From Pseudomonas sp. MWU15-20650 (lineage in GTDB: Bacteria > Pseudomonadota > Gammaproteobacteria > Pseudomonadales > Pseudomonadaceae), in contig NZ_JALJFG010000014.1 of NCBI RefSeq assembly GCF_023242475.1, forward strand, positions 1 through 64,000: a stretch of DNA of 64,000 nucleotides, in the 5' to 3' direction. Below are positions 1 to 64,000 of this stretch, piece after piece (the first letter of the stretch is position 1; the number at the start of each line of letters is the position of its first letter). The position numbers and the translations under genes were made by a program. Under the pieces are notes generated by a model, which had not been told where the DNA came from, made no database searches, and was given only the letters and a program-made list of their open reading frames with translations.

Positions 1-44
1 TGATTGCATTTGCACTTCCAGACTCTAACAACAAGGACTTCCCC

Positions 45-1004
45 ATGCGCACACTCGCCGCCTTGAGCCGCTTCGTCGGTAATACCTTCGCCTACTGGGT
101 GTTGATATTCGCCGTACTGGCCTTCCTCGAACCCGGCTGGTTCATCGGCCTCAAAAGCGCCATCGTCCCACTGCTGGGCCTGGTGATGTTCGGCATGGGG
201 TTGACCTTGAAACTAGAAGACTTCGCCGAAGTCGCCCGCCATCCGTGGCGCGTGGCCCTGGGCGTGGTCGCACATTTTGTGATCATGCCGGGCGTGGCGT
301 GGTTGCTGTGCCGGGCCTTCAACCTGCCGCCGGAAATTGCCGTCGGCGTGATCCTGGTCGGCTGCTGCCCAAGCGGCACGTCGTCCAACGTCATGACCTG
401 GCTGGCCCGGGGCGACCTGGCATTGTCGGTAGCCATCGCTGCCGTCACCACCCTCCTCGCCCCACTGCTCACACCCGCATTGATCTGGCTGTTGGCGTCG
501 GCCTGGCTACCGGTTTCGTTCATGGAGCTGTTCTGGTCGATCCTGCAAGTGGTGCTGCTGCCGATTGTGCTCGGCGTGGTCGCGCAACGCTTGCTGGGGG
601 ACCGGGTACGCCATGCGGTCGAAGTGTTGCCGCTGGTCTCGGTGGTCAGCATCGTGATCATCGTCGCGGCAGTGGTGGCTGCCAGCCAGGCGAAGATTGC
701 CGAGTCGGGCCTGTTGATCATGGCGGTGGTGATGCTGCACAACAGCTTCGGCTACCTGCTGGGCTACTTCACCGGGCGCCTGTTCAAGTTGCCCTTGGCG
801 CAACGCAAGTCGTTGGCGTTGGAAGTGGGCATGCAGAACTCAGGGCTGGGCGCCGCCCTGGCCAGTGCGCACTTTTCACCGTTGGCGGCAGTGCCCAGTG
901 CGTTGTTCAGTGTCTGGCACAATATTTCCGGGGCGTTGCTCTCGACCTACTTTCGCCGCATGAGCGAGAAGGAAGACCGCCGCGCCTTGGAAATCGCGCC
1001 ATAA
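45..1004 (+). CDS. Bile acid:sodium symporter (BASS) family transporter
   Basis: A 319-residue inner-membrane protein with about nine to ten hydrophobic segments, the usual length for bacterial BASS transporters (YocS/PanS type), which move organic anions or small acids with sodium. The family's two broken-helix regions are visible: [19 protein letters not shown] beginning near residue 106, and [13 protein letters not shown] beginning near residue 260, which supply sodium and substrate ligands. An AAGGA ribosome site lies 7 to 8 bases before the ATG. The gene stands alone on the plus strand ahead of the guanidine riboswitch of the next gene. The substrate cannot be read from the sequence; pantoate-like or keto acids are possible from family knowledge. 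Confidence 0.85.
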
Positions 1005-1039
1005 ACTTGATCGACCGATCCATTTTCGGCACTCTATCG

Positions 1040-1098
1040 AGCTTCGCGGGGACGACCTCACGACGCTAGCAAGCGCCTATCAGGGGACGACCCCACTT
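1040..1098 (+). promoter_or_regulatory. Guanidine-II (mini-ykkC) riboswitch
   Basis: Two short hairpins with identical ACGA loops lie directly upstream of the SMR exporter gene: GGGG-ACGA-CCTC at 1048-1059 and GGGG-ACGA-CCCC at 1083-1094. Tandem hairpins with ACGR loops in a leader are the defining feature of the guanidine-II riboswitch. The second hairpin ends about 10 bases before the AGCGAGG ribosome site, as expected for translational control. The downstream gene is a Gdx-type guanidinium exporter, the classic target. The hairpins are seen in the sequence; ligand and mechanism follow from the family. Confidence 0.88.
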
Positions 1099-1116
1099 TG
1101 TAGAAGCGAGGTCATG

Positions 1117-1431
1117 ATGTCCTGGATCATTCTGTTTTTTGCCGGTTTGTTCGAAGTTGGCTGGGCCGTGGGGTTGAAGTACACCGTCGGTTTCAGCAAG
1201 CCGCTGCCCACGGCCTTGACGATCGCCGCCATGGCCACCAGCCTCGGTCTGCTGGGGCTGGCCATGAAGGAACTGCCGCTGGGCACCGCCTATGCCATCT
1301 GGACCGGCGTGGGGGCCGTGGGCACCGTGATCGCCGGGATTATCCTGTTCGGCGAATCCATGGCGTTGTTCCGGCTGGCCAGTGTGGCGCTGATCATTTG
1401 CGGCTTGATCGGCCTCAAGATCAGCACTTAG
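1117..1431 (+). CDS. gdx: SMR-family guanidinium exporter Gdx (SugE)
   Basis: A 104-residue protein with four membrane helices, the size of small multidrug resistance proteins. The Gdx subtype is indicated by [15 protein letters not shown] near the start, with the essential glutamate at residue 13 if translation begins at the second of two adjacent ATGs. That start also gives 5 bases of spacing to AGCGAGG; the alternative ATG is at 1114. Gdx proteins work as antiparallel dimers exchanging guanidinium for protons across the inner membrane. The upstream guanidine-II riboswitch makes this assignment much stronger than homology alone. A single REP hairpin follows the gene. Confidence 0.92.
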
Positions 1432-1444
1432 GCCGCGACTACCG

Positions 1445-1470
1445 CCATCGGGAGCGAGCCCCCTCCCACA
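1445..1470 (+). repeat. Single REP element
   Basis: The string ccatcgggagcgagcccc and its flank match the REP half-sites seen as pairs at 13,054-13,311 and 44,529-44,615. It lies between the gdx stop and the convergent LplT-PlsC gene. No partner half is nearby, so it is a singlet. Confidence 0.7.
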
Positions 1471-1539
1471 GGTACAGCGCCATACCAGAAGTTGTGTAGC
1501 TATCTATGCCCCGATGAGGCCAGTACATCCAGCACAGAA

Positions 1540-3414
1540 CTACCTGGCATTCCCACGCAAAACACCGACCACCGCCTGCAACTGCGCGGGCGTAGCCGCC
1601 TCTACCCCAACCGGCTCCCCCGCCACCAGCACCACCCGCGACCAGATGCGATGAAAGAAACCCTTGTCCGGATCGCGGCTGAAGAAACTCCCCCACAACC
1701 CCTGCAACGCCATCGGGATCACCGGCACCGGGGTCTCTTCCAGGATGCGCGTCACGCCACCCCGGAACTCATTCATCTCGCCATCAGACGTCAGCTTGCC
1801 TTCCGGGAAGATACACACCAACTCGCCGTCCCTCAGGTACTGGGCGATCCGTGTGAACGCCTTTTCGTAGATCTGGATATCTTCATGACGCCCGGCAATC
1901 GGGATGGCCCCGGCGGTGCGGAAGATGAAGTTGAGCACCGGCAAGCGGTAGATCTTGTAATACATGACAAAACGAATCGGCCGACGCACCGCGCCTCCAA
2001 TCAGCAGCGCATCGACAAACGACACGTGGTTGCACACCAGCAAGGCCGCGCCTTCATCCGGGATCTGATCGAGGTTGCGATGTTCCACACGGTACATGGA
2101 ATGGCTGAGCAGCCAGATCATGAAACGCATGGTGAACTCGGGAACAATCCTGAAGATGTAGGTGTTGACTGCGATGTTGAGCAGCGAGACCACCAGAAAC
2201 AACTCCGGGATCGACAGCTTGGCCACGCTGAGCAGCAGGATCGACACGATGGCCGAGACCACCATGAACAACGCGTTAAGAATGTTGTTGGCCGCGATGA
2301 CGCGCGCGCGCTCGTTCTCGGCGGTGCGCGACTGGATCAGCGCGTACAGCGGCACGATATAAAAGCCGCCAAACACACCCAGGCCGAGGATATCGAACAA
2401 CACCCACCAGGCTTGGCCGTAACCGAGCACCGCGAGCCAATCGTTCGCTTGAACGTTCTGCGGGAAGCCCCCGGAGTGCCACCACAGCAGCAGGCCGAAC
2501 ACCGTCAAGCCGAACGAACCAAAGGGCACCAGGCCGATTTCCACTTTACGACCGGAAAGCTTTTCGCAGAGCATCGAACCCAGTGCGATGCCCACCGAGA
2601 ACACGGTGAGGATCAGGGTCACGACGGTCTCGTCGCCGTACAACCACTCTTTGGCATAGGCTGGAATTTGCGTCAGGTAGATCGCCCCGACAAACCAGAA
2701 CCATGAGTTGCCGACAATCGAACGCGACACCGCCGGCGTCTGCCCCAGGCCAAGACGCAACGTGGCCCACGACTCGCTGAAAATATTCCAGTTCAGGCGC
2801 AGCCCTGGTGTAGAAGCCGCTGCACGCGGAATGCCGCGACTGGCCAGGTAACCCAGCACCGCCACGCCGACAATCGCCACCGCCACAATGGGCGCGTAAT
2901 GGGTCGACGACATCATGATGCCCGCACCAATGGTGCCGGCCAGGATTGCCAGGAACGTGCCCATTTCCACCAGGCCGTTACCGCCCACCAGCTCATCTTC
3001 GTGCAGGGCCTGGGGCATGATCGAGTACTTCACCGGGCCGAACAGCGCCGAATGTGTCCCCATGGCAAACAACGCCAGCAGCATCAGTTCCAGATGATTG
3101 AACAAGAAGCCCGTGGCGCCCACGCTCATGATCACGATCTCACCGATCTTGATCGCGCGGATCAACGCATCCTTGTTGAACTTCTCGCCAAACTGCCCGG
3201 CCAGGGCCGAGAACAGAAAGAACGGCAGGATAAACAGCAAGGCGCACAGGTTGACCCAGATCGAGCGATCACCGTCGAGGGTGAGCTTGTAGAGAATGGC
3301 CAGGATCAGCGACTGCTTGAAGATGTTGTCGTTGAAGGCGCCCAGTAACTGGGTCACGAAAAACGGCAGGAAACGCCGTGTGCGCAGCAAGGTGAATTGT
3401 GAAGGGTGGCTCAT
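1540..3414 (-). CDS. LplT-like MFS transporter fused to a PlsC-type acyltransferase
   Basis: A 624-residue two-domain protein. Residues 1 to about 410 form a 12-helix MFS transporter that opens like LplT (FVTQLLGAFNDNIFKQ), the lysophospholipid flippase. The C-terminal part is a 1-acylglycerol-3-phosphate acyltransferase domain with NHVSFVD (H463, D468), FPEG near 536-539 and VPVIPMALQG further on, so the catalytic HX4D motif and the substrate motifs are intact. The expected role is uptake of lysophospholipid across the inner membrane and its reacylation on the cytoplasmic side. In E. coli the same steps use LplT and the separate Aas protein. The acyl-ACP synthetase domain of Aas is absent here. 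It lies downstream of the TDT gene on the same strand. Confidence 0.85.
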   Translation of the reverse strand: MSHPSQFTLLRTRRFLPFFVTQLLGAFNDNIFKQSLILAILYKLTLDGDRSIWVNLCALLFILPFFLFSALAGQFGEKFNKDALIRAIKIGEIVIMSVGATGFLFNHLELMLLALFAMGTHSALFGPVKYSIMPQALHEDELVGGNGLVEMGTFLAILAGTIGAGIMMSSTHYAPIVAVAIVGVAVLGYLASRGIPRAAASTPGLRLNWNIFSESWATLRLGLGQTPAVSRSIVGNSWFWFVGAIYLTQIPAYAKEWLYGDETVVTLILTVFSVGIALGSMLCEKLSGRKVEIGLVPFGSFGLTVFGLLLWWHSGGFPQNVQANDWLAVLGYGQAWWVLFDILGLGVFGGFYIVPLYALIQSRTAENERARVIAANNILNALFMVVSAIVSILLLSVAKLSIPELFLVVSLLNIAVNTYIFRIVPEFTMRFMIWLLSHSMYRVEHRNLDQIPDEGAALLVCNHVSFVDALLIGGAVRRPIRFVMYYKIYRLPVLNFIFRTAGAIPIAGRHEDIQIYEKAFTRIAQYLRDGELVCIFPEGKLTSDGEMNEFRGGVTRILEETPVPVIPMALQGLWGSFFSRDPDKGFFHRIWSRVVLVAGEPVGVEAATPAQLQAVVGVLRGNAR

Positions 3415-3449
3415 CGTCCGTGTTCCTGCGTGGCCTGGTAGGCTTGATT

Positions 3450-3473
3450 GCCTGTTTTTATAAAAAGACAGGC
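3450..3473 (-). terminator. Palindromic stem-loop between the TDT and LplT-PlsC genes
   Basis: A near-perfect palindrome with arms GCCTGT and ACAGGC around an AT-rich core sits in the 80-base gap after the TDT gene stop. It could terminate that transcript. The AT-rich core could also be part of a promoter for the following gene, so the call is tentative. Confidence 0.4.
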
Positions 3474-3494
3474 CACGACTTTACCTAATCCTGC

Positions 3495-4643
3495 TTATTT
3501 ATTCCCTAACCCCGCAATGCATGGCGAAACAAAAAGCTCACCTTTATAAGCCCCCTGCACGGTGCGCTTGGCGACGATCAGCCACATCAGCGCCAAGGCC
3601 ACCACCAGCACGCTGCCAAATACGCTGAAGAAACCCAGGTGCAGCAGGCTCGCCAGTTTCAACGTGGCCAAGGCGTAAACACCGAGCGGGAACGTAAACC
3701 CCCACCAGCCCAAGTTGAACGGGATGCCGGCGCGCAGGTAACGCAGGGTGATCAGCACCGCGATCAGCATCCACCACAAGCCAAAGCCCCACAGGGTGAT
3801 GCCCGCCACCAGGCCCAGGCCGCTGGCTATCTCGCCGACGCCTGGCAAGCCATTGGCCGAGAAGATCGCCGGGGCATCGCCGCCCAGCAGCAACATGCCA
3901 AGGGCACCGGTGCCGATAGGGCCAAGCGCCAGCCAACTCGACGCGGCCATATTGGCATGGGGCAGTTTATGCAGGGCCATGCGCAACATCAGGATGGTCA
4001 GGATGCTGAACGCCACCGGCAGGGAAAACGCCCACAGCACGTAGCTGGTGACCAGCATGACCAGTTGCGAATGGGCGTCGGCCAAGTGCGGTGCAAGCAG
4101 GCCACCGCTGGCCGCAGCAACTTCGGCGGCGACCACCGGCAACAGCCATACGGCGGTCATTTGGTCGATGCTGTGTTCCTGGCGGGTAAACATCATGAAG
4201 GGGATCAGTACACCGCAGGCCAGGGCCATCGCCACGTCCAACCACCACAAGGCTTCGGCCAACGCAATCACACCGCTGCCCCAACGCGGCAGGCCAAACA
4301 GCAACAAACCATTGAGAATGGTCGCCAGGCCCATGGGGATGGTGCCGAAGAACATCGAAACCGTGGAGTGCCCGAAGATCCGCCGCGCCTCGTGGAAAAA
4401 CATCACCCACCGCGCCGCATACAACAGGCTGAACAGCACAAACAGGGCGATGGTGAACATCCACAGCCCTTCGGCAATCGCATGCAAGCCAGGCAGGCTC
4501 ACCGGTAACTGGGCCAATGCCAGCGCCAGCACGCCAGTGCCCATGGTCGCGGCGAACCAGTTGGGGGTGAACTGGCGAATCACTTCCCGTGGACGGGACA
4601 GGTGACGGAAGGGTTTGTAGTGGGCGGTAGTCGAACAGGTCAT
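3495..4643 (-). CDS. TDT/SLAC1-family anion transporter (TehA/Ssu1-like)
   Basis: A 382-residue protein with ten predicted membrane segments, matching the tellurite-resistance/dicarboxylate transporter (TDT) family. The N-terminal motif FTPNWFAATMGTGVLALAL is typical of this family, which includes TehA, the yeast sulfite exporter Ssu1 and malate permeases. It acts in the inner membrane as an anion channel or exporter. The substrate is unknown; sulfite, malate or tellurite-related anions are possible. The upstream region is markedly AT-rich and carries an 18-base-period direct repeat at 4696-4726. The downstream neighbour is the LplT-PlsC fusion, with no clear functional link. Confidence 0.82.
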   Translation of the reverse strand: MTCSTTAHYKPFRHLSRPREVIRQFTPNWFAATMGTGVLALALAQLPVSLPGLHAIAEGLWMFTIALFVLFSLLYAARWVMFFHEARRIFGHSTVSMFFGTIPMGLATILNGLLLFGLPRWGSGVIALAEALWWLDVAMALACGVLIPFMMFTRQEHSIDQMTAVWLLPVVAAEVAAASGGLLAPHLADAHSQLVMLVTSYVLWAFSLPVAFSILTILMLRMALHKLPHANMAASSWLALGPIGTGALGMLLLGGDAPAIFSANGLPGVGEIASGLGLVAGITLWGFGLWWMLIAVLITLRYLRAGIPFNLGWWGFTFPLGVYALATLKLASLLHLGFFSVFGSVLVVALALMWLIVAKRTVQGAYKGELFVSPCIAGLGNK

Positions 4644-4695
4644 GATGGCAATCCTCTTCCTCGCATGAGGTTGGGACCATCATAGAACCTGATCG

Positions 4696-4726
4696 AATAT
4701 CTATATAACGGGTAATATCTCTATAA
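4696..4726. promoter_or_regulatory. Direct-repeat promoter region of the TDT gene
   Basis: Two copies of AATATCT[AC]TATAA occur at 4696-4708 and 4714-4726, 18 bases apart, in an AT-rich stretch upstream of the leftward TDT gene. They could hold promoter hexamers or a tandem operator. No regulator gene is adjacent. Confidence 0.35.
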
Positions 4727-4756
4727 GTTATCGGTTTTACAAATATATAGCGATGG

Positions 4757-5944
4757 CTAAGCCGCCGCCTTGCCTCGTACCGAATCCTGAAGCAGCAAAC
4801 CCACCAGCGCACTGAGGGCCAGCACGATCAGCACAACACCGTAGCCATCGGAGGTGGCGATGAGGCCGAACACATGGCACAAGTAGCCGGCCAGCAGTGC
4901 CGGCACGCAGAACGCCAGATAACTCAAGACGTAAAAGGCAGACATCAAACCGGCCCGCTCATGGGGCAACGCCAACCCCACGATGCTGCGCACACTGCCC
5001 ATGAACCCGCCGCCGAACCCCAAGCCGGCGATCACACTGGCAACAAAGAACAGCCACAACAGACCACTTTGCACAGCCACCAGCAGCAACGCCACACCCA
5101 TCGCCAATAACGCGGCCGACAGTCGCATGACCTTATCGGCGGGGCGCTCACGCAGGCTATAAATCATCGCCGCGCCACTCAAGGTCACGACCGCCACCAG
5201 GCCGCCGCCGATCAGGTGCGAAGTCGAACCCGTCGCCGCCCGTACCAACGAGGGCGCCAGGGAAGAAATGAACCCACCCAGTGCCCACACTGCCACATTC
5301 AGCGGCATCGCCAGCCACAAGGCACGGCGCGCCCGCTCGGGCACATGCAGGGTGGGCGCCAGCGATTTCAAGGCGCCGGGTATGCGACTGACGGTTTCCG
5401 ACAAGCGCCACACATACAGCGCCTGCAGCACCATCAACCCCAGCAGCGTGAAGTAAATCAATTGGGTCGGGCGTGGCGCGTACTCCACCAGCAAACCGCT
5501 GCCCAAGCCCCCGCTGGCCATGCCCAAAAGCGGCGCCAGGCTATTGAGCATCGGGCCACGCAGGCGGTCGGTGTCCAGCAGCGTCGCACTCAGCACGGCC
5601 GTTGCCATCCCCGTAGCGAAACCTTGCAACGCACGGGCAGCAATCAGGTGGCCAATACTGTCGGCGTTGATAAACAGCAGCATCGCCACAATATTGAGGC
5701 TTAACGCGACGAAAATCACCGGCTTGCGCCCCAGGTGATCCGACAGCGAACCCACGGTCAACAGCGCCGCCAGCAGGCTCACGGCATACACCCCGAAAAT
5801 CACCGTGAGCATCGCTGCGGAGAAATGCAGGCTGTCCTGATAAACCTGATACAGCGGCGTCGGCGCGCTGGACGCGGCGAGGAAGGTCAACAGGGTGATG
5901 ACCAGAAACGCCAGGCTGGAACGTTGAGAGATGACGCTAGGCAT
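4757..5944 (-). CDS. MFS drug/metabolite efflux transporter
   Basis: A 395-residue, 12-helix major facilitator protein of the DHA1-like type, with the loop 2-3 motif GSLSDHLGRKPV and a repeated GFGGGFMGSVRS segment in the second half. The start was chosen at the ATG at 5944 because GGAG lies 7 bases upstream. A GTG two codons earlier would leave only one base of spacing. It is divergent from a TetR regulator, and a 17-base-arm palindrome covers the ribosome site and the promoter side, so repression by that regulator is likely. The substrate is unknown. Confidence 0.85.
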   Translation of the reverse strand: MPSVISQRSSLAFLVITLLTFLAASSAPTPLYQVYQDSLHFSAAMLTVIFGVYAVSLLAALLTVGSLSDHLGRKPVIFVALSLNIVAMLLFINADSIGHLIAARALQGFATGMATAVLSATLLDTDRLRGPMLNSLAPLLGMASGGLGSGLLVEYAPRPTQLIYFTLLGLMVLQALYVWRLSETVSRIPGALKSLAPTLHVPERARRALWLAMPLNVAVWALGGFISSLAPSLVRAATGSTSHLIGGGLVAVVTLSGAAMIYSLRERPADKVMRLSAALLAMGVALLLVAVQSGLLWLFFVASVIAGLGFGGGFMGSVRSIVGLALPHERAGLMSAFYVLSYLAFCVPALLAGYLCHVFGLIATSDGYGVVLIVLALSALVGLLLQDSVRGKAAA

Positions 5945-5946
5945 AG

Positions 5947-5989
5947 GCACACTCCGCTAAAGCTAATATTTTGCTTTTGCGAAGTGTGC
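5947..5989. promoter_or_regulatory. Candidate TetR operator: long palindrome between the MFS and tetR genes
   Basis: Left arm GCACACTCCGCTAAAGC (5947-5963) and right arm GCTTTTGCGAAGTGTGC (5973-5989) are reverse complements at 15 of 17 positions around a 9-base AT spacer. The element begins 3 bases upstream of the MFS start and includes its GGAG ribosome site. It also lies within the short divergent promoter region of the regulator. The position fits a dimeric TetR protein controlling both genes. Confidence 0.65.
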
Positions 5990-6035
5990 TACCAGGGAGC
6001 GCTTAAAGCAAATTCTTTGTGTTAAGGTTTTACGC

Positions 6036-6581
6036 ATGGCGATTAAAGAAGGGCTCCGCCCGGGGGGCCGTAGTGCCCGGGTCCAAGAATCAGTGCATAG
6101 GGCCGCGCGCGAACTGCTGGAAGCCCATGAGCGCTCCAGCGTCACTGTGCCGATGATTGCGGCGCGCGCGGGCGTCACGCCCTCCACGATCTACCGCCGC
6201 TGGGGAGACCTTTCCGCCCTGCTCGCCGACGTGGCCCTGGAGCGGCTACGCCCGGACAGTGAACCCGCCAGCACCGCCAGCCTGCGCGGCGACTTGTGTG
6301 CGTGGGGCGAGCAGTACCTGGACGAGATGAGCTCCGAACTGGGGCGCAACATGATGCGTGACGTGCAATGCAGCCATCCCAAAGACTATTGCAGCCACAT
6401 CCTGATGGCCCAGCTGCAGATTATTCTTGATCGTTACCAAGACACTGCCCACCCGCTACCGACGCTGGACAGATTACTGAACCTGATTGCCGCGCCTACG
6501 GTGTATCGCAGCCTGTTTTCCAGCGCGCCGCTACCGGTTGAAGAGCTGCACGCGTTGATCGACTTGGCACTCAAAGGCTAG
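6036..6581 (+). CDS. TetR/AcrR-family transcriptional regulator
   Basis: A 181-residue one-component repressor. The N-terminal helix-turn-helix is at about residues 28-60 (VTVPMIAARAGVTPSTIYRRWGDLSALL), followed by an all-helical ligand-binding and dimerisation domain. The gene is divergent from the MFS transporter with an 85-base shared promoter region containing a strong palindrome. The likely role is ligand-relieved repression of the pump and of itself. The ligand is not predictable. Confidence 0.88.
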   Translation: MAIKEGLRPGGRSARVQESVHRAARELLEAHERSSVTVPMIAARAGVTPSTIYRRWGDLSALLADVALERLRPDSEPASTASLRGDLCAWGEQYLDEMSSELGRNMMRDVQCSHPKDYCSHILMAQLQIILDRYQDTAHPLPTLDRLLNLIAAPTVYRSLFSSAPLPVEELHALIDLALKG

Positions 6582-6599
6582 AGATCAAACACAACACCA

Positions 6600-6702
6600 A
6601 ATGCCAGTCAGTTAAGGGTGAATGCTGTATCTGTGGCGAAGGAGTTTGCTTCCTCGCCACAGGTTACTTTTTAGCCTTTCTCCTTCTTGACTGACTGGCA
6701 TT
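6600..6702. repeat. Nested palindromic repeat (REPIN/MITE-like)
   Basis: Outer arms AATGCCAGTCAGTTAAG (6600-6616) and CTTGACTGACTGGCATT (6686-6702) are complementary at 16 of 17 positions. They enclose an inner hairpin CTGTGGCGAAGGA/TCCTCGCCACAG (6631-6662). Such nested elements are typical of short non-autonomous repeats in fluorescent pseudomonads. It lies between the convergent tetR and ABC permease genes and could also act as a bidirectional terminator. Confidence 0.65.
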
Positions 6703-6730
6703 AGCAGGCCCCCTCCCAGCAATCAGCTCA

Positions 6731-7510
6731 TCACGTACGCATCCCTCGCCCGCTCACCAGCAACCGCGCGCAACCGATATACAGCACCACCGTCGCCACG
6801 ATCATGAAGGTGATCGCCACGCTTATCTTGATGTCCGACACGCCCAGGATGCCGTAGCGGAAGGCGTTGACCATGTGCAGCACCGGGTTGGCCAGCGACA
6901 CGGTCTGCCAGAACGGCGGCAGCAAGGTGATGGAGTAGAACACTCCGCCCAGGTAGGTCAACGGCGTCAGCACGAATGTCGGGATGATCGAGATATCATC
7001 GAAATTGCGCGCAAACACGGCGTTGATAAAGCCCAGCAGCGAGAAGATCGTCGCCGTCAGCACCACCACCAGCAAGGTGACACCCAGGTGATGCACTTGC
7101 AGGTGCGTGAAAAACAGCGACAGTAGCGTCACGATCACACCCACCATCAAGCCACGCAGCACACCTCCCAAGGTGTAGCCGATCAAGATAGTGTGGGGCG
7201 ACACCGGCGACACCATCAGTTCTTCAATCGAGCGCTGGAACTTGCTGCCGAAGAAACTCGAAACCACGTTGCCGTAGGAGTTGGTGATCACCGACATCAT
7301 GATCAAGCCCGGCACGATGTACTCCATGTAGGTGAAGCCGCCCATATCACCGATTTGTCGGCCAATCAGGTTACCGAAGATCACGAAGTACAGAACCATG
7401 GTGATCGCCGGCGGCAGCAGGGTTTGCGGCCAGATCCGGGTAAAGCGCTTCACTTCGCGGTAGACAATGGTTTGCAGCGCGACAAGGTTGGGTTGCAGTT
7501 CGGAACTCAT
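6731..7510 (-). CDS. yadH: ABC-2 type transporter permease (YadH-like)
   Basis: A 259-residue inner-membrane protein with six hydrophobic segments, matching YadH, the permease half of an ABC-2 exporter. Family features include SIEELMVSPVSPHTILIGY in the cytoplasmic coupling region and FVLTPLTYLGGVFYSITLLPP in the second half. It overlaps the upstream ATPase gene by 4 bases (ATGA), so the two are translated together. YadGH is conserved in proteobacteria but its substrate is not well established; drug or lipid export is a reasonable guess. Confidence 0.87.
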   Translation of the reverse strand: MSSELQPNLVALQTIVYREVKRFTRIWPQTLLPPAITMVLYFVIFGNLIGRQIGDMGGFTYMEYIVPGLIMMSVITNSYGNVVSSFFGSKFQRSIEELMVSPVSPHTILIGYTLGGVLRGLMVGVIVTLLSLFFTHLQVHHLGVTLLVVVLTATIFSLLGFINAVFARNFDDISIIPTFVLTPLTYLGGVFYSITLLPPFWQTVSLANPVLHMVNAFRYGILGVSDIKISVAITFMIVATVVLYIGCARLLVSGRGMRT

Positions 7511-8439
7511 ACCGCCACCTTCGCCAGATTTTTCTCCACCAGGGACACGAACAACTCCTCAAGGCGATTGGTTTTGTTACGCAGGCTCAGTACTTCGATG
7601 TTCTGGGCCGCCAACTGGGTGAACAGAGCCGTGATGCCCATGGCTTTATCCACCTGGACTTCCAGGGTATGGCCATCGACCAGGCGGCTGGGGTAGCCGA
7701 GCAGTTGCGGCGGCGCTGGCAGGTTGTTTTTCAGGTCGAGCAAAAAGGTCTCCACATGCAACTGGCCCAGCAGGTTACGCATGCTGGTGTTCTCGACGAT
7801 GGTGCCGTGGTCGATGATGCCGATGTTGCGGCACAGCTGCTCAGCCTCTTCCAGGTAATGGGTGGTGAGGATGATGGTGATGCCCTTCTCGTTCAGTTCG
7901 GTAAGGAAAGCCCACATCGAACGGCGCAGCTCGATGTCCACCCCGGCGGTGGGCTCATCGAGAATCAGCAGGCGCGGTTCATGCACCAGGGCGCGGGCGA
8001 TCATCAAGCGGCGCTTCATGCCACCGGACAACGAGCGCGAAGGCACATCACGCTTGTCCCACAACCCCAACTGGGTCAGGTACTGCTCGGCGCGCTCCTT
8101 GGCGATTTTCGCCGGGATGCCGTAGTAACCGGCCTGGGTCACGACAATGTCGAAGGTCTTTTCAAACTGGTTGAAGTTGAATTCCTGGGGCACCACGCCG
8201 ATGGACCGCTTGAGCGCCGCCGGGGATTTGTCCAGGTCATGACCGAAGATATTCACTGTGCCGCTGGTCTTGTTGACCAGGGTCGAGAGGATGCCGATGG
8301 TCGTGGATTTGCCGGCACCGTTGGGGCCGAGCAAGGCGAAGAAGTCACCTTCGGCAACGTCCAGATCGATACCACTCAGGGCCTGGAAACCGTTGCCGTA
8401 GGTTTTGGTTAGCTGCCGGATGGACAGAGCGGAACTCAT
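7507..8439 (-). CDS. yadG: ABC transporter ATP-binding protein (YadG-like)
   Basis: A 310-residue ATPase. Walker A is GPNGAGKST near residues 38-46, the signature is LSGGMKRRLMIARAL, Walker B is LLILDEPTAGVD, and the switch histidine is in LTTHYLEEAE. A C-terminal extension of about 80 residues follows, as in the YadG/CcmA-like export ATPases. It is the first gene of a two-gene operon with the permease and overlaps it by 4 bases. It powers the exporter from the cytoplasmic face. Confidence 0.9.
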   Translation of the reverse strand: MSSALSIRQLTKTYGNGFQALSGIDLDVAEGDFFALLGPNGAGKSTTIGILSTLVNKTSGTVNIFGHDLDKSPAALKRSIGVVPQEFNFNQFEKTFDIVVTQAGYYGIPAKIAKERAEQYLTQLGLWDKRDVPSRSLSGGMKRRLMIARALVHEPRLLILDEPTAGVDIELRRSMWAFLTELNEKGITIILTTHYLEEAEQLCRNIGIIDHGTIVENTSMRNLLGQLHVETFLLDLKNNLPAPPQLLGYPSRLVDGHTLEVQVDKAMGITALFTQLAAQNIEVLSLRNKTNRLEELFVSLVEKNLAKVAV

Positions 8440-8573
8440 ATCGGAATACGCACCAAAGAAGGGAATAGAAAGAGTAGATGAGGACGCAGCGCACGTAGTT
8501 CAACGGCGGCGCATGACAAGCATGGTGCTTGCCCGCGCCCTACAAGTACAGTCACCTGTATTAATAGTCAGTA

Positions 8574-9191
8574 TTAAGTCAACGCGGTCATCACGGCCTT
8601 GCGGTAGGCCGGGCGTTCTTTAAGACGCTGGTACCAAGCCTCTAGATAGGGCATTGCAGGTCGTTCGATAGGCATTTCAAACCAGGCATAGATAAAGCTG
8701 CCCAGGGGAATATCACCCATGCCAATTTCGTTGCCCGACAGATACGGCTGTAGAGCCAGCGCCTGATCGACCGTCTTGAGCACATCGATACAGGTTTGGC
8801 GCCCTGCGTGGATGGCGTCCCAGTTCTGTTTTTCCGCCGGCGTACGCAGCACACCCCAGAACACGGTCCGGAACGGGTCGGCGAAGGTGGATGTGGTCCA
8901 GTCCATCCATTTTTCCGCACTGGCCCGCGCTTTCAGGTCGCTCGGGTACCAGCTCGACGCCTGCTTGGCGCAGAGGTAACGCACGATGGTGTTGGATTCC
9001 CACAGCACGAAGTCGCCATCTTCGATCATCGGCACCCGGCCGTTAGGGTTCAACGCGCGATATTGCGGCGTGTCGACCACACCAAAAGCCCCGCCCGCAT
9101 CAATTGCCTCATAGTCCAGGCCGAGTTCCTCGGCGCACCACAGTGCTTTCCTGACGTTTGATGAATTTTTACGACCCCAGATTTTCAGCAT
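8574..9191 (-). CDS. Glutathione S-transferase family protein
   Basis: A 205-residue cytosolic protein with an N-terminal thioredoxin-like domain (GRKNSSNVRKALWCAEELGL; a serine near residue 10-11 is the likely glutathione-activating residue). It carries the conserved cis-proline region NPNGRVPMIEDGDFVLWESN and a helical C-terminal domain ending PYLEAWYQRLKERPAYRKAV. It probably conjugates or reduces small electrophiles using glutathione. It is single and on the minus strand; no substrate can be assigned. Confidence 0.88.
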   Translation of the reverse strand: MLKIWGRKNSSNVRKALWCAEELGLDYEAIDAGGAFGVVDTPQYRALNPNGRVPMIEDGDFVLWESNTIVRYLCAKQASSWYPSDLKARASAEKWMDWTTSTFADPFRTVFWGVLRTPAEKQNWDAIHAGRQTCIDVLKTVDQALALQPYLSGNEIGMGDIPLGSFIYAWFEMPIERPAMPYLEAWYQRLKERPAYRKAVMTALT

Positions 9192-9247
9192 GACCGCGCC
9201 TTATCGTTGATGAACATGGCTTGATGAACGCAGCAGCATACGCCGGT

Positions 9248-9907
9248 TCAGGCGCGGCTTAAATCGCTCTGCAGATCCCCTAACGCGCTCGGCATGTCGT
9301 CGGCAAACAGATGGGGGTAACACTGCTGGATATGCGCGAAAAAAAACCCTTCGGGCACATCGGGGAATTGCCCATGGTCCAGCACATACTCCATTGAACG
9401 CCGCCCTTGGCGGTTGTAGGCGTGAAATACGCTGTCGTTGATGCCATCGAACTCCAGCGGCGGCACGTCGAACACGTCGCACAGCTGCCGGTTAAATGCC
9501 GGCGTGGCCTTGACCCAGCGCCCCCGCAGATACAACTCGGTGTAACCGTGCATGGCAAACACATCACTTTTGAGCAACTCGAGCAAACGCGGCGTCGACA
9601 GGTGATTGCGCACATCCGCCAGGCCGATGCGCGCCGGGATCCCGCAATGGCGCGCGCACGCAGCGAGCAACGTGGCCTTGGGCACACAGTAGCTCTCACC
9701 GGCAGCCAGGGCGAAGCTGGCACTGAGCGTGCGGGGGTCGCGGCTGAACGTATAGGGGTTGTAGCGCACCGCCTCACGTACGGCGTAATAAAGACTGACT
9801 GCCTGGTCACGTAGATCCGCACTGGAACCGCGATGTTTTTCCGCGAACTCCACCACGGCAGGGTGGTCACTATCGATGAAGCGGCTGGGACTCAAGTACG
9901 CATTCAT
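9248..9907 (-). CDS. Transglutaminase-like domain protein
   Basis: A 219-residue protein with a transglutaminase/papain-like fold. The presumed nucleophile is C74 in ESYCVPKATLLAACARHCG, and the histidine is H120 in AMHGYTELYL. The usual third residue, Asp in W-x-x-x-D-P, is Thr135 in RWVKATPAFN, so the triad is altered or the protein uses another residue. The start at 9907 is supported by GGAG 9 bases upstream; a much longer frame upstream lacks support. Homologues are common in proteobacteria and mostly uncharacterised. Protease or amidase activity is possible but unproven. Confidence 0.75.
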   Translation of the reverse strand: MNAYLSPSRFIDSDHPAVVEFAEKHRGSSADLRDQAVSLYYAVREAVRYNPYTFSRDPRTLSASFALAAGESYCVPKATLLAACARHCGIPARIGLADVRNHLSTPRLLELLKSDVFAMHGYTELYLRGRWVKATPAFNRQLCDVFDVPPLEFDGINDSVFHAYNRQGRRSMEYVLDHGQFPDVPEGFFFAHIQQCYPHLFADDMPSALGDLQSDLSRA

Positions 9908-10098
9908 AAGCTTGATCTCCAAGGGAAGCCTGGAGTTTAACGACAGGTCTGCCCTAGCGATAACGACGATTCGGCCAAATGTCGGCGCTTGGCGATGGAT
10001 GCTCCCAGTACAACTCGTTACACCCTGATCACCCCGCTTGTTCGGATGCCGACTAAGCTCCATGGTGGTTTTGCCCCTGGTTTCACGGAGGATTGAAT

Positions 10099-12546
10099 AT
10101 GCTGTTGTTGTGGATATTGGTTCTGGTGGTCGGCGTTGCCTACCTGGCACACCGTCGCACCGCGCCCCTGCCCGCTCTGGGCGTGGTCGCCGTTTACCTG
10201 CTGGCGATGGGCGCCTGGAGCCACGCACCCGGCTGGCTGCTGCTGATCTTCTGGGTGTTGATCGCCGTGGTGGCTGCGCCCTTGCTACTGCCGGACCTGC
10301 GCCGCCAGTACTTCACCAAGCCGCTGTTCAGCTGGTTCCAGAAAGTCCTGCCGCCGATGTCCGAGACCGAGCGCGACGCGATTGATGCCGGCACCGTATG
10401 GTGGGACGGCGAGCTGTTCAGTGGCCGCCCCGACTGGGACAAATTGCTGGCCTACCCCAAGGCGCAATTGACCGAAGAAGAACAGGCATTTATCGACGGT
10501 CCCACCGAAGCACTCTGCGCCATGGTCAGCGACTGGGAAATCGGCCAGGCCATGGACCTGCCGCCGGCCGCCTGGGAGCACATCAAGACCCACGGTTTCT
10601 TCGCCCTGATCATTCCCAAGGAATACGGCGGCAAGGGCTTTTCTGCCTATGCCCACTCACAGGTCGCGATGAAACTCGCGACCCGCAGCGGTGATCTGGC
10701 CTCCACCGTGATGGTCCCCAACTCCCTGGGCCCGGCCGAGCTGTTGCTGCACTACGGCACAGAAGAACAACGCAACCACTACCTGCCACGCCTCGCCCGT
10801 GGTGACGATATCCCCTGCTTTGCGCTGACCGGCCCGCTGGCCGGCTCCGATGCGGGCTCCATGCCCGACACGGGGGTGATCTGCAAAGGTGAGTGGGAAG
10901 GCAAGGAAACCCTCGGCCTGCGCCTGAACTGGGAAAAGCGCTACATCACCCTCGGCCCGGTCGCAACCTTGCTCGGCCTGGCGTTCAAGGCCCATGACCC
11001 GGACCACCTGTTGGGTGACAAAGAAGACCTGGGCATCAGCCTCGCGCTGATCCCGACCGACACCCCCGGCGTGGAAATCGGCCGTCGTCACCTGCCCCTG
11101 GGGGCGGCCTTCATGAACGGCCCCAACTCCGGCAAGGATGTGTTCATCCCCCTGGACTTCCTGATCGGCGGCCAGGAGATGCTCGGCAAAGGCTGGATGA
11201 TGCTGATGAACTGCCTTTCGGTGGGCCGTTCGATCTCCCTGCCCGCCGTCGGCACCGGCGCCGCCAAGTTCACCAGCCTGGTGACCGGCCAATATGCCCA
11301 GGTGCGTGAGCAGTTCAACGTACCGCTGTCGGCCTTCGAAGGTATCCAGGAAGCGCTGGCACGCATCGGCGGCAACGCCTGGCTGATGGACAGCGCCCGC
11401 ATGCTCACCGCCAATGCCGTGGACCTGGGGGAAAAGCCCTCGGTGCTGTCGGCGATCCTCAAGTACCACCTCACCGAACGCGGTCGCGAGTGCATCAGCC
11501 ACGCCATGGACGTGCACGGCGGCAAGGGCATCATCATGGGCCCGAACAACTACCTGGGCCGTAACTGGCAAGGGGCGCCGATCTTCATCACGGTGGAAGG
11601 CGCGAACATCCTCTCGCGCAACCTGATGATCTTCGGCCAGGGCGCCATTCGTTGCCATCCATTCGTGCTCAAGGAAATGGCCCTGGCCGGTCGCGAAGAC
11701 CATGACCAGGCACTGAAGGAGTTCGACGGCCTGCTGATGCAACACATCGGCTTTGCCGTGAGCAACGCTGCCAGCACCCTGGTGCTGAACCTGGGTGTGG
11801 GTCACTTCGAGAAAGCCCCGGGCAACCGCTTGAGCCAGGGTTACTTCCGTGCACTCAACCGCCAGGCGGCCGCCTTCGCCCTGCTGGCTGACTTGAGCAT
11901 GATGCTGCTGGGCGGTGAGTTGAAACGCCGCGAACGCCTGTCGGCCCGCCTGGGTGATGTGCTAAGCCACATGTACCTGGCCTCGGCGGCGCTCAAGCGT
12001 TATCACGACCTGGAATCGCCGGATCACCTGGAGCCGCTGTTCACCTGGGCCATGGAGGAAAGCCTCGGTGAGTCCGAACGCGCGCTGGATGAACTGCTGA
12101 GCAACTTCCCCAACAAGGTGCTCGGTTGTCTGCTGCGGGTGATCGTGTTCCCGTTAGGGCGTCGCCATACCGGGCCGTCCGATGCGCTGGACGCTGAAGT
12201 GGCTGCGGTCATCGGTCGCGCCAAGGGCGACCCGACCCTGGAAGAATTGCTGGCGGGTTGCTATCGCCCGCAATCAGCGCAAGACCCGGTGGGCGCCTTG
12301 CAACATGCCTACGACCTGCTCGCTGCCAGCCACCCATTGCAGCAAAAACTGCACACCGCGCTCAAAAGCGGCCAGGTCAAACCGATTGCCGGGGAACACG
12401 CCATCGATACCGCACTGCATGCCGGCGTTCTGCAACCGGCCGAAGCGCAAACCTTGCGCGATGCCGAAGCGGCGCGGCGCAAGGTGATCGACGTGGATGA
12501 TTTCAGCAAGGAAGCGCTGATGCAGGCGGAGGGTAAAGTCCGCTGA
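10099..12546 (+). CDS. fadE: Acyl-CoA dehydrogenase FadE
   Basis: An 815-residue protein, the unusual length of the FadE branch of acyl-CoA dehydrogenases (E. coli FadE is about 814 residues). It catalyses the first oxidation of fatty-acid beta-oxidation, acyl-CoA to trans-2-enoyl-CoA, with FAD. The first 60 residues hold two hydrophobic segments. The flavin/substrate domain follows (IPKEYGGKGFSAYAHS, FALTGPLAGSDAGSMPD, and AMDVHGGKGIIMGPNNYLGR), then a long C-terminal extension special to this branch. The ATG at 10099 has ACGGAGGA 6 bases upstream. A rho-independent terminator lies 30 bases after the stop. Confidence 0.93.
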   Translation: MLLLWILVLVVGVAYLAHRRTAPLPALGVVAVYLLAMGAWSHAPGWLLLIFWVLIAVVAAPLLLPDLRRQYFTKPLFSWFQKVLPPMSETERDAIDAGTVWWDGELFSGRPDWDKLLAYPKAQLTEEEQAFIDGPTEALCAMVSDWEIGQAMDLPPAAWEHIKTHGFFALIIPKEYGGKGFSAYAHSQVAMKLATRSGDLASTVMVPNSLGPAELLLHYGTEEQRNHYLPRLARGDDIPCFALTGPLAGSDAGSMPDTGVICKGEWEGKETLGLRLNWEKRYITLGPVATLLGLAFKAHDPDHLLGDKEDLGISLALIPTDTPGVEIGRRHLPLGAAFMNGPNSGKDVFIPLDFLIGGQEMLGKGWMMLMNCLSVGRSISLPAVGTGAAKFTSLVTGQYAQVREQFNVPLSAFEGIQEALARIGGNAWLMDSARMLTANAVDLGEKPSVLSAILKYHLTERGRECISHAMDVHGGKGIIMGPNNYLGRNWQGAPIFITVEGANILSRNLMIFGQGAIRCHPFVLKEMALAGREDHDQALKEFDGLLMQHIGFAVSNAASTLVLNLGVGHFEKAPGNRLSQGYFRALNRQAAAFALLADLSMMLLGGELKRRERLSARLGDVLSHMYLASAALKRYHDLESPDHLEPLFTWAMEESLGESERALDELLSNFPNKVLGCLLRVIVFPLGRRHTGPSDALDAEVAAVIGRAKGDPTLEELLAGCYRPQSAQDPVGALQHAYDLLAASHPLQQKLHTALKSGQVKPIAGEHAIDTALHAGVLQPAEAQTLRDAEAARRKVIDVDDFSKEALMQAEGKVR

Positions 12547-12577
12547 TGCCCCACCCCCCATAAAACCGCAGTCATAT

Positions 12578-12618
12578 AAAAACGGGCGCAAGAGGCATAT
12601 ACTCCCGCGCCCGTTTTT
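12578..12618 (+). terminator. Rho-independent terminator after fadE
   Basis: Arms AAAAACGGGCGC (12578-12589) and GCGCCCGTTTTT (12607-12618) are perfectly complementary, and the 3' arm ends in a T run. It overlaps the promoter region of the next small gene. Confidence 0.8.
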
Positions 12619-12637
12619 GCTTTAGAGGACTTATCTC

Positions 12638-13045
12638 GTGTCCAACGTCGTTGCCGATCATCTCGTCTTGCTCGACCACTTGCGCAGCATCCTGGTTGCC
12701 GTCGGCGAAGCCGAACAGGTGCCCGAGGAAAGCCACACCCTGTTTCTGGAGCGTTTCGACGAATTGCGCGCCCTGCTGCCGATTGACCCGATCGAAAGCC
12801 AGTACCTGGGCCAGGACCTGATGAGCCAGGTCATCCTGCGTTACCCGCAAATTGCCCACCTGGTGCCGCGCGACCTGCTGTGGTTCTTCGGCGGTGATTG
12901 CCTGCACTTCATGCCCGACGAAGAGCTTGACCTGTACCAGGCCCTGGAAGAACGCCGCTTTGAAGCCGAGCAGAACGACGAGCCGTTCGACTGGAACCAG
13001 GAAAAGCAGCTGCTGGCCATGCCACAGGACCAAAGCAAGCACTGA
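12638..13045 (+). CDS. Small conserved protein next to fadE (PA2817-like family)
   Basis: A 135-residue acidic cytosolic protein starting with GTG, with AGAGGA 8 bases upstream. It is predicted mostly helical, with a conserved-looking core RDLLWFFGGDCLHFMPDEEL. From memory it resembles a Pseudomonas family annotated after P. aeruginosa PA2817, found near fadE; that link was not searched. No catalytic motif is visible. It follows fadE on the same strand but is separated from it by a strong terminator, so it probably has its own promoter. Confidence 0.75.
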   Translation: MSNVVADHLVLLDHLRSILVAVGEAEQVPEESHTLFLERFDELRALLPIDPIESQYLGQDLMSQVILRYPQIAHLVPRDLLWFFGGDCLHFMPDEELDLYQALEERRFEAEQNDEPFDWNQEKQLLAMPQDQSKH

Positions 13046-13053
13046 TGCTCAAT

Positions 13054-13139
13054 GTAGGAGAGGGCTTGCCCCCGATGGCAGTGTCAACTGAGGATAAGCT
13101 GACTGACCCACCGCTATCGGGAGCAAGCCCCCTCCCACA
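13054..13139. repeat. REPIN (paired inverted REP) 1
   Basis: Two inverted REP halves, one containing agggcttgcccccgatgg and one containing atcgggagcaagccccct, flank a spacer with the phrase gaggataagctgactga. The same spacer phrase recurs in the next REPIN, so the two are recent relatives. Confidence 0.85.
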
Positions 13140-13223
13140 CTTGGATCTGCTGTGTGTCAGTGAGTGAAGGTGCTGACTTGTACTGGCTGTTCACCCAATG
13201 GGCCTGACACTGCACCGTAAAAA

Positions 13224-13311
13224 GGTGGGTGGGGGCTTGCCCCCGATGGCTGTGGGTCAGCTGAGGATAAGCTGACTGATCCACCGCGATCGGGAGCAAG
13301 CCAGCTCCCAT
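13224..13311. repeat. REPIN (paired inverted REP) 2
   Basis: A second inverted pair, with gggggcttgcccccgatgg on the left and atcgggagcaagccagct on the right, and the same gaggataagctgactga spacer as its neighbour 85 bases away. Together the two fill the 281-base gap between the small protein and the LysR gene. Confidence 0.85.
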
Positions 13312-13326
13312 ATTTTGACCGCGCGT

Positions 13327-14274
13327 CTACCGGCGACGCAACGTCGGCTCCGCGGCCATGCACGCCACCAGATAATCAATAAACACCCGCAACTTGGGCG
13401 GCAAGTACCGTGTGGGCGAATGCAGCAACCAGGCCTCGCCATGGTAGGAAGCAATAAAATCCCACGTGGGCAATACCTGCACCAACAGCCCCTCCTCCAG
13501 CGCATGCCGCGCCGTAAAGTACGGCAAGCTGCCAATTCCCACATGCTGCAACACCGCATCCAGCCGCACCCCGGTGTGGTTCGCCGCATAACGCCCACGC
13601 ACCCCCACTGTCACTGCCTTGCCGGCCTGGCGGAACTTCCAGCGTGAGTCGCCCGGGGTTTCCCCGAGGTAAATGCAGCTGTGCTCCAGCAAATCATGGG
13701 GATGGCTCGGCGTGCCATGCTCGGCCAGATACCGTGGCGTTGCACACAGTAAATGCTCGATAGGCAATAACTGCCGGCCGACCAGACCGGGCGGCGGGCT
13801 GTCGGTGATGCGGATACTCAGGTCAACGTTGTCGTCGATCAGGTCCACATGCCGGTCCTCAAGGATCAACTGCACATCCACCTTGGGGTAGCGCCGCAAG
13901 AACTCCGGCATATGCGGATGCACCACAAACCGCCCCACGGCCTTGGGTACGCTGACCCGTACCAGGCCCTCGGCTTCATGGGCAAACTGCCCGCTGACTT
14001 CCATCACCGACCGCGCCGCGTTGACCATCTCCTGGCAACGCTTGAACACCTCTTCACCGCCCTCGCTCAGGCGCAGCTTGCGCGTGGTGCGTTGCAGCAA
14101 GCGCGTGGCCAGGGCCTGCTCCAGACGCGAAATACTGCGACTCACCGCCGAAGGCGAAAGACTCAGCTGCCGCGCTGCTTCGGAGAAACTGCCGGCTTCT
14201 ACCACCTTGACGAAAATCGCCATTTCGCCCAACAGCGGTAGAGGAAGATTGATGCTCATAGCGCACAGGTCCAT
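13327..14274 (-). CDS. LysR-family transcriptional regulator
   Basis: A 315-residue LysR regulator of the DsdA/AaeR-like group, with the N-terminal winged helix-turn-helix FVKVVEAGSFSEAARQLSLS near residues 20-40. The effector domain follows, with typical motifs VRVSVPKAVGRFVVHPHMPEFL and VDLSIRITDSPPPGLVGRQLL. Another start at 14259 (MSINLPL) is equally plausible; neither has a strong ribosome site. It is divergent from the alanyl-tRNA editing gene, with a 74-base shared promoter region, so that gene is a possible target. The effector is unknown. Confidence 0.87.
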   Translation of the reverse strand: MDLCAMSINLPLPLLGEMAIFVKVVEAGSFSEAARQLSLSPSAVSRSISRLEQALATRLLQRTTRKLRLSEGGEEVFKRCQEMVNAARSVMEVSGQFAHEAEGLVRVSVPKAVGRFVVHPHMPEFLRRYPKVDVQLILEDRHVDLIDDNVDLSIRITDSPPPGLVGRQLLPIEHLLCATPRYLAEHGTPSHPHDLLEHSCIYLGETPGDSRWKFRQAGKAVTVGVRGRYAANHTGVRLDAVLQHVGIGSLPYFTARHALEEGLLVQVLPTWDFIASYHGEAWLLHSPTRYLPPKLRVFIDYLVACMAAEPTLRRR

Positions 14275-14348
14275 TGATAACTGAGTGGATTATCACCCAT
14301 CTGCGCACTATTTATACTGCCCACAGAACCCTGATGCGGATGTAGACG

Positions 14349-14975
14349 ATGACCGAACGCCTGTTTTTTACCCATGACCACCTGACGGCCGAGCTTGAAG
14401 TGCTCAGTTGCACAGCGCACGAGGAACAGTTTGCCGTCATTTTGCAGTCGACGATTTTCCATCCCCAAGGCGGTGGCCAGCCGTTCGACACCGGGTGGCT
14501 CGGCGACAGCCAGGTCCTGCGCGTCATTCAGGCAGACGAGCACGTGGTGCACTACGTCGATCGGCCCCTGGAACCCGGCCCGGTCACTGCGCGGGTCGAT
14601 GAACAACGTCGCGCGCTGCACACGCGTTTGCATTCGGCCGGGCATCTGATCGGCAATGCCGGCGAACGCCTGGGCTGGATGCCGATCAAGGCCCATCATT
14701 GGCCGGGCGAAGGCAAGATCACCTTTATCCGTGGGCAGGCCGCACACCCCCTGGACGCCGAGATGCTTCAACTGCAGGTCAACCAATGGATCGCCGCCGG
14801 CTATTCACGCCAGACCACAGTGGAAGAGGGCAGTCGAGAGGTCGGCTTCGGCGAATTGCCGGCTTATGCCTGTGGCGGTACCCATGTGCAGACGTTAAGC
14901 GAACTGGGCCCGGTGACAATCCTGGCCCTGTCGGAGAAAAAAGGGGCGCTGTCGGTGCGCTACAGCCTGGACTAA
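14349..14975 (+). CDS. Alanyl-tRNA editing protein (AlaX family)
   Basis: A 208-residue free-standing relative of the alanyl-tRNA synthetase editing domain. The zinc ligands are present as HSAGH in LHTRLHSAGHLIGN and as CGGTH near the end, and QSTIFHPQGGGQP is the family's substrate-pocket motif. It hydrolyses mischarged Ser-tRNA(Ala) or Gly-tRNA(Ala) in trans. Its stop overlaps the stop of the convergent phoD gene by 4 bases. It is divergent from a LysR regulator, an odd neighbour for a housekeeping editor. Confidence 0.87.
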   Translation: MTERLFFTHDHLTAELEVLSCTAHEEQFAVILQSTIFHPQGGGQPFDTGWLGDSQVLRVIQADEHVVHYVDRPLEPGPVTARVDEQRRALHTRLHSAGHLIGNAGERLGWMPIKAHHWPGEGKITFIRGQAAHPLDAEMLQLQVNQWIAAGYSRQTTVEEGSREVGFGELPAYACGGTHVQTLSELGPVTILALSEKKGALSVRYSLD

Positions 14976-16546
14976 AGCGCAATCGCCCCCGCCCGCCCCG
15001 GCTCCACCACAAACGACTTGAGCGTCGACACCGTGGCGGCAGGGTCGCGCGGGTCGGTTATCACGCGAAAATTCGTCAGCATCTTCGAAGCCTCCAACTC
15101 CACCGACACATACCCGCGCTGGCGACTGTCGAAAAACTTCACATGGGGGTTGAGCGGCATGATCTGCATGAAGGCGTCATAAGGTGGCCCATCTGAAGTG
15201 ACCGATGAGCCCACGAACTCAGTCGCCACAATCGGCGAGTCGGGGTTGTTGGCGTCCGCGTGCAGGTCCGTGGTCCAGAACGAATGAATATCCCCGCCCC
15301 AGAACACCGGGTTGCTGAGCCGATGACGCTCGATGGAAGCCAACATCCGTGACCGGTTCGCCATGTAGCCATCCCACCCATCGGTCCAGCGGCCCACCTT
15401 GTGGCTGGTCAAATCACGCTGAGTCAGCGGTGCCACCAGCAAGTCCTGGGCGATCACATTCCACTGGGCTTTTGACTGGGCAAACCCCTGGTCCAGCCAG
15501 GCTTCCTGCTGCCACCCAAGCATCGTGCGCCCGGGGGCACGCAAGTCGCTGCAGGTATTGGCCGCAACATGCCCTTGGTGACTGCCGTTGGCCGGGATAC
15601 ACGGTTGCTCGGAACGATATTGGCGACCGTCGAGCACATGAAAACGCGCCAGTCGGCCGTAGTCCAAACGCCGGTAGAGACGCATATCCGGGCCCTTCGG
15701 CACGCTGCTGGCGCGCAGTGGCATATGTTCGTAATAGGCTTGGTAAGCGGCCGCCCGCTGTTTGAGGAACTGCGCCACCGCAATCTTCGGGTCCTGGGAC
15801 CAGCGGTTGGCATAGTCGTTCTGTACTTCGTGATCGTCCCAGGTCGCCACGCTGGGGGCCGCAGCGTGCAGGGCCTGAAGGTCCGGATCGGTCTTGTACA
15901 GCGCGTAGCGGTTGCGGTAATCGCTCAGGCTCACTGCGTTGCCACTGCCGTGGGAACGGAAGACTTTCCCGGAGTCCGCCGCGTAGGAACTGTCGTAGAT
16001 ATAGTCACCGAGGAAAAACACCAGGTCCGGTTGCTCGGCGGCAAGGTGACGGTAAGCACTGAAATAACCCCGTTCCCAGTGCGAGCAGGACACAAACCCC
16101 AGCCTGGCCGACGCCAGGGCATGCACCTGCGGCGTTGTGCGTGATTGGCCCACCGGGCTCTGCGCGCCGAGCCCTTCGAACTGATACCAATACGGCCTGC
16201 CCGCCTCCAGCCCTGCGACTTCAACATGCACGGCGTGAGCGAAACGTGCAGTCGCCATGACCTCACCCTGCTTCACAATACGCGTCATCGCTGCATCACT
16301 GGCCACGCGCCAGCGCACCGGCACCGCGCGGCTCAACCCGCCACGGCCATCGACCGCGTTGAACACAGGTGCCAGGCGCGTCCAGATCACGAAGCCATCC
16401 GGCAAAGGGTCGCCGGAGGCCACGCCAAGCGTAAACGGGTAATCCACCCCGGCACTGCGCGCAAATGGGCTGAGAATCGAAAACGCCGTCGCCACCGCCA
16501 GCCCGGTGAGTACCCGCCGGCGGCCTGGGTCCACAGCCCCGCTCAC
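14972..16546 (-). CDS. phoD: PhoD-like alkaline phosphatase/phosphodiesterase, Tat-exported
   Basis: A 524-residue protein with a twin-arginine signal (GRRRVLTGLAVATAF near residues 8-22), as expected for a PhoD enzyme that folds and loads metal in the cytoplasm. Metal and active-site motifs are present: FVSCSHW, DLVFFLGDYIYDS, TWDDHEVQNDYANRW and FWGGDIHSFW. PhoD enzymes use Fe/Ca to release phosphate from mono- and diesters outside the cytoplasm. It is translationally coupled (ATGA overlap) to an upstream GNAT gene, and the operon is divergent from the Ton/PLD operon across a region holding a possible Pho box. Confidence 0.9.
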   Translation of the reverse strand: MSGAVDPGRRRVLTGLAVATAFSILSPFARSAGVDYPFTLGVASGDPLPDGFVIWTRLAPVFNAVDGRGGLSRAVPVRWRVASDAAMTRIVKQGEVMATARFAHAVHVEVAGLEAGRPYWYQFEGLGAQSPVGQSRTTPQVHALASARLGFVSCSHWERGYFSAYRHLAAEQPDLVFFLGDYIYDSSYAADSGKVFRSHGSGNAVSLSDYRNRYALYKTDPDLQALHAAAPSVATWDDHEVQNDYANRWSQDPKIAVAQFLKQRAAAYQAYYEHMPLRASSVPKGPDMRLYRRLDYGRLARFHVLDGRQYRSEQPCIPANGSHQGHVAANTCSDLRAPGRTMLGWQQEAWLDQGFAQSKAQWNVIAQDLLVAPLTQRDLTSHKVGRWTDGWDGYMANRSRMLASIERHRLSNPVFWGGDIHSFWTTDLHADANNPDSPIVATEFVGSSVTSDGPPYDAFMQIMPLNPHVKFFDSRQRGYVSVELEASKMLTNFRVITDPRDPAATVSTLKSFVVEPGRAGAIAL

Positions 16547-17097
16547 ACCCGGCGCTCCCAGTCGTCACGCACGGTGGCAAACCCCAGCAGGTCCTCATAC
16601 ACCCCGTTCTTGAGAAACGCCTCGCGCAGGCACCCCTCATAGCGCAGGCCGATTTTCTCCATGACCCGTGCCGACTCCTTGTTGCGCCCAAAACACTGGC
16701 TGCCCACCCGCTGCAAGCCCAGTTCGGCGAACCCGAAGTCCATCACCGCGCTCGCCGCCTCAGCGCCATAACCCTGGTTGCGAGAGTGGGCCGCCACCCA
16801 GCCACCCAGGTGCCCGTAGTGATGACGAGCGTTCAGGCGCAAGCTGACCATGCCGACCAATTCGCCGGTTTCACGCACATGCATGCCCAGGTTCAGTAAC
16901 TCACCCGCACGGTATTTTTCTGCCGTCCCGGCAATAAATTCCTGCGCCGTTTCCAAGGTGTAGGGCGACGGAATGTTGGCCGTGTTGTCGGCGATCTTCG
17001 GGCCGTTGGCGAGGCTGAAAAGCACCTCGGCCTGGTCCGCTTCCAGGGCGCGCAATAGTAGACGCGGGGTGTGTAGTTGAGGCAGCGCAATCGGCAT
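16543..17097 (-). CDS. GNAT-family N-acetyltransferase (RimJ/RimL-like)
   Basis: A 184-residue acyltransferase starting MPIALPQLHTPRLLLRALE, a typical beginning for the RimJ/RimL group that acetylates protein N-termini or small amines. The acetyl-CoA loop region is RNQGYGAEAASAVMDFGF, and the C-terminal motif GRNKESARVMEKIGLRYEG is characteristic. Alternative starts lie at 17124 (ATG) and 17127 (TTG), without good ribosome sites. It overlaps phoD by 4 bases. Why an acetyltransferase is coupled to PhoD is not clear. Confidence 0.82.
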   Translation of the reverse strand: MPIALPQLHTPRLLLRALEADQAEVLFSLANGPKIADNTANIPSPYTLETAQEFIAGTAEKYRAGELLNLGMHVRETGELVGMVSLRLNARHHYGHLGGWVAAHSRNQGYGAEAASAVMDFGFAELGLQRVGSQCFGRNKESARVMEKIGLRYEGCLREAFLKNGVYEDLLGFATVRDDWERRV

Positions 17098-17156
17098 ACG
17101 GGGTGGCTCTGCAGATAAATGCATCAAGAATGTACGCCATTCGTGTCAGTTTCATT

Positions 17157-17174
17157 ACGTCACAAAACTGCCAG
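17157..17174 (+). promoter_or_regulatory. Possible Pho box (PhoB site)
   Basis: ACGTCAC-AAAA-CTGCCAG shows two 7-base units 11 bases apart, close to the Pho box pattern CTGTCAT-N4-CTGTCAT but with several mismatches. It lies between the divergent GNAT-phoD and Ton/PLD operons. The match is modest and no well-placed -10 is obvious. The context of phosphate-ester enzymes on both sides is the main support. Confidence 0.3.
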
Positions 17175-17287
17175 GTAACTTCTCTGAAAGACGCGTCCTA
17201 GAGGCTTTAAAACGTAAATTAAAGTTAACCATTCGGTCATTTTCGGCTGTTAGCGTGTCGCCCCTAATTCAATGACGGGGTAACGGA

Positions 17288-17695
17288 ATGAGAACCTGGG
17301 ACGAACCCAAGAAACGCAAGGCGCACATCGAGTTGATCCCGATGATCGACGTGATGATGTTCCTCCTAGTGTTTTTCGTACTGGTGAGCTTGAACGTGAT
17401 TCCAGCGCTCGGCATGAAGACGCAATTGCCCAGCGCCAGCAGTTCACAGCAGCTCAAACCGCAAAACAAATTCATCCTGACCCTGGGCTTGGAAGGCCAG
17501 TTGCAACTTGACGGCAAGGACCTCACGGTCGATGCGTTGGTACCGGCGCTGAAGGCGGCCGAAAAGCCCGATACCAAGTCGACGATCATCGTCAACAGCG
17601 ACAAGGGCGTGGAAGTTTCTCGCCTGGTGGAAGTGATGGACACCCTGCGCCTGGGTGGCTTTACCTCCGTGTCCATTGCCACGCGTAAGTCCTGA
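17288..17695 (+). CDS. exbD: ExbD-like energy-transduction protein
   Basis: A 135-residue protein with one membrane segment holding the essential aspartate in IPMIDVMMFLLVFFVLVSL, followed by a periplasmic domain. This is the ExbD/TolR pattern. With ExbB it uses the proton gradient to drive TonB. It is the first gene of the operon, and TonB begins 2 bases after its stop. The usual exbB partner comes two genes later, an unusual order that makes this a dedicated Ton system rather than the housekeeping copy. Confidence 0.9.
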   Translation: MRTWDEPKKRKAHIELIPMIDVMMFLLVFFVLVSLNVIPALGMKTQLPSASSSQQLKPQNKFILTLGLEGQLQLDGKDLTVDALVPALKAAEKPDTKSTIIVNSDKGVEVSRLVEVMDTLRLGGFTSVSIATRKS

Positions 17696-17697
17696 TC

Positions 17698-18429
17698 ATG
17701 TACGTTCTGTTTCGTGCGCGTCGGCTGCTGGGCAGTGTCCCGGCCCTGATCGCCCTGGTGCTGATTGCACTGGGTATCCAGTCCCAGACCTTGAAGGTCC
17801 AGCCGGTGTATGACGAGTCGGCCGTCGAGTTGGCGTTGGTCGAGCCGGAGCCCGAGGTGATTCCCGAGCCTGTGGTGGAACAAGAGCCGCCACCGCCCGT
17901 GATCGAAGATGAAGAGGCCGAACCGGCCCCGCCGCCACCGCCACCGAAGCCGCTGCCAAAACCCAAACCGGAACCCAAGCCCAAGCCAGTGCCCAAGCCC
18001 GTGGTGGCAAAACCCGCGCCCACGCCCACACCGCCGCCCGTCGCCGCCGCCAAACCGGCGCCGCCTGTGGCTGCCCCTGCGGCACCGACGCCCGCACCGC
18101 CCGCGCCACCGAAAGTCGATGGCCAAGCGCTGGAAGGCGGCTACCTCAAGGGCCTGCGTAACGAGCTGGACACCTACAAGCAATACCCCACCGGGCGCCA
18201 GGCGTCCCTCGAACGCCCGACGGGCGAGGTGGTGGTGTGGCTGCTGGTGGACCGCCAGGGCCGCGTTCTCGACTCCGGTTTGCAGACCCAGGCGTCGAGC
18301 ATGTTGCTCAACCGGGCCGCGACCAACAGCTTGCGTCGTATCAAGCAAGTCAAGCCGTTCCCCGAGCAAGCGTTTGGGGGGCGCAATGAGCAGCGCTTCA
18401 CCGCCACCTTCAACTACAGCGTGCAATAA
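17698..18429 (+). CDS. tonB: TonB energy transducer
   Basis: A 243-residue protein with an N-terminal membrane anchor (PALIALVLIALGIQ near residues 15-28). A long proline-rich spacer with PEPEVIPEP-like and repeated KPKPEPKPKP stretches spans the periplasm. The folded C-terminal domain includes GEVVVWLLVDRQGRVLDSGL. It transfers energy to an outer-membrane receptor, most likely the one encoded immediately downstream. It is tightly packed after exbD. Confidence 0.9.
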   Translation: MYVLFRARRLLGSVPALIALVLIALGIQSQTLKVQPVYDESAVELALVEPEPEVIPEPVVEQEPPPPVIEDEEAEPAPPPPPPKPLPKPKPEPKPKPVPKPVVAKPAPTPTPPPVAAAKPAPPVAAPAAPTPAPPAPPKVDGQALEGGYLKGLRNELDTYKQYPTGRQASLERPTGEVVVWLLVDRQGRVLDSGLQTQASSMLLNRAATNSLRRIKQVKPFPEQAFGGRNEQRFTATFNYSVQ

Positions 18430-18453
18430 GCACCCAACACCAGGACGACAGTG

Positions 18454-20739
18454 ATGAAGTTCACCCGCATTCATCTGGCACTCGTTGCCGCGACGAGCAT
18501 GACCCACGGAATGGTCATGGCAGATACCAGCGACAGTGACGTCGGTACTATTGGGGTAAAGGGTAAGGCGACCGCGGGGGGCGGTTACATGGTCCAGGAA
18601 GAGAGCATCAAGGGCCGCTCCACCGTGACCAAGGAAGCGCTGGACAAGCAGACGGCGACAGGGAACGCCATCGACAAGCTCAAATACACGCCGGGCCTGA
18701 ACATTTCCAGTGAAGACAACACCGGTCTGTCGGGCTTTCGCTTCACCATGCGCGGCATGAACTCCGACCAGGTGGGGATGTCGGTCGACGGCATGCCGAT
18801 CAACGACTCCGGCAACTACGCGCTGTATTCCAACCTGCTGGGCGATCCGGAAAACATCGACCAGATCTTCGTCACCCAGGGTTCGTCGGAAGCCGACGGC
18901 CCGCACATCGGCTCCAGCGGCGGCAACATCGGTATCGTGACCATTCGCCCGACCAAGGAAACCGGTGCCTTCGTCAAACAGATCGTCGGCAGCAATGCCA
19001 CCCGCAAGACCTTCGCACGCCTCAATACGGGTGAAGTCAACGGCCTGAGCAACTGGCTGTCGGTGTCCCATACCGAAGGTGACATGTGGCGCGGTTCGGG
19101 TGCTGTGCGCGCCGACAAGGTGGAATGGAACAGCTTCTTCGATGCCGGCAACGGCAACACCGCCAACCTGATCCTCAAGTACCACGAGCAAGACAACAAC
19201 AGCTACAGCCAATTGACCAAGGCGCAGTTCCAGCAGTATGGCCGCAAATACGACCCGTACCCGGCGACGCCGACCGTGGGCAGCAATGGCAAGTACAACA
19301 GCTACTACGCCTTGGCGCAGAACCCGTTCCAGACCTTCACCGCTGTGCTCAACACCCAATTCAAACTGGCCGACAACCTCGCGCTGTCGGTGATCCCGTA
19401 TTACTACTGGGGCAATGGCAGCGGGGTCAACTCGTCGAGCTATGCCCTGAACCGCGGTTCGAACCAAGGGGGTGTGTTCGACCTCGGCAACCTGCCGACC
19501 GCCGCCCAATACAACGCCGATGGCACCCCGAACAGCGGCGTCTACTACCGCCCTTCGCGCACACAGACCTGGCGTCCGGGCATCACCACCAAGCTGAACT
19601 GGGACTTGGGTGACCACAGCCTGCAATTGGGCTACTGGTACGAGCGTGCCCGCCAGAGCCAGACCCAGCCGTTCATTGCGCTCAAGAGCAATGGCAAGCC
19701 GGTCGACACCTGGCCGGATTCCAGCAGCGCAATCGTCGACGCCAACGGCAACACCATCCAGGGGCGCGACCGTTTCACCGTGACCCCGGCACAAAAAGTC
19801 TGGGCCCAGGACACCTGGTACATCAACCCGGACTGGACCCTGATCGCCGGCCTTGCGTACATGAATGTCGAGCGTGAAGGCACCAACCATGGCAGCCTCA
19901 CCGAGCTGGCGGAAAAACGTAACCAGACCTACAACAAGCTGCTGCCCAACGCCGGCCTGAAATACCAGTTGGACGAGCGTGACCAGTTGTTCTACAGCCT
20001 GTCGCGCAACATGCGGGTGCCACAGAACTACGTGCTCTACGACAAAGGCGCCGGCTCCCTCGACTCCCAGCCGGAAACCAGCTGGAACCATGAGTTGGGC
20101 TGGCGCTACACCGGCGACGACATGACCCTGGCCGCTACCCTCTTCTACATGCAGTTCAAGAACCGCCAGGTTTCCTCCAAAGACATCAACGGTGACTTCG
20201 CCGATATCAACGCGGGTGCAGTCACCAATAAGGGCCTGGAGCTGGAATGGAGCGGCCTGTTGCCCAACCACTTCAACTACTACACCTCCTACACCTACAC
20301 CAAGGCCGAGCAGCAGGATGACCTGACCGTCTACAACGCCGGCAAAGCCATCGTATTGCCCACCAGCGGCAAGCAGTTCGCCAACGTGCCCAAGAACATG
20401 CTGGCGGCCAACATCGGTTATGACGACGGGCGCTTCTACGGCACCTTCGGCGGCAAATACACCAGCCAGATCTTTGGCGACCTGACCAACGACGAGGCCA
20501 TCTCCGGCCGCACCATTTTCAACCTCGGCGCCGGTATCTACCTGCCGGTGGACAAGAAGGTGGTCAAGGACGCGACCCTGCGCCTGAACATCGACAACCT
20601 GTTCGATAAAAAATACTTGGACGGCGTGTACACCACCAAGACCAACGCGGCCAGCTACAGCGGTTTCCGCGATGGCGACCCGGCGTACATCGTTGGCCTG
20701 GACCGCACCGTAACGGTTTCGCTGGAAGCGAATTTCTAA
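18454..20739 (+). CDS. TonB-dependent outer-membrane receptor, substrate unknown
   Basis: A 761-residue receptor with a signal peptide ending near MVMADT, a possible TonB box (VGTIGV), and a plug domain with NISSEDNTGLSGFRFTMRGM and VDGMPINDSG. A long beta-barrel ends in the outer-membrane signature VTVSLEANF. The start at 18454 is preferred to the adjacent GTG because AGGA lies 8 bases upstream. It is encoded within its own exbD-tonB-exbB set and next to a phospholipase-D-like gene. Siderophore uptake is the default guess, but the context suggests a phosphate-ester or lipid-derived ligand. Confidence 0.88.
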   Translation: MKFTRIHLALVAATSMTHGMVMADTSDSDVGTIGVKGKATAGGGYMVQEESIKGRSTVTKEALDKQTATGNAIDKLKYTPGLNISSEDNTGLSGFRFTMRGMNSDQVGMSVDGMPINDSGNYALYSNLLGDPENIDQIFVTQGSSEADGPHIGSSGGNIGIVTIRPTKETGAFVKQIVGSNATRKTFARLNTGEVNGLSNWLSVSHTEGDMWRGSGAVRADKVEWNSFFDAGNGNTANLILKYHEQDNNSYSQLTKAQFQQYGRKYDPYPATPTVGSNGKYNSYYALAQNPFQTFTAVLNTQFKLADNLALSVIPYYYWGNGSGVNSSSYALNRGSNQGGVFDLGNLPTAAQYNADGTPNSGVYYRPSRTQTWRPGITTKLNWDLGDHSLQLGYWYERARQSQTQPFIALKSNGKPVDTWPDSSSAIVDANGNTIQGRDRFTVTPAQKVWAQDTWYINPDWTLIAGLAYMNVEREGTNHGSLTELAEKRNQTYNKLLPNAGLKYQLDERDQLFYSLSRNMRVPQNYVLYDKGAGSLDSQPETSWNHELGWRYTGDDMTLAATLFYMQFKNRQVSSKDINGDFADINAGAVTNKGLELEWSGLLPNHFNYYTSYTYTKAEQQDDLTVYNAGKAIVLPTSGKQFANVPKNMLAANIGYDDGRFYGTFGGKYTSQIFGDLTNDEAISGRTIFNLGAGIYLPVDKKVVKDATLRLNIDNLFDKKYLDGVYTTKTNAASYSGFRDGDPAYIVGLDRTVTVSLEANF

Positions 20740-20763
20740 GACTTACCCAAGAGGAACACCATC

Positions 20764-21411
20764 ATGGATATGAACCTGCTCCACGACGTTACCTTCTATG
20801 TGATGTATGCGGCGATGGCCATCGCGATCTTCATCGCCATCGAACGCGGCATCTACTTCGCCTACGTGCGCCGCCAGGCCCGTGCCCTCACCGAAGTGCT
20901 GGGCACCAATGTGCACAGCGAACGCGACTTGCCTGAGAGCCTGACCCGCCGCGACAGCCTGCCACTGAACATGGTGTTGCCGGTGCTGGCCCAGAAGTCG
21001 TCCAACGGCTCGCGCAAGGACCTCGATGACGAAATCGAGACCCAGTACCTCAAGACCCGTGCTCCGTTGGCCCGCAGCCTGTGGATCATCGAGACCATCA
21101 CCACCGCCGCCCCGCTGCTCGGCCTGCTGGGCACTATCCTGGGCATCATCGACACCTTCAAGGCCCTGGCCAGTGCGGGTGTGTCCGATCCAGGGCAGAT
21201 TTCCGGTGGCATCGGTACGGCCTTGTTCGCCACGGGCCTGGGTATCGCCATCGCGCTGTTCTGCGTGGTGTTCCACAACTTCTTCCAGGACAGCCTGGAA
21301 CGCATCAACGACCAGCTGAAGATCCTGCTGATCCGCGCGGCTACCGGCGCTCGCGTACAAGGTGAAGTGCCCCAGCGGGTGCCGACCCCGCTGCACAGCC
21401 GCACGGCATAA
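20764..21411 (+). CDS. exbB: ExbB-like MotA/TolQ/ExbB proton channel protein
   Basis: A 215-residue inner-membrane protein with three hydrophobic segments: the first near residues 8-25, then IIETITTAAPLLGLLGTILGIIDTF and ISGGIGTALFATGLGIAIALFCVVF. This is the ExbB/TolQ layout, slightly shorter than E. coli ExbB. AGAGGA precedes the ATG by 8 bases. It pairs with the ExbD at the operon start. A strong terminator follows 7 bases after the stop. Confidence 0.9.
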   Translation: MDMNLLHDVTFYVMYAAMAIAIFIAIERGIYFAYVRRQARALTEVLGTNVHSERDLPESLTRRDSLPLNMVLPVLAQKSSNGSRKDLDDEIETQYLKTRAPLARSLWIIETITTAAPLLGLLGTILGIIDTFKALASAGVSDPGQISGGIGTALFATGLGIAIALFCVVFHNFFQDSLERINDQLKILLIRAATGARVQGEVPQRVPTPLHSRTA

Positions 21412-21417
21412 CCCGCC

Positions 21418-21450
21418 GGGCGGGCGCGTCCTGCGCCCGCCCCTTTTTTT
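21418..21450 (+). terminator. Strong rho-independent terminator between exbB and the PLD gene
   Basis: A perfect 10-bp stem GGGCGGGCGC/GCGCCCGCCC with loop GTCCT is followed by C and seven Ts. It ends 17 bases before the PLD start codon, which leaves no room for a promoter between them. It therefore acts as a partial terminator that sets how much PLD message is made, unless a promoter lies inside exbB. Confidence 0.88.
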
Positions 21451-21466
21451 GTCCGATGAGACGCCT

Positions 21467-22684
21467 ATGTCCCTTTCGATAAAGTTTCGTATCGCCGGTC
21501 TCACCGGCTTGCTGCTCAGTCCGCTTGCCCAGGCGGACTTTTCCATTCCGGGCTTTGAACTGGTGCATACCGTGCCGGTGGACACTGCGCTGGGCACCAC
21601 CGATTTGCGCCAGCCGGGCCCGGTGTGGATCGAGCTGTTCGACGGTGCGAAAAACAGCATCGATATCGGCCAGTTCTACGCCGCCGACCATCCTGGCTCG
21701 GTGATGGACAAGGTCATCGAACACCTGGAAGCCGCCGGCAAACGCGGTGTGAAAATTCGCTTTCTGTTGGAAGAGAAAGGTATTCGGTTATCGGAAGCTT
21801 CCACCCTGGAACGCTTGCGCGCGATCCCCAACCTGACCTTCCGCGTGCTGGCGTATGGGCAATTGAGCGGCGGGATCATCCACGCCAAATACATGGTGGT
21901 GGATGGCAAGCAGGCGTTTGTCGGTAGCCAGAATTTCGATTGGCGCTCGCTCGAACATATCCACGAGACGGGTTTGCGCATCAGCGATGCCAACGTCGTC
22001 AGCCAGGTGCTGGCGATCTTCAACCAGGACTGGCAAGCCCAGGCCGCCCTTGCGGAAAAACAACCCGTGCCGCTGCCGGCCGCCGGCCAGGAACCTGCGC
22101 GTACCGGCAACTACCTGGTGGCCAGCCCGCAACGCTACAACCCGCCTGGCGTGGGTGATTCCCAACTGGAACTGCCGCGCCTGCTGAGCGAAGCGAAAAA
22201 AGAAGTGCGCGTGCAATTGCTGGACTATGCACCGCTGTCCTACGGGCCGGATCGAACCCGGCCGTACTATGCGGTGATCGACAACGCCGTGCGCGCCGCC
22301 GCTGCGCGTGGGGTGTCGGTCAAGCTGATGGTGTCCAACTGGAACACTGACAAACTGGAACTGCCCTACCTCAAAAGCCTCGCCGTGCTGCCGAATGTCG
22401 AAGTCAGGATCGTCACCCTGCCCGAAGCCAAGCAAGGGTTTATCCCGTATGCACGGGTGATCCATAGCAAAACCATGGAGATCGACGAGCAGGTGGCCTG
22501 GATCGGTACCAGCAATTGGTTGGGCGGCTACCTGGATAACTCGCGCAACCTGGAAGTGGTGATGCACGATGCAGCGATGGCCAAGCGCGTCGGTGAGTTG
22601 CATGAGCAGTTGTGGGATGGGCCGTATGCCAAGGCGCTGGATGTCGCCGCGCAGTATCCAGACCCCCACCCGGGCAAACCGTGA
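21467..22684 (+). CDS. Exported phospholipase D-like protein
   Basis: A 405-residue protein with a Sec signal peptide (AGLTGLLLSPLAQADF, cleavage after AQA near residue 23). It has two complete HKD motifs: HAKYMVVDGKQAFVGSQNFD in the first half and HSKTMEIDEQVAWIGTSNW in the second. Both are HxKx4D followed by GS/GT-N, so a bilobed active site with a phospho-histidine intermediate is expected. PLD-family enzymes cut or transfer phosphodiesters. Export to the periplasm and position after the Ton genes suggest it processes the ligand of the receptor. The ribosome site (GATGAG) is weak. Confidence 0.85.
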   Translation: MSLSIKFRIAGLTGLLLSPLAQADFSIPGFELVHTVPVDTALGTTDLRQPGPVWIELFDGAKNSIDIGQFYAADHPGSVMDKVIEHLEAAGKRGVKIRFLLEEKGIRLSEASTLERLRAIPNLTFRVLAYGQLSGGIIHAKYMVVDGKQAFVGSQNFDWRSLEHIHETGLRISDANVVSQVLAIFNQDWQAQAALAEKQPVPLPAAGQEPARTGNYLVASPQRYNPPGVGDSQLELPRLLSEAKKEVRVQLLDYAPLSYGPDRTRPYYAVIDNAVRAAAARGVSVKLMVSNWNTDKLELPYLKSLAVLPNVEVRIVTLPEAKQGFIPYARVIHSKTMEIDEQVAWIGTSNWLGGYLDNSRNLEVVMHDAAMAKRVGELHEQLWDGPYAKALDVAAQYPDPHPGKP

Positions 22685-22704
22685 AAGCCAGCGTAGCGCA
22701 ATAA

Positions 22705-22734
22705 AAAACGCCGCATCGTGTGATGCGGCGTTTT
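22705..22734 (+). terminator. Terminator after the PLD gene
   Basis: Perfect arms AAAACGCCGCATC (22705-22717) and GATGCGGCGTTTT (22722-22734) surround a 4-base loop, with As before and Ts after. It works for the plus strand and closes the Ton/PLD operon. Confidence 0.9.
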
Positions 22735-22806
22735 CGTATCTGAGTCGGACATTTCCCTCATCCGGGGCTCCCCTACCCTTCCTTGGCGGTGTTAGTGTGT
22801 GAAATT

Positions 22807-22830
22807 ATTTCTGACATTTTGATCAGAAAT
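22807..22830. promoter_or_regulatory. Inverted repeat upstream of the M20 peptidase
   Basis: ATTTCTGA (22807-22814) and TCAGAAAT (22823-22830) are perfect 8-base inverted repeats separated by 8 bases, in an AT-rich stretch 37 bases before the start codon. The size and position suit a dimeric repressor or activator site. Confidence 0.4.
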
Positions 22831-22866
22831 TTCCCACATCCACTTTGCAAAGGAATGCCTCTAACA

Positions 22867-24606
22867 ATGCACGTTCCCCTCAAGAAACTGGTCGCGGCCA
22901 CCCTCTTCGCCGCCGGCCTATCAGCCCTCGCCACACCCGCCTTCGCCAACATCACCCCGCAGCAAAGCGCGCAGATCATCAAAGGGTTCAGCGAGACGTC
23001 GGTCACCGATTTCCGCGGTTTCCTCGGCACCTTGGCCAAGGGTGACCTGGGCAAGACCAACGATGTGGGCCCGGCCATCAGTTCTTTTCTGAACAACAAA
23101 ACCCTGAGCGCCGACCAGCAGAACGAAATCAATCGCCTGCTCGGTATTTACACACGGGTGAAGTACGGTAAAGCCGCGCTCGAAACCCTGCGCGAACTGG
23201 TAGAAATCCCGACGTTCAACGTGGATGGCCTACCGCAGTACAAAAACCCGGAATTCCTCAAGATCGCCGACAAGATCCAGGCGCTGGCCAAAGCCTTCAA
23301 CTTGAACTTCCGCAACGTTGATAACCGTGTGTACGAAATTTCCCTGGAAGGCAGCGGCGACGAAGTCGTAGGCGTGCACGCCCACGCGGATGTGGTACCG
23401 GTGACGCCGGAAAACTGGGTACTCAAGGACGGCACCAAGCTCGACCCGTTCAAGGTCACGCTGATCGGCGACCGCATGTATGGCCGTGGTACCGAGGATG
23501 ACAAGAACGGCATCGTCGTGGCCCTGTACGCGATGAAAGTGATCAAGGAAGAAAAGCTGCCGCTGGCACGCACCTTCAAGCTGCTGGTGGACACCACCGA
23601 AGAGACCTCCGGTGACGCCATCCCTTACTACTTCGAACACAACCCCGTGCCGCACTACAACCTGGCACTGGACGGTGGCTATCCGGTGGTGATTGCGGAA
23701 AAAGGCTCGGGCACCGTCATGGCGACCTTTGCGGTGCGCAAAGGCGACGGCAAAGGCGCAGAAATTATCGCGCTGACCGGCGGCAAGGCGACCAATCAGA
23801 TCCCATCGGCTTCGGTTGCCACGCTGGTCAGCGATAAACCCGCTGAATTGGCCGCCAGCCTGCAAACAGCGGGCGCTGCGTATGCCAAGGACAATGGCGG
23901 CAACTTCGAGGTGGCGGCTGCGGTGGTCGGCAACGACGTCAAGCTGACCGTCACGGGCGTGTCGGCTCACTCTTCGGAGCCGGAATCGGGCGTTAACCCG
24001 GTGGCGCGCATGCTGGGGTTGATCCACAGCGTCGATGGCAAGATCGCACTGAAGCACAACCACATCACCGACGCGGCACGGTATGCCGCCGATAACTGGG
24101 GCCTGGATTACCTGGGTGGCAAATTGGGCGTGGGCTTCTCCGATGCGTTCATGGGGCCGCTGACCACCTCGCTGACGCTTATCAGCCAGGATGACAAAGC
24201 CTTCAAACTGGCGGTGAACCTGCGCGTGCCCAAGGGCAAATCGCCAGAGGCGCTCAAGGCGCAGCTCGAACAGAAACTGAGCGCCTGGGATAAGCAAAGC
24301 CACGTGGCGGTCACCTTCACTTACGCGGTCGAAGCCCCGATGTATCGCAACCCGGAAGGTGAATGGGTGAAGGCGCTGTTGGCAGTGGCCACGGAAAACC
24401 TGGGCATGGCCCACGAGTTCGGCACCTCGGCCGGCGCGACCTCGGTGCACGACTTGCCCAATGGTGTGCAATTTGGCCTGGCGCGACCTGAGGTGAAGTA
24501 CACCGGGCACACCGACGGTGAGTTCAAGACCGTGGAGCAATTCCTGCTGGACCTGCAGATCGTCACTGAAATGATGGGCCGTGTCGGGCAGTTGCCGAAG
24601 CTCTGA
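22867..24606 (+). CDS. Secreted M20-family metallopeptidase (dipeptidase)
   Basis: A 579-residue protein with a signal peptide (KKLVAATLFAAGLSALATPAFA, residues 6-27) and a PepV/M20-type catalytic domain. Zinc ligands and catalytic residues are visible: HAHADVVPV, GRGTEDDKNGI, TTEETSGD and, near the end, YTGHTDGEF. The lid domain lies between. It should cleave dipeptides or acylated amino acids in the periplasm. The start at 22867 has AAAGGA 12 bases upstream; an earlier in-frame ATG at 22855 is too close to that site. It is a single gene with a palindromic site in its promoter. Confidence 0.88.
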   Translation: MHVPLKKLVAATLFAAGLSALATPAFANITPQQSAQIIKGFSETSVTDFRGFLGTLAKGDLGKTNDVGPAISSFLNNKTLSADQQNEINRLLGIYTRVKYGKAALETLRELVEIPTFNVDGLPQYKNPEFLKIADKIQALAKAFNLNFRNVDNRVYEISLEGSGDEVVGVHAHADVVPVTPENWVLKDGTKLDPFKVTLIGDRMYGRGTEDDKNGIVVALYAMKVIKEEKLPLARTFKLLVDTTEETSGDAIPYYFEHNPVPHYNLALDGGYPVVIAEKGSGTVMATFAVRKGDGKGAEIIALTGGKATNQIPSASVATLVSDKPAELAASLQTAGAAYAKDNGGNFEVAAAVVGNDVKLTVTGVSAHSSEPESGVNPVARMLGLIHSVDGKIALKHNHITDAARYAADNWGLDYLGGKLGVGFSDAFMGPLTTSLTLISQDDKAFKLAVNLRVPKGKSPEALKAQLEQKLSAWDKQSHVAVTFTYAVEAPMYRNPEGEWVKALLAVATENLGMAHEFGTSAGATSVHDLPNGVQFGLARPEVKYTGHTDGEFKTVEQFLLDLQIVTEMMGRVGQLPKL

Positions 24607-24645
24607 GGCCGTCCGAGCCCGCCGCAACGGCGGGCTCGGTGCGCT

Positions 24646-26307
24646 TTACGCCTCAAGCATCAGGATATCTTCGAAGAACCCGCCCACCGGCTCCGTGGGG
24701 TGGCACAACTGAATCTCCAGCACCCAGACCATTTCGCTGGGTGTGATCTCCAACTCAGCCAGCTCCTTATGCTCGAACAGAGCGTGGGGGAAATCCGCGA
24801 TACGGTGGCCGGCCAGGTTACGTGAGAGCTGCCAACCTTTCGCAACGGCGCGGCCTTCGGCGAAGTCGTAGAGCTCACAGCCGGTCATGCCGCGTTTCCA
24901 GGCATCGCGCGTTTCATCGAAGACTTCATGCAACGCCTTCGTGCAGGCCAGGTGCAGGGGCGATTCGCCAAAGACGAAGGTGTCGCCATAGTCGCCTTCA
25001 TAGCCGTCCCAGACCGGGCCGAGGTCCACCACCACAATATCGGTGGCACGCAGTGTGCGCAGCGGATCGATCCCCTCCCGGGGCGGGCGTACGGTGTCGT
25101 CGCCAAAGCGGATGTAGGTCGGGTGCCAGGTGTGAGACGCGCCCATGGCCTGCAACTGCCGGCTCGCCATTTCGAGGGCGGCGCCGGTGGTCATGCCGAC
25201 CTTCAACTGGCTGGCGATGGCGCCCAGGGCGCGCATGGTTTTTTCACGCGCGGCGAGCATGCCGTCCAGGGAATAGCGCGGGCCGACTTTCTCCCAGATC
25301 CCATGCCGTGTGTTCGCCAGCATCTGCGGGGTTGACTGGCCGCTGGGCACAAACGCTTCGGCGACAAAACGATGGGACGGCAAGCCCGCCTCCGAACACT
25401 GTGCCCGCACCTGGCTGATCATTGAACTGTTGCCACACGCATAGACTTGGGCCTGCGCCCAATGGTGGCCATGGCTCAACGCAACCTGTTGCACCCTGCC
25501 CGCTGATGACAGCACCGGATGCCAGCAAAAACGCGGATGGGCGCGGCTCATCTGATCAAGGAAAGACCTGTCGTAAAAGTCGGTCGAGTGCGTCCCACCC
25601 CAATACAAGGTCATCTCGACATTGGCAGCCAAGCCCGCCAACAGGATGGGTTTGATGCCGGCATAACCGGTACCCGTGGCGAACAGGATGACAGGGCCAT
25701 CACCCTGTTCCTGCCAGGTGCAGGCACCAAAGGGCCCCTCCACCTGCAAACGGTCGCCGGCACCCAGGCCCGCCAGAATGTGTTCGGAGAAATGCCCCCC
25801 CATCACCCGGCGAATGTGAAAGACCAGGCGCCCTTCATCGTCGACCGGCAGATTGGCAATGGAGAAACTGCGCGAGTCGCCGTTGTCGAGGCGAAACTTG
25901 ACGTATTGGCCTGCCCGTACCGCCAAAGGCGTGTCCGGCAGCAGCACCAGTTCGATGACATCCGGGCCCAGCTCACGCTTGCTGCTGACGTGCGCCTTGA
26001 ACGCCAGGGCCGGGGTGTCCAGCGACCAACCGGGGATTTCCAGGCGCATGTCGGCGCAGGCGTGGCTCTGGCACAACAACAGTTCATTGGCCGCCAGCGG
26101 GTAGCACGGCGCCGGTGCGCCTGGCTCCAGGCGTTTGGCCCGGTATTGCCCCTGTGTGACCACCACCTTGCACGACCCACACGCACCGCGCCGGCAAGAG
26201 AACGGGACGGGCAAGCCGCTGGCCAGCATCGCATCCAGCAACAGCTCATCGCCGGCCTCAAAAGTGGTTCCCGAGGGAGACAGTTCGATGACGTGGCGTG
26301 TGTTCAT
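24646..26307 (-). CDS. [2Fe-2S] ferredoxin/FAD/NAD reductase fused to an M24 peptidase-like domain
   Basis: A 553-residue fusion. Residues 1-90 are a plant-type [2Fe-2S] ferredoxin with C38, C43, C46 and C79. Residues about 100-330 form an FNR-type reductase with RSFSIANLP for FAD, LFATGTGYAGIKP for NAD(P), and VYACGNSSMI. From about 335 to the end is an M24 (pita-bread) domain with VVVDLGPVWDGYEGDYGDTF, GHRIADFPH, MVWVLEIQL and GGFFEDI, so the D-D-H-E-E metal ligands appear intact. Each half is ordinary, but the combination in one chain is unusual. It is divergent from a MocR regulator. The reaction is unknown; reductive processing of a small C-N substrate is a guess. Confidence 0.8.
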   Translation of the reverse strand: MNTRHVIELSPSGTTFEAGDELLLDAMLASGLPVPFSCRRGACGSCKVVVTQGQYRAKRLEPGAPAPCYPLAANELLLCQSHACADMRLEIPGWSLDTPALAFKAHVSSKRELGPDVIELVLLPDTPLAVRAGQYVKFRLDNGDSRSFSIANLPVDDEGRLVFHIRRVMGGHFSEHILAGLGAGDRLQVEGPFGACTWQEQGDGPVILFATGTGYAGIKPILLAGLAANVEMTLYWGGTHSTDFYDRSFLDQMSRAHPRFCWHPVLSSAGRVQQVALSHGHHWAQAQVYACGNSSMISQVRAQCSEAGLPSHRFVAEAFVPSGQSTPQMLANTRHGIWEKVGPRYSLDGMLAAREKTMRALGAIASQLKVGMTTGAALEMASRQLQAMGASHTWHPTYIRFGDDTVRPPREGIDPLRTLRATDIVVVDLGPVWDGYEGDYGDTFVFGESPLHLACTKALHEVFDETRDAWKRGMTGCELYDFAEGRAVAKGWQLSRNLAGHRIADFPHALFEHKELAELEITPSEMVWVLEIQLCHPTEPVGGFFEDILMLEA

Positions 26308-26309
26308 AA

Positions 26310-26334
26310 AGACCTCGGGGCGTGAATGAGGTCT
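26310..26334. promoter_or_regulatory. Inverted repeat in the fusion/MocR divergent promoter
   Basis: AGACCTC (26310-26316) and GAGGTCT (26328-26334) are perfect inverted repeats with an 11-base spacer, starting 2 bases upstream of the fusion gene start. The left arm doubles as its GAGG ribosome site on the minus strand. It may be the target of the MocR protein, although MocR sites are often direct repeats. Confidence 0.35.
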
Positions 26335-26386
26335 GATTGTTGCGCTAGACTAGGCCCATTAAAACCTCCAGATTTGGATAGTTCAG

Positions 26387-27883
26387 ATGGTCCAGATGCG
26401 TAAATGGCGCCCTTTGCTCAACCTTGACGACGGTGTCACCCAAGCGTCCTACCGCAAGATTGCCGAAGGTCTCGTCACCGCGATCCTCGACGGTCGCTTG
26501 CCGCCTGGGACATTACTGCCGGGCACGCGGGAAATGGCACAGCTGCTCGACGTCAACCGCAAGACCGTGATCCTGGCCTATGAAGAGGCCATGACCAAAG
26601 GTTGGCTGATCAGCGAGCCGCGCCGTGGCACGTTCGTCAATACGCAACTGGCGCCACAACCCATGCCCAGCCGCGCGCAAGCGTCCTTCGCGCCCCCCAT
26701 CCTGGATCAGCCGGTGGTGCCGTATTTCACCCATAACGCCCAGGTGGTCGCCCTGCAACATCGGCACGACGCGCTGTTTTTCGACAACGGCACCAGCGAC
26801 CACCGCTTGCTGCCCCAGGCTGTTTTGCATCGCTACTATCGCCATGCACTGCGCAACAGCTTTGCATCCAACACCGTACGCTACGGCAGTGAGGGCACCG
26901 GCTATTATTTGCGCTGCGCGCTGGCCGAGATGCTGCGCAACAACCGTGGGTTGACGGTCAATGCCGAGAACATCTGCCTCACCCAGGGCACCCAAATGTC
27001 GCTGTACCTGAGCGCCAGCCTGCTGCTCAAGCCGGGGGACGTGGTGCTGGTGGAGCGCCTGAGCTACCCGCCGGCGTGGGAAATCTTCCGCAAGCTTGGC
27101 GCGCAACTGGTCACGGTCGACATCGACGATGAAGGCTGCCGCACGGACCAGATCGAACGGCTATGCCGCGAGCATGACGTGCGCATGATCTACCTCACGC
27201 CGCACCACCAGTTCCCGACCACGGTGAGCTTGCATGCCGCACGCCGGCAACACCTGCTGGCGTTGGCGGCGCAGCATGACTTTTGCGTGATCGAGGAAGA
27301 CTACGACCACGAATATCACTTCAGCGGTCGGCCTTACCTGCCGCTGGCCAGTGACCGCGCACAGCGCCATGTGATCTACATTGGCTCGTTATCCAAGGTG
27401 CTGGGCTCAACGTTCCGCTGCAGTTATATCGTGGCGCCCGCCCCTGTCGTTGAAGCTCTGCAGCGCAATGGCGCACTGATGCTGGGCGACGCCGATGCGG
27501 TTGCCCAGACCATGCTGGCGGACTTGATCAATGACGGTGAGTTGAAGAAACACCTGCGCCGCGTCTCGAAAGAATACCGAGCACGCCGAGAAGTGTTGCA
27601 AGACTGCTTGCACCAGGCGTTCGGCGCTCGGATCAACCTGCGGGAGCCGGAAGGCGGCTTGGCGCTGTGGGTACGCTTCCAGGAAGAAACAGACGTGGAT
27701 CGGTTGGTAAAAACCGCCCTGGAGCATGGGCTTGTCGTTCGCAGCGGCCGTCAGTTTTCACCCAACGACCTGCCGCAAAACGCCCTGCGCCTGGGCTTTG
27801 CATCCCTGGACCGGGATGAGATCCAGCAAGCCACGCGGCGGCTGGCCCAGGCGATGAAAGCGATGGAGCACCGCTCATCCTGA
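26387..27883 (+). CDS. MocR-family (GntR-HTH plus aminotransferase-like) regulator
   Basis: A 498-residue regulator with an N-terminal GntR winged helix (ASYRKIAEGLVTAILDGRLP, then REMAQLLDVNRKTVILAYEEA) and a C-terminal type I aminotransferase fold. The PLP-binding lysine is in YIGSLSKVLGSTFRC, and the EEDYDHEYHF motif is conserved. MocR proteins sense pyridoxal phosphate or an amino compound bound to it. The position divergent to the flavoreductase-M24 fusion, and upstream of the 726-residue protein on the same strand, suggests it controls one or both. Confidence 0.9.
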   Translation: MVQMRKWRPLLNLDDGVTQASYRKIAEGLVTAILDGRLPPGTLLPGTREMAQLLDVNRKTVILAYEEAMTKGWLISEPRRGTFVNTQLAPQPMPSRAQASFAPPILDQPVVPYFTHNAQVVALQHRHDALFFDNGTSDHRLLPQAVLHRYYRHALRNSFASNTVRYGSEGTGYYLRCALAEMLRNNRGLTVNAENICLTQGTQMSLYLSASLLLKPGDVVLVERLSYPPAWEIFRKLGAQLVTVDIDDEGCRTDQIERLCREHDVRMIYLTPHHQFPTTVSLHAARRQHLLALAAQHDFCVIEEDYDHEYHFSGRPYLPLASDRAQRHVIYIGSLSKVLGSTFRCSYIVAPAPVVEALQRNGALMLGDADAVAQTMLADLINDGELKKHLRRVSKEYRARREVLQDCLHQAFGARINLREPEGGLALWVRFQEETDVDRLVKTALEHGLVVRSGRQFSPNDLPQNALRLGFASLDRDEIQQATRRLAQAMKAMEHRSS

Positions 27884-27976
27884 GGACTCCGCTCGCGGTC
27901 ACCTAACCGTTCGGTCAGTTACCGTGCTGAAACCCTTTGCGTACCCTGCCCTCTGAATTCTGTCGGAGGAATCAGG

Positions 27977-30157
27977 ATGTCCTTGATCAGTGCTGTCGAA
28001 CGCGCCTGCACCCGGTTGGCGCCCGCTGGCTGGCGCGACCTGCTGCTGCACCACGGTTTGGACATCACCTCAGCCACTCTGCGCGAAGAACTGGCCAAAC
28101 CCCTGCACGTTGATCGCACCCATCCGGGCTTCGAGGACTTCTCAACCGAAGGAATACGTGGCGTCGAAGCGGGACGCCCGGCGGCAAGCCTGCTGTTTCA
28201 TGCATTCGCCTCGCCGAATGTGACCTCCGGAGCCAAGGGTGAAGCACTTACAGCCTTTCCCACACCCGCTGAATTGGAGCACATCCTTAACTATGTCTAC
28301 GGTGCCAAGCCTCCCAGCCTGGAGGCTTTGAGGCTCGAAGCCGGGGGCGCGGAGCTCGCGCTCGCAGTGTTTGCCTATGAGTACCGGCCTCAACCTGAGA
28401 CCGTGCATGGGCGCCAGGCGGACCTGTGCTTTTCCCGCACCGGGGTAGCCCGGGTCGGCACAGCACAAGTGCTTTATGACCCACAACAAAGAGGCTTTTT
28501 GCCTTTTGTCGCGGGCCAGCCGAGCCAGATGCGGGTGATCCCAGCGCGCTACGGCGCGTTCATTGCGGCAAAGTACGTGGGCCAGCCAGAACAATTCGGC
28601 CCGATGAACGCTCAACCCATCGACCACGACCTCGAGTTCTGGGTGCCCTTGCACAAAGTCTTCGATGGCGATGAGTGCCTGGCCGGGATGGACCTGAGCG
28701 TTCAGTTGGAAAATCACCAGGTCAATGAAAAGATCGGCCAGATCCACAGACGCTTTCGCGATACCGGCTGGCAAGAGCCTGACATTCTCAACCCACCTTT
28801 CGTGATTACAGAGGGGTTATGTCATTGGGCCGATGTCGAGACGTTTGCGCCAGGCTTGCTGGTGCCCAACGCCAGGGAAAGGCTGGTGGAATTGGCTTAC
28901 TACCAAGGCCGTCCACTGTCCTTCATGATGCCCGCTGGCACGGGTGGCCTGGTGCATGGGCGCCATCATGTGCGTGATGACGGCTCGATTGAAGACCTCA
29001 ATGAACGAGAAGATGTCGATGCCATCGTCAAGGCGGGTGGCTACCGAGCCCTGCACTATCAGGATGCAATGGCCGATGGCTGGGTGCGCGCGCACTGCCC
29101 TGCGCTGGAACTGGAGAGCATCGCCGCCTATTCGATCATCGGAGCACCGGATTTTTTCCCGTTGTGCGGGCAACGGGAACTCAAGCAATGGTCCAGCGAC
29201 CCTGACATTTTTCCCTGCCCAACGCCGCCCTGCCCGCCGGTGTGGCACACACGGGTCAACCCCCTGTCCGATGTACGCTTTTTCATCAATCAATCCCTTG
29301 AGGGGGGTTATTTTTCCCCTGAAGACCGTAGCGTCACGTCGATTGTCTCCCACCCCCAATCTTCGACGATGCCACGCCCGGCCTACCCGGTGGCCTATGC
29401 CCGGCGGCAGTCCTGGCTGCCGGATTTCGCCAGCGGCGTCTTCGGGCCAGGCTGGGAGATAGGCCGCGGCTTGGTAGACGCCCCGTTCGCCAACGTGCTG
29501 TGTGGTTATCAATTAGCCAGCCCGTTCACCGAAGACGCGCGCATCTGTGCAGCGCTGGGTTCGTACTGGCCGGGGGTAGCACCTGACTCCACTCGCACAT
29601 TTGAACCGCGCAGCGTTTCTGCCACGGTCATTCCGCTGACCGACAACGAAATCGGGCTGGGAGGCGGCCCCGCCTGGGATGGTCGCACCGGCCCTACCGT
29701 GATTGAACTGGCGGGGCGTAGACAGGTGCAATATCAAGCCTATGAGTACAGCGACTATACCCAGGCCGCACTGGACGGACGGTTATCACTGGCCGTCACC
29801 GGGCACACCAGTACTGAGCAGTACCATCAGCGAGTATTGGGGATGCAGCGTGCTTATCGGGCAGTCGGTGCGGGTTCAGACAAAGAACAGCGAAAACGCT
29901 GGCCACTGCTGTCATTTTTCCGGGTGCAAGTACCGGACGAAGCTTTCGAGGTCGCGCAGCACGAAGCCGGTTTCCAACTGGCAGGCGAGGCGCACTATTA
30001 CCGGCTGTTCAAACACGGCGAGATCACTACCCCCTCGTACAACTTCAAGCTTCGCCACGTGGAAATAGAGCAAGAGGTCGAACTGTATATAAGCCAGGAC
30101 GCGGTCCTTATCCGTCAGAACGGCGCATCTTGGCGACCATTCGATGAGTCACTTTGA
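27977..30157 (+). CDS. 726-residue protein, possibly a divergent LodA-like quinone-cofactor oxidase
   Basis: A 726-residue soluble protein without signal peptide; I do not recognise it with certainty. Weak LodA-like hints are GVARVG at 156-161, GPGWEIGRGL near 490, and PFTEDARIC followed by SYWPG, which loosely resembles the PWQxDFxxC...WWP region I recall around the cysteine and tryptophan that form cysteine tryptophylquinone. Candidates here are C524 and W531 or W567. Length equals that of L-lysine epsilon-oxidase LodA. It overlaps the flavoprotein gene by 14 bases, like lodA-lodB. A family of unknown, non-quinone function is the alternative. GGAGGA precedes the ATG. Confidence 0.5.
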   Translation: MSLISAVERACTRLAPAGWRDLLLHHGLDITSATLREELAKPLHVDRTHPGFEDFSTEGIRGVEAGRPAASLLFHAFASPNVTSGAKGEALTAFPTPAELEHILNYVYGAKPPSLEALRLEAGGAELALAVFAYEYRPQPETVHGRQADLCFSRTGVARVGTAQVLYDPQQRGFLPFVAGQPSQMRVIPARYGAFIAAKYVGQPEQFGPMNAQPIDHDLEFWVPLHKVFDGDECLAGMDLSVQLENHQVNEKIGQIHRRFRDTGWQEPDILNPPFVITEGLCHWADVETFAPGLLVPNARERLVELAYYQGRPLSFMMPAGTGGLVHGRHHVRDDGSIEDLNEREDVDAIVKAGGYRALHYQDAMADGWVRAHCPALELESIAAYSIIGAPDFFPLCGQRELKQWSSDPDIFPCPTPPCPPVWHTRVNPLSDVRFFINQSLEGGYFSPEDRSVTSIVSHPQSSTMPRPAYPVAYARRQSWLPDFASGVFGPGWEIGRGLVDAPFANVLCGYQLASPFTEDARICAALGSYWPGVAPDSTRTFEPRSVSATVIPLTDNEIGLGGGPAWDGRTGPTVIELAGRRQVQYQAYEYSDYTQAALDGRLSLAVTGHTSTEQYHQRVLGMQRAYRAVGAGSDKEQRKRWPLLSFFRVQVPDEAFEVAQHEAGFQLAGEAHYYRLFKHGEITTPSYNFKLRHVEIEQEVELYISQDAVLIRQNGASWRPFDESL

Positions 30158-31148
30158 CGTCGTTGTCGTAGGCGCCGGCCCGGCCGGGTGCGCCACAGCG
30201 ATCTACTGTGCACAACAGGGGCTACGGGTCGCCCTGCTGGAGAAGGCCCTATTCCCCAGACACCGGCCGGGGGAAACACTGCATCCTGGGGTTGAACCAC
30301 TGCTGCACCAACTGGAGGTCACCGCCCTGGATTACCGGCGACACCCAGGCCATTGGGTGCACTGGGATGGCCCACCGCGTTTCAATTCGTTTGGTGCCGA
30401 TCGCGATTCGGTCTGGCTGGGCTTTCAAGCCCCACGCGCGCTGCTCGACCAACAATTGCTTGAGCGGGCTCGCGCGTTGGGCGTGCAGATAGTGCCGGTC
30501 AGGCATGCCCGCCCGGTAGTGCAACCACAAGGCCGCGTTCAAGGCGTCCGGGTGGGCGCAAGGCAATGGATGGGTAAATTCGTAGTCGACGCCACGGGGC
30601 ATAGCAGCTGGCTGCAACGTCAACTGCAGATACCCTGGTGCCGTTTTTCACCGCGCTTGATTGCACGGTATGGCTACTGCCAGGACAGCAGCCTCACAGA
30701 GGACAAACTCGGCTTGTTCGCCCACCCACATGGCTGGCACTGGATTACCCGTATCAGCCATACGTGCCTGCACTGGACCCAGATGGCGTTCACAGAGGCG
30801 GGTCAACACCGCCTGAGGCCAAAGGTACTGGAACCCTTCAAAGCGATCGGCCGGATTCGCGGTGCCGATGTTTCGTGGCGGCGGTGTCACACGACGGCCG
30901 GGCCCGGCTACTTTTTAGTCGGTGATGCCGCTGCGACGCTGGACCCTTGCGCCTCCCACGGTGTGATCAAGGCATTGATGTCCGGCATGCAAGCCGCCGC
31001 GGCGATTGTCGACTGCCTGTCTTGGCCGGCTGGGGAAGCAACCGTGCAAGCGGCTTATCAGGCGTGGGTACAAAAAGCCGTAGAGCGTGATGTGCTCGCC
31101 CTGCGTAGCTTCTATCGCGCCCATCCCTGTCCACCCGGCTGGCTGTAG
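30144..31148 (+). CDS. FAD-dependent monooxygenase-like protein (LodB/QhpG-like)
   Basis: A 334-residue flavoprotein with the dinucleotide motif GAGPAG at residues 10-15. RHRPGETLHPGVEPLLHQL follows, typical of the tryptophan-halogenase/geranylgeranyl-reductase group that includes LodB and QhpG, and the second FAD motif is GYFLVGDAAATLDPCASHGV. LodB and QhpG hydroxylate a tryptophan in their partner protein during quinone cofactor formation. The gene starts inside the end of the 726-residue gene, so the two are made together, supporting a modifying role on that partner. No halogenase WxWxIP motif was seen. Confidence 0.72.
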   Translation: MSHFDVVVVGAGPAGCATAIYCAQQGLRVALLEKALFPRHRPGETLHPGVEPLLHQLEVTALDYRRHPGHWVHWDGPPRFNSFGADRDSVWLGFQAPRALLDQQLLERARALGVQIVPVRHARPVVQPQGRVQGVRVGARQWMGKFVVDATGHSSWLQRQLQIPWCRFSPRLIARYGYCQDSSLTEDKLGLFAHPHGWHWITRISHTCLHWTQMAFTEAGQHRLRPKVLEPFKAIGRIRGADVSWRRCHTTAGPGYFLVGDAAATLDPCASHGVIKALMSGMQAAAAIVDCLSWPAGEATVQAAYQAWVQKAVERDVLALRSFYRAHPCPPGWL

Positions 31149-31154
31149 GCGCCC

Positions 31155-32366
31155 TCAGCCCGCAGCCCCCAGAAACGGTAACGCCAGGAACAACTTGATC
31201 ACCAGCGCATTGGTGATATCGATGAAAAACGCCCCCACCATCGGCACCACCAGAAACGCAATCTGCGACGGTCCGAAGCGTTGGGTCACTGCCTGCATAT
31301 TGGCAATCGCCGTCGGCGTGGCGCCGAGCCCGAAACCGCAGTGGCCGGCCGCCAGCACCGCCGCATCGTAGTTGCGCCCCATCACCCGGAACGTCACGAA
31401 GATCGCAAACAGCGCCATCAACAACGCTTGCGCACCCAGCAGAATCACAATCGGCAAGGCCAATGCCGCCAAGTCCCAGAGCTTGAGTGACATCAGCGCA
31501 ATCGCCAGGAACAACGACAAACTGACGTTGCCCAGCACCGACACTTCGCGCTCGAACACCTGATGCCAGCCCAACGCCGACAACCCATTACGCAGCACCA
31601 CACCGACGAACAGCACACAGACAAAGGTCGGCAACTCGAAGGCGGTGCCTTGGATAAAACCATTCAGGAAAGTGCCTACCTGCAGGCTGATCGCCAGGAG
31701 GGCCAGGGTTTCGATAAACGAAAATGGCGTGATCAGGCGCTCCTGGTTTGGCTGCTCGAACCCCTTGGCCACGCTCGGCTGCGGCTGCCCGACACCTGGC
31801 ACCTGGACGCGCTTGATGAGCAAGCGCGCAACCGGACCGCCGATCAGGCCACCGAGCACCAAGCCGAATGTCGCCGAGGCAATCGCCAACTCGGACGCCG
31901 AAGCAACGCCATACTTTTCGCTGAATACCGCGCCCCAGGCCGCGCCGGTGCCATGCCCGCCCGACAACGTCACCGAACCAGCCAGCAACCCCATCAGCGG
32001 GTCAAGCCCCAGCGCCTTGGCCAGAGCGATACCCATGGCATTTTGCACCACCAGCAGCGCGGTCACGACCAGCAGGAAAATAGCCAGTAGGCGCCCGCCT
32101 TTCTTCAGGCTGGCAAAGTCTGCGTTCAAACCGATGGTGGCGAAAAACGCCAACATCAATGGGGTTTGCAAAGAGGGGTTGAAACGCACCTCGATATCGC
32201 CCAGCGCACGCAATGCCAGGAGCACTACCGCGACCAGCAAACCACCGGCGACGGGCTCCGGGATATTGTAGGTGCGCAGGAAACCGATACGCGCGACCAG
32301 CCAGCGCCCCAGCAAGAGCACAAGGGAGGCGGCTACCAGCGTTGAATAGAAGTCGAGCTGAAACAT
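31155..32366 (-). CDS. gltS: Sodium/glutamate symporter
   Basis: A 403-residue inner-membrane protein with about ten to twelve helices. Both inverted-repeat reentrant motifs are visible: LLAGSVTLSGGHGTGAAWG in the first half and LAAGHCGFGLGATPTAIANM in the second. These match GltS of E. coli, which takes up glutamate with sodium. It is single, with its stop only 6 bases from the convergent flavoprotein stop and no clear hairpin between them. Confidence 0.92.
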   Translation of the reverse strand: MFQLDFYSTLVAASLVLLLGRWLVARIGFLRTYNIPEPVAGGLLVAVVLLALRALGDIEVRFNPSLQTPLMLAFFATIGLNADFASLKKGGRLLAIFLLVVTALLVVQNAMGIALAKALGLDPLMGLLAGSVTLSGGHGTGAAWGAVFSEKYGVASASELAIASATFGLVLGGLIGGPVARLLIKRVQVPGVGQPQPSVAKGFEQPNQERLITPFSFIETLALLAISLQVGTFLNGFIQGTAFELPTFVCVLFVGVVLRNGLSALGWHQVFEREVSVLGNVSLSLFLAIALMSLKLWDLAALALPIVILLGAQALLMALFAIFVTFRVMGRNYDAAVLAAGHCGFGLGATPTAIANMQAVTQRFGPSQIAFLVVPMVGAFFIDITNALVIKLFLALPFLGAAG

Positions 32367-32531
32367 CCGGGCAGTTCTCTGGAGTAAGCGAGGGATATGG
32401 GCTGGCCAGGGTAGAGATCACGGCACTGAAACGCACCCACCCTACAAAAAGTACAGACTATCCCTACATGCTTTACAAGAATGCCCTACGACCTAACTGA
32501 GCTTTTTTACAGGAAAGCACGCACACGGGGT

Positions 32532-32819
32532 CTATTGACGACGCCTTCGCAGCAAAGGCCAGCTGGAAGCGAGCGTGCCGGGCTCCAAACCACGCCCGTC
32601 AATCCGGGAGAGGTCGGGGAACTCAAGCAACAGCGCGCGATTGCCCCTGCCGATGTGCTCCATCACGGCCAGGGTAATGTTTTCACGCACCATGCCAGTC
32701 GAGACGTAATACATGGCCCAGGCTTGCTCTGGCGTACAGCGGCCGATCTGCTCCTCAATCTCCTTGTATGCTTTGTAGTCATCTGACTCCAAGTAGCACT
32801 GCTCACCACCTTGGCGCAT
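32532..32819 (-). CDS. Small hypothetical protein downstream of the PotF-like gene
   Basis: A 95-residue protein of unknown function. The start at 32819 (MRQGGEQCYLESDD) has an exceptionally purine-rich ribosome site, GGGAGGGAGAAGG, just upstream. A longer frame begins at 32894, overlapping the stop of the binding-protein gene by one base, and would add 25 residues. The protein is acidic in its first half and ends with a basic tail (LLRRRRQ). It has no signal peptide or membrane segment. It is probably co-transcribed with the PotF-like gene. I recognise no family. Confidence 0.55.
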   Translation of the reverse strand: MRQGGEQCYLESDDYKAYKEIEEQIGRCTPEQAWAMYYVSTGMVRENITLAVMEHIGRGNRALLLEFPDLSRIDGRGLEPGTLASSWPLLRRRRQ

Positions 32820-32893
32820 GCCTTCTCCCTCCCAGTAACTCCTCGCCGCCCGAACGCTCTTTACAGGTACCGTTTTTGCAAAACCAAGCCGCA

Positions 32894-33997
32894 TCACGTA
32901 CCGCTCTTCACCTTGGTCCAGACACGGGTGCGGATACGCTCCATCTTCAACGGCAAGGGTTCGAGCGGAACCAGTGTGGCCATGGTTTTCTTATCGGGAT
33001 AAATCCAGGGGTTATCACGCAACTTCTGCTCGACAAACTCAGTGGCATCTTTGTTCGCGTTGGGATAGAGCATGTAGTTCGAAGTCTTGGCAATCACCTG
33101 TGGTCGCAACATGTAATTGATAAATTCCAGGGCGGCCTTGGGGTGGCGAGCATCCTTGAGCAGCACCCAGTTTTCGGACCAGACCAGTGCGCCTTCACGT
33201 GGCAGGCTGTAGGCAATATTGCGTCCGGTCTTGGACTTTTCATTGATAGCCTGCGCTGCCAGGGCACCATTGGCCCAGCCCACGACGGCACAAATATTGC
33301 CATCTGCCAGATCCGCGTCGATCCTGGATGAGTCGAAATAGAGCACATAGGGACGGATTTTCAACAGCAGGGCCTGGGCCTTCTGGTAATCCTCAGGACT
33401 TGTGCTGTTGCTGGGGAGCCCTAAGTAGTGCAAGGCAATCGATATGATCTCACTGGGAGAGTCGAGCATTGCCACGCCGCACGACTTGAGCTTGCTGATG
33501 TTTTCTTCTCTGAAGATCAGGTCCCAACTGTCCACCGGGGCGTTATCCCCCAGTGCCGCTTTGACTTTATCCACGTCATAGCCGATGCCGGTGGTTCCCC
33601 ATACATAGGGTACGGCGTATCGATTACCGGGATCATTGACCGCAAGCAGAGACAGGATGCCAGGGTCGATATGCGAAAAATTGCTCAGTTGAGCGCGATC
33701 CAGCGGCTGCAACACCCCGGCCTTGATCAGGCCGGGCAAGACATTAGAGGTGGCGACGACAACGTCATACCCGGTGCGCCCGGCCATGACCTTGCTCTGC
33801 ATGATCTCAGCGCTGTCAAAGGCATCCATATGGAGCGTGGTGCCGGTTTCCTGCTCGAATTCCTTAGGGGTCTGCGGCTCAAGAAACCCGAACCAGTTAT
33901 ACAGATACACCGAAGATTGCGCGGCGACTGCCGGGGAGTTGATTCCGGCGCAGAGGAGCGAGGCTAAAAAAATAGCTCGCCAGTGTGAGTGACTCAT
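32894..33997 (-). CDS. PotF/PotD-like periplasmic solute-binding protein
   Basis: A 367-residue binding protein with a signal peptide (IFLASLLCAGINSPAVAA) and the polyamine-binding fold start VYLYNWFGFLEPQTPKEFE. It also contains YAVPYVWGTTGIGYDVDKV and WSENWVLLKDA, typical of PotD/PotF. The start at 33997 has AGGGA 8 bases upstream. No permease or ATPase genes are near, so it is an orphan that either feeds a system encoded elsewhere or serves sensing. It is divergent from a LuxR-type regulator. Confidence 0.87.
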   Translation of the reverse strand: MSHSHWRAIFLASLLCAGINSPAVAAQSSVYLYNWFGFLEPQTPKEFEQETGTTLHMDAFDSAEIMQSKVMAGRTGYDVVVATSNVLPGLIKAGVLQPLDRAQLSNFSHIDPGILSLLAVNDPGNRYAVPYVWGTTGIGYDVDKVKAALGDNAPVDSWDLIFREENISKLKSCGVAMLDSPSEIISIALHYLGLPSNSTSPEDYQKAQALLLKIRPYVLYFDSSRIDADLADGNICAVVGWANGALAAQAINEKSKTGRNIAYSLPREGALVWSENWVLLKDARHPKAALEFINYMLRPQVIAKTSNYMLYPNANKDATEFVEQKLRDNPWIYPDKKTMATLVPLEPLPLKMERIRTRVWTKVKSGT

Positions 33998-34134
33998 ATA
34001 ACTATCCCTGTACACACGACATGCCTTCATGGCGATCGTAAGCTCGGGGTGAATATACCGGGCGTCGTCGAATAGTAAATACCTACAAATACTTAGCGCT
34101 GGCCTGTAAATCCTTAACCCTAAAGGGGTAGAAA

Positions 34135-34926
34135 ATGCCGCTTGACCTTCATAGCCTGGCTTGGCACCGCTCGCTTGGAAAGCTGATCATGCAGCTCAAC
34201 CGACCAGAATTCTGGAGCTCATTGGTTCGCGTATTAAATGAATATGTGCAAATCGATAATTGGGTCGTATTGGTTTTCAGCGACCGGCAGGTGCGCGTCA
34301 TCAGCCTGCCCGAGGTCGCGGACAGCGATGAAGTCGATGCCTTTATTCATCGCTACGTAAAAGGCCTTTATCTGCTGGACCCGTTTTACATCGCCGATCG
34401 AGAAAACCCGCAGAGTGGTTTCTTCCACCTGCTCGATATTGCACCGGAGCACTTTCTTAACACCGAGTATTACCATCAATATTTCGCGCACTACATCTCT
34501 GTGGATGAAGCGCAATACAACGTGCGGCTCGATGCCGATAGAACACTGTGCGTGTCGTTTGGCAGTCACGTGCGATTCACCCAGGCGCAAATAACGCTAC
34601 TGGACATTATCAAGCCTTGGGTGACGGCATTGATGCACCAACGCATGTGCTTTGAAACTGACCAGGAAAAAAACATCGCCGAGCCCGCGCCGTGGGCTGA
34701 CGCGATCATCCAGTTAGAAGCACAAATAACGGCCCGCGAAAAAGACGTGCTGAAGTTACTGCTCAGTGGGTTTTCCAACAAGGAGATCGCCGGGAAGCTG
34801 TCACTGTCGACGGAAACTATCAAGGTCCATCGCCGCAACCTCTACAACAAGCTGAATATCAAATCACAGTCCGAACTGTTTGCCCGGTTTTTTAGGCCAC
34901 GCCAGGAAACTCATGCGATCACTTGA
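34135..34926 (+). CDS. LuxR-type helix-turn-helix regulator
   Basis: A 263-residue regulator. The C-terminal LuxR DNA-binding domain is clear: LTAREKDVLKLL is replaced here by ITAREKDVLKLLLSGFSNKE, followed by LSTETIKVHRRNLYNKLNIKSQSE. The N-terminal 190 residues do not look like a standard acyl-homoserine-lactone pocket or a receiver domain. AAGGGG is 5 to 6 bases before the ATG. It is divergent from the PotF-like gene, so it probably controls that gene, possibly in response to an amine. Confidence 0.87.
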   Translation: MPLDLHSLAWHRSLGKLIMQLNRPEFWSSLVRVLNEYVQIDNWVVLVFSDRQVRVISLPEVADSDEVDAFIHRYVKGLYLLDPFYIADRENPQSGFFHLLDIAPEHFLNTEYYHQYFAHYISVDEAQYNVRLDADRTLCVSFGSHVRFTQAQITLLDIIKPWVTALMHQRMCFETDQEKNIAEPAPWADAIIQLEAQITAREKDVLKLLLSGFSNKEIAGKLSLSTETIKVHRRNLYNKLNIKSQSELFARFFRPRQETHAIT

Positions 34927-34955
34927 ATGAGCGCCTCCGGCACAGGCTGTGCAAA

Positions 34956-34989
34956 CGAAAACGCCGATCATCACTGATCGGCGTTTTCG
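34956..34989. terminator. Bidirectional terminator after the LuxR gene
   Basis: CGAAAACGCCGATCA (34956-34970) and TGATCGGCGTTTTCG (34975-34989) form a perfect 15-bp stem with a 4-base loop, A-rich on the 5' side and T-rich on the 3' side. It separates the LuxR gene from a minus-strand gene remnant. Confidence 0.9.
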
Positions 34990-35020
34990 TTATTAATGCG
35001 GCGACTTCAACCGCCCTGCC

Positions 35021-35194
35021 TCACCCTGCCAGCCAGGTAACCTCCACCGAATGTTGATCGATTTGCCAGGTTGCGTCCCAGCCAGTCGTTTCGTTATGGG
35101 AGGGTTGATAAGCAGCGGCCAGCTCCTTGTTGACCTGCTGGGCGAACTTTTCACGCGGGTTGGGCGGGTCACCCCGATCAAGATGGCTGGCAGC
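35021..35194 (-). pseudogene. 3' remnant of an unidentified gene, no start codon
   Basis: An open frame of 57 sense codons ends in TGA at 35021-35023 and is closed upstream by TAG at 35195-35197. It has no ATG, GTG or TTG in a starting position. Its codons are strongly Pseudomonas-like and the peptide reads like a real C-terminus (DPPNPREKFAQQVNKEL, then WDATWQIDQHSVEVTWLAG). It ends just before a strong bidirectional terminator, as a real gene would. The best reading is the tail of a gene whose 5' part was lost or frameshifted. The family is not recognised. Confidence 0.5.
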
Positions 35195-35340
35195 CTAACC
35201 GCCCCACTGACTCAAGAGGCGCGAGGGCAAGTAAAGAATGGGTAAAGGGTGATGTTTATCTTGCTCGAGAAGAAGGCACTATGGCACTACTCGCAGGTCT
35301 TTCCTTTAGGCGAGGTCTAAAATATTCAATGGAGGCGACT

Positions 35341-36180
35341 GTGAGCATCAGAGACAACCCCGAGGACTATCAGGATCTCAAGCGGGCCGTCGGCTTACTG
35401 GAGTCCCCCTCCCTGACGGCGAGGCTGTCCGGCATGATCGGCTCCCCCATCGAAGGCGCGGTAAAGGCGCTGCCGGGTGTGGTTTCAAAAAGGATCAATG
35501 GCGCCGTGTCGGCGGCCCTGCACTCATCCGCTGGCGCGGCGCTGAAGAGCCTGGAGAACAGCCCGAAAAAGCCCGCTTCGACCCGCTTGCACAAGGCGTT
35601 CGCGGCGACCTCAGGCGCTATCGGCGGGGCATTTGGCTTTGCGGCACTGTTTGTCGAATTGCCGATCTCTACCACCATCATGATGCGCTCGGTCGCCGAC
35701 GTGGCGCGCAGTGAGGGGTTCGACTTGGGCGACTTTGCGACCAAGCAGGCATGCATCGAGGTATTTGCCATGGGCGGCAACAGCAAAGCCGATGACGCGA
35801 CGGAGACGGGCTATTACATGACCCGCAGTTTCACCACGCAGGCCATGCAACAACTGTCGAAGGAGTTGGCGGGAATCGCTGCCAAGCAGGGTTCCAAGGC
35901 CATCAGCAGCCTATCCCCAGGGCAAGCCGGAAAATGGCTGGCGATACTGATCGACCACGTCGCGACACGTTTTGGCTTTACCATTTCCAGCAAGTTCGCG
36001 GCGCAGGCCGTTCCCGTGATGGGCGCCTTTACCGGGGCGACGATCAATGCACTCTTTACCCATTTCTATCAGGACATGGCGCGAGGGCACTTCATCGTCA
36101 AACGGCTTGAGGAAAAATATGGTTTTGAGGCGGTCAAGCAGGAGTACATGACCATCAAGGCTCTCCCCCGGTTGAACTAG
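35341..36180 (+). CDS. EcsC-family protein
   Basis: A 279-residue protein with the EcsC domain: a glycine/alanine-rich, weakly hydrophobic segment SGAIGGAFGFAALFVELPIST and the conserved stretch CIEVFAMGGNSKADDATETGYY. EcsC proteins are widespread and of unclear function; the name comes from the Bacillus Ecs cluster. The GTG at 35341 is chosen because GGAGG lies 5 bases upstream; a longer ATG start at 35281 lacks a ribosome site. The gene stands alone and ends before the terminator shared with the tRNA operon. Confidence 0.85.
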   Translation: MSIRDNPEDYQDLKRAVGLLESPSLTARLSGMIGSPIEGAVKALPGVVSKRINGAVSAALHSSAGAALKSLENSPKKPASTRLHKAFAATSGAIGGAFGFAALFVELPISTTIMMRSVADVARSEGFDLGDFATKQACIEVFAMGGNSKADDATETGYYMTRSFTTQAMQQLSKELAGIAAKQGSKAISSLSPGQAGKWLAILIDHVATRFGFTISSKFAAQAVPVMGAFTGATINALFTHFYQDMARGHFIVKRLEEKYGFEAVKQEYMTIKALPRLN

Positions 36181-36251
36181 AAGCAGGTGAGGCAGTGTGC
36201 GGTTTCAGTTGATGCGCACGCTGCGAACACTTGGCTTTTTTCAGCACAAAA

Positions 36252-36280
36252 AAAAGCGCCACTCAATGAGTGGCGCTTTT
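36252..36280. terminator. Terminator shared by the EcsC gene and the tRNA operon
   Basis: AAAAGCGCCACTCA (36252-36265) pairs with TGAGTGGCGCTTTT (36267-36280). A long A run on the left and Ts on the right let it act in both directions, ending the leftward tRNA transcript and the rightward EcsC transcript. Confidence 0.9.
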
Positions 36281-36287
36281 CTGAATT

Positions 36288-36363
<76 letters not shown>

Positions 36364-36366
36364 AAA

Positions 36367-36442
36367 TGGCGTCCCCTAGGGGACTCGAACCCCTGTTACC
36401 GCCGTGAAAGGGCGGTGTCCTAGGCCACTAGACGAAGGGGAC
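36367..36442 (-). tRNA. tRNA-Glu (TTC), copy 1
   Basis: A 76-base minus-strand gene starting GTCCCCTTCGTCTAGTGG with an encoded CCA. The anticodon loop CCCTTTCACGG gives TTC. It lies 3 bases upstream of tRNA-Gly copy 1 in transcription order. Confidence 0.97.
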
Positions 36443-36546
36443 ACGCTACTGAAACACATGGTGTGTATTTCAGTGCCCAGAGGCCTCATCCGAAGACTTG
36501 GTCCTGGTTTCACTCAATGCCACCCGAAGGCAACACTGCTTAAAAT

Positions 36547-36622
<76 letters not shown>

Positions 36623-36625
36623 ATA

Positions 36626-36701
36626 TGGCGTCCCCTAGGGGACTCGAACCCCTGTTACCGCCGTGAAAGGGCGGTGTCCTAGGCCACTAGACGAAGGGGA
36701 C
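36626..36701 (-). tRNA. tRNA-Glu (TTC), copy 2
   Basis: The sequence is identical to copy 1 with a TTC anticodon and encoded CCA. It is the first gene of the cluster, 62 bases downstream of the -10 box of a good promoter. Confidence 0.97.
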
Positions 36702-36763
36702 ACACGTACAACATTCACTCCCTACCGCGTTTCGCTGTGTGCTTTACGCTGTAAGTGGCGCGC

Positions 36764-36792
36764 ATTCTATGGATGGATTGAAAGGTCGTCAA
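36764..36792 (-). promoter_or_regulatory. Sigma-70 promoter of the tRNA cluster
   Basis: On the minus strand the -35 box TTGACG (36787-36792) and the -10 box TAGAAT (36764-36769) are exactly 17 bases apart. GCGCGCC follows the -10, a GC-rich discriminator typical of growth-rate-controlled stable RNA promoters. The rest of the 359-base gap up to 37,060 holds an AT-rich stretch, a weak hairpin near 36,872-36,902 and no gene I can support. Confidence 0.85.
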
Positions 36793-37060
36793 CCCCCAAG
36801 GATAAATTTATTTAAATCAATGACTTCGCACCCGTTTACCGGCCCGCGCGGGCATTGTGCGCGTCCGAGCCTTGACGCCTATATTCTGGCGTTCGACAAG
36901 GCGCTATAGTTCACCCAGGCAAATGATGGCAATGTGCATCTACGCAGGGGACGCTTGCCTATATAGAAGAAACTACCTGGGCAACTGGTCGATCTGTCCT
37001 ATCCGCCGGATGGCTCAGTCACTACACTCCACAGCAAACCCTATTAAAGAGGTCACACCG

Positions 37061-37831
37061 GTGACACCACTCATGATCACCCTGCTGGTAATAGCCGGGA
37101 TCGTAATACTGATCGCCATTGGCTACATGAACCACGTGGTGGAAAACAACAAGCTGGAAAAGAAGCGTACCGAGATCGAGCTTAACGATCGGCTGCGTCG
37201 CTGCAGTGAAATCACCGAGACCTTTCCGGGCCAACTGATGACCTGCGCGCTCAAGCTGTTGCTGACTCGCCTGGAGCTGAACGTCAACCAGCGCCTGTTG
37301 CATCTCAACAAGACCAGTGCGCCCCTCAAGGCGCGCATCGCAGAGTTGAATGCACTGATCGCCCAAGGCGAGTCGATCCCGGTGACCAACCCACCCGCGC
37401 CGATCCAGACCGAAGCCAAGGCCAAGGATGTGCGCTTCCTGCTCGAAGCCCTGCACGGTCAAGTTACCCGCGCAGCCCAGGACGGCTTCCTGCCGTCCAA
37501 CGAGGCCAAGCACTGGATCAAGGAAATTCGCCATATCCTGGTGCTGTTGCACATCGAGTTCTTCAACAACCTCGGCCAGCATGCCCTGCAGCAAGGCCAA
37601 CCGGGCCAGGCACGCCTGGCCTTCGAGCGCGGCGTACAGTATCTGCGCAAACAGCCGGAGCCGGTGCTCTACAGCGCCCAATTGCAATTGCTGGAGTCAC
37701 AACTGGTTCGCGCCAACTCCACGGTGCTGACCAACAGCAAACCCGCCGAGGACGAAGTCAACGAGTTGACCGAAGGCTTGAAAGTCGTCGACGCCGACGC
37801 CGAGTGGAAAAAGAAAGCCATCTACGACTGA
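37061..37831 (+). CDS. Membrane-anchored conserved hypothetical protein
   Basis: A 256-residue protein with one N-terminal membrane helix (MITLLVIAGIVILIAIGYM) followed by a charged helix (ENNKLEKKRTEIELNDRLRRC) and a mainly helical soluble domain. GTG at 37061 is chosen for GAGG 8 bases upstream; the ATG at 37073 is an alternative. The soluble part has the look of a helical-repeat scaffold (ALQQGQPGQARLAFERGVQY resembles a single TPR). It was not assigned to a family with a known job. It is divergent from the tRNA cluster and followed by a degenerate REP hairpin. Confidence 0.7.
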   Translation: MTPLMITLLVIAGIVILIAIGYMNHVVENNKLEKKRTEIELNDRLRRCSEITETFPGQLMTCALKLLLTRLELNVNQRLLHLNKTSAPLKARIAELNALIAQGESIPVTNPPAPIQTEAKAKDVRFLLEALHGQVTRAAQDGFLPSNEAKHWIKEIRHILVLLHIEFFNNLGQHALQQGQPGQARLAFERGVQYLRKQPEPVLYSAQLQLLESQLVRANSTVLTNSKPAEDEVNELTEGLKVVDADAEWKKKAIYD

Positions 37832-37853
37832 CCGTACAGTCTCTGGGCGGGCC

Positions 37854-37882
37854 TGTGGTGAACGGGCTTGCCCCGCTCACCC
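37854..37882. repeat. Degenerate REP-like hairpin
   Basis: GTGAACGGG-cttg-CCCCGCTCAC forms a 9-bp stem with one mismatch in the intergenic space after the membrane-anchored protein. The sequence resembles the reverse form of Pseudomonas REP hairpins. It may also serve as the transcript end. Confidence 0.5.
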
Positions 37883-37967
37883 CTGCATGCCATCACTTTG
37901 CATCTATCCCCCCGCCCCCGACTAGCGTAAAAAAGTGCCCCTCACTCCGTGAAGTTAGAGGCCCGCT

Positions 37968-38780
37968 ATGCCTATTGCCGTGATTGATGGACAACCGCTG
38001 CACTATATCGACCAGGGCACCGGCCCGGCCGTCCTGCTGGGTTCGAGTTACCTGTGGGACCGCGATATGTGGGCTGCGCAGATTGAAGCGCTGTCACAAC
38101 AATACCGCGTGATCGTCCCCGAGCTGTGGGGCTATGGTGAGTCGGGCCCGCTCCCGACGCACACCCAGTCCCTGGATGATCTGGCGCGCCAAGCCCTGGT
38201 GTTGCTGGACCACCTGGACATCGCGCAGGTCAATCTGGTGGGCCTGTCGGTCGGTGGCATGTGGGGCGCACGCCTGGCACTGCTGGCACCGCAACGCCTC
38301 AACAGTGTGGTGCTGATGGACACTTACCTCGGTGCCGAGCCCGAGGCCACGCGCCAGTACTATTTCTCCCTGTTCAAGATGATTGAAGATGCCGGAGCCA
38401 TCCCTGAGCCGCTGCTGGACGTGATCGCGCCGATCTTCTTCCGCCCCGGCATCGACCGGGACTCGGCGCTGTACCAGGATTTTCGCAAGGCGCTGCAAAG
38501 CTTTTCCAAGGAGCGACTGTTGCAAAGCATCGTGCCGCTGGGTCGCTTGATCTTCAGCCGCGAAGATATCCTGGAGCAACTGCCACGCCTGGACGCCGAC
38601 ACCACCCTGGTCATGTGCGGCGAGCAGGACAAACCCCGGCCACCCGCCGAGTCCCACGAAATGGCCGAGCTGATTGGCTGCAGCCTGATCCTGATTCCAG
38701 ACGCCGGGCATATTTCCAGCCGGGAAAACCCGGAATTCGTCAATGAAGCGCTGCTGACGTTCCTCGCCAACCACGCCTGA
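37968..38780 (+). CDS. Alpha/beta hydrolase
   Basis: A 270-residue hydrolase with the nucleophile elbow GLSVGG near residues 92-97. The oxyanion region is GSSYLWDRDMWA, and the catalytic histidine is in PDAGHISSRENPEFV near the end; a plausible acid is in MCGEQDKPRPP. It belongs to the broad esterase/haloperoxidase-like group. The substrate is unknown. AGAGG precedes the ATG. It is a single gene, convergent with the chemoreceptor. Confidence 0.85.
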   Translation: MPIAVIDGQPLHYIDQGTGPAVLLGSSYLWDRDMWAAQIEALSQQYRVIVPELWGYGESGPLPTHTQSLDDLARQALVLLDHLDIAQVNLVGLSVGGMWGARLALLAPQRLNSVVLMDTYLGAEPEATRQYYFSLFKMIEDAGAIPEPLLDVIAPIFFRPGIDRDSALYQDFRKALQSFSKERLLQSIVPLGRLIFSREDILEQLPRLDADTTLVMCGEQDKPRPPAESHEMAELIGCSLILIPDAGHISSRENPEFVNEALLTFLANHA

Positions 38781-38816
38781 GCGCCCTGCCCTTTGATCGC
38801 GGCCCCCTTGCTGCGG

Positions 38817-40784
38817 TCAAAGGCGAAAATGCCCCACCATGCCCTTGAGTTCGGCCCCCAACTGCGCCAGTTGGATGCTCGACGCGGCATTGCCTTGCAT
38901 GCTCAGCGCCGACTGGTCAGCACTCGCACGAATGCTGGTGACACTGCGGTTGATCTCTTCAGCCACCGAACTCTGCTGCTCCGCCGCTGCGGCGATCTGC
39001 TGGTTCATCTGCTGGATCAATGACACAGAGGCGGCAATGCTGCCCAACGCACTTTCGGTCTCCAAGGCATCACTGACCGCCAGTTTCACCAGTTCGCCGC
39101 TCTGCTGGATCTGCTGCACCGACGACTGCGCAGCACTGCGCAACGTGCTGACCAGGCGCTCGATTTCCTCGGTCGATTGCTGCGTACGCTTGGCCAGCGC
39201 GCGTACTTCATCGGCCACTACGGCAAAGCCTCGGCCCTGCTCACCGGCACGCGCGGCTTCAATGGCGGCATTCAAGGCCAGCAGGTTGGTCTGTTCGGCC
39301 ACGCTTTTGATCACGCTCAATACTGTGCCGATATTCTGGATCTCCGCACTGAGGCTTTCGATACTGGCGCTGGCACTGGTGCTGGAGGTGGCCAGCAATT
39401 CGATACGTTGCAGGCTCTTGCGCACCACTTGCTGGCCGCTGTCGACCTTGTCATCCGCCATCTGCGCGGCTTGCGCGGCTTCTTCGGCGTTGCGCGCCAC
39501 ATCGTGCACGGTGGCCGTCATCTGGTTCATCGCCGTGGCGACCTGCTCGGTTTCTTCCTTCTGGCTACTGACCTCAACGTTGGTTTGTTCTGTGACGCTG
39601 GACAGCGAATGCGCCGAGCTGGCCAATTGTTCAATACCCGCCTGCAACCCGCTGACCATCTGGTTCAAGCCGCTGCCCATCTGTTGCATCGCCTGCATCA
39701 GTTGGCCGATTTCATCACGACGGCTGATGTCCATCCGCCCGCTCAAGTCACCCGACGCAATCTGCTGGGCCACCGCAATCACGCTACGCAGGGGAGCGAC
39801 GATCAACCGGGTAATCACCCACGCAGCAATCAAACCCACCAGCAAGGCCAGGGCTGACGAGCCGATGATCAGCAACGTGCTTTTCTTCAGTTGCGCCTGC
39901 ATGGACTGGTCTTCAGCGGCATACGCCTGGTTGACCCGGCTGACCACTTGATCGGCCCGGTCATGCAACTGCTTGTAGACCACTTTCTCCTGGGCCAGCA
40001 GCCCCGTGTACTCGTCGAGCTTTTCGCTGAACGCCGCGATATGCCCGGCGACTTCGTTGAGTACGGTCTGGTAGCCGGGGTCTTTGACTGCGGTTTTCAG
40101 CTTTTCGACTTCAGCCAGGGCCTGATCGGCCTGCGCGATCTTGCCCTGCTCGGCACTGTCGGCGTCCGCCTTGCGGCTTTGGTCCAGGCGGACTCGTGCT
40201 TCATTCATCGCTTGCAACATCAACCGTGACACCTGGCCGACCTGCCCCGCCTGCTCGATAAACTCGGCGCCGTCCTTGCCCTGGCTTTCCTTGAGGCCAT
40301 AGGCACCGTCGTCCGCCAGGCCGGCTTGCAACACGTCCAGGTTATTGGCCACGCTGGATACCGACCAACTGGCCATTTCCAGGGCCAGGTCCTTGGCCTG
40401 GGTCAATTCGACAAACTCATCGAACGCTTTGCGATAGGCGGCCAGGGCCTGCTCGACATCGCTCATCACGGCCCCATTGGCGGCGGACTGGGCCTTGAGG
40501 CCCACCGCCAGCGCCGCCAGCGCGTCGACACTCTCATGCAGGGCATCGACAGACTTGGGGTCGGCGTGCAGCGCATAGTCTTGCTCGATCAAGCGCACCT
40601 TGAGCAGGCCGCTATTAAGCGCAGACATACTTTTGAGGCCCTCAAAACGCTGGCCAACCGTTTGCAGGGACCACACGCCAATAGCCGCCACAAGGGCCGT
40701 CAGCAGGAGCACCAGGGTGAAACCCAAGCCCAGTTTTTTTGCCATACCGAGGTTGGCGAAACGTCGTTGCACGGCCGAAATCAT
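38817..40784 (-). CDS. Methyl-accepting chemotaxis protein with a long (HBM-type) sensor domain
   Basis: A 655-residue chemoreceptor. The first membrane helix is at about 17-40 ([19 protein letters not shown]) and the second near 295-325 ([20 protein letters not shown]). The periplasmic sensor of about 255 residues between them is long and all-helical, matching helical bimodular (HBM) domains such as P. putida McpS, which senses organic acids. HAMP follows, then the signalling hairpin tip [26 protein letters not shown] upstream of 40784 fixes the start. Confidence 0.88.
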
Positions 40785-40898
40785 TGCACTTGAATCCTCT
40801 TGCAATGGCAGGTGCCATAAACCAGGTTTACAAGACGCGAGATTCGCAACCCCATGGCACCGAGCACAAGCCATTGGCGCCACAATAATGGCAAAAAG

Positions 40899-42311
40899 CT
40901 ACATACTCGTCGTTTTCAGAATGGTCGAGGTCGATCTGGCAGGTCCCAGGGCGCGAAATAACGCCAACGCCCGCTGATCAGCAGCATAGGCCACATTGAT
41001 ACGTAACCATTCGCTGTATTCACCGGTCGGACTGAACAGCGCCCCAGGCGACAGCAACACGCCGAGCCGTCGAGCACACGCCTGCAGACGCGCGGGGTCC
41101 GCCACGCCAGGCCGTACCCACAGGAACATACCGCCGGCGGGCACGGTAAACACCTGCCACTCTTCATCCTCCAGCACCTGCAAGGTGGCAGTCATTTGCG
41201 AACCCAGGCGCTTGCGCAGACGCTGCACCCACTTGCGATAGGTACCGTTGGCCAACAGCGTGGCAACCACTGCTTCGGCAAAGCGCGAGGTGCCGATTCC
41301 CGTCAGGGTCTTGAGATGGGCCAACTGCGCAATGATCCCGGCACTGGCGCTGAGGTAACCGACCCGCAGTGCACTGCTCAGGGTCTTGGAGAAGCTCGAG
41401 ACGTAGATCACCCGGTCATCATGAGGCAGCGCCGACAAGCGTGTACAACTGCCATGTTGCAGGTCGCCGTAGACATCCTCTTCAATGATCAGGAAGTCTT
41501 GGCTGCGCGCCAACTCCAGCAAACGCTCGGCCACCGCGAGGCACAGGCTGGTACCAGTGGGGTTGTGATACAGGCTGTTGATAAACAGGCACTTGGGGCG
41601 ATGGCGCTGCAGCAGTGCTTCCAGCGCAACAATATCCGGACCGCCACGGGTTCGCGGCACCTCCAGCAGCACAACCCCCTGAAAGGCCAACTGGCGATAA
41701 AGGTTGCCATACCCTGGCGTCTCGACCACCACCGTATCGCCCGCCTTGAGCAACGTGCGTATCAGCAGGTCCTGGGCATGGCTGGCACCCTGGGTGGTGA
41801 GAATACGCTCAAGGCTGCTGGACACGTGTATCTGGGTCAGGCGCTTGAGCAATTGCTCGCGCAGCGCCGGCACGCCCAGGGGCGTGCTGTAGTTGAACAG
41901 CCCACCGGTGTCGGTGCGGCTGACTTCGCGGATGGCGTAGCGGATGTCATCGCTTTCGCGCCAGGTATCCGGCAACCAGCCACACCCCAGTTTCAGCTCG
42001 CCCAACGGACCTTCGGTAAAGGTGCCCCATGCATGTTCCGCACCTTCGTACCAATGGTTTTCGTGGTGGGCCGGTGGGTGGGCCACCACAAACCCCGAAC
42101 CGGGTTTCGTGGCCAGCAGCCCCTGGGCCACCATCCGTTCGAATGCCTCGACCACATTCGACTGGCTGAGCAGGTTATCGAGGGCCAGTTGCCGAACAGA
42201 CGGCAAGCGCGTCCCGGGGCTCACTCCATTCTTGCGAATCCACTCCGCCACCGCGCTGACGATTTGCTGAACCACCGGTACAAGGGCTTGTCGATCAATC
42301 CCTAAATCCAT
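40899..42311 (-). CDS. MocR-family PLP-dependent regulator
   Basis: A 470-residue protein with an N-terminal GntR winged helix (AVAEWIRKNGVSPGTRLPSV, QSNVVEAFERMVAQGLL) and an aminotransferase-like domain. The PLP lysine is in VSSFSKTLSSALRVGYL and the substrate region in NSLYHNPTGTS. It is distinct from the MocR at 26 kb: sequences differ and it has a shorter linker. No divergent partner is obvious; the next gene to the right is an SDR reductase on the same strand. The target is unknown. Confidence 0.88.
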   Translation of the reverse strand: MDLGIDRQALVPVVQQIVSAVAEWIRKNGVSPGTRLPSVRQLALDNLLSQSNVVEAFERMVAQGLLATKPGSGFVVAHPPAHHENHWYEGAEHAWGTFTEGPLGELKLGCGWLPDTWRESDDIRYAIREVSRTDTGGLFNYSTPLGVPALREQLLKRLTQIHVSSSLERILTTQGASHAQDLLIRTLLKAGDTVVVETPGYGNLYRQLAFQGVVLLEVPRTRGGPDIVALEALLQRHRPKCLFINSLYHNPTGTSLCLAVAERLLELARSQDFLIIEEDVYGDLQHGSCTRLSALPHDDRVIYVSSFSKTLSSALRVGYLSASAGIIAQLAHLKTLTGIGTSRFAEAVVATLLANGTYRKWVQRLRKRLGSQMTATLQVLEDEEWQVFTVPAGGMFLWVRPGVADPARLQACARRLGVLLSPGALFSPTGEYSEWLRINVAYAADQRALALFRALGPARSTSTILKTTSM

Positions 42312-42476
42312 GAGCCACTCACTTCACTGTCTGTTATTCAACCCAAAGCAGTTAAGCACAGAAGCCCAGCAAACCCTGTCGCATATATTTATTAAAGTAT
42401 TGATTTTATTGAGTTATTTACCTACTGATACACATTCGACAGCAACGCTTTGCCATCGATGGAAAAGCCCCACAAC

Positions 42477-42500
42477 ACCCCATTCCTTTTCGAATGGGGT
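42477..42500. terminator. Stem-loop after the SDR gene
   Basis: ACCCCATTC (42477-42485) and GAATGGGGT (42492-42500) are perfect 9-base arms with a 6-base loop. It lies 14 bases beyond the stop of the leftward SDR gene. The T run is poor, so termination strength is uncertain. Confidence 0.5.
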
Positions 42501-42513
42501 ATGGCGGGAAGTC

Positions 42514-43275
42514 TTAGATTGCCGTCGCCCCACCGTCCACCGCCAGGGCCTGGCCAGTGGTAAAAGCCGCGCCATCACAGCACAAGTACAACACGGCGCT
42601 GGCGATTTCCTCGACCGTTCCAATGCGCCCGACCGGGTGCATGGCCGCAGCAAATTCGGCCTTGCGCGGGTCGGCCTCGTAGGCACGGCGAAACATGTCG
42701 GTATCGATGACGGCCGGGCATACCGCATTGACGCGGATTTTCTTTTTCGCGTACTCAATGGCTGCCGACTTGGTCAAGCCGATCACTGCATGCTTGGACG
42801 CCGCGTAGATGCTCATCTTCGGCGCCGCGCCCAAACCCGCCACCGATGCGGTGTTCACGATCGCTCCGCCCCCCTGGGCCAACAGCAACGGCAGTTGATA
42901 CTTCATGCACAGCCACACGCCCTTGACGTTGACCCCCATGATGGCATCGAACTCATCCAGGCTACCGTCAGCCAGCTTGCCCTTCTCGATCTCGATCCCG
43001 GCGTTGTTGAAGGCGTAGTCCAGGCGGCCATAGGCTGCGACGGTCCGCGCCATCAATTGCTGCACGTCCGTTTCGAGCGTGACGTTGCAGCGCACGAACA
43101 ACGCTTCACCACCGGCCTGCTGGATCAGTGCAACGGTCCCCTCGCCGCCCACCACGTCCAGGTCGGCGACCACTACCTTCAAGCCTTCGGCGGCAAACGC
43201 CAGCGCGGTGGCGCGGCCAATACCGGCGGCGGCGCCGGTGACCAGGGCGACCTGGCCGGAAAACGTCATGCTCAT
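42514..43275 (-). CDS. SDR-family oxidoreductase
   Basis: A 253-residue classical short-chain dehydrogenase with the cofactor motif TGAAAGIGRA near residue 13 and NNAGIE for the structural NNAG motif. The active-site triad is present (S in NTASVAGLG, Y-x3-K in YAASKHA), and the end is GQALAVDGGATAI. The aspartate in VVVADLD after beta-2 suggests NAD preference. The substrate is unknown. It is divergent from an MDR-type reductase, with 227 bases between them. Confidence 0.9.
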   Translation of the reverse strand: MSMTFSGQVALVTGAAAGIGRATALAFAAEGLKVVVADLDVVGGEGTVALIQQAGGEALFVRCNVTLETDVQQLMARTVAAYGRLDYAFNNAGIEIEKGKLADGSLDEFDAIMGVNVKGVWLCMKYQLPLLLAQGGGAIVNTASVAGLGAAPKMSIYAASKHAVIGLTKSAAIEYAKKKIRVNAVCPAVIDTDMFRRAYEADPRKAEFAAAMHPVGRIGTVEEIASAVLYLCCDGAAFTTGQALAVDGGATAI

Positions 43276-43502
43276 GTGGGCTGTCCTATGGGGTTATTCG
43301 CGGTGGCGCGAGTCTAGCCAACGCGGGGCTCGGCGCGTCAGCATTATCAGAAGGCCCGTTGGCGCTGCATGAATCGCAGTGATAAGGCCGCCAGCCTGAT
43401 TATCAGTGGTGCCTATTAACGGGCATTCGCCTGCCTCGGATGCCTTGCCCTCTTGCCGTTGTGGGTCTATCACTCATGTTTCACTTCTAATGAGTCCTTG
43501 CC

Positions 43503-44510
43503 ATGACCGCCCAGACCAACCGCCAATTCCTGCTCGCCAAACGCCCGGTCGGCGCGGCTACACGCGAGACCTTCACCTATCAGGAAGTGCCGGTTGGCAC
43601 GCCTCAGGACGGCCAGGTGCTGGTGCGCAATGAATACCTGTCACTGGATCCGGCCATGCGCGGCTGGATGAATGAGGGCAAGTCCTACATCCCACCCGTC
43701 GGTATTGGTGAAGTGATGCGCGCACTGGGCGTGGGCAAGGTGATTGCCTCGAACACCCCGAAGTTTGCGGTGGGGGATTACGTCAATGGCGCCCTGGGCG
43801 TACAGGACTATTTCCTCGGTGAGCCCCGCGGGTTTTATAAGGTCGATCCGAAACTCGCGCCCTTGCCGCGCTATCTGTCAGCGCTGGGAATGACGGGCAT
43901 GACGGCTTACTTTGCCCTGCTGGAGACCGGTGCGCCCAAGGCCGGCGATACCGTGGTGATCTCAGGTGCGGCCGGCGCCGTGGGCAGCATCGCCGGGCAG
44001 ATCGCCAAGATCAAAGGGTGCCGCGTGGTCGGTATTGCCGGGGGTGCCGACAAATGCAAGTTCCTGGTGGAGGAACTGGGTTTTGACGCGGCCATCGATT
44101 ACAAGCACGAAGACGTGTCGGCCGCCCTCAAGCGCGAATGCCCCAAAGGCGTGGATGTATATTTCGATAACGTCGGCGGCGATATCCTAGACGCAGTCCT
44201 CAGTCGCCTGGCCCTGAACGCTCGCGTGGTGATTTGCGGTGCCATCAGCCAGTACAACAACAAGGAGGCCGTAAAGGGTCCGGCCAACTATTTGTCATTG
44301 CTGGTCAATCGCGCCCGCATGGAAGGTTTTGTGGTGATGGACCACGCAGCTAACTTCGCGGCGGCCGGGCAGGAAATGGCCGGCTGGATGGCGCAAGGCA
44401 AGCTCAAGAGCAAGGAGGATATTGTCGAAGGGCTGGAAACATTCCCGGAAACGCTGAGCAAGCTGTTCAACGGCGAGAACTTTGGGAAGTTGGTATTGAA
44501 GGTTAACTGA
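43503..44510 (+). CDS. NADP-dependent MDR oxidoreductase (CurA-like)
   Basis: A 335-residue zinc-free medium-chain reductase of the leukotriene-B4 dehydrogenase/CurA group. Family motifs are NEYLSLDPAMRGWMNE, LGMTGMTAYFALLE, VISGAAGAVGS for the nucleotide loop, and VDVYFDNVGGDILDAVL. Members reduce the carbon-carbon double bond of enones using NADPH. No zinc-binding cysteine cluster is present, as expected. It is a single gene followed by a REPIN. Confidence 0.9.
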   Translation: MTAQTNRQFLLAKRPVGAATRETFTYQEVPVGTPQDGQVLVRNEYLSLDPAMRGWMNEGKSYIPPVGIGEVMRALGVGKVIASNTPKFAVGDYVNGALGVQDYFLGEPRGFYKVDPKLAPLPRYLSALGMTGMTAYFALLETGAPKAGDTVVISGAAGAVGSIAGQIAKIKGCRVVGIAGGADKCKFLVEELGFDAAIDYKHEDVSAALKRECPKGVDVYFDNVGGDILDAVLSRLALNARVVICGAISQYNNKEAVKGPANYLSLLVNRARMEGFVVMDHAANFAAAGQEMAGWMAQGKLKSKEDIVEGLETFPETLSKLFNGENFGKLVLKVN

Positions 44511-44528
44511 CACACTGCCAGCCTACAG

Positions 44529-44615
44529 GTAGGAGGGGGCTTGCTCCCGATAGCGGTGTAACAGTCAACGTTGTTATTGACTGGTCACTGCCATCGGGAG
44601 CAAGCCCCCTCCTAC
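44529..44615. repeat. REPIN between the MDR gene and pyrF
   Basis: Inverted halves, with ggaggggg followed by cttgctcccgat on the left and atcgggagcaagccccct on the right, lie between two convergent genes. The spacer (aacagtcaacgttgttattg) differs from the REPINs at 13 kb. Confidence 0.85.
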
Positions 44616-44644
44616 ATTAAGTGTCGGCGTGTTTGCCTCAACTA

Positions 44645-45343
44645 TCAGGCGATCTCGGCGACCACCGCTGCCAGCGCCTTGGCCGGATCCGCCGCCTGGC
44701 TGATCGGACGGCCAATCACCAGGTAATCGGAACCTGCATCCAGCGCCTGACGCGGGGTCAGGATACGGCGCTGGTCATCCTGCGCACTGCCGGCCGGACG
44801 AATCCCAGGAGTGACCAGTTGCAGCGATGGATGGGCGCTCTTGAGGGCCTGGGCTTCCAGCGCTGAGCACACCAGGCCGTCCAGCCCGGCTTTCTGCGCC
44901 AAAGCAGCCAGACGCAACACCTGCTCCTGGGGTTCGATATCCAGGCCGATGCCGGCCAGGTCTTCACGCTCCATGCTGGTCAGCACGGTTACGCCGATCA
45001 GCAGCGGTTTCGGGCCGCTGCGCTGTTCCAGCACTTCGCGGCAGGCCGTCATCATGCGCAGGCCACCGGAGCAATGCACGTTGACCATCCACACGCCCAT
45101 TTCGGCCGCAGCCTTCACCGCCATCGCGGTGGTGTTGGGAATGTCGTGGAATTTCAGGTCAAGGAATACCTCGAAGCCTTTGTCGCGCAGGGTGCCGACG
45201 ATTTCCGCGGCGCAACTGGTAAACAGTTCCTTGCCGACCTTGACCCGGCAAAGCTTCGGGTCCAACTGGTCAGCCAGCTTCAGTGCGGCGTCACGGGTGG
45301 GGTAATCCAGGGCGACGATGATAGGAGTCTGGCAGACGGACAT
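44645..45343 (-). CDS. pyrF: Orotidine 5'-phosphate decarboxylase
   Basis: A 232-residue TIM-barrel enzyme making UMP from OMP, the last step of de novo pyrimidine synthesis. The catalytic DxKxxD array is in [11 protein letters not shown] (D62, K64, D67) with D13 in VALDYPT. The phosphate loop is near [17 protein letters not shown] and YLVIGRPIS. The length is typical of the short bacterial form. It is a single gene, convergent with the MDR gene and divergent from the two-component system. Confidence 0.97.
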
Positions 45344-45601
45344 TGGAATGGGCTCTCAGGCAAGTCGAAATCGGCGCGGATTGTAGCGCAAGCTGCGCCG
45401 TTGCGGGATCCGATGATCGGTAAATACTGATCAACTGCCCAATACCGGACGTTTCAGAAACTGTGTCAGGCTCGATACATTCCCGACATGCCCCCAACAC
45501 GCCCCCCGGCTAGCCTCGCGCACATGACCGCCCGTCCAGCACTTCCAGCCATGGAGCTGGGCGCCTATGCTGACAGCAACAACCAGGCAGATGATCGCAC
45601 T

Positions 45602-46366
45602 ATGCATACCCCTACCGTCTCTGTACACGAAGAGCAAAAAGGCGCGGTGATCGCCGAAGAAAAGCGCTGGAACACCCGTGCGCTGATCGTCGACGACGAT
45701 GTACCGATCCGCGAATTGTTGATCGACTACCTGGCGCGCTTCAATATTCTCGCCTCGGGGGTGACAGACGGCGCTGCCATGCGCCTGGCCATGCAAGCCG
45801 AAACCTTTGATGTGGTGGTGCTCGACCTGATGCTGCCGGGTGAGGATGGGCTGTCGCTGTGCCGCTGGCTGCGCGCCGAATCGGACATCCCGATCCTGAT
45901 GCTCACCGCTCGCTGCGAGCCCACCGACCGCATTATCGGCCTGGAGCTGGGCGCCGACGACTACATGTCCAAGCCGTTCGAGCCTCGCGAGCTGGTCGCC
46001 CGTATCCAGACCATCCTGCGCCGGGTACGCGATGACCGCACCGAGCAACGGGCCAATATCCGCTTCGACAACTGGCGCCTCAACAGCGTGCTGCGCCAGT
46101 TGGTGGCGGATGACGGCCTGGTGGTACCGCTGTCCAACGCCGAGTTTCGTTTGCTGTGGGTGTTTATCGAGCGCCCACGCCGCGTACTGAGCCGCGAACA
46201 ATTGCTGGACGCCGCCCGTGGCCGTTCCATCGAAGCGTTTGATCGCAGCATCGACTTGCTGGTATCGCGCCTGCGCCAGAAGCTGGGGGATGACCCCAAG
46301 GCACCGCAGTTGATCAAGACGGTACGCGGCGAAGGCTATCTGTTCGATGCACGGGATATTGGCTGA
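45602..46366 (+). CDS. OmpR-family response regulator
   Basis: A 254-residue regulator with an N-terminal receiver (phosphoacceptor D75 in VVLDLMLPGEDG, acidic pair in LIVDDD, K in YMSKPFEPREL) and a C-terminal winged helix (LSNAEFRLLWVFIERP, RSIEAFDRSIDLLVSRLRQK). The ATG at 45602 is chosen because it leaves a short tail before the receiver; longer starts up to 45488 are open. It overlaps the kinase gene by one base. Its signal and targets are unknown. Confidence 0.9.
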   Translation: MHTPTVSVHEEQKGAVIAEEKRWNTRALIVDDDVPIRELLIDYLARFNILASGVTDGAAMRLAMQAETFDVVVLDLMLPGEDGLSLCRWLRAESDIPILMLTARCEPTDRIIGLELGADDYMSKPFEPRELVARIQTILRRVRDDRTEQRANIRFDNWRLNSVLRQLVADDGLVVPLSNAEFRLLWVFIERPRRVLSREQLLDAARGRSIEAFDRSIDLLVSRLRQKLGDDPKAPQLIKTVRGEGYLFDARDIG

Positions 46367-47400
46367 TGCGCAACGCCTTCAATACGCTGTTCGGAAGATT
46401 GTTCGGTGTATTGCTGGTAGCCATTGTGCTGGCTCATGTGCTGGCATTCTTCTGGTTTCACCACTATGGTCCACCCCCGCCGCCGCCGCAGGGAACCTTC
46501 GTCGAACAGCCTGACGGCACGATGAAGCCGCTGCCCAGGCGCCATCGTTCCTGGTTTGGTGGCCCGGTGGTGCCGCTGACGTTCCAGTTTATCTCGCTGA
46601 TCATCGCCGCCTGGTACGGCGCCAAGCTGCTGAGCCGGCCGATCCAGCGCCTGAGCGCGGCGGCCGAACGCTTGAGCGTCGACCTCGACAGCCCGCCCCT
46701 CGATGAATCCGGGCCTCGGGAGGCGCGGCAAGCCGCATCGACCTTCAACTTGATGCAAAAGCGCATTCGTGAACAAGTCAGCCAGCGCGCACGCATGCTC
46801 GGCGCGGTCTCCCATGACCTGCGCACCCCGCTGTCACGCCTGAAGCTGCGCCTGGAACAGATCGAAGACACCAAGCTGCAAGGCCAGATGCGCCAGGACC
46901 TGAACGACATGATCGGCATGCTCGATGCCACCTTGAGCTACCTGCACGAACAGCGCACCAGCGAGACCCGGCATTGGCTCGACGTCCAGGCGTTGGTGGA
47001 GTCCCTCAGCGAAAACGCCCAGGACCAAGGCTGCGACGTGCAATTCTGCGGCACCTGCGCGCCGTTGCAGGTGCAACCGATGGCCCTGCGTTCCTGCCTC
47101 AACAACCTGATCGACAATGCCCTGCGTTATGCCGGTACGGCTCGCGTAGAGTTGGCGGACAGCCGTGGGGCGCTGGTGATCCGTGTGATAGACCACGGGC
47201 CTGGGATCGCGGCCGACAAGCGCGAAGCCGTGTTCGAGCCGTTTTATCGCCTGGAGGGGTCGCGCAACCGCAATTCCGGTGGTGTTGGCCTGGGCATGAC
47301 GATTTCCAAGGAAGCCGTGGAGCGCCTGGGCGGCCACCTGAGCCTGGAAGACACACCCGGCGGTGGTTTGACCGCCGTGATGTGGTTACCCCGCGCCTAG
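46366..47400 (+). CDS. Sensor histidine kinase (EnvZ-like)
   Basis: A 344-residue inner-membrane kinase with a first membrane helix near 10-30 and a very short periplasmic loop with a proline run (GPPPPPPQG). A second helix is near 72-90, followed by HAMP and the phosphoacceptor H150 in GAVSHDLRTPLSR. The ATPase boxes are NLIDNALRYA, DHGPGIA and GGVGLGMTISKEAV. The periplasmic loop is only about 40 residues, so it may sense envelope or membrane state. It is translated together with the regulator (TGATG). Confidence 0.9.
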   Translation: MRNAFNTLFGRLFGVLLVAIVLAHVLAFFWFHHYGPPPPPPQGTFVEQPDGTMKPLPRRHRSWFGGPVVPLTFQFISLIIAAWYGAKLLSRPIQRLSAAAERLSVDLDSPPLDESGPREARQAASTFNLMQKRIREQVSQRARMLGAVSHDLRTPLSRLKLRLEQIEDTKLQGQMRQDLNDMIGMLDATLSYLHEQRTSETRHWLDVQALVESLSENAQDQGCDVQFCGTCAPLQVQPMALRSCLNNLIDNALRYAGTARVELADSRGALVIRVIDHGPGIAADKREAVFEPFYRLEGSRNRNSGGVGLGMTISKEAVERLGGHLSLEDTPGGGLTAVMWLPRA

Positions 47401-47411
47401 CTCGACAACGG

Positions 47412-48473
47412 CTATGAAGGGTTGTCTTCGCGGCGCTCCTGCGCCTGGGTCGCACTCCAATCGGTCAACAAGCTGTAGGCCACCGCCAGCAGCGTCGGGC
47501 CGATAAACAGACCGATAAAGCCGAAGGCGATCAAGCCGCCAAACACACCCAGCAGCACGATCACCAACGGCAAGTTGCCACCCCGGCTGATCAGGTAGGG
47601 CTTGAGCACGCTGTCCACGCCGCTGATGATGAAGGTGCCCCACACACAGAGGAACACCGCGTAGGTGTAGTCCCCCTTCCACGCCAGCCAGGCCGTGGCC
47701 GGGATCCACACCAGCGGCGGGCCCATGGGGATCAGACTGAGCAGGAACGTGACAATCCCCAGCACCAGCGCACCCGGCACTCCGGCGATCAGGAAACCGA
47801 TCAGCGCCAGCAGCGCTTGGGCGGCGGCGGTGCCGATCACACCGTTGACCACCCGCTGCACCGTGCCGGCCACCAGCTCGATGTAATAACCGGCACGCTC
47901 GCCGATCAGGCGCTCCAGCAGACGGTGCACGAACACGGCCAGCCGCGGCCCATCGCGGTAGAAAAAGAACACGAACACCAGGCTCAAGGTCAGTTCAAGA
48001 ATACCGCCGCCGATCTGCGCACTGCGCGCCAGCAGCCAATTGCCGACCTGCCCCAGGTACGGCTTGATGCTGAGCATCAGTGCGGCGCCCTGCTGGTCGA
48101 TGCTGTCCCACGTCGCCACCAGGCGGTCGCCGACAAAAGGCACCGACGCCAGCCAAGTCGGGGCGGCAGGCAAGCCATCGACCTGGATATCCTTGATCAA
48201 GCCCACGGCATCACGCACATGGTCGGCCAGGTTGAAACCCAGCCAGACCAGCGGCACCGCCACCAGCAACATCCAGCACAAGGTCAGAATGCCGGCAGCC
48301 AGGGACTCCCGACCGCCTAGCCAACGGGTGAGCAAACGCATCAGCGGCCAACTGGCGAATGCCAGTACCGCGCCCCAGAACAGCGCCGACCAGAACGGCG
48401 CCATGACCCAGAAGCTGGCACCAAACAGCACCAGCAGCAGGATTTGCACCAGTAGGCGATCGTTATTGAGCAT
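47412..48473 (-). CDS. ydiK: AI-2E/PerM-family membrane protein (YdiK-like)
   Basis: A 353-residue inner-membrane protein of the AI-2E transporter/PerM superfamily. It has the paired N-terminal helices (LLVQILLLVLFGASFWVMAPFW), a central soluble stretch, and the conserved C-terminal run LIPMGPPLVWIPATAWL and VDSVLKPYLISRGGNLPL. E. coli YdiK is the closest familiar member. The true substrate of this branch is not established; quorum-signal export is only inherited from the family name. It is convergent with the histidine kinase. Confidence 0.87.
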   Translation of the reverse strand: MLNNDRLLVQILLLVLFGASFWVMAPFWSALFWGAVLAFASWPLMRLLTRWLGGRESLAAGILTLCWMLLVAVPLVWLGFNLADHVRDAVGLIKDIQVDGLPAAPTWLASVPFVGDRLVATWDSIDQQGAALMLSIKPYLGQVGNWLLARSAQIGGGILELTLSLVFVFFFYRDGPRLAVFVHRLLERLIGERAGYYIELVAGTVQRVVNGVIGTAAAQALLALIGFLIAGVPGALVLGIVTFLLSLIPMGPPLVWIPATAWLAWKGDYTYAVFLCVWGTFIISGVDSVLKPYLISRGGNLPLVIVLLGVFGGLIAFGFIGLFIGPTLLAVAYSLLTDWSATQAQERREDNPS

Positions 48474-48510
48474 CGGGTATCTCGAGAAGAAGGCTGTAGG
48501 AAGAGAGCTT

Positions 48511-48537
48511 AGGCGAACGGCACGGGTCCGTTCGCCT
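48511..48537. terminator. Stem-loop after the DUF4892 gene
   Basis: AGGCGAACGG (48511-48520) and CCGTTCGCCT (48528-48537) form a perfect 10-bp stem just past the stop of the leftward DUF4892 gene. No good T run follows, so it may be a weak or Rho-assisted end. Confidence 0.5.
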
Positions 48538-48545
48538 TGTAACGG

Positions 48546-49364
48546 TCAGCGTATCAGATGCAGGTGCAAACCCTTAGCATCACCTGCTGCGGTTTCCAGG
48601 CGTGCGGCACGTACACCGCTGTCGATCAAGCCCTGGCGCCAGGCTTCGGCAGTAGGGCCGGTCAAACTGACGCGCAAGGTAGCGTCGAGGTTCAACCCCC
48701 GGGAAATCAGGGTCAGCCAGGTGGCGTCCGGCTCGGCACCCAGCGCAGGAAAATCCAGCTCGCCCGTACTTTTCAGTTCTCGCAGCAGGGTCGCCGACGT
48801 GGGCAACAGATCACCCAACGGCGCGCTGGCCTCCAGTTGCTCGACATGCAGGTAAGCACGGCGGTTACCGCGGGTGATGCCGTACAGCGCTACCAGCGAG
48901 TTGCCCTGCGGTGCGGCCAGGCGCAGCAACACGTACTCCTGCTGGCCATCGGCCCCCACCAGCTTGGCATTGCCGAACACTTCATTGGCCCACAGGCTGC
49001 TTTCTCCGCAATCCCTGGCCTGGCACCAGAACAACAGCTGTGCGCCCTTGGACTGCAAGGCTTCGCGCGTGGCCGTGAAGGCGTCGCTGGAAGTGTGTTC
49101 GGCGGGCAGTTCATAGGTGATTGCAGTGGCTTGGCCGCGGGCTGTGGCTTGGCCTTCGTAACGCAATTGGCCGCTGATTTTGCGGATCGCGCCCATGGGG
49201 TAGATGCGTTCCTTTTCTTCAGCGGGGCGATAATCGACGATTTGCGCGTCAACCTGGCGGGATATACCCGGTAAGTCCTGGCTTCCCGGCACATCGGCAG
49301 CGAACACCAGCGGGCTGATACAGCACAGGCCGAGGGCACGGATACCTCTTTTACGCAGGCTCAT
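48546..49364 (-). CDS. DUF4892 domain protein, exported
   Basis: A 272-residue protein with a signal peptide (RALGLCCISPLVFAADVPGS, cleavage near FAA-DV). It fits the DUF4892 family, found mainly in gamma-proteobacteria and of unknown function. It carries a cysteine pair in FWCQARDCGESSLWANEVFG that could form a disulfide. No ribosome site of its own is visible; its ATG overlaps the TGA of a 22-codon leader ORF, so translation is probably coupled to that ORF. A periplasmic or outer-membrane role is inferred from export only. Confidence 0.8.
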   Translation of the reverse strand: MSLRKRGIRALGLCCISPLVFAADVPGSQDLPGISRQVDAQIVDYRPAEEKERIYPMGAIRKISGQLRYEGQATARGQATAITYELPAEHTSSDAFTATREALQSKGAQLLFWCQARDCGESSLWANEVFGNAKLVGADGQQEYVLLRLAAPQGNSLVALYGITRGNRRAYLHVEQLEASAPLGDLLPTSATLLRELKSTGELDFPALGAEPDATWLTLISRGLNLDATLRVSLTGPTAEAWRQGLIDSGVRAARLETAAGDAKGLHLHLIR

Positions 49365-49429
49365 CGGATCATTGAGCCCTGGCCATCGGAGGTCGCTGCA
49401 GTTTTGAGATCGGTGTTGAGATCGTACAT
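49361..49429 (-). CDS. 22-residue leader ORF coupled to the DUF4892 gene
   Basis: An ATG with a near-ideal ribosome site (AAAGGGAG, 6 bases upstream) opens a 22-codon frame beginning MYDLNTDLKTAATS. Its TGA overlaps the ATG of the DUF4892 gene (ATGA). It is too short for a domain and has no run of a single regulatory amino acid. It may be a real microprotein or simply the means of delivering ribosomes to a gene that lacks its own site. Confidence 0.5.
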   Translation of the reverse strand: MYDLNTDLKTAATSDGQGSMIR

Positions 49430-49478
49430 GGTTGACTCCCTTTCAATCCGCCCAGCCTCGGCAGTTGACCCCGCCAAG

Positions 49479-50333
49479 TCAAGGCGTGGAGAAGAACCGA
49501 TTGAAACAGTCTGCAACAAGGATCGCGCCGGACTCATCATTCAGGTGTAAATGATGGCCGCCTGGCAGCGTGGTTACGGTGAAGGGTAGCTGAGAAAGCA
49601 ATTCGGAATGTTTCGCCAGCATGCCGTCAGCGGCGACGACCAACTGCGTAGGACACCTCACCCGCCTCACGAAAGCCATCGCCTGCTCATCGGTCAGACG
49701 CATCGGCGAAGCCAAGGTCAACCGGCTGTCGGTACGCCAGGTGTACCCCCCCGGCACCGGCATCAAACCGCGCTGGGCCAGCAGTTCGGCGGCTTCACGG
49801 CTGACCGCCACGACGCCTTTCATCCGCGCTTCGACCGCTCGATCCAGGTCGCTATAGACCGGCTTGCGCTTGTCCTGCAGGTTCAGTTGCGCCTGCAATG
49901 CCATGCCCAGGCGCTCGGCAGCGTTCTCGCCGCTGGCGGTCGGCGGGATGACACCGTCGATCAGCCCCAGGTGCGTCACCCGCTCCGGCAAGGCACCGGC
50001 CAGCACCAGGGAAACGATGGCGCCAAGGGAGTGGCCAAGTAATGCAAAACGTTTCCAACCCAGTTGCTCCGCCACTTGCAGCACATCGTGGACATAATCC
50101 CACAAGGCATACCCGGCCCCTATCGGACGATGTGCCGAATGCCCATGCCCGGCCATATCCAGCGCGACGATACGCAACCCCTGCAGCTTCGGCGCCAGGC
50201 GCGCAAAGCTGTTGGCATTGTCCAGCCAACCATGCAAGGCGATCACCGGCAAGCCATCCTCGGGACCAGACAGATGCGCCGCCAATTCGATATGCGGCAG
50301 GCTCAGGCGCACCTCTTCGACGGGAGTGCTCAT
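49479..50333 (-). CDS. Alpha/beta hydrolase (second of a coupled pair)
   Basis: A 284-residue hydrolase with the nucleophile motif GHSLGAIVS, the oxyanion region HGWLDNANSFARLAPKL, and the histidine in LPGGHHLHLNDES near the end. LDMAGHGHSAHRP is typical of the group. The start at 50333 overlaps the stop of the upstream hydrolase by 4 bases. It resembles the Pseudomonas hydrolases found beside the thioesterase/acyl-ligase genes, so a lipid or thioester substrate is plausible. Confidence 0.87.
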   Translation of the reverse strand: MSTPVEEVRLSLPHIELAAHLSGPEDGLPVIALHGWLDNANSFARLAPKLQGLRIVALDMAGHGHSAHRPIGAGYALWDYVHDVLQVAEQLGWKRFALLGHSLGAIVSLVLAGALPERVTHLGLIDGVIPPTASGENAAERLGMALQAQLNLQDKRKPVYSDLDRAVEARMKGVVAVSREAAELLAQRGLMPVPGGYTWRTDSRLTLASPMRLTDEQAMAFVRRVRCPTQLVVAADGMLAKHSELLSQLPFTVTTLPGGHHLHLNDESGAILVADCFNRFFSTP

Positions 50334-51133
50334 GCGCAACTGCGCCCACGGGCTTGCCAGCGGGAGAACAGGTTCTTGATCAAGGTGGCGGTATCCTGGG
50401 GACGTTCGAGAGGGAACATATGGCCACCGGGCATGGTGAGCATTTCACCCATGGGCATACGGCCCACACCGCTGGCATGGTGACGCATCACCACCCGGCT
50501 CTGGCTACCGCGCACCACGGCCAGTGGCACCTTCAGCTGACGTACCTGGCCCGGGCTGGTGTGGGGCACGCCCCGGTAGATGCTGATCTCGGTGGCCGGA
50601 TCGAAACGCAAGCGCAGCCGATCGCCCAAGGGCTGCAGGCCATGTTGCAGGTAAGCATCGAAGCATTCGGGGTCGAAGCCACGAAACAAGGTCTTGCCTG
50701 CGAAGTACGTGCGCGCGGCTTCCAGGTCGGTGAATTCTTCACGGCGACCCAGGGTGCGCCCGGCCGGGGTCAAGCGGTCGATAAAACCAAAACGTTTGGC
50801 GGCGCGAATCACCCAGCGGTCGGCGCGGGTCAACACCGGGGAATCCAGCATCACCACACCCCGGTACAACTGCGGGCAACGCATGGCCGCGTGCAAATGC
50901 AGCACACCACCGAGGGAATGGCCCACGCCCCACACGGGCTCCGGCTGCTGCTCCAAGTGATGGATCAGTTCGTCCACCAGGTTCTGCCAGTTATCATCCA
51001 CCGGGAACCTGGGGTCGTGACCGTGCTGAGGCAAACAAGCCACCTCGTATTCCGGGGCCAGGGCGGCGAATAATTTGCCGTAGGTGGCCGAAGGGAAGCC
51101 ATTGGCGTGAGTAAAAAACACGTGCTGCGACAT
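50330..51133 (-). CDS. Alpha/beta hydrolase (first of a coupled pair)
   Basis: A 267-residue hydrolase with THANGFPSATYGKLF at the N-terminus, the nucleophile motif GVGHSLGGVLHLHAA, an acid-region motif in VRGSQSRVVM, and the histidine in MPGGHMFPLERP. It precedes the other hydrolase with an ATGA overlap. Sequences of the two differ clearly, so this is not a simple tandem duplication. It lies downstream of the thioesterase in the same direction. Confidence 0.87.
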   Translation of the reverse strand: MSQHVFFTHANGFPSATYGKLFAALAPEYEVACLPQHGHDPRFPVDDNWQNLVDELIHHLEQQPEPVWGVGHSLGGVLHLHAAMRCPQLYRGVVMLDSPVLTRADRWVIRAAKRFGFIDRLTPAGRTLGRREEFTDLEAARTYFAGKTLFRGFDPECFDAYLQHGLQPLGDRLRLRFDPATEISIYRGVPHTSPGQVRQLKVPLAVVRGSQSRVVMRHHASGVGRMPMGEMLTMPGGHMFPLERPQDTATLIKNLFSRWQARGRSCA

Positions 51134-51230
51134 ACCGGTTCCATCAACAAAAACAGAGATAGATTGTCACCATGCCTGGCTCGCACAGCAATGACTGTAA
51201 CTGCCAGGAATGATGACACTCACGCCACGC

Positions 51231-51674
51231 CTATCGTGCCGGCGGGTTCTCGCCCAGTGGCACCACGGCCATGGTCAGGCGCGAGACGCAGCTGGCCTTG
51301 CCATCATCGCTGGTCAAGCGAATGTCCCACACCTGGGTGGTACGGCCGATATGAATCGCCCTGGCCACCGCCGTCACCCGCCCGCTGCGCACACCGCGCA
51401 GATGGTTGGCATTGACCTCCAGGCCCACGCAGTAAAACTTGCTGGCATCGATGCACAGGTAGGCCGCCATGGAGCCAACGCTTTCCGCCAGCACCACCGA
51501 CGCACCACCATGCAACAGGCCATAGGGCTGGTGGGTACGGTGATCGACCACCATGCTGGCGGTCAGGGATTCGTCGTCGAAGCTTTCGAAACGAATATCC
51601 AGCCACTCACCAATGGTGTTTTTCTGGATAGCGTTAAGTTGTTCGATGTTGGGTTGGGTGCGCCACAGGCTCAT
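51231..51674 (-). CDS. Hotdog-fold thioesterase (PaaI/YdiI-like)
   Basis: A 147-residue hotdog thioesterase with the family signature QPYGLLHGGASVVLAESVGS. The catalytic acid is the glutamate in LAESVGS, and VGLEVNANHLRGVRSG and TTQVWDIRLTSDDGK follow. Members hydrolyse aryl- or acyl-CoA thioesters as tetramers. It sits 30 bases downstream of an AMP-forming acyl ligase on the same strand, so the two could make and unmake the same acyl-CoA. Confidence 0.9.
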   Translation of the reverse strand: MSLWRTQPNIEQLNAIQKNTIGEWLDIRFESFDDESLTASMVVDHRTHQPYGLLHGGASVVLAESVGSMAAYLCIDASKFYCVGLEVNANHLRGVRSGRVTAVARAIHIGRTTQVWDIRLTSDDGKASCVSRLTMAVVPLGENPPAR

Positions 51675-51704
51675 GGAATTGTCCTTATTGGTTTTATTAC
51701 GACC

Positions 51705-53354
51705 CTAATCCTGCCACACAATGGACTCGGTGCGCTCGCTCCACACCAGGAACTGTGCGCCATAGGTCGACTCAATGACGTTGCGCCTTACCTTCAACGT
51801 CGGCGTCAGGAAGCCGTTCTCCACCGCCCAACTGTCTTTCATCACCACCAGCTGGCGCAACCGCTCATGTTTATCCAGGGCCGCGTTGACCTGTTCCAGC
51901 CAACGCTCAAGGCTAGTCTTCAGCGCTTGCGTGTCCTGGCCTGCCGCCGATAACACGCACAACCCCATCGGCGCGGTAAGCCCCTCACCGACCACGCACA
52001 CCTGTTCAATCCGTGCATGCTCAGCCAAGCGGTTTTCTATCGGCGCCGGCGCCACGTATTTGCCTTTGCTGGTCTTGAAGATTTCCTTGAGGCGCCCGGT
52101 CAGACGCAGCCGGCCGTCAGCGTCCTGTTCGCCCTTGTCGCCGGTACGCAGGAAACCATCCTCGGTGAGTGTTTCAGCGGTTTTCTGGGGATCCTTGAAG
52201 TAACCGAGCATCGTCGCACCGCTGCGTACCTGCACTTCCCCGGTTGAGTCGATGCGCACTTCAACGCCAGGGGATGGCAGGCCGATCCAGCCGAATTTCT
52301 GCTCGCCAGGCCGGCTCACATGGGAATAGCCGCAGCTTTCCGTCATGCCATACACCTCCAGCACATCCAGGCCCAGGCGTTGATACCAGCGCAGCAGCGC
52401 CTCGGGCACCGGGGCTGCACCGGACAGGGCAATGCGCAACGCATCCAGGCCCAGACCCGCAAGGACTTTATGACCAACACGCGGGCCGATAAAAGGTAAG
52501 CGCAGCAACGTGTCCAGGCGTTTTTGCGGAATTTTGCCGTAGACGCCCATCTGGAACTTCGTCCAGATGCGCGGCACGCCGAACAACGCCGTCGGCCGTG
52601 CCCGACGCAGGTCGGCCAGAAAGGTATCGAGGCTTTCGGCAAAAAAAACCGTTTGCCCGGTGTAGATCGAGGCAAGCTCCACAAACATGCGTTCTGCCAC
52701 ATGGCACAACGGCAGGTAGGACAGCAGCCGGTCACCCTCCCCCAGGCCAAACAGCTCGGTGCCGCGCGTGGCCGCAAAGCCCAAGGCACCGAACGTTTGC
52801 ATCACGCCTTTAGGCAGGCCGGTGGTCCCGGAGGTATAGAGGATGGTGGCCAGGCTCGAGGCGGCGGGTAGAGGGTTGTCCTGGATCGGTGAGCAGGCTT
52901 GCAGGTCCGCCCAGTTGAAATCGAACTCCCCAGGCGGGCACAGCGGCAGGCTGATGGTCGGCAAATCGGCCGGGATGCCTGGCGCCATCGCTGGCCAGTC
53001 GTCCAGCTTGCCGATCAATGCCAGCGCCGCCTCGGAATGGGTCAGCACATGGGCGACGGAATCGGCGGTGAGGTTGGGATAGAGCGGCACCGAGACATGG
53101 CCGGCCATCCAGATGGCCAAGTCGGCAATGACCCAATGCGCACAGTTTTTCGAGATCAGGGCAATATGAGAGCCCTGGGGCAACGCCCTGGCGCGCAGCC
53201 AATGGGCGGCGCAACGGGCTTGGTGGCCGACGTCGCCCCAAGTGAGGGTCTGCACGTCGCCGCCACCCAGAGGCTGCACGAGAAAGTTTTTGCGCGGGTG
53301 CCGCGCCTCACGTTCGAAGAAGACCTGCAACGGCAAACGAAAAGCGACAGGCAT
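51705..53354 (-). CDS. AMP-forming acyl-CoA synthetase
   Basis: A 549-residue ANL-superfamily ligase. The ATP loop is TILYTSGTTGLPKGVM, the A5 motif is YGMTESCGYS, the A7 motif is FLRTGDKGEQDADGRLRL, and the A10 lysine region is RLKEIFKTSKGKYVAP. It activates a carboxylic acid to its acyl-AMP and then acyl-CoA; the sequence is closest in style to long-chain ligases. AAAGGAG 8 bases before 53354 fixes the start. It is followed by the thioesterase and two hydrolases. Confidence 0.9.
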   Translation of the reverse strand: MPVAFRLPLQVFFEREARHPRKNFLVQPLGGGDVQTLTWGDVGHQARCAAHWLRARALPQGSHIALISKNCAHWVIADLAIWMAGHVSVPLYPNLTADSVAHVLTHSEAALALIGKLDDWPAMAPGIPADLPTISLPLCPPGEFDFNWADLQACSPIQDNPLPAASSLATILYTSGTTGLPKGVMQTFGALGFAATRGTELFGLGEGDRLLSYLPLCHVAERMFVELASIYTGQTVFFAESLDTFLADLRRARPTALFGVPRIWTKFQMGVYGKIPQKRLDTLLRLPFIGPRVGHKVLAGLGLDALRIALSGAAPVPEALLRWYQRLGLDVLEVYGMTESCGYSHVSRPGEQKFGWIGLPSPGVEVRIDSTGEVQVRSGATMLGYFKDPQKTAETLTEDGFLRTGDKGEQDADGRLRLTGRLKEIFKTSKGKYVAPAPIENRLAEHARIEQVCVVGEGLTAPMGLCVLSAAGQDTQALKTSLERWLEQVNAALDKHERLRQLVVMKDSWAVENGFLTPTLKVRRNVIESTYGAQFLVWSERTESIVWQD

Positions 53355-53439
53355 GGGACGCGCTCCTTTGTGATCCGATGATAGCCAACCAAGCACTTGC
53401 TCGGTTGACTATATAGCACACACAAAGTCGCGATTTACC

Positions 53440-53889
53440 CTACGGGTTCTTCACATCGACCAGGCTCATCAACCCTGCCAGCGGAAAGTCGCCCTCAAGC
53501 TCGGCCAGGCTGGCGGTGCACATCGGCTGCGGCTGGCGCTGGTGACCGTGCTGCAAAAAGCCGATCAGGCTGCCCACCAAGGGTTGGTGGCTGACCAGCA
53601 GCACGTTGTCATCGGTGTCGAGTTGCTCCAGCACCTGCAACGGGTTGCCGTCGGGAGTCAGCCACGGCACCGTGCGGATATCCGGCAGGAACCCCAAGGC
53701 TTCGCGCACCAGGTACGCCGTCTGCTGTGCCCGTGCGTAGGGGCTGGCGATGATGGCACTGATCGGCTGGTCAATCAGATGCGCAGCACTTTGCAACACT
53801 TCGGCACGCCCATGCTCGGTGAGATTGCGTTCGGCATCGGTGCGGGCGTGCCCTTCGGCCTCACCGTGGCGCAAGATCCACAGCTTCAT
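53440..53889 (-). CDS. sixA: Phosphohistidine phosphatase SixA
   Basis: A 149-residue histidine phosphatase with the RHG motif at residues 7-9 (LRHGEAEGH) and the second histidine in LLVSHQPLVGSL. In E. coli SixA removes phosphate from histidine on phosphotransfer proteins such as NPr of the nitrogen PTS. It overlaps the upstream DUF4389 gene by 4 bases (ATGA), and the two follow gpsA. Confidence 0.92.
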   Translation of the reverse strand: MKLWILRHGEAEGHARTDAERNLTEHGRAEVLQSAAHLIDQPISAIIASPYARAQQTAYLVREALGFLPDIRTVPWLTPDGNPLQVLEQLDTDDNVLLVSHQPLVGSLIGFLQHGHQRQPQPMCTASLAELEGDFPLAGLMSLVDVKNP

Positions 53890-54233
53890 AGCTTTGGCTC
53901 TTCATCACGCACCGGGTGCGGGGCTGGCGGCACGCTGTGGGCGGCCTCGCCTTCGGGTGCTCGCGGGGCTGGCCAATCGGCAAACGGCCAGGGCTTTTGC
54001 TCGGTGTGAAAGCTGCCGAAGCGGCCGATCTGCGCAAGGAACTGGCTGAGGCTGTCGCCAAAGCTCATCAAGCCCAGGTTGGGTGCGCCGTAGATCAGGC
54101 GGTAAACCAGTTGCACGATGACCAATGCACCGAGCAGGAACTGCGCCACCTGCCACACCAGCGCAAACACCAGCATCCACAGAATGCGCAAGGCAATGGA
54201 CTCGTATTTAGGGGCTGCTTTCGGATCGTTCAT
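53886..54233 (-). CDS. DUF4389 membrane protein
   Basis: A 115-residue protein with one long hydrophobic region (ILWMLVFALVWQVAQFLLGALVIVQLV, two helices or one long one). The family's conserved end of that region is FGDSLSQFLAQIGRFGSFHTEQKPWPF, and the tail is proline-rich and cytosolic. DUF4389 proteins are of unknown function. The ATG at 54233 has GAGGA 7 bases upstream. It lies between gpsA (10-base gap) and sixA (4-base overlap), a common Pseudomonas order. Confidence 0.85.
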   Translation of the reverse strand: MNDPKAAPKYESIALRILWMLVFALVWQVAQFLLGALVIVQLVYRLIYGAPNLGLMSFGDSLSQFLAQIGRFGSFHTEQKPWPFADWPAPRAPEGEAAHSVPPAPHPVRDEEPKL

Positions 54234-54243
54234 GGCGCGTTCC

Positions 54244-55269
54244 TCAGTTGAAACCACTGGTGGAAATAAAGTCGACATCCGTTTTGGGCTCGGCCCGCAT
54301 CAGCAACTCGATGACCTGGTTCAAGGTGCGCCCTTCAAACAGGATCGCATGCAGCCCGGCGACCAGCGGCATATACACGCCTACTTCCTGGGCCTTGGCC
54401 TTCAACACCTTGAGGGTATTGACCCCTTCGGCCACTTCACCCAGGCGCGTCACGGAGTCTTCCAGGCTCAGGCCCTGGCCCAAGGCGAACCCGACCTGGT
54501 AGTTGCGGCTTTTCGGCGACGAGCAGGTGACGATCAAGTCGCCCACGCCCGCCAGGCCCAGAAAGGTCATCGGGTTGGCGCCCTGGTTCACCGCAAAACG
54601 GGTCATCTCGGCCAACGCACGGGTGATCAACATGCTCTTGGTGTTTTCGCCCATGCCGAGTGCAACGGCCATGCCGGCAATAATGGCGTATACGTTTTTA
54701 AGCGCCCCTCCCAACTCGACGCCGAAACGATCACTGCTGGCGTAGACGCGGAAAGTGCGGCCATGCAGCACCGCCTGGACGCGCTCGCACAGCGCTTCGT
54801 CTTCACTGGCGACCACGGTGGCGGTCAACGCATGCTCGGCCACTTCCCGCGCCAGGTTCGGCCCCGACAGCACGCCAATGCGCGCCTGAGGCGCGATCTC
54901 TTCGAGGATTTCACTCATCAACTTGAAGGTGTGCGCCTCGATGCCCTTGGTCAGGCTGACCAGCATTTTGCCCGCCAGGCGCTCAGCGTGAGGGGCAAGC
55001 ACCGAGCGCAAGGCGCTGGAAGGCAGCGCGACAAAACACAGGTCGCATTCAGTCAGCGTGGCCAGCAGGTCGGTGACGGGGTCGACCGCCGGGTGAATCT
55101 TGATGCCTTTAAGGTAACGGGGGTTTTCCCGATGCACGCGTATGGCCTCGGCCTGCTCGGGATCGCGCATCCATTGACGCACTGCATGGCCGTTCTCGGC
55201 CAGCAGGTTAGCCACGGCGGTACCAAAACTTCCGCCTCCCAGGACCGCAATAGGGCGCTGTTCAGTCAT
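54244..55269 (-). CDS. gpsA: Glycerol-3-phosphate dehydrogenase [NAD(P)+]
   Basis: A 341-residue enzyme that reduces dihydroxyacetone phosphate to sn-glycerol 3-phosphate for phospholipid synthesis. The NAD(P) loop is [16 protein letters not shown] at the N-terminus. Conserved motifs are [16 protein letters not shown], and [15 protein letters not shown] with the catalytic lysine, then [18 protein letters not shown]. The start at 55269 gives the standard N-terminus; a longer frame is not supported. It leads a gpsA-DUF4389-sixA operon. Confidence 0.96.
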
Positions 55270-55462
55270 ATGCAATCCGTTAATCCATACCAGTGGCGAT
55301 GACGGCATTATACGGGGCGACCCGCTTGCGGCCAGCCCCTGTATCAATTCGCGCTTGTCGGAAAGTGGCATGCCGGTGTGAAGTAATTGCGAGGGCGACG
55401 ACTGGCAAATAGCCTCACCTCAGTTAACATGGGCGGCTATCCGTAATTATCAAGGCCGCGCC

Positions 55463-57583
55463 GTGTACTTTGGGCCCCCTCGCCGCCCCTATCTGCTGTT
55501 AATGCTGCTGTGCAGTAGCCCGTTGCTGGCCGACGATCTGTTCCTCGACAGCCAACCGCTGCCGCAGGTATTGACCGCCACACGCCTCAAGCAATCGGCC
55601 GCCGCCGTGCCCGGCAGCATGACGGTAATCGACAGCGAACTGATCAAGGCCAGCGGCGCACGGGACATCGCGGAACTGCTGCGGCTGGTCCCCGGAATGA
55701 TGGTCGGCTACACCACCGGCAACCAGGCGGCAGTGAACTACCACGGCACCAGCGCCAGCGATGCACGGCGCATGCAGGTCTTGATCGACGGGCGCTCGGT
55801 GTACCGCGCGGGCTTGGCCACCGTGGACTGGAGCGATATTCCAGTGGCCATGGAAGATATCGAACGCATCGAGGTATTTCGCGGCCCCAACACCGTCAGC
55901 TACGGCGCCAATGCGTTAATGGCGGTGGTGAATATCCTCACCCGTTCGCCGGCCAACAGCCAGGGCTCGCGGGTGAAGATCACCCGTGGCGAGCGCGGGA
56001 TCAACGACTTCTATGCCAGCCAGGGCGTTGGCTGGGAAACCGGCAATTTGCGCCTTTCCCTGTCTGGGCAACAGGACGATGGTTTTGACAGCGACGCCGT
56101 CGGCGCCGATCGGCGTGACGGTCGCCGCCTCAACCGGTTCAGCCTGGCAGTGAGCCAGACCCTGAACACGCAACAGAGCCTCGATTGGCAACTGAACGTC
56201 AAGGAAGGCACCAATCAGCGCCCTTATACCTACACCCCGGTATTTGACGGGATTACCGAAGGTGGTACCAATTCCGACGCTACCGCCAAGGACTACGCGG
56301 GCTCTGTACGCTGGAACTTCGACTTCAATCCCGACCACAGCCTGTACATCCAGGGTTCGGCCCAACAATGGGACCGCCGGCAAATCTGGAAAGCCTGTGA
56401 TGCCAAGGTCTCGTTCAGCCCGGAGTTGACCCAGCTGTGGCAACTCAACCCCAACTACGCCGAACTGCTGGCGCGACATATGGATACCTTCAGCCAAGGC
56501 ACAGCCCCACCCGGCAGCGCCGCCGAACAGGCATTGGGCAACCAGGTGTTGGACCAGTGGCGCAACGGTGCCAACCAGAGCGTGTGCGGCGACATCAACC
56601 AAAGCACCCGCGAAAGCCGCTACGACCTGGAGGTCCAGGACACGCTCAGCCTCTCCGACAGCCTGCGCCTGGTCAGTGGCATGAATTACCGCTACGACCG
56701 TGCCGACTCCGACACTTACTTCAATGGCACACTGGACGACACTACCTGGCGCCTGTTCGGGCAACTGGAATGGCGCGCCAGTGAACACTGGCTGCTGCAA
56801 GGCGGCGCCATGTATGAAGACACGTACTTGAGCGGCAACTCGCTGACACCTCGTGTGGCGGTCAACTACCTGATCAACCCACGCCATGGCCTGCGCGCGG
56901 TGTATTCCGAGGCGATCCGCTCACCGGACATGTTCGAGAACAACGTCAACTGGAGTTACCGTGTCACCAATCTCAGCTCGCCGGCCTATGGGCAAAACTC
57001 CGGGCAATATTTTGTGGTAACACGCGGCCCCGGCAACCTCGATAAAGAGTTGATGCGCTCCCGAGAGTTGGGCTACAACGGTTTTTTTGCCGACTTGGGG
57101 CTCAATATCGACGTGAAGCTGTTCTATGACGAAATCACCGACATGATCAGCTCACCGCTGCGTAACAACCAATACATCGCCAGCAATGCCAACAGCTCGC
57201 GCTTCACGGGTGCCGAATCACAGTTCGACTGGCGCATGAGCAACGCCGACCGCCTGCGCCTGACCTATGCTTACGTCGACGCCACCTCCAGCAACCCACG
57301 GGACAAGGTGCAAACCGCACGTAACAGCGGCTCGGCCGGCTGGCTGCGTGAATGGGGCCAGGGCTGGTCCAGTGCGTTGTTCTACTATGGCGACGACGCC
57401 CTCAACCAATATCGCTTCGAACGGGTCGACATGCGGGTAGCCAAGCGCATTGCCCTGGGCAAAGCCAACGTGGAGCTGGCCGGCATGTTGCAACAACGCC
57501 TCGACAGCCAGCCCACGACCTGGGCCGACAACAATTACGACAGTCGCCACGTACTCTACTTCAGCGCGGAGTTAGAGTTCTGA
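55463..57583 (+). CDS. TonB-dependent receptor in a sensor-kinase operon
   Basis: A 706-residue outer-membrane receptor starting with GTG. It has a signal peptide (YLLLMLLCSSPLLADD), a TonB-box-like sequence (LPQVLTATR), a plug domain (AELLRLVPGMMVGYTTGNQ, VLIDGRSVYRAG, ERIEVFRGPNTVSYGANALM) and a beta-barrel ending LYFSAELEF. It lacks the long N-terminal extension of sigma/anti-sigma signalling receptors. The next genes, a solute-binding protein and a hybrid kinase, follow within 1 base and with a 4-base overlap, so the three likely handle one ligand. No siderophore genes are near. Confidence 0.87.
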   Translation: MYFGPPRRPYLLLMLLCSSPLLADDLFLDSQPLPQVLTATRLKQSAAAVPGSMTVIDSELIKASGARDIAELLRLVPGMMVGYTTGNQAAVNYHGTSASDARRMQVLIDGRSVYRAGLATVDWSDIPVAMEDIERIEVFRGPNTVSYGANALMAVVNILTRSPANSQGSRVKITRGERGINDFYASQGVGWETGNLRLSLSGQQDDGFDSDAVGADRRDGRRLNRFSLAVSQTLNTQQSLDWQLNVKEGTNQRPYTYTPVFDGITEGGTNSDATAKDYAGSVRWNFDFNPDHSLYIQGSAQQWDRRQIWKACDAKVSFSPELTQLWQLNPNYAELLARHMDTFSQGTAPPGSAAEQALGNQVLDQWRNGANQSVCGDINQSTRESRYDLEVQDTLSLSDSLRLVSGMNYRYDRADSDTYFNGTLDDTTWRLFGQLEWRASEHWLLQGGAMYEDTYLSGNSLTPRVAVNYLINPRHGLRAVYSEAIRSPDMFENNVNWSYRVTNLSSPAYGQNSGQYFVVTRGPGNLDKELMRSRELGYNGFFADLGLNIDVKLFYDEITDMISSPLRNNQYIASNANSSRFTGAESQFDWRMSNADRLRLTYAYVDATSSNPRDKVQTARNSGSAGWLREWGQGWSSALFYYGDDALNQYRFERVDMRVAKRIALGKANVELAGMLQQRLDSQPTTWADNNYDSRHVLYFSAELEF

Positions 57584-57584
57584 C

Positions 57585-58514
57585 ATGGGCGATCTGTCAC
57601 CGATGACCCACTTCCTGACGATACGGCTGTGGCGTCACGGCCTGCTGCTGGCGTGCCTGCTGCTGGCGCCTTTTGCGTGGAGCGCCGATATCCTGCTGAC
57701 CGCCGCCGAAGACGGTGCCGGCGTGCAAGCCTTTACCCAGGCGCTTGCCCAGCAGCGCCCCGAAGACCATGTCACCTTCACCCCGCTCAAAGACTTGCCG
57801 GCCCCAAGCCAGTTGCCCGCCAGCACCCGCGTGATCCTCCTCGACCTGCCGGGCCTCGACTGGCGCCTGCAGGATGCCCAAGGGCCGCCGACCCTGGTGC
57901 TGCGCATCAGCCGCCTGCAAGCGCGTCAACGCCTGGGGAGCACTCATCCGGCCAAAATCAGCCTGCTGTGGAGCGACCCGCCGCTGGCGCGTCAGTTGCA
58001 GCTGATTGCCAATATCCTGCCTCAGGCCGAACGCATCGGTGTGCTCTATGGCCCCGACAGCGAGTTCCTGCTGCCTGAGTTAATCCAGTTCGCCAAGCCC
58101 ATGGGCCTGGAAATCGTCCCCCAGCTCTGGGACAACACCAGTGACAGCCGCCCGCTGCAAACCCTGTTCAAGAACAGCGACGTGCTGCTGGGCCTCGACG
58201 ACCCGCAGCTCTACAACCCCAAGACCGCCAAAAACCTGTTGCTGAGCAGCTATGCCCAACAGTTGCCGTTGGTGGGGCCCAATGCCGGATTTGTCAGAGC
58301 CGGCAGCCTGGCCAGCACCTACAGCGATCAGTCTGATTGGCTCGCTGTCCTGGACCGACTGCTGGACCATCCGCCTGCCAATTGGCCGCGCACGCTTTAC
58401 CCGGAACACTTCAAAGTCGTGGGCAACCCGCAAGTCGCGCGCTCACTGGGGATCGAACAGGTCAATGAAGCCGCCGTCGCCGCACGCTTGGCCGAAGGAG
58501 AAAAACGTCCATGA
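57585..58514 (+). CDS. ABC-type periplasmic substrate-binding protein, orphan
   Basis: A 309-residue exported protein (signal [16 protein letters not shown]) with two-lobed binding-protein features, such as [37 protein letters not shown] and [22 protein letters not shown]. It resembles the TrpX/YnfM-style ABC_sub_bind group. No permease or ATPase is encoded nearby. Its stop overlaps the start of the hybrid kinase by 4 bases (ATGA), so it is probably the periplasmic ligand sensor for that kinase. Confidence 0.82.
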
Positions 58515-60409
58515 CCCTGCGTCGTCGTTGGGATATCAACACCCGCACCCAGCTCATTACCCTGGGCCCTGCGCTGTTGCTGACCCTGCTGTTAATCAGC
58601 TTCTTTACCTTCGTGCGGATCCAGGATCTGCGCCAGGAACTGGACCACACCGGTCAGTTGATCGCCAACCAACTGGCGCCGGCCACCGAGTATGGTGTGA
58701 TTTCCGGCAACAACGATGTGCTCGACGCCTTGCTCCGCGCCACCCTGGCCACGCCCCACGTGCGCTTCCTGGAGATTCAGGACAGCGCCGAGAACATCCT
58801 GGTGTACGTCGAGCAACCCTCTGAGAAACACGACCGGTCATTGTCGGTCAAGGTGTTCCAGGCGCCGATCCGGCTGCAACATATCCAGTTAGGCAGTGAC
58901 TTTTTCCAGGACAACCTCAACGAACCCAAGGCACCCCGGGCGGATTACCTGGGCCGGGTGATCGTCGGCATGTCCAACGACGCGTTCAGCCAACGCCAGC
59001 AAGAAATCCTGTTCAAGGCCGGTATCCTGGCGCTGTTCGCCCTGCTGTTTACCTTCCTGCTGGCACGGCGCCTGGCGGCGAGCCTGTCGCAGCCGATCAG
59101 CGCCATGGGGCATGCGGTCAAGGCCATCCAGCAAGGCGACTACAAGACACCGCTGCCGATTGTCGATGACTCCGAACTGGGCGACCTGTCGCGGCATATC
59201 AACAACCTGGCCGAGGGCCTTCACCAGGCCAGCCGCGAACAGCAACAGGCCATGGCCCAGTTGATCCAGACCCGCGAAGAAGCCGAACAGGCAAACAATG
59301 CCAAGTCGGATTTCCTGGCCATGATGAGCCATGAACTGCGCACGCCGATGAACGGTGTACTGGGCATGCTGCAACTGCTGGAAACCACCGAGATGACCGA
59401 GGAGCAGACCGAGTACGCGGCGCTGGCCTCCGAGTCCACCGAACACCTGCTCAAGGTGATCAACGACATCCTCGACTTCTCGCGTATTGAACGCGCCGCG
59501 CTGGAACTGGAACATATTCCATTCAACCTGGCCGACCTGATCAGCAGTTGCGCCCAGGCTTTCCAACATATTGCCCAGCAGCGGGGCCTGGCCCTGGAGC
59601 TGCCGATCCCCATGGGCATGGACGCCCTGCGCGTACAGGGTGACCCGACGCGTATCCGGCAAATCCTGGTGAACCTGATCGGCAACGCGCTGAAATTCAC
59701 CGAGCACGGTACCGTTACCGTCGAGCCCCACTGGCAAACCCTGGACCACGAACTGGTCTGGTTCACCTGCACGGTGCGCGACAGTGGCATCGGGATTTCT
59801 GCTGAACGCCTGGAATTGATGTTCGACGCGTTCCAGCAGGCCGACAGTTCCATTTCAAGACGTTACGGGGGCACCGGCCTGGGCTTGCCTATCGCCCGTA
59901 CCCTGGCCGAACGCATGGGAGGCACCTTACGTGCCCAGAGCGAAGAAGGCCGTGGCTCGGTGTTTACCCTGGAAATTCCGTTGGCCATTGACCAACAAAG
60001 CCTGCCGGCCATCACCCCGGACGGCACTGGCAAAGCCAGCGCCGGCGATGGGCGCCACGTGTTGCTGGTAGAAGACAACCCGGTCAACCGCACCGTGGTC
60101 GAAGCGATGCTGCGCAGCCTGGGCTTTGAAGTCAGCCTGGCCACCGATGGCGCCGAGGCGATCCGCAGCGCCGAAAGCCTGATTTTCACCGCAATCCTGA
60201 TGGACTGCCGCCTGCCGCTGATCGACGGCTACGAAGCGACCCGGCAAATTCGCCAACTGCCCGGCTGCGCTGACCTACCCATCATCGCCCTCACCGCCAA
60301 TGCCTTGCAGGGCGATCGCGAAGCCTGTCTGGCGGCGGGAATGAACGATTACCTGGCCAAGCCGTTCAAACGTACGGATTTGCAGAAAATCCTGCAGCGC
60401 TGGGTGTGA
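58511..60409 (+). CDS. Hybrid sensor histidine kinase/response regulator (PA1611-like)
   Basis: A 632-residue membrane kinase. The first helix is at about 16-37, then a periplasmic CHASE8-like domain ([20 protein letters not shown]), a second helix near 175-195 and HAMP. The HisKA domain has H274 in [15 protein letters not shown], followed by the ATPase ([33 protein letters not shown]). A C-terminal receiver carries D565 in [15 protein letters not shown]. From memory, P. aeruginosa has PA1611 in the same place beside fabA, a kinase tied to RetS/HptB control of biofilm and acute virulence. The receptor and binding-protein genes before it suggest its input. Confidence 0.9.
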
Positions 60410-60512
60410 TAGCGCGGCAACATCAGCCAACTGCGACTGGCGTGAAAGACGAAAGTGCGGCAGTCTTAGGCACCCAAACGGACCGATAAACAGGGCCGGT
60501 TTAAAATTTCAG

Positions 60513-60526
60513 TGAACAAGTGTACA
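60513..60526. promoter_or_regulatory. Candidate FabR/DesT-type operator upstream of fabA
   Basis: TGAACA-AG-TGTACA is an imperfect palindrome (5 of 6 positions in each half) in the 252-base fabA leader. Unsaturated-fatty-acid regulators of the FabR/DesT group bind palindromes of this general kind upstream of fabA/fabB. The rest of the leader holds likely promoter sequence but no gene. Confidence 0.4.
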
Positions 60527-60661
60527 TTCAGTACCTTAACGCTGTGACTTTCACTACAACGCAATAGTCTATGTGTAGGCTGCCGATATGAGGCGTAAAC
60601 GCTTCATTCGGTCCGGGAAGATTTGCCCCACCCTGCCGCATGGGATTATTGAGGAGCTCGC

Positions 60662-61177
60662 ATGACCAAACAAAACGCCTTTACTCGGGAAGATCTGCTG
60701 CGCTGCAGTCGCGGTGAGCTGTTCGGCCCAGGTAACGCGCAACTGCCCGCCCCGAACATGCTGATGGTGGATCGCATCACCCATATCAGCGAAGAGGGTG
60801 GCAAGTACGGCAAAGGTGAATTGGTCGCCGAGCTGGATATCACCCCTGACCTCTGGTTCTTCGCCTGCCACTTCGAAGGTGACCCTGTGATGCCTGGTTG
60901 CCTGGGCCTCGATGCCATGTGGCAACTGGTCGGTTTCTACCTCGGCTGGCAAGGTTTGCCGGGCCGCGGTCGCGCCCTGGGTTCAGGCGAAGTGAAGTTC
61001 TTTGGCCAGGTCCTGCCGACCGCCAAGAAAGTCACCTACAACATTCAAATCAAGCGCGTCCTCAAGGGCAAGCTGAACCTGGCCATCGCCGACGGTTCGG
61101 TGACTGTCGACGGTCGCGAGATCTATACTGCCGAAGGCCTTCGGGTCGGCGTATTCACTTCAACTGACAACTTTTAA
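60662..61177 (+). CDS. fabA: 3-hydroxydecanoyl-ACP dehydratase/isomerase
   Basis: A 171-residue hotdog enzyme that dehydrates 3-hydroxydecanoyl-ACP and isomerises trans-2- to cis-3-decenoyl-ACP, the branch point to unsaturated fatty acids. The catalytic residues are exactly placed: H70 in [11 protein letters not shown] and D84 in [14 protein letters not shown] is 5 bases before the ATG. fabB follows after 11 bases, the standard two-gene operon. Confidence 0.98.
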
Positions 61178-61188
61178 GGGTTATCCGC

Positions 61189-62409
61189 ATGCGCCGCGTC
61201 GTTATCACTGGTCTGGGCATTGTTTCTTGCCTGGGCAATGACAAAGAGACCGTCACCGCTAACCTGCGTGCAAGTCGCCCTGGCATCCGCTTCAACCCGG
61301 AATATGCCGAAATGGGTCTGCGTAGCCAGGTTTCCGGCTCCATCGACCTGCCCCTCGAAGAACTGATCGATCGCAAGATCTATCGCTTCGTCGGCCACGC
61401 TGCCGCTTATGCCTACCTGGCCATGAAAGACGCGATCGCCGACTCCGGCCTGAGCGAAGACCAGGTATCGAACGTACGCACCGGCCTGATCGCCGGCTCC
61501 GGCGGCGCATCGACCCTCAACCAGATGGAAGCGCTGGACATCCTGCGCGAAAAAGGCGTGAAGCGCGTTGGCCCATACCGTGTCACGCGGACCATGGGCA
61601 GCACCGTTTCGGCCTGCCTGGCCACGCCGTTCCAGATCAAGGGCGTGAACTACTCGATTTCTTCGGCATGCGCCACCAGTGCTCACTGCATCGGTACTGC
61701 TGTCGAGCAGATCCAGCTGGGCAAGCAGGACATCGTGTTCGCCGGTGGCGGTGAAGAAGAACATTGGAGCCAGTCGTTCCTGTTCGACGCCATGGGCGCG
61801 CTGTCTACCCAGTACAACGAAACGCCGGAAAAAGCCTCCCGTGCCTACGACGCCAAGCGTGACGGTTTCGTCATTGCCGGCGGTGGCGGCATGGTGGTGG
61901 TCGAAGAACTGGAACACGCTCTGGCCCGCGGCGCGAAGATCTACGCGGAAATCGTCGGCTACGGCGCGACATCCGACGGCTACGACATGGTTGCGCCAAG
62001 CGGCGAAGGCGCCATCCGCTGCATGCAGATGGCGATGTCCACCGTGGATACGCCAATCGACTACCTGAACACCCACGGCACCTCCACTCCGGTCGGCGAC
62101 GCCAAGGAAATGGAAGGCGTGCGTGCGGTATTCGGCGACAAGGCTCCGGCCATCAGCTCCACCAAGAGCCTGTCCGGCCACTCCCTGGGCGCCGCCGGCG
62201 TTCACGAAGCGATCTACTGCCTGCTGATGATGGAAGGCAACTTCATGGCGGGTTCCGCCAACATCGAAGAGATCGATCCGGCTGTCGCCGATATGCCGAT
62301 CCTGACCAAGACCGTCGAGAACGCTAAGATCGACACCGTGATGAGCAACAGCTTCGGCTTCGGTGGCACCAACGCCACCTTGGTGCTGAAACGCTGGCAG
62401 GGCAAGTGA
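61189..62409 (+). CDS. fabB: 3-oxoacyl-ACP synthase I
   Basis: A 406-residue condensing enzyme that elongates the cis-3-decenoyl-ACP made by FabA. The active-site cysteine C161 is in [12 protein letters not shown], and the two histidines are in [11 protein letters not shown] and [15 protein letters not shown]. The glycine-rich end [15 protein letters not shown] is intact. It is the second gene of the fabAB operon and is closed by a terminator 21 bases after the stop. Confidence 0.98.
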
Positions 62410-62430
62410 GCCCCGCAGGTTGATCGCCTG

Positions 62431-62460
62431 AAAAAGCCCTGACTGGTTCGGGGCTTTTTT
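62431..62460. terminator. Terminator after fabB
   Basis: AAAAAGCCC (62431-62439) and GGGCTTTTTT (62451-62460) form the stem with As on the left and Ts on the right. It serves both fabB and the convergent chemoreceptor gene. Confidence 0.88.
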
Positions 62461-62467
62461 CATTCTG

Positions 62468-64000
62468 CTACACGGAAAAGCGCGCCACCATCGTATTCAG
62501 ATCCACTGCCAACCTCGACAGCTCCAGGCTCGCCGCACTCGTCTGATTCGCCCCGGTAGAGGTCTGGTGTGCCAGGTCGCGGATATTCATCAAATTGCGA
62601 TCCACCTCCCTCGCCACCGCCGCCTGCTGCTCCGACGCGCTGGCAATCACCAAATTACGCTCGTTGATCAGGGTGAACGCCGAGGCAATCTCCTCCAGTG
62701 CCGTGCCCGCCGACTTGGCGATCTCCAGCGTCGAACGTGCGCGGCCATTGCTCTGCTGCATCGAGCTGACAGCCTGGTCGGTCCCCTGCTGAATTGCGCC
62801 GATCATCTGTTCGATTTCCTGGGTCGACTGCTGCGTGCGATGGGCCAAGGCCCGCACCTCGTCCGCCACCACCGCAAAACCGCGCCCGGCATCCCCGGCT
62901 CGCGCAGCCTCAATCGCCGCGTTCAGCGCCAGCAGGTTGGTTTGCTCGGCAATCGAGCGGATCACGTCCAGCACCTTGCTGATGCCGTAGACCTTTTGCG
63001 CCAGATCCTCGACCTGGGTCGCATTAGCCGTCACATCCGTGGCCAGGGCCTCAATCGACACCACCGTTTGACGCACCTGCTCACGCCCTTGCTGGGCAAA
63101 ACGGTCAGACTCGCGTGACGCCTGGGAAGTAGCCACGGCGTTGCTCGCCACCTCTTCCACCGCCGCAGTCATCTGATTGACCGCCGTGGCCGCCTGTTCA
63201 ATCTCCTGGTTCTGCAGGTGCAGGCCGCGAGTGGCATCCTCGGTTACACAACTGAGCTCTTCGGAGGCAGACGCCAGTTGGCTCGAAGACTCGGCAATGC
63301 GCCGGATGGTATCGCGCAGGTTCTCCTGCATCCCCTTGAGGGCCTGCTGCAAGCGCGCTGGCTCATCGCTCCCCGTCACACTGATGTCACCGGTCAGGTC
63401 GCCACTGGCCACCCCCTGGGCGACTTTCAGCGACTGCGCCAACGGCAGCACAATGCTGCGCGTCAACCACACCGCCAGCCCGATAGTGATCAGCGCCGTG
63501 ACGACGATCATGCCAATCACCCAAATGCGAGATTGGCTGAACACGTTTTGCGCCAGGCTCGCGGCCTGGTTGGCGCTGGTTTTATTGAGGTTGGCCAGTT
63601 CACGCAAGGTGCCGGTCAGCGCATCAGCGAGTTGATTCATCTCGCCGTTGACCACTTTGGTCGCCTCGTCCAACTGATTCGCCTTGGAAAACGCCATGAC
63701 CTGCCCCTGGCGTTGCAGGTATTGCTGCTCTTCGACCTTGAAGCGATCGAACAGCGTGCGCTCTTGCGGCAGGACGATCAGCCCCTCATACAGGGTTTGC
63801 GCGTGGTGCAGGCCATTTTTGAGTTCGGTGAGTTTCTGCTCATTCTGTGCCAGCGCCTGCGGGTCGCGATTGAGCAGCAAACGCAGGGTCAATGCACGCA
63901 CCCGTAGCAGGTCTTGGTTCATTTCTCCCACGGCCATCACGCTGGGCAGCCAATTATTCTCCACCTGGTCCGACTGTTGACGCATATTGGCCATCTGCAA
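62468..64000 (-). CDS. Methyl-accepting chemotaxis protein, N-terminus outside the window
   Basis: At least 510 residues of a chemoreceptor whose start lies beyond the right edge. Visible parts are most of a four-helix-bundle-type periplasmic sensor, a membrane helix (IWVIGMIVVTALITIGLAVWL), HAMP, and the signalling hairpin with [20 protein letters not shown] at the tip. The position beside fabB matches, from memory, PA1608 in P. aeruginosa. The two chemoreceptors in this window have different sensor domains. Confidence 0.9.
   Translation of the reverse strand: MQMANMRQQSDQVENNWLPSVMAVGEMNQDLLRVRALTLRLLLNRDPQALAQNEQKLTELKNGLHHAQTLYEGLIVLPQERTLFDRFKVEEQQYLQRQGQVMAFSKANQLDEATKVVNGEMNQLADALTGTLRELANLNKTSANQAASLAQNVFSQSRIWVIGMIVVTALITIGLAVWLTRSIVLPLAQSLKVAQGVASGDLTGDISVTGSDEPARLQQALKGMQENLRDTIRRIAESSSQLASASEELSCVTEDATRGLHLQNQEIEQAATAVNQMTAAVEEVASNAVATSQASRESDRFAQQGREQVRQTVVSIEALATDVTANATQVEDLAQKVYGISKVLDVIRSIAEQTNLLALNAAIEAARAGDAGRGFAVVADEVRALAHRTQQSTQEIEQMIGAIQQGTDQAVSSMQQSNGRARSTLEIAKSAGTALEEIASAFTLINERNLVIASASEQQAAVAREVDRNLMNIRDLAHQTSTGANQTSAASLELSRLAVDLNTMVARFSV

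Follow-up and report, generated by a model that had tools for sequence, protein, structure and literature searches.

To our knowledge, only two groups of cysteine tryptophylquinone (CTQ) enzymes have been characterised, LodA/GoxA and the quinohemoprotein amine dehydrogenase QHNDH. The CTQ of LodA (L-lysine epsilon-oxidase; 2ymw/3weu) is formed by C516 and W581 (PMC4417212); in the LodA sequence, C516 ends PWQADFFNC and W581 is the latter of the two Trp residues in YWWP. A FAD maturase gene, lodB or goxB, adjoins the enzyme gene in LodA and GoxA (glycine oxidase; 6byw) alike, and a putative maturase gene likewise adjoins at the locus described here. QHNDH holds its CTQ in the gamma subunit (QhpC; 1jmx_G, 1jju_C) and has QhpG as its flavoprotein.

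The locus lies on the forward strand of a 64,000-nucleotide stretch of DNA from Pseudomonas sp. MWU15-20650 (the window). Its first gene (27977..30157; ATG start, with GGAGGA 6 bases 5' of it) encodes a putative LodA/QHNDH-gamma-like CTQ enzyme of 726 aa, an assignment that draws on the ORF call, relatives, the predicted fold and sequence alignments. The second (30144..31148; ATG start) encodes a 334-aa QhpG/LodB/GoxB-like FAD monooxygenase, a putative maturase by its family models, PDB matches and adjacency. The two ORFs overlap by 14 bases, exactly as an earlier note on this DNA had recorded. This two-gene Pseudomonas unit probably makes an enzyme not filed before, one whose quinone cofactor is built from a single Cys and a single Trp of its own, and we think it likely that the pair represents a third, divergent branch of CTQ enzymes, a self-contained unit with the QhpG/LodB-like partner as putative maturase.

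On a scaffold of the LodA/GoxA type, C524 and W531 would be converted to CTQ, with D520 assisting. The flavoprotein, translated from the overlapping start, would serve as maturase, oxygenating W531 in the cytoplasm. Once mature, the 726-aa protein would oxidise an amino acid or primary amine by way of a Schiff base with the quinone, with electrons most likely passing to O2 and with release of H2O2 and ammonia. A CTQ at C524/W531 is quite likely; that the enzyme is an oxidase rather than a dehydrogenase is an even call. We infer that the crosslink forms, that the flavoprotein has this role, that the enzyme acts as an oxidase and that its substrate is probably an amine or amino acid.

Of 398 Pseudomonas genomes sampled, 27 carry relatives of the 726-aa protein, and so do three plasmids from other genera; identities are 30-85%. 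The window's own copy was the sole match in the class and phylum samples (1 of 369 and 1 of 398), and the phage and viral collections searched held no relatives. The motifs singled out by the earlier note are present: GVARVG (residues 156-161; 28442..28459), GPGWEIGRG (residues 490-498) and C524, within DARICAALGSYWPG, with SYWPG. They are more than chance, since the relatives span 30-85% identity and P491, G492, W493, D520, C524, W531 and W567 are invariant in all 30 aligned members. D520, C524 and W531 form D-x3-C-x6-W in 30/30 members, and SPFxEDxxxC is likewise present in 30/30. This alignment omits ORFs shorter than 600 aa (L022, L026, L027), the duplicate L032 and the split L035, is without the first L058 copy (seen only in neighbour clustering), and retains the broken gene of L008 and L028, which is cut by the locus end.

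The CTQ segment (residues 478-582; 29408..29722) is marked by PGW, SPFxEDxxxC, YWPxxxPD and WD. D520 (29534..29536) corresponds to an Asp that tryptophylquinone enzymes share (D-F-F-N-Cys516 in LodA, Asp33 in QhpC, Asp678 in GoxA). The putative CTQ cysteine, C524 (29546..29548), and the putative CTQ tryptophan, W531 of SYWPG (29567..29569), stand at the sequence positions of the CTQ Cys and Trp of LodA, GoxA and QHNDH gamma, W531 aligning with LodA W581 and gamma W43. W567 (29675..29677) was considered as the CTQ Trp but rejected: the CTQ Trp of LodA, W581, sits in YWWP, and W567 aligns instead (low confidence) with a second Trp that canonical LodA proteins keep invariant.

Plain sequence searches of the 726-aa protein against Pfam, NCBIfam and PDB gave nothing relevant, and the Pfam scan returned no family. 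Against PDB, the full-length family profile reached LodA at an E value of 1.0 only, below an unrelated TraH chain (0.16), and the profile of the CTQ segment (478-582) gave a single row (E 0.68) that was neither LodA nor QHNDH gamma. A profile-profile comparison with LodA-like proteins was among the checks proposed in the earlier note. With hhalign, the family matched a profile of 22 canonical LodA-like proteins with P 2.8e-4 and a score of 45.1, against 28.8 for the best of 60 column shuffles and 14.4 for the reversed profile; this is one of three settings, the others giving P 0.0011 with an alignment astray after about residue 400 and, in global mode, P 0.033 with nothing sensible. The alignment is collinear through GIARVG, D..DG.V, PDF/PPxYAP, PG.E, DxxxC and WP, with GVARVG matching LodA GVARLG (canonical GIARVG). 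The YQDAMADGWVRA...AYSIIGAPDFFPLCG block (residues 361-398; 29057..29170) is the counterpart of LodA WYDDISDGSVT...AWMVVGSPDFAPE, a likeness also seen in the full-length profile's LodA match and in the LodA_N match of one relative (L029). The CTQ segment alone matched the C-terminal part of LodA weakly (P 0.015; 21.1 versus 16.6 for the best of 100 shuffles).

By Pfam, LodA_N was found in 1 of 30 members (L029; E 0.0099, 16.3 of 26.3 bits, below the cut-off) and LodA_C had no match among the members up to E 0.1, while both models matched all seven canonical proteins scanned as a positive control. LodA_C was also absent from the genome's own sequence at E up to 10, and QH-AmDH_gamma gave no match there above its cut-off (best E 0.67, with stops). 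The motif PW[QH]xDxxxC, present in 22/22 canonical proteins collected, is replaced by SPFxEDxxxC throughout this family. The 726-aa protein is therefore a relative rather than a filed member, since it fails the Pfam cut-offs for LodA and QHNDH and is without the PWQxD motif. Shared features of sequence are the GxARxG start, the PDF/P-Y-A-P block, PG.E, D-x3-C and WPxxxP; the Cys-Trp spacing is 7, as opposed to 65 in LodA and 5 to 37 in 21 of the 22 canonical proteins collected.

Structure prediction was the other comparison with LodA/GoxA that the earlier note had put forward. The AF2 model of the 726-aa protein (pLDDT 83.9, pTM 0.88) has a pLDDT below 50 at residues 521-529 and 531-534 and is unreliable exactly around C524/W531. 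The first 37 PDB rows listed by Foldseek were all LodA or GoxA (LodA E 4.5e-5 to 8.3e-4), with TM of only 0.14-0.16 and rmsd of 14-16 in the LodA alignments. The top 14 VIA entries were all GoxA or LodA (Z 7.4-5.9, 263-281 residues, rmsd 3.9-6.0; next entry Z 3.4), where a Z below 8 may, by the tool's own note, reflect just a common arrangement. A predicted LodA/GoxA-type fold is thus supported for the core (about residues 126-649 by the VIA ranges; 28352..29923), with the sub-8 Z and the low Foldseek TM as caveats. Together with C524 and W531 at the CTQ positions of the alignments, this predicted fold lends support to the earlier proposal of a distant tryptophylquinone-enzyme family. The LodA-like length noted previously is another matter: 726 aa is indeed shared with LodA, yet by coincidence, as some 125 N-terminal residues precede the core. 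In comparison with LodA/GoxA, the family has an extra N-terminal helical domain and a shorter core.

At the level of sequence, the CTQ segment of the family is at least as near to QHNDH gamma as to LodA. PGWE, D-x3-C and WPAxxPD (in the relative L018) are shared, and D520, C524 and W531 align with Asp33, Cys37 and Trp43 of gamma, W531 matching W43 in WWP. Searched as a single relative's sequence and not as a whole-family profile, the L018 segment found the 1jmx gamma chain at rank 1 (E 0.0049) and that of 1jju at rank 3 (E 0.19) in PDB. At E up to 0.1, three of the 30 members matched Pfam QH-AmDH_gamma, all below its cut-off (the strongest at E 1.5e-4, with 22.2 of the 25 bits required), but none of seven canonical LodA proteins did, nor did the window's 726-aa protein; NCBIfam QH_gamma was matched by one of 30 (E 0.0011). 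Differences are also apparent. The Cys-Trp spacing is 7 versus 6, the segment is part of a 726-aa chain as opposed to an 80-aa subunit, and C524 is its sole invariant Cys, whereas gamma carries more, for three Cys-Asp/Glu thioether bridges. The nearness to gamma had been missed by the earlier note.

This nearness also speaks for a dehydrogenase, in which CTQ forms but the quinone hands its electrons to a carrier such as a cupredoxin and not to O2, in the manner of QHNDH and methylamine dehydrogenase. At one locus (L062), a gene for a 390-aa protein stands between the flavoprotein and enzyme genes, and residues 15-83 of its product give weak matches to cupredoxins, amicyanins among them (14 of 15 PDB rows; lowest E 0.049). 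However, Pfam found no domain in this protein at E 0.01, a gene of this type occurred at that one locus only (phmmer, called ORFs of 34 stretches), and the pair has no conserved carrier gene next to it. The qhp operon of QHNDH includes genes for the radical SAM protein QhpD, the diheme alpha subunit and a beta propeller; in the same 34 stretches, clustering of neighbours showed nothing besides the flavoprotein to be conserved family-wide. We regard a dehydrogenase as rather unlikely.

The top-scoring NCBIfam model for the window flavoprotein is QhpG (E 3.5e-37), though all scores are far below the equivalog cut-offs (QhpG 128.3/240, GoxB 83.8/400, LodB 78.5/400 bits). Among the 13 homologues compared with the models, QhpG matches 13/13 (E 1e-10 or better) and the LodB and GoxB models 12/13. 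E44, W198 and W200, invariant in the 13 flavoproteins, are candidate counterparts of the catalytic Glu42/Trp183 of QhpG. The best PDB matches are halogenases, and flavin-dependent halogenases (CmlS, PltA) belong to the same superfamily, which, according to the QhpG study, also includes QhpG and GoxB (PMC7876137). Unlike those halogenases, the window flavoprotein is partnered with a LodA-like protein and is matched best by QhpG, not by a halogenase model.

The halogenase matches, the equal invariance of W567 and W493, and the unreliable model near C524 could all be accommodated by a LodA-like scaffold without CTQ, in which Trp is modified otherwise (e.g. hydroxylation or halogenation only) or the Trp used is W567 or W493. 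We consider this improbable: no aligned member departs from C524 or D520, it is W531 and not W567 that lines up with the CTQ Trp of LodA, GoxA and QHNDH gamma, and flavoproteins beside four canonical lodA-like genes also bear a tryptophan 7-halogenase annotation.

Maturation by the flavoprotein also accords with the pairing of the two genes. For 26 of 32 large-protein copies longer than 500 aa, a same-strand gene of this flavoprotein family is centred no more than 4.5 kb away, a count that omits shorter ORFs and L034 (ORF displaced by the caller; flavoprotein present, E 2.7e-22), retains broken copies in L041 and L055, and treats L035 as unpaired in spite of a weak flavoprotein match after it (E 4.3e-10). 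In the neighbour clustering, the flavoprotein occurred in 28 of 34 stretches and the next commonest family in nine. Open-frame copies without an adjacent flavoprotein were L003, L033 (from an ORF search), L037, L039 and the second copy in L058. Distances among large proteins and among flavoproteins correlate (r 0.88 for 24 gene pairs, a value reached in 0 of 2000 permutations), as expected for any two co-inherited genes. Near two QHNDH gamma genes, a search for QhpG gave no clear orthologue; one weak match (1e-6, L094) was retained in the flavoprotein alignment serving as control. The few unpaired copies of the large protein are the one argument for functional independence, in which the flavoprotein would have a small-molecule substrate and the 726-aa protein would be an enzyme in its own right or have a structural role; this is very improbable given the LodA-like predicted fold, the pairing of 26/32 copies amid otherwise changing surroundings, and the other complete pair in two genomes missing one adjacent flavoprotein (L056 for L039, L058 for L037).

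The likeness of the 726-aa family to both known CTQ families suggests one shared origin. The family may be a surviving bridge between LodA/GoxA and QHNDH gamma, the CTQ module having arisen once and been put to two uses, one within large oxidases and one as gamma, detached and braced by thioether bridges, with the present family as a third CTQ class with a new N-terminal domain; we give this scenario an even chance. If true, it would contradict the published view, the conclusion of the QhpG study, that tryptophylquinone systems and cofactors evolved convergently (PMC7876137). With a family that resembles both known CTQ segments, common origin can be put to a direct test, and the pair is a compact system of two genes in which to study how a quinone is built by a flavoprotein in its partner protein. 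If active, it would add amine or amino-acid oxidases left unannotated by the Pfam and NCBIfam models tried.

The N-terminal helical extension that precedes the LodA-like core (residues 1-124; 27977..28348) matched no solved fold, with only 24 chains covered by the VIA comparison. CxxCH is absent from the window's 726-aa protein. An N-terminal PGxPxxSLLxH pattern led us to consider a cytochrome origin, and a diheme c-type cytochrome model gave a weak match in 1 of 28 members (E 0.0021).

The 726-residue protein (ORF call at 27977-30157, plus strand) and the 334-residue flavoprotein (ORF call at 30144-31148, plus strand) are encoded by genes that overlap by 14 bases, and named relatives of the large protein are found in P. 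costantinii (85% identity) and P. antarctica (84%). The large protein falls below the Pfam cut-offs for LodA and lacks the PWQxD motif; it also falls below the Pfam cut-off for the gamma subunit of quinohemoprotein amine dehydrogenase (QHNDH; QhpC) and lacks the extra cysteines of gamma. It has a LodA-like predicted fold, the residues expected for cysteine tryptophylquinone (CTQ) and a partner gene. It is therefore filed in neither group and is described here as a divergent relative, a putative new CTQ-enzyme variant.

An AlphaFold model built from 28 members of the family, i.e. the large protein and its relatives, reached a pLDDT of 83.9 and a pTM of 0.88. In a Foldseek comparison with the PDB, the first six rows were LodA (E 4.5e-5 to 8.3e-4), GoxA took rows 7-37 (E 0.022 to 0.12), and an archaellum filament followed in row 38 (E 0.21). 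VIA-align placed GoxA/LodA entries at all of ranks 1-14, with Z from 7.4 down to 5.9 over 263-281 residues (rmsd 3.9-6.0); the next entry had a Z of 3.4. Taken alone these numbers are modest, since the VIA-align Z stays below 8 and the Foldseek TM for LodA is 0.14-0.16 with an rmsd of 14-16; it is the exclusive LodA/GoxA ranking that counts. The model is unreliable at residues 490-503, 521-529 and 531-534, i.e. at the proposed cofactor.

The putative CTQ-site residues D520, C524 and W531, and a further Trp, W567, are invariant in 30/30 members. In LodA, CTQ is formed from Cys516 and Trp581 (PMC4417212); in the LodA chain, Cys516 ends PWQADFFNC and Trp581 is the latter of the two Trp in YWWP. 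A profile-profile comparison of the family with 22 canonical LodA-like proteins gave a score of 45.1 at loose stringency (P 2.8e-4). The controls stayed lower: 28.8 at best in 60 column shuffles, 14.4 with the profile reversed, 24.7 when the flavoprotein family was set against canonical LodA and 16.0 when the large-protein family was set against the flavoproteins. The loose-stringency path is collinear, pairing (family/canonical) GVARVG/GIARVG, YQDAMADG/W-DD-SDG, IIGAPDFFP/VGPPxYAP, FGPGWE/FxPGxE, D520-x3-C524/D-x3-C and YW531P/WWP. The alignment carries confidence digits of 7 to 9 at these motifs, low ones over the long stretches between them and about 3 where W567 faces a second invariant Trp of canonical LodA. 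At default stringency with the first 8 canonical proteins, the PDF block alone was aligned (P 8.5e-4). The Cys-Trp spacing is 7 in the family, 65 in LodA and 6 in QhpC; a pattern search, which missed the L086 protein, found 5 to 37 in 21/22 canonical proteins.

The CTQ segment of one relative (L018) ranks both solved gamma subunits, 1jmx (E 0.0049) and 1jju (E 0.19), first and third among 177,635 distinct PDB sequences, pairing PGWE with PGWE, DVRIC with DLYGC and YWPAVTPD with WWPAQVPD. With an E limit of 0.1, 3/30 members hit Pfam QH-AmDH_gamma (the best at E 1.5e-4, with 22.2 bits against a cut-off of 25) and 1/30 hit Pfam LodA_N (E 0.0099); NCBIfam QH_gamma was hit by 1/30 (E 0.0011). At E up to 1, QH-AmDH_gamma was found in 0/7 canonical LodA proteins and LodA models in 0/2 gamma sequences. 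In direct pairwise profile comparisons each of the three pairs scored above all 100 column shuffles: family versus gamma 28.8 (best shuffle 19.7), family versus the C-terminal part of LodA 21.1 (16.6) and LodA versus gamma 34.8 (19.9), the P-values being rough because the gamma alignment holds only 3 similar sequences. The likeness between the C-terminal part of canonical LodA (A3) and gamma (L087-L090) is not confined to D-x3-C and WWP: a W-x2-L-G-x-[VI] further downstream is shared too. As evidence to the contrary, neither LodA nor gamma was among the PDB matches of the family's whole-segment profile. All in all, the CTQ segments of the family, LodA and gamma look related, with the family sitting between the other two. 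PMC7876137 argues for convergence. Among titles and abstract openings of the open-access literature on CTQ, LodA, GoxA and QhpG (subscription papers mostly uncovered), we found none on this Pseudomonas family or on a LodA-gamma link.

In Pfam, the flavoprotein hits Trp_halogenase along with other FAD families. In NCBIfam, QhpG is its top model (E 3.5e-37), with further matches to the geranylgeranyl reductase superfamily (1.8e-26), GoxB (1.1e-23) and LodB (4.8e-22), all below cut-off; among the 13 homologues given, the QhpG model was matched by 13/13 and the LodB and GoxB models by 12/13. Halogenases are its nearest PDB matches, and QhpG itself (7ctq) is also matched (2.2e-6 with the single sequence, 1.1e-17 with the profile). 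This likeness is no argument against a maturase, since the CmlS halogenase is the closest structure to both QhpG and GoxB (PMC7876137) and the flavoproteins adjoining four canonical lodA-like genes are likewise annotated as tryptophan 7-halogenase.

Relatives of the large protein occur in 27/398 sampled Pseudomonas genomes; the class (1/369) and phylum (1/398) samples each returned only the window's own copy. Three of 72,556 plasmid records carry one (Acaryochloris, Burkholderia and Cupriavidus), and none was found in phage records or viral contigs. Across 34 stretches, window included, the flavoprotein family is present in 28 and the second most frequent neighbour family in 9, other shared neighbours being a mark of close relatives. 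Among the 32 large-protein copies longer than 500 residues, 26 have a flavoprotein gene on their own strand at a centre-to-centre distance of up to 4.5 kb; it lies downstream in 24 of them and upstream in the other 2 (L062 and L063, with one intervening gene in L062). For 24 gene pairs, distances computed on the large protein track those computed on the flavoprotein (r 0.88, 0/2000 permutations as high), as expected for genes inherited together. Counted as lacking an adjacent flavoprotein are the copies of L003, L033, L035, L037 and L039, plus the second of the two in L058. Since L037 and L039 come from genomes with another pair that is complete (L058 and L056, respectively), maturation in trans is possible there. 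In L003 the flavoprotein gene is cleanly gone directly after the large gene (L003:12174-12176), and in L039 a 47-residue remnant persists (L039:5846-5986); both large genes keep an open frame. L058 carries two LodA-like genes within 9 kb (L058:1871-10477), the second without a flavoprotein, with a gene for a 604-residue flavin amine oxidoreductase between them, and L037 is a third copy elsewhere in that genome, also without a flavoprotein.

We propose that the flavoprotein would meet the apo-enzyme in the cytoplasm (by eye, the sequence shows no signal peptide), bind it and oxygenate W531, after which the thioether to C524 would close and the resulting quinone could oxidise an amino acid or a primary amine. 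According to PMC7876137, QhpG depends on QhpD and adds two hydroxyl groups to an unmodified Trp, whereas LodB/GoxB act on 7-hydroxy-Trp; either route may apply here. By analogy with LodA, O2 would be the default acceptor. In L062, a 390-residue protein is encoded between the flavoprotein and LodA-like genes (L062:1709-2881); its residues 15-83 give weak matches to blue copper proteins, amicyanins among them (14/15 PDB rows, best E 0.049), and it has a C-x2-H-x2-M pattern. Thus, with this cupredoxin-like protein between both genes in one locus, some family members may be dehydrogenases.

The N-terminal domain of the large protein (124 residues; 27977-28348, plus strand) folded separately with a pLDDT of 84.4, and no solved fold was found for it by Foldseek (best E 4.8) or by VIA, which compared 24 chains and peaked at Z 2.2. 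Its SLLxH motif holds H75, which is invariant. One of 28 members matches a model for diheme c-type cytochromes (E 0.0021), although CxxCH is absent from the window protein. Upstream of the pair, on the same strand, lies a MocR-type regulator with GntR and aminotransferase domains (26387-27883), whose family is present in 7/34 stretches, chiefly the closest relatives. Downstream is a convergent 403-residue ORF (31155-32366), by its sequence presumably a GltS-like glutamate symporter. Third-position GC is 0.669 and 0.675 for the two genes, below the 0.774 of the MocR-type regulator, which is in keeping with acquisition, as a hint and no more.
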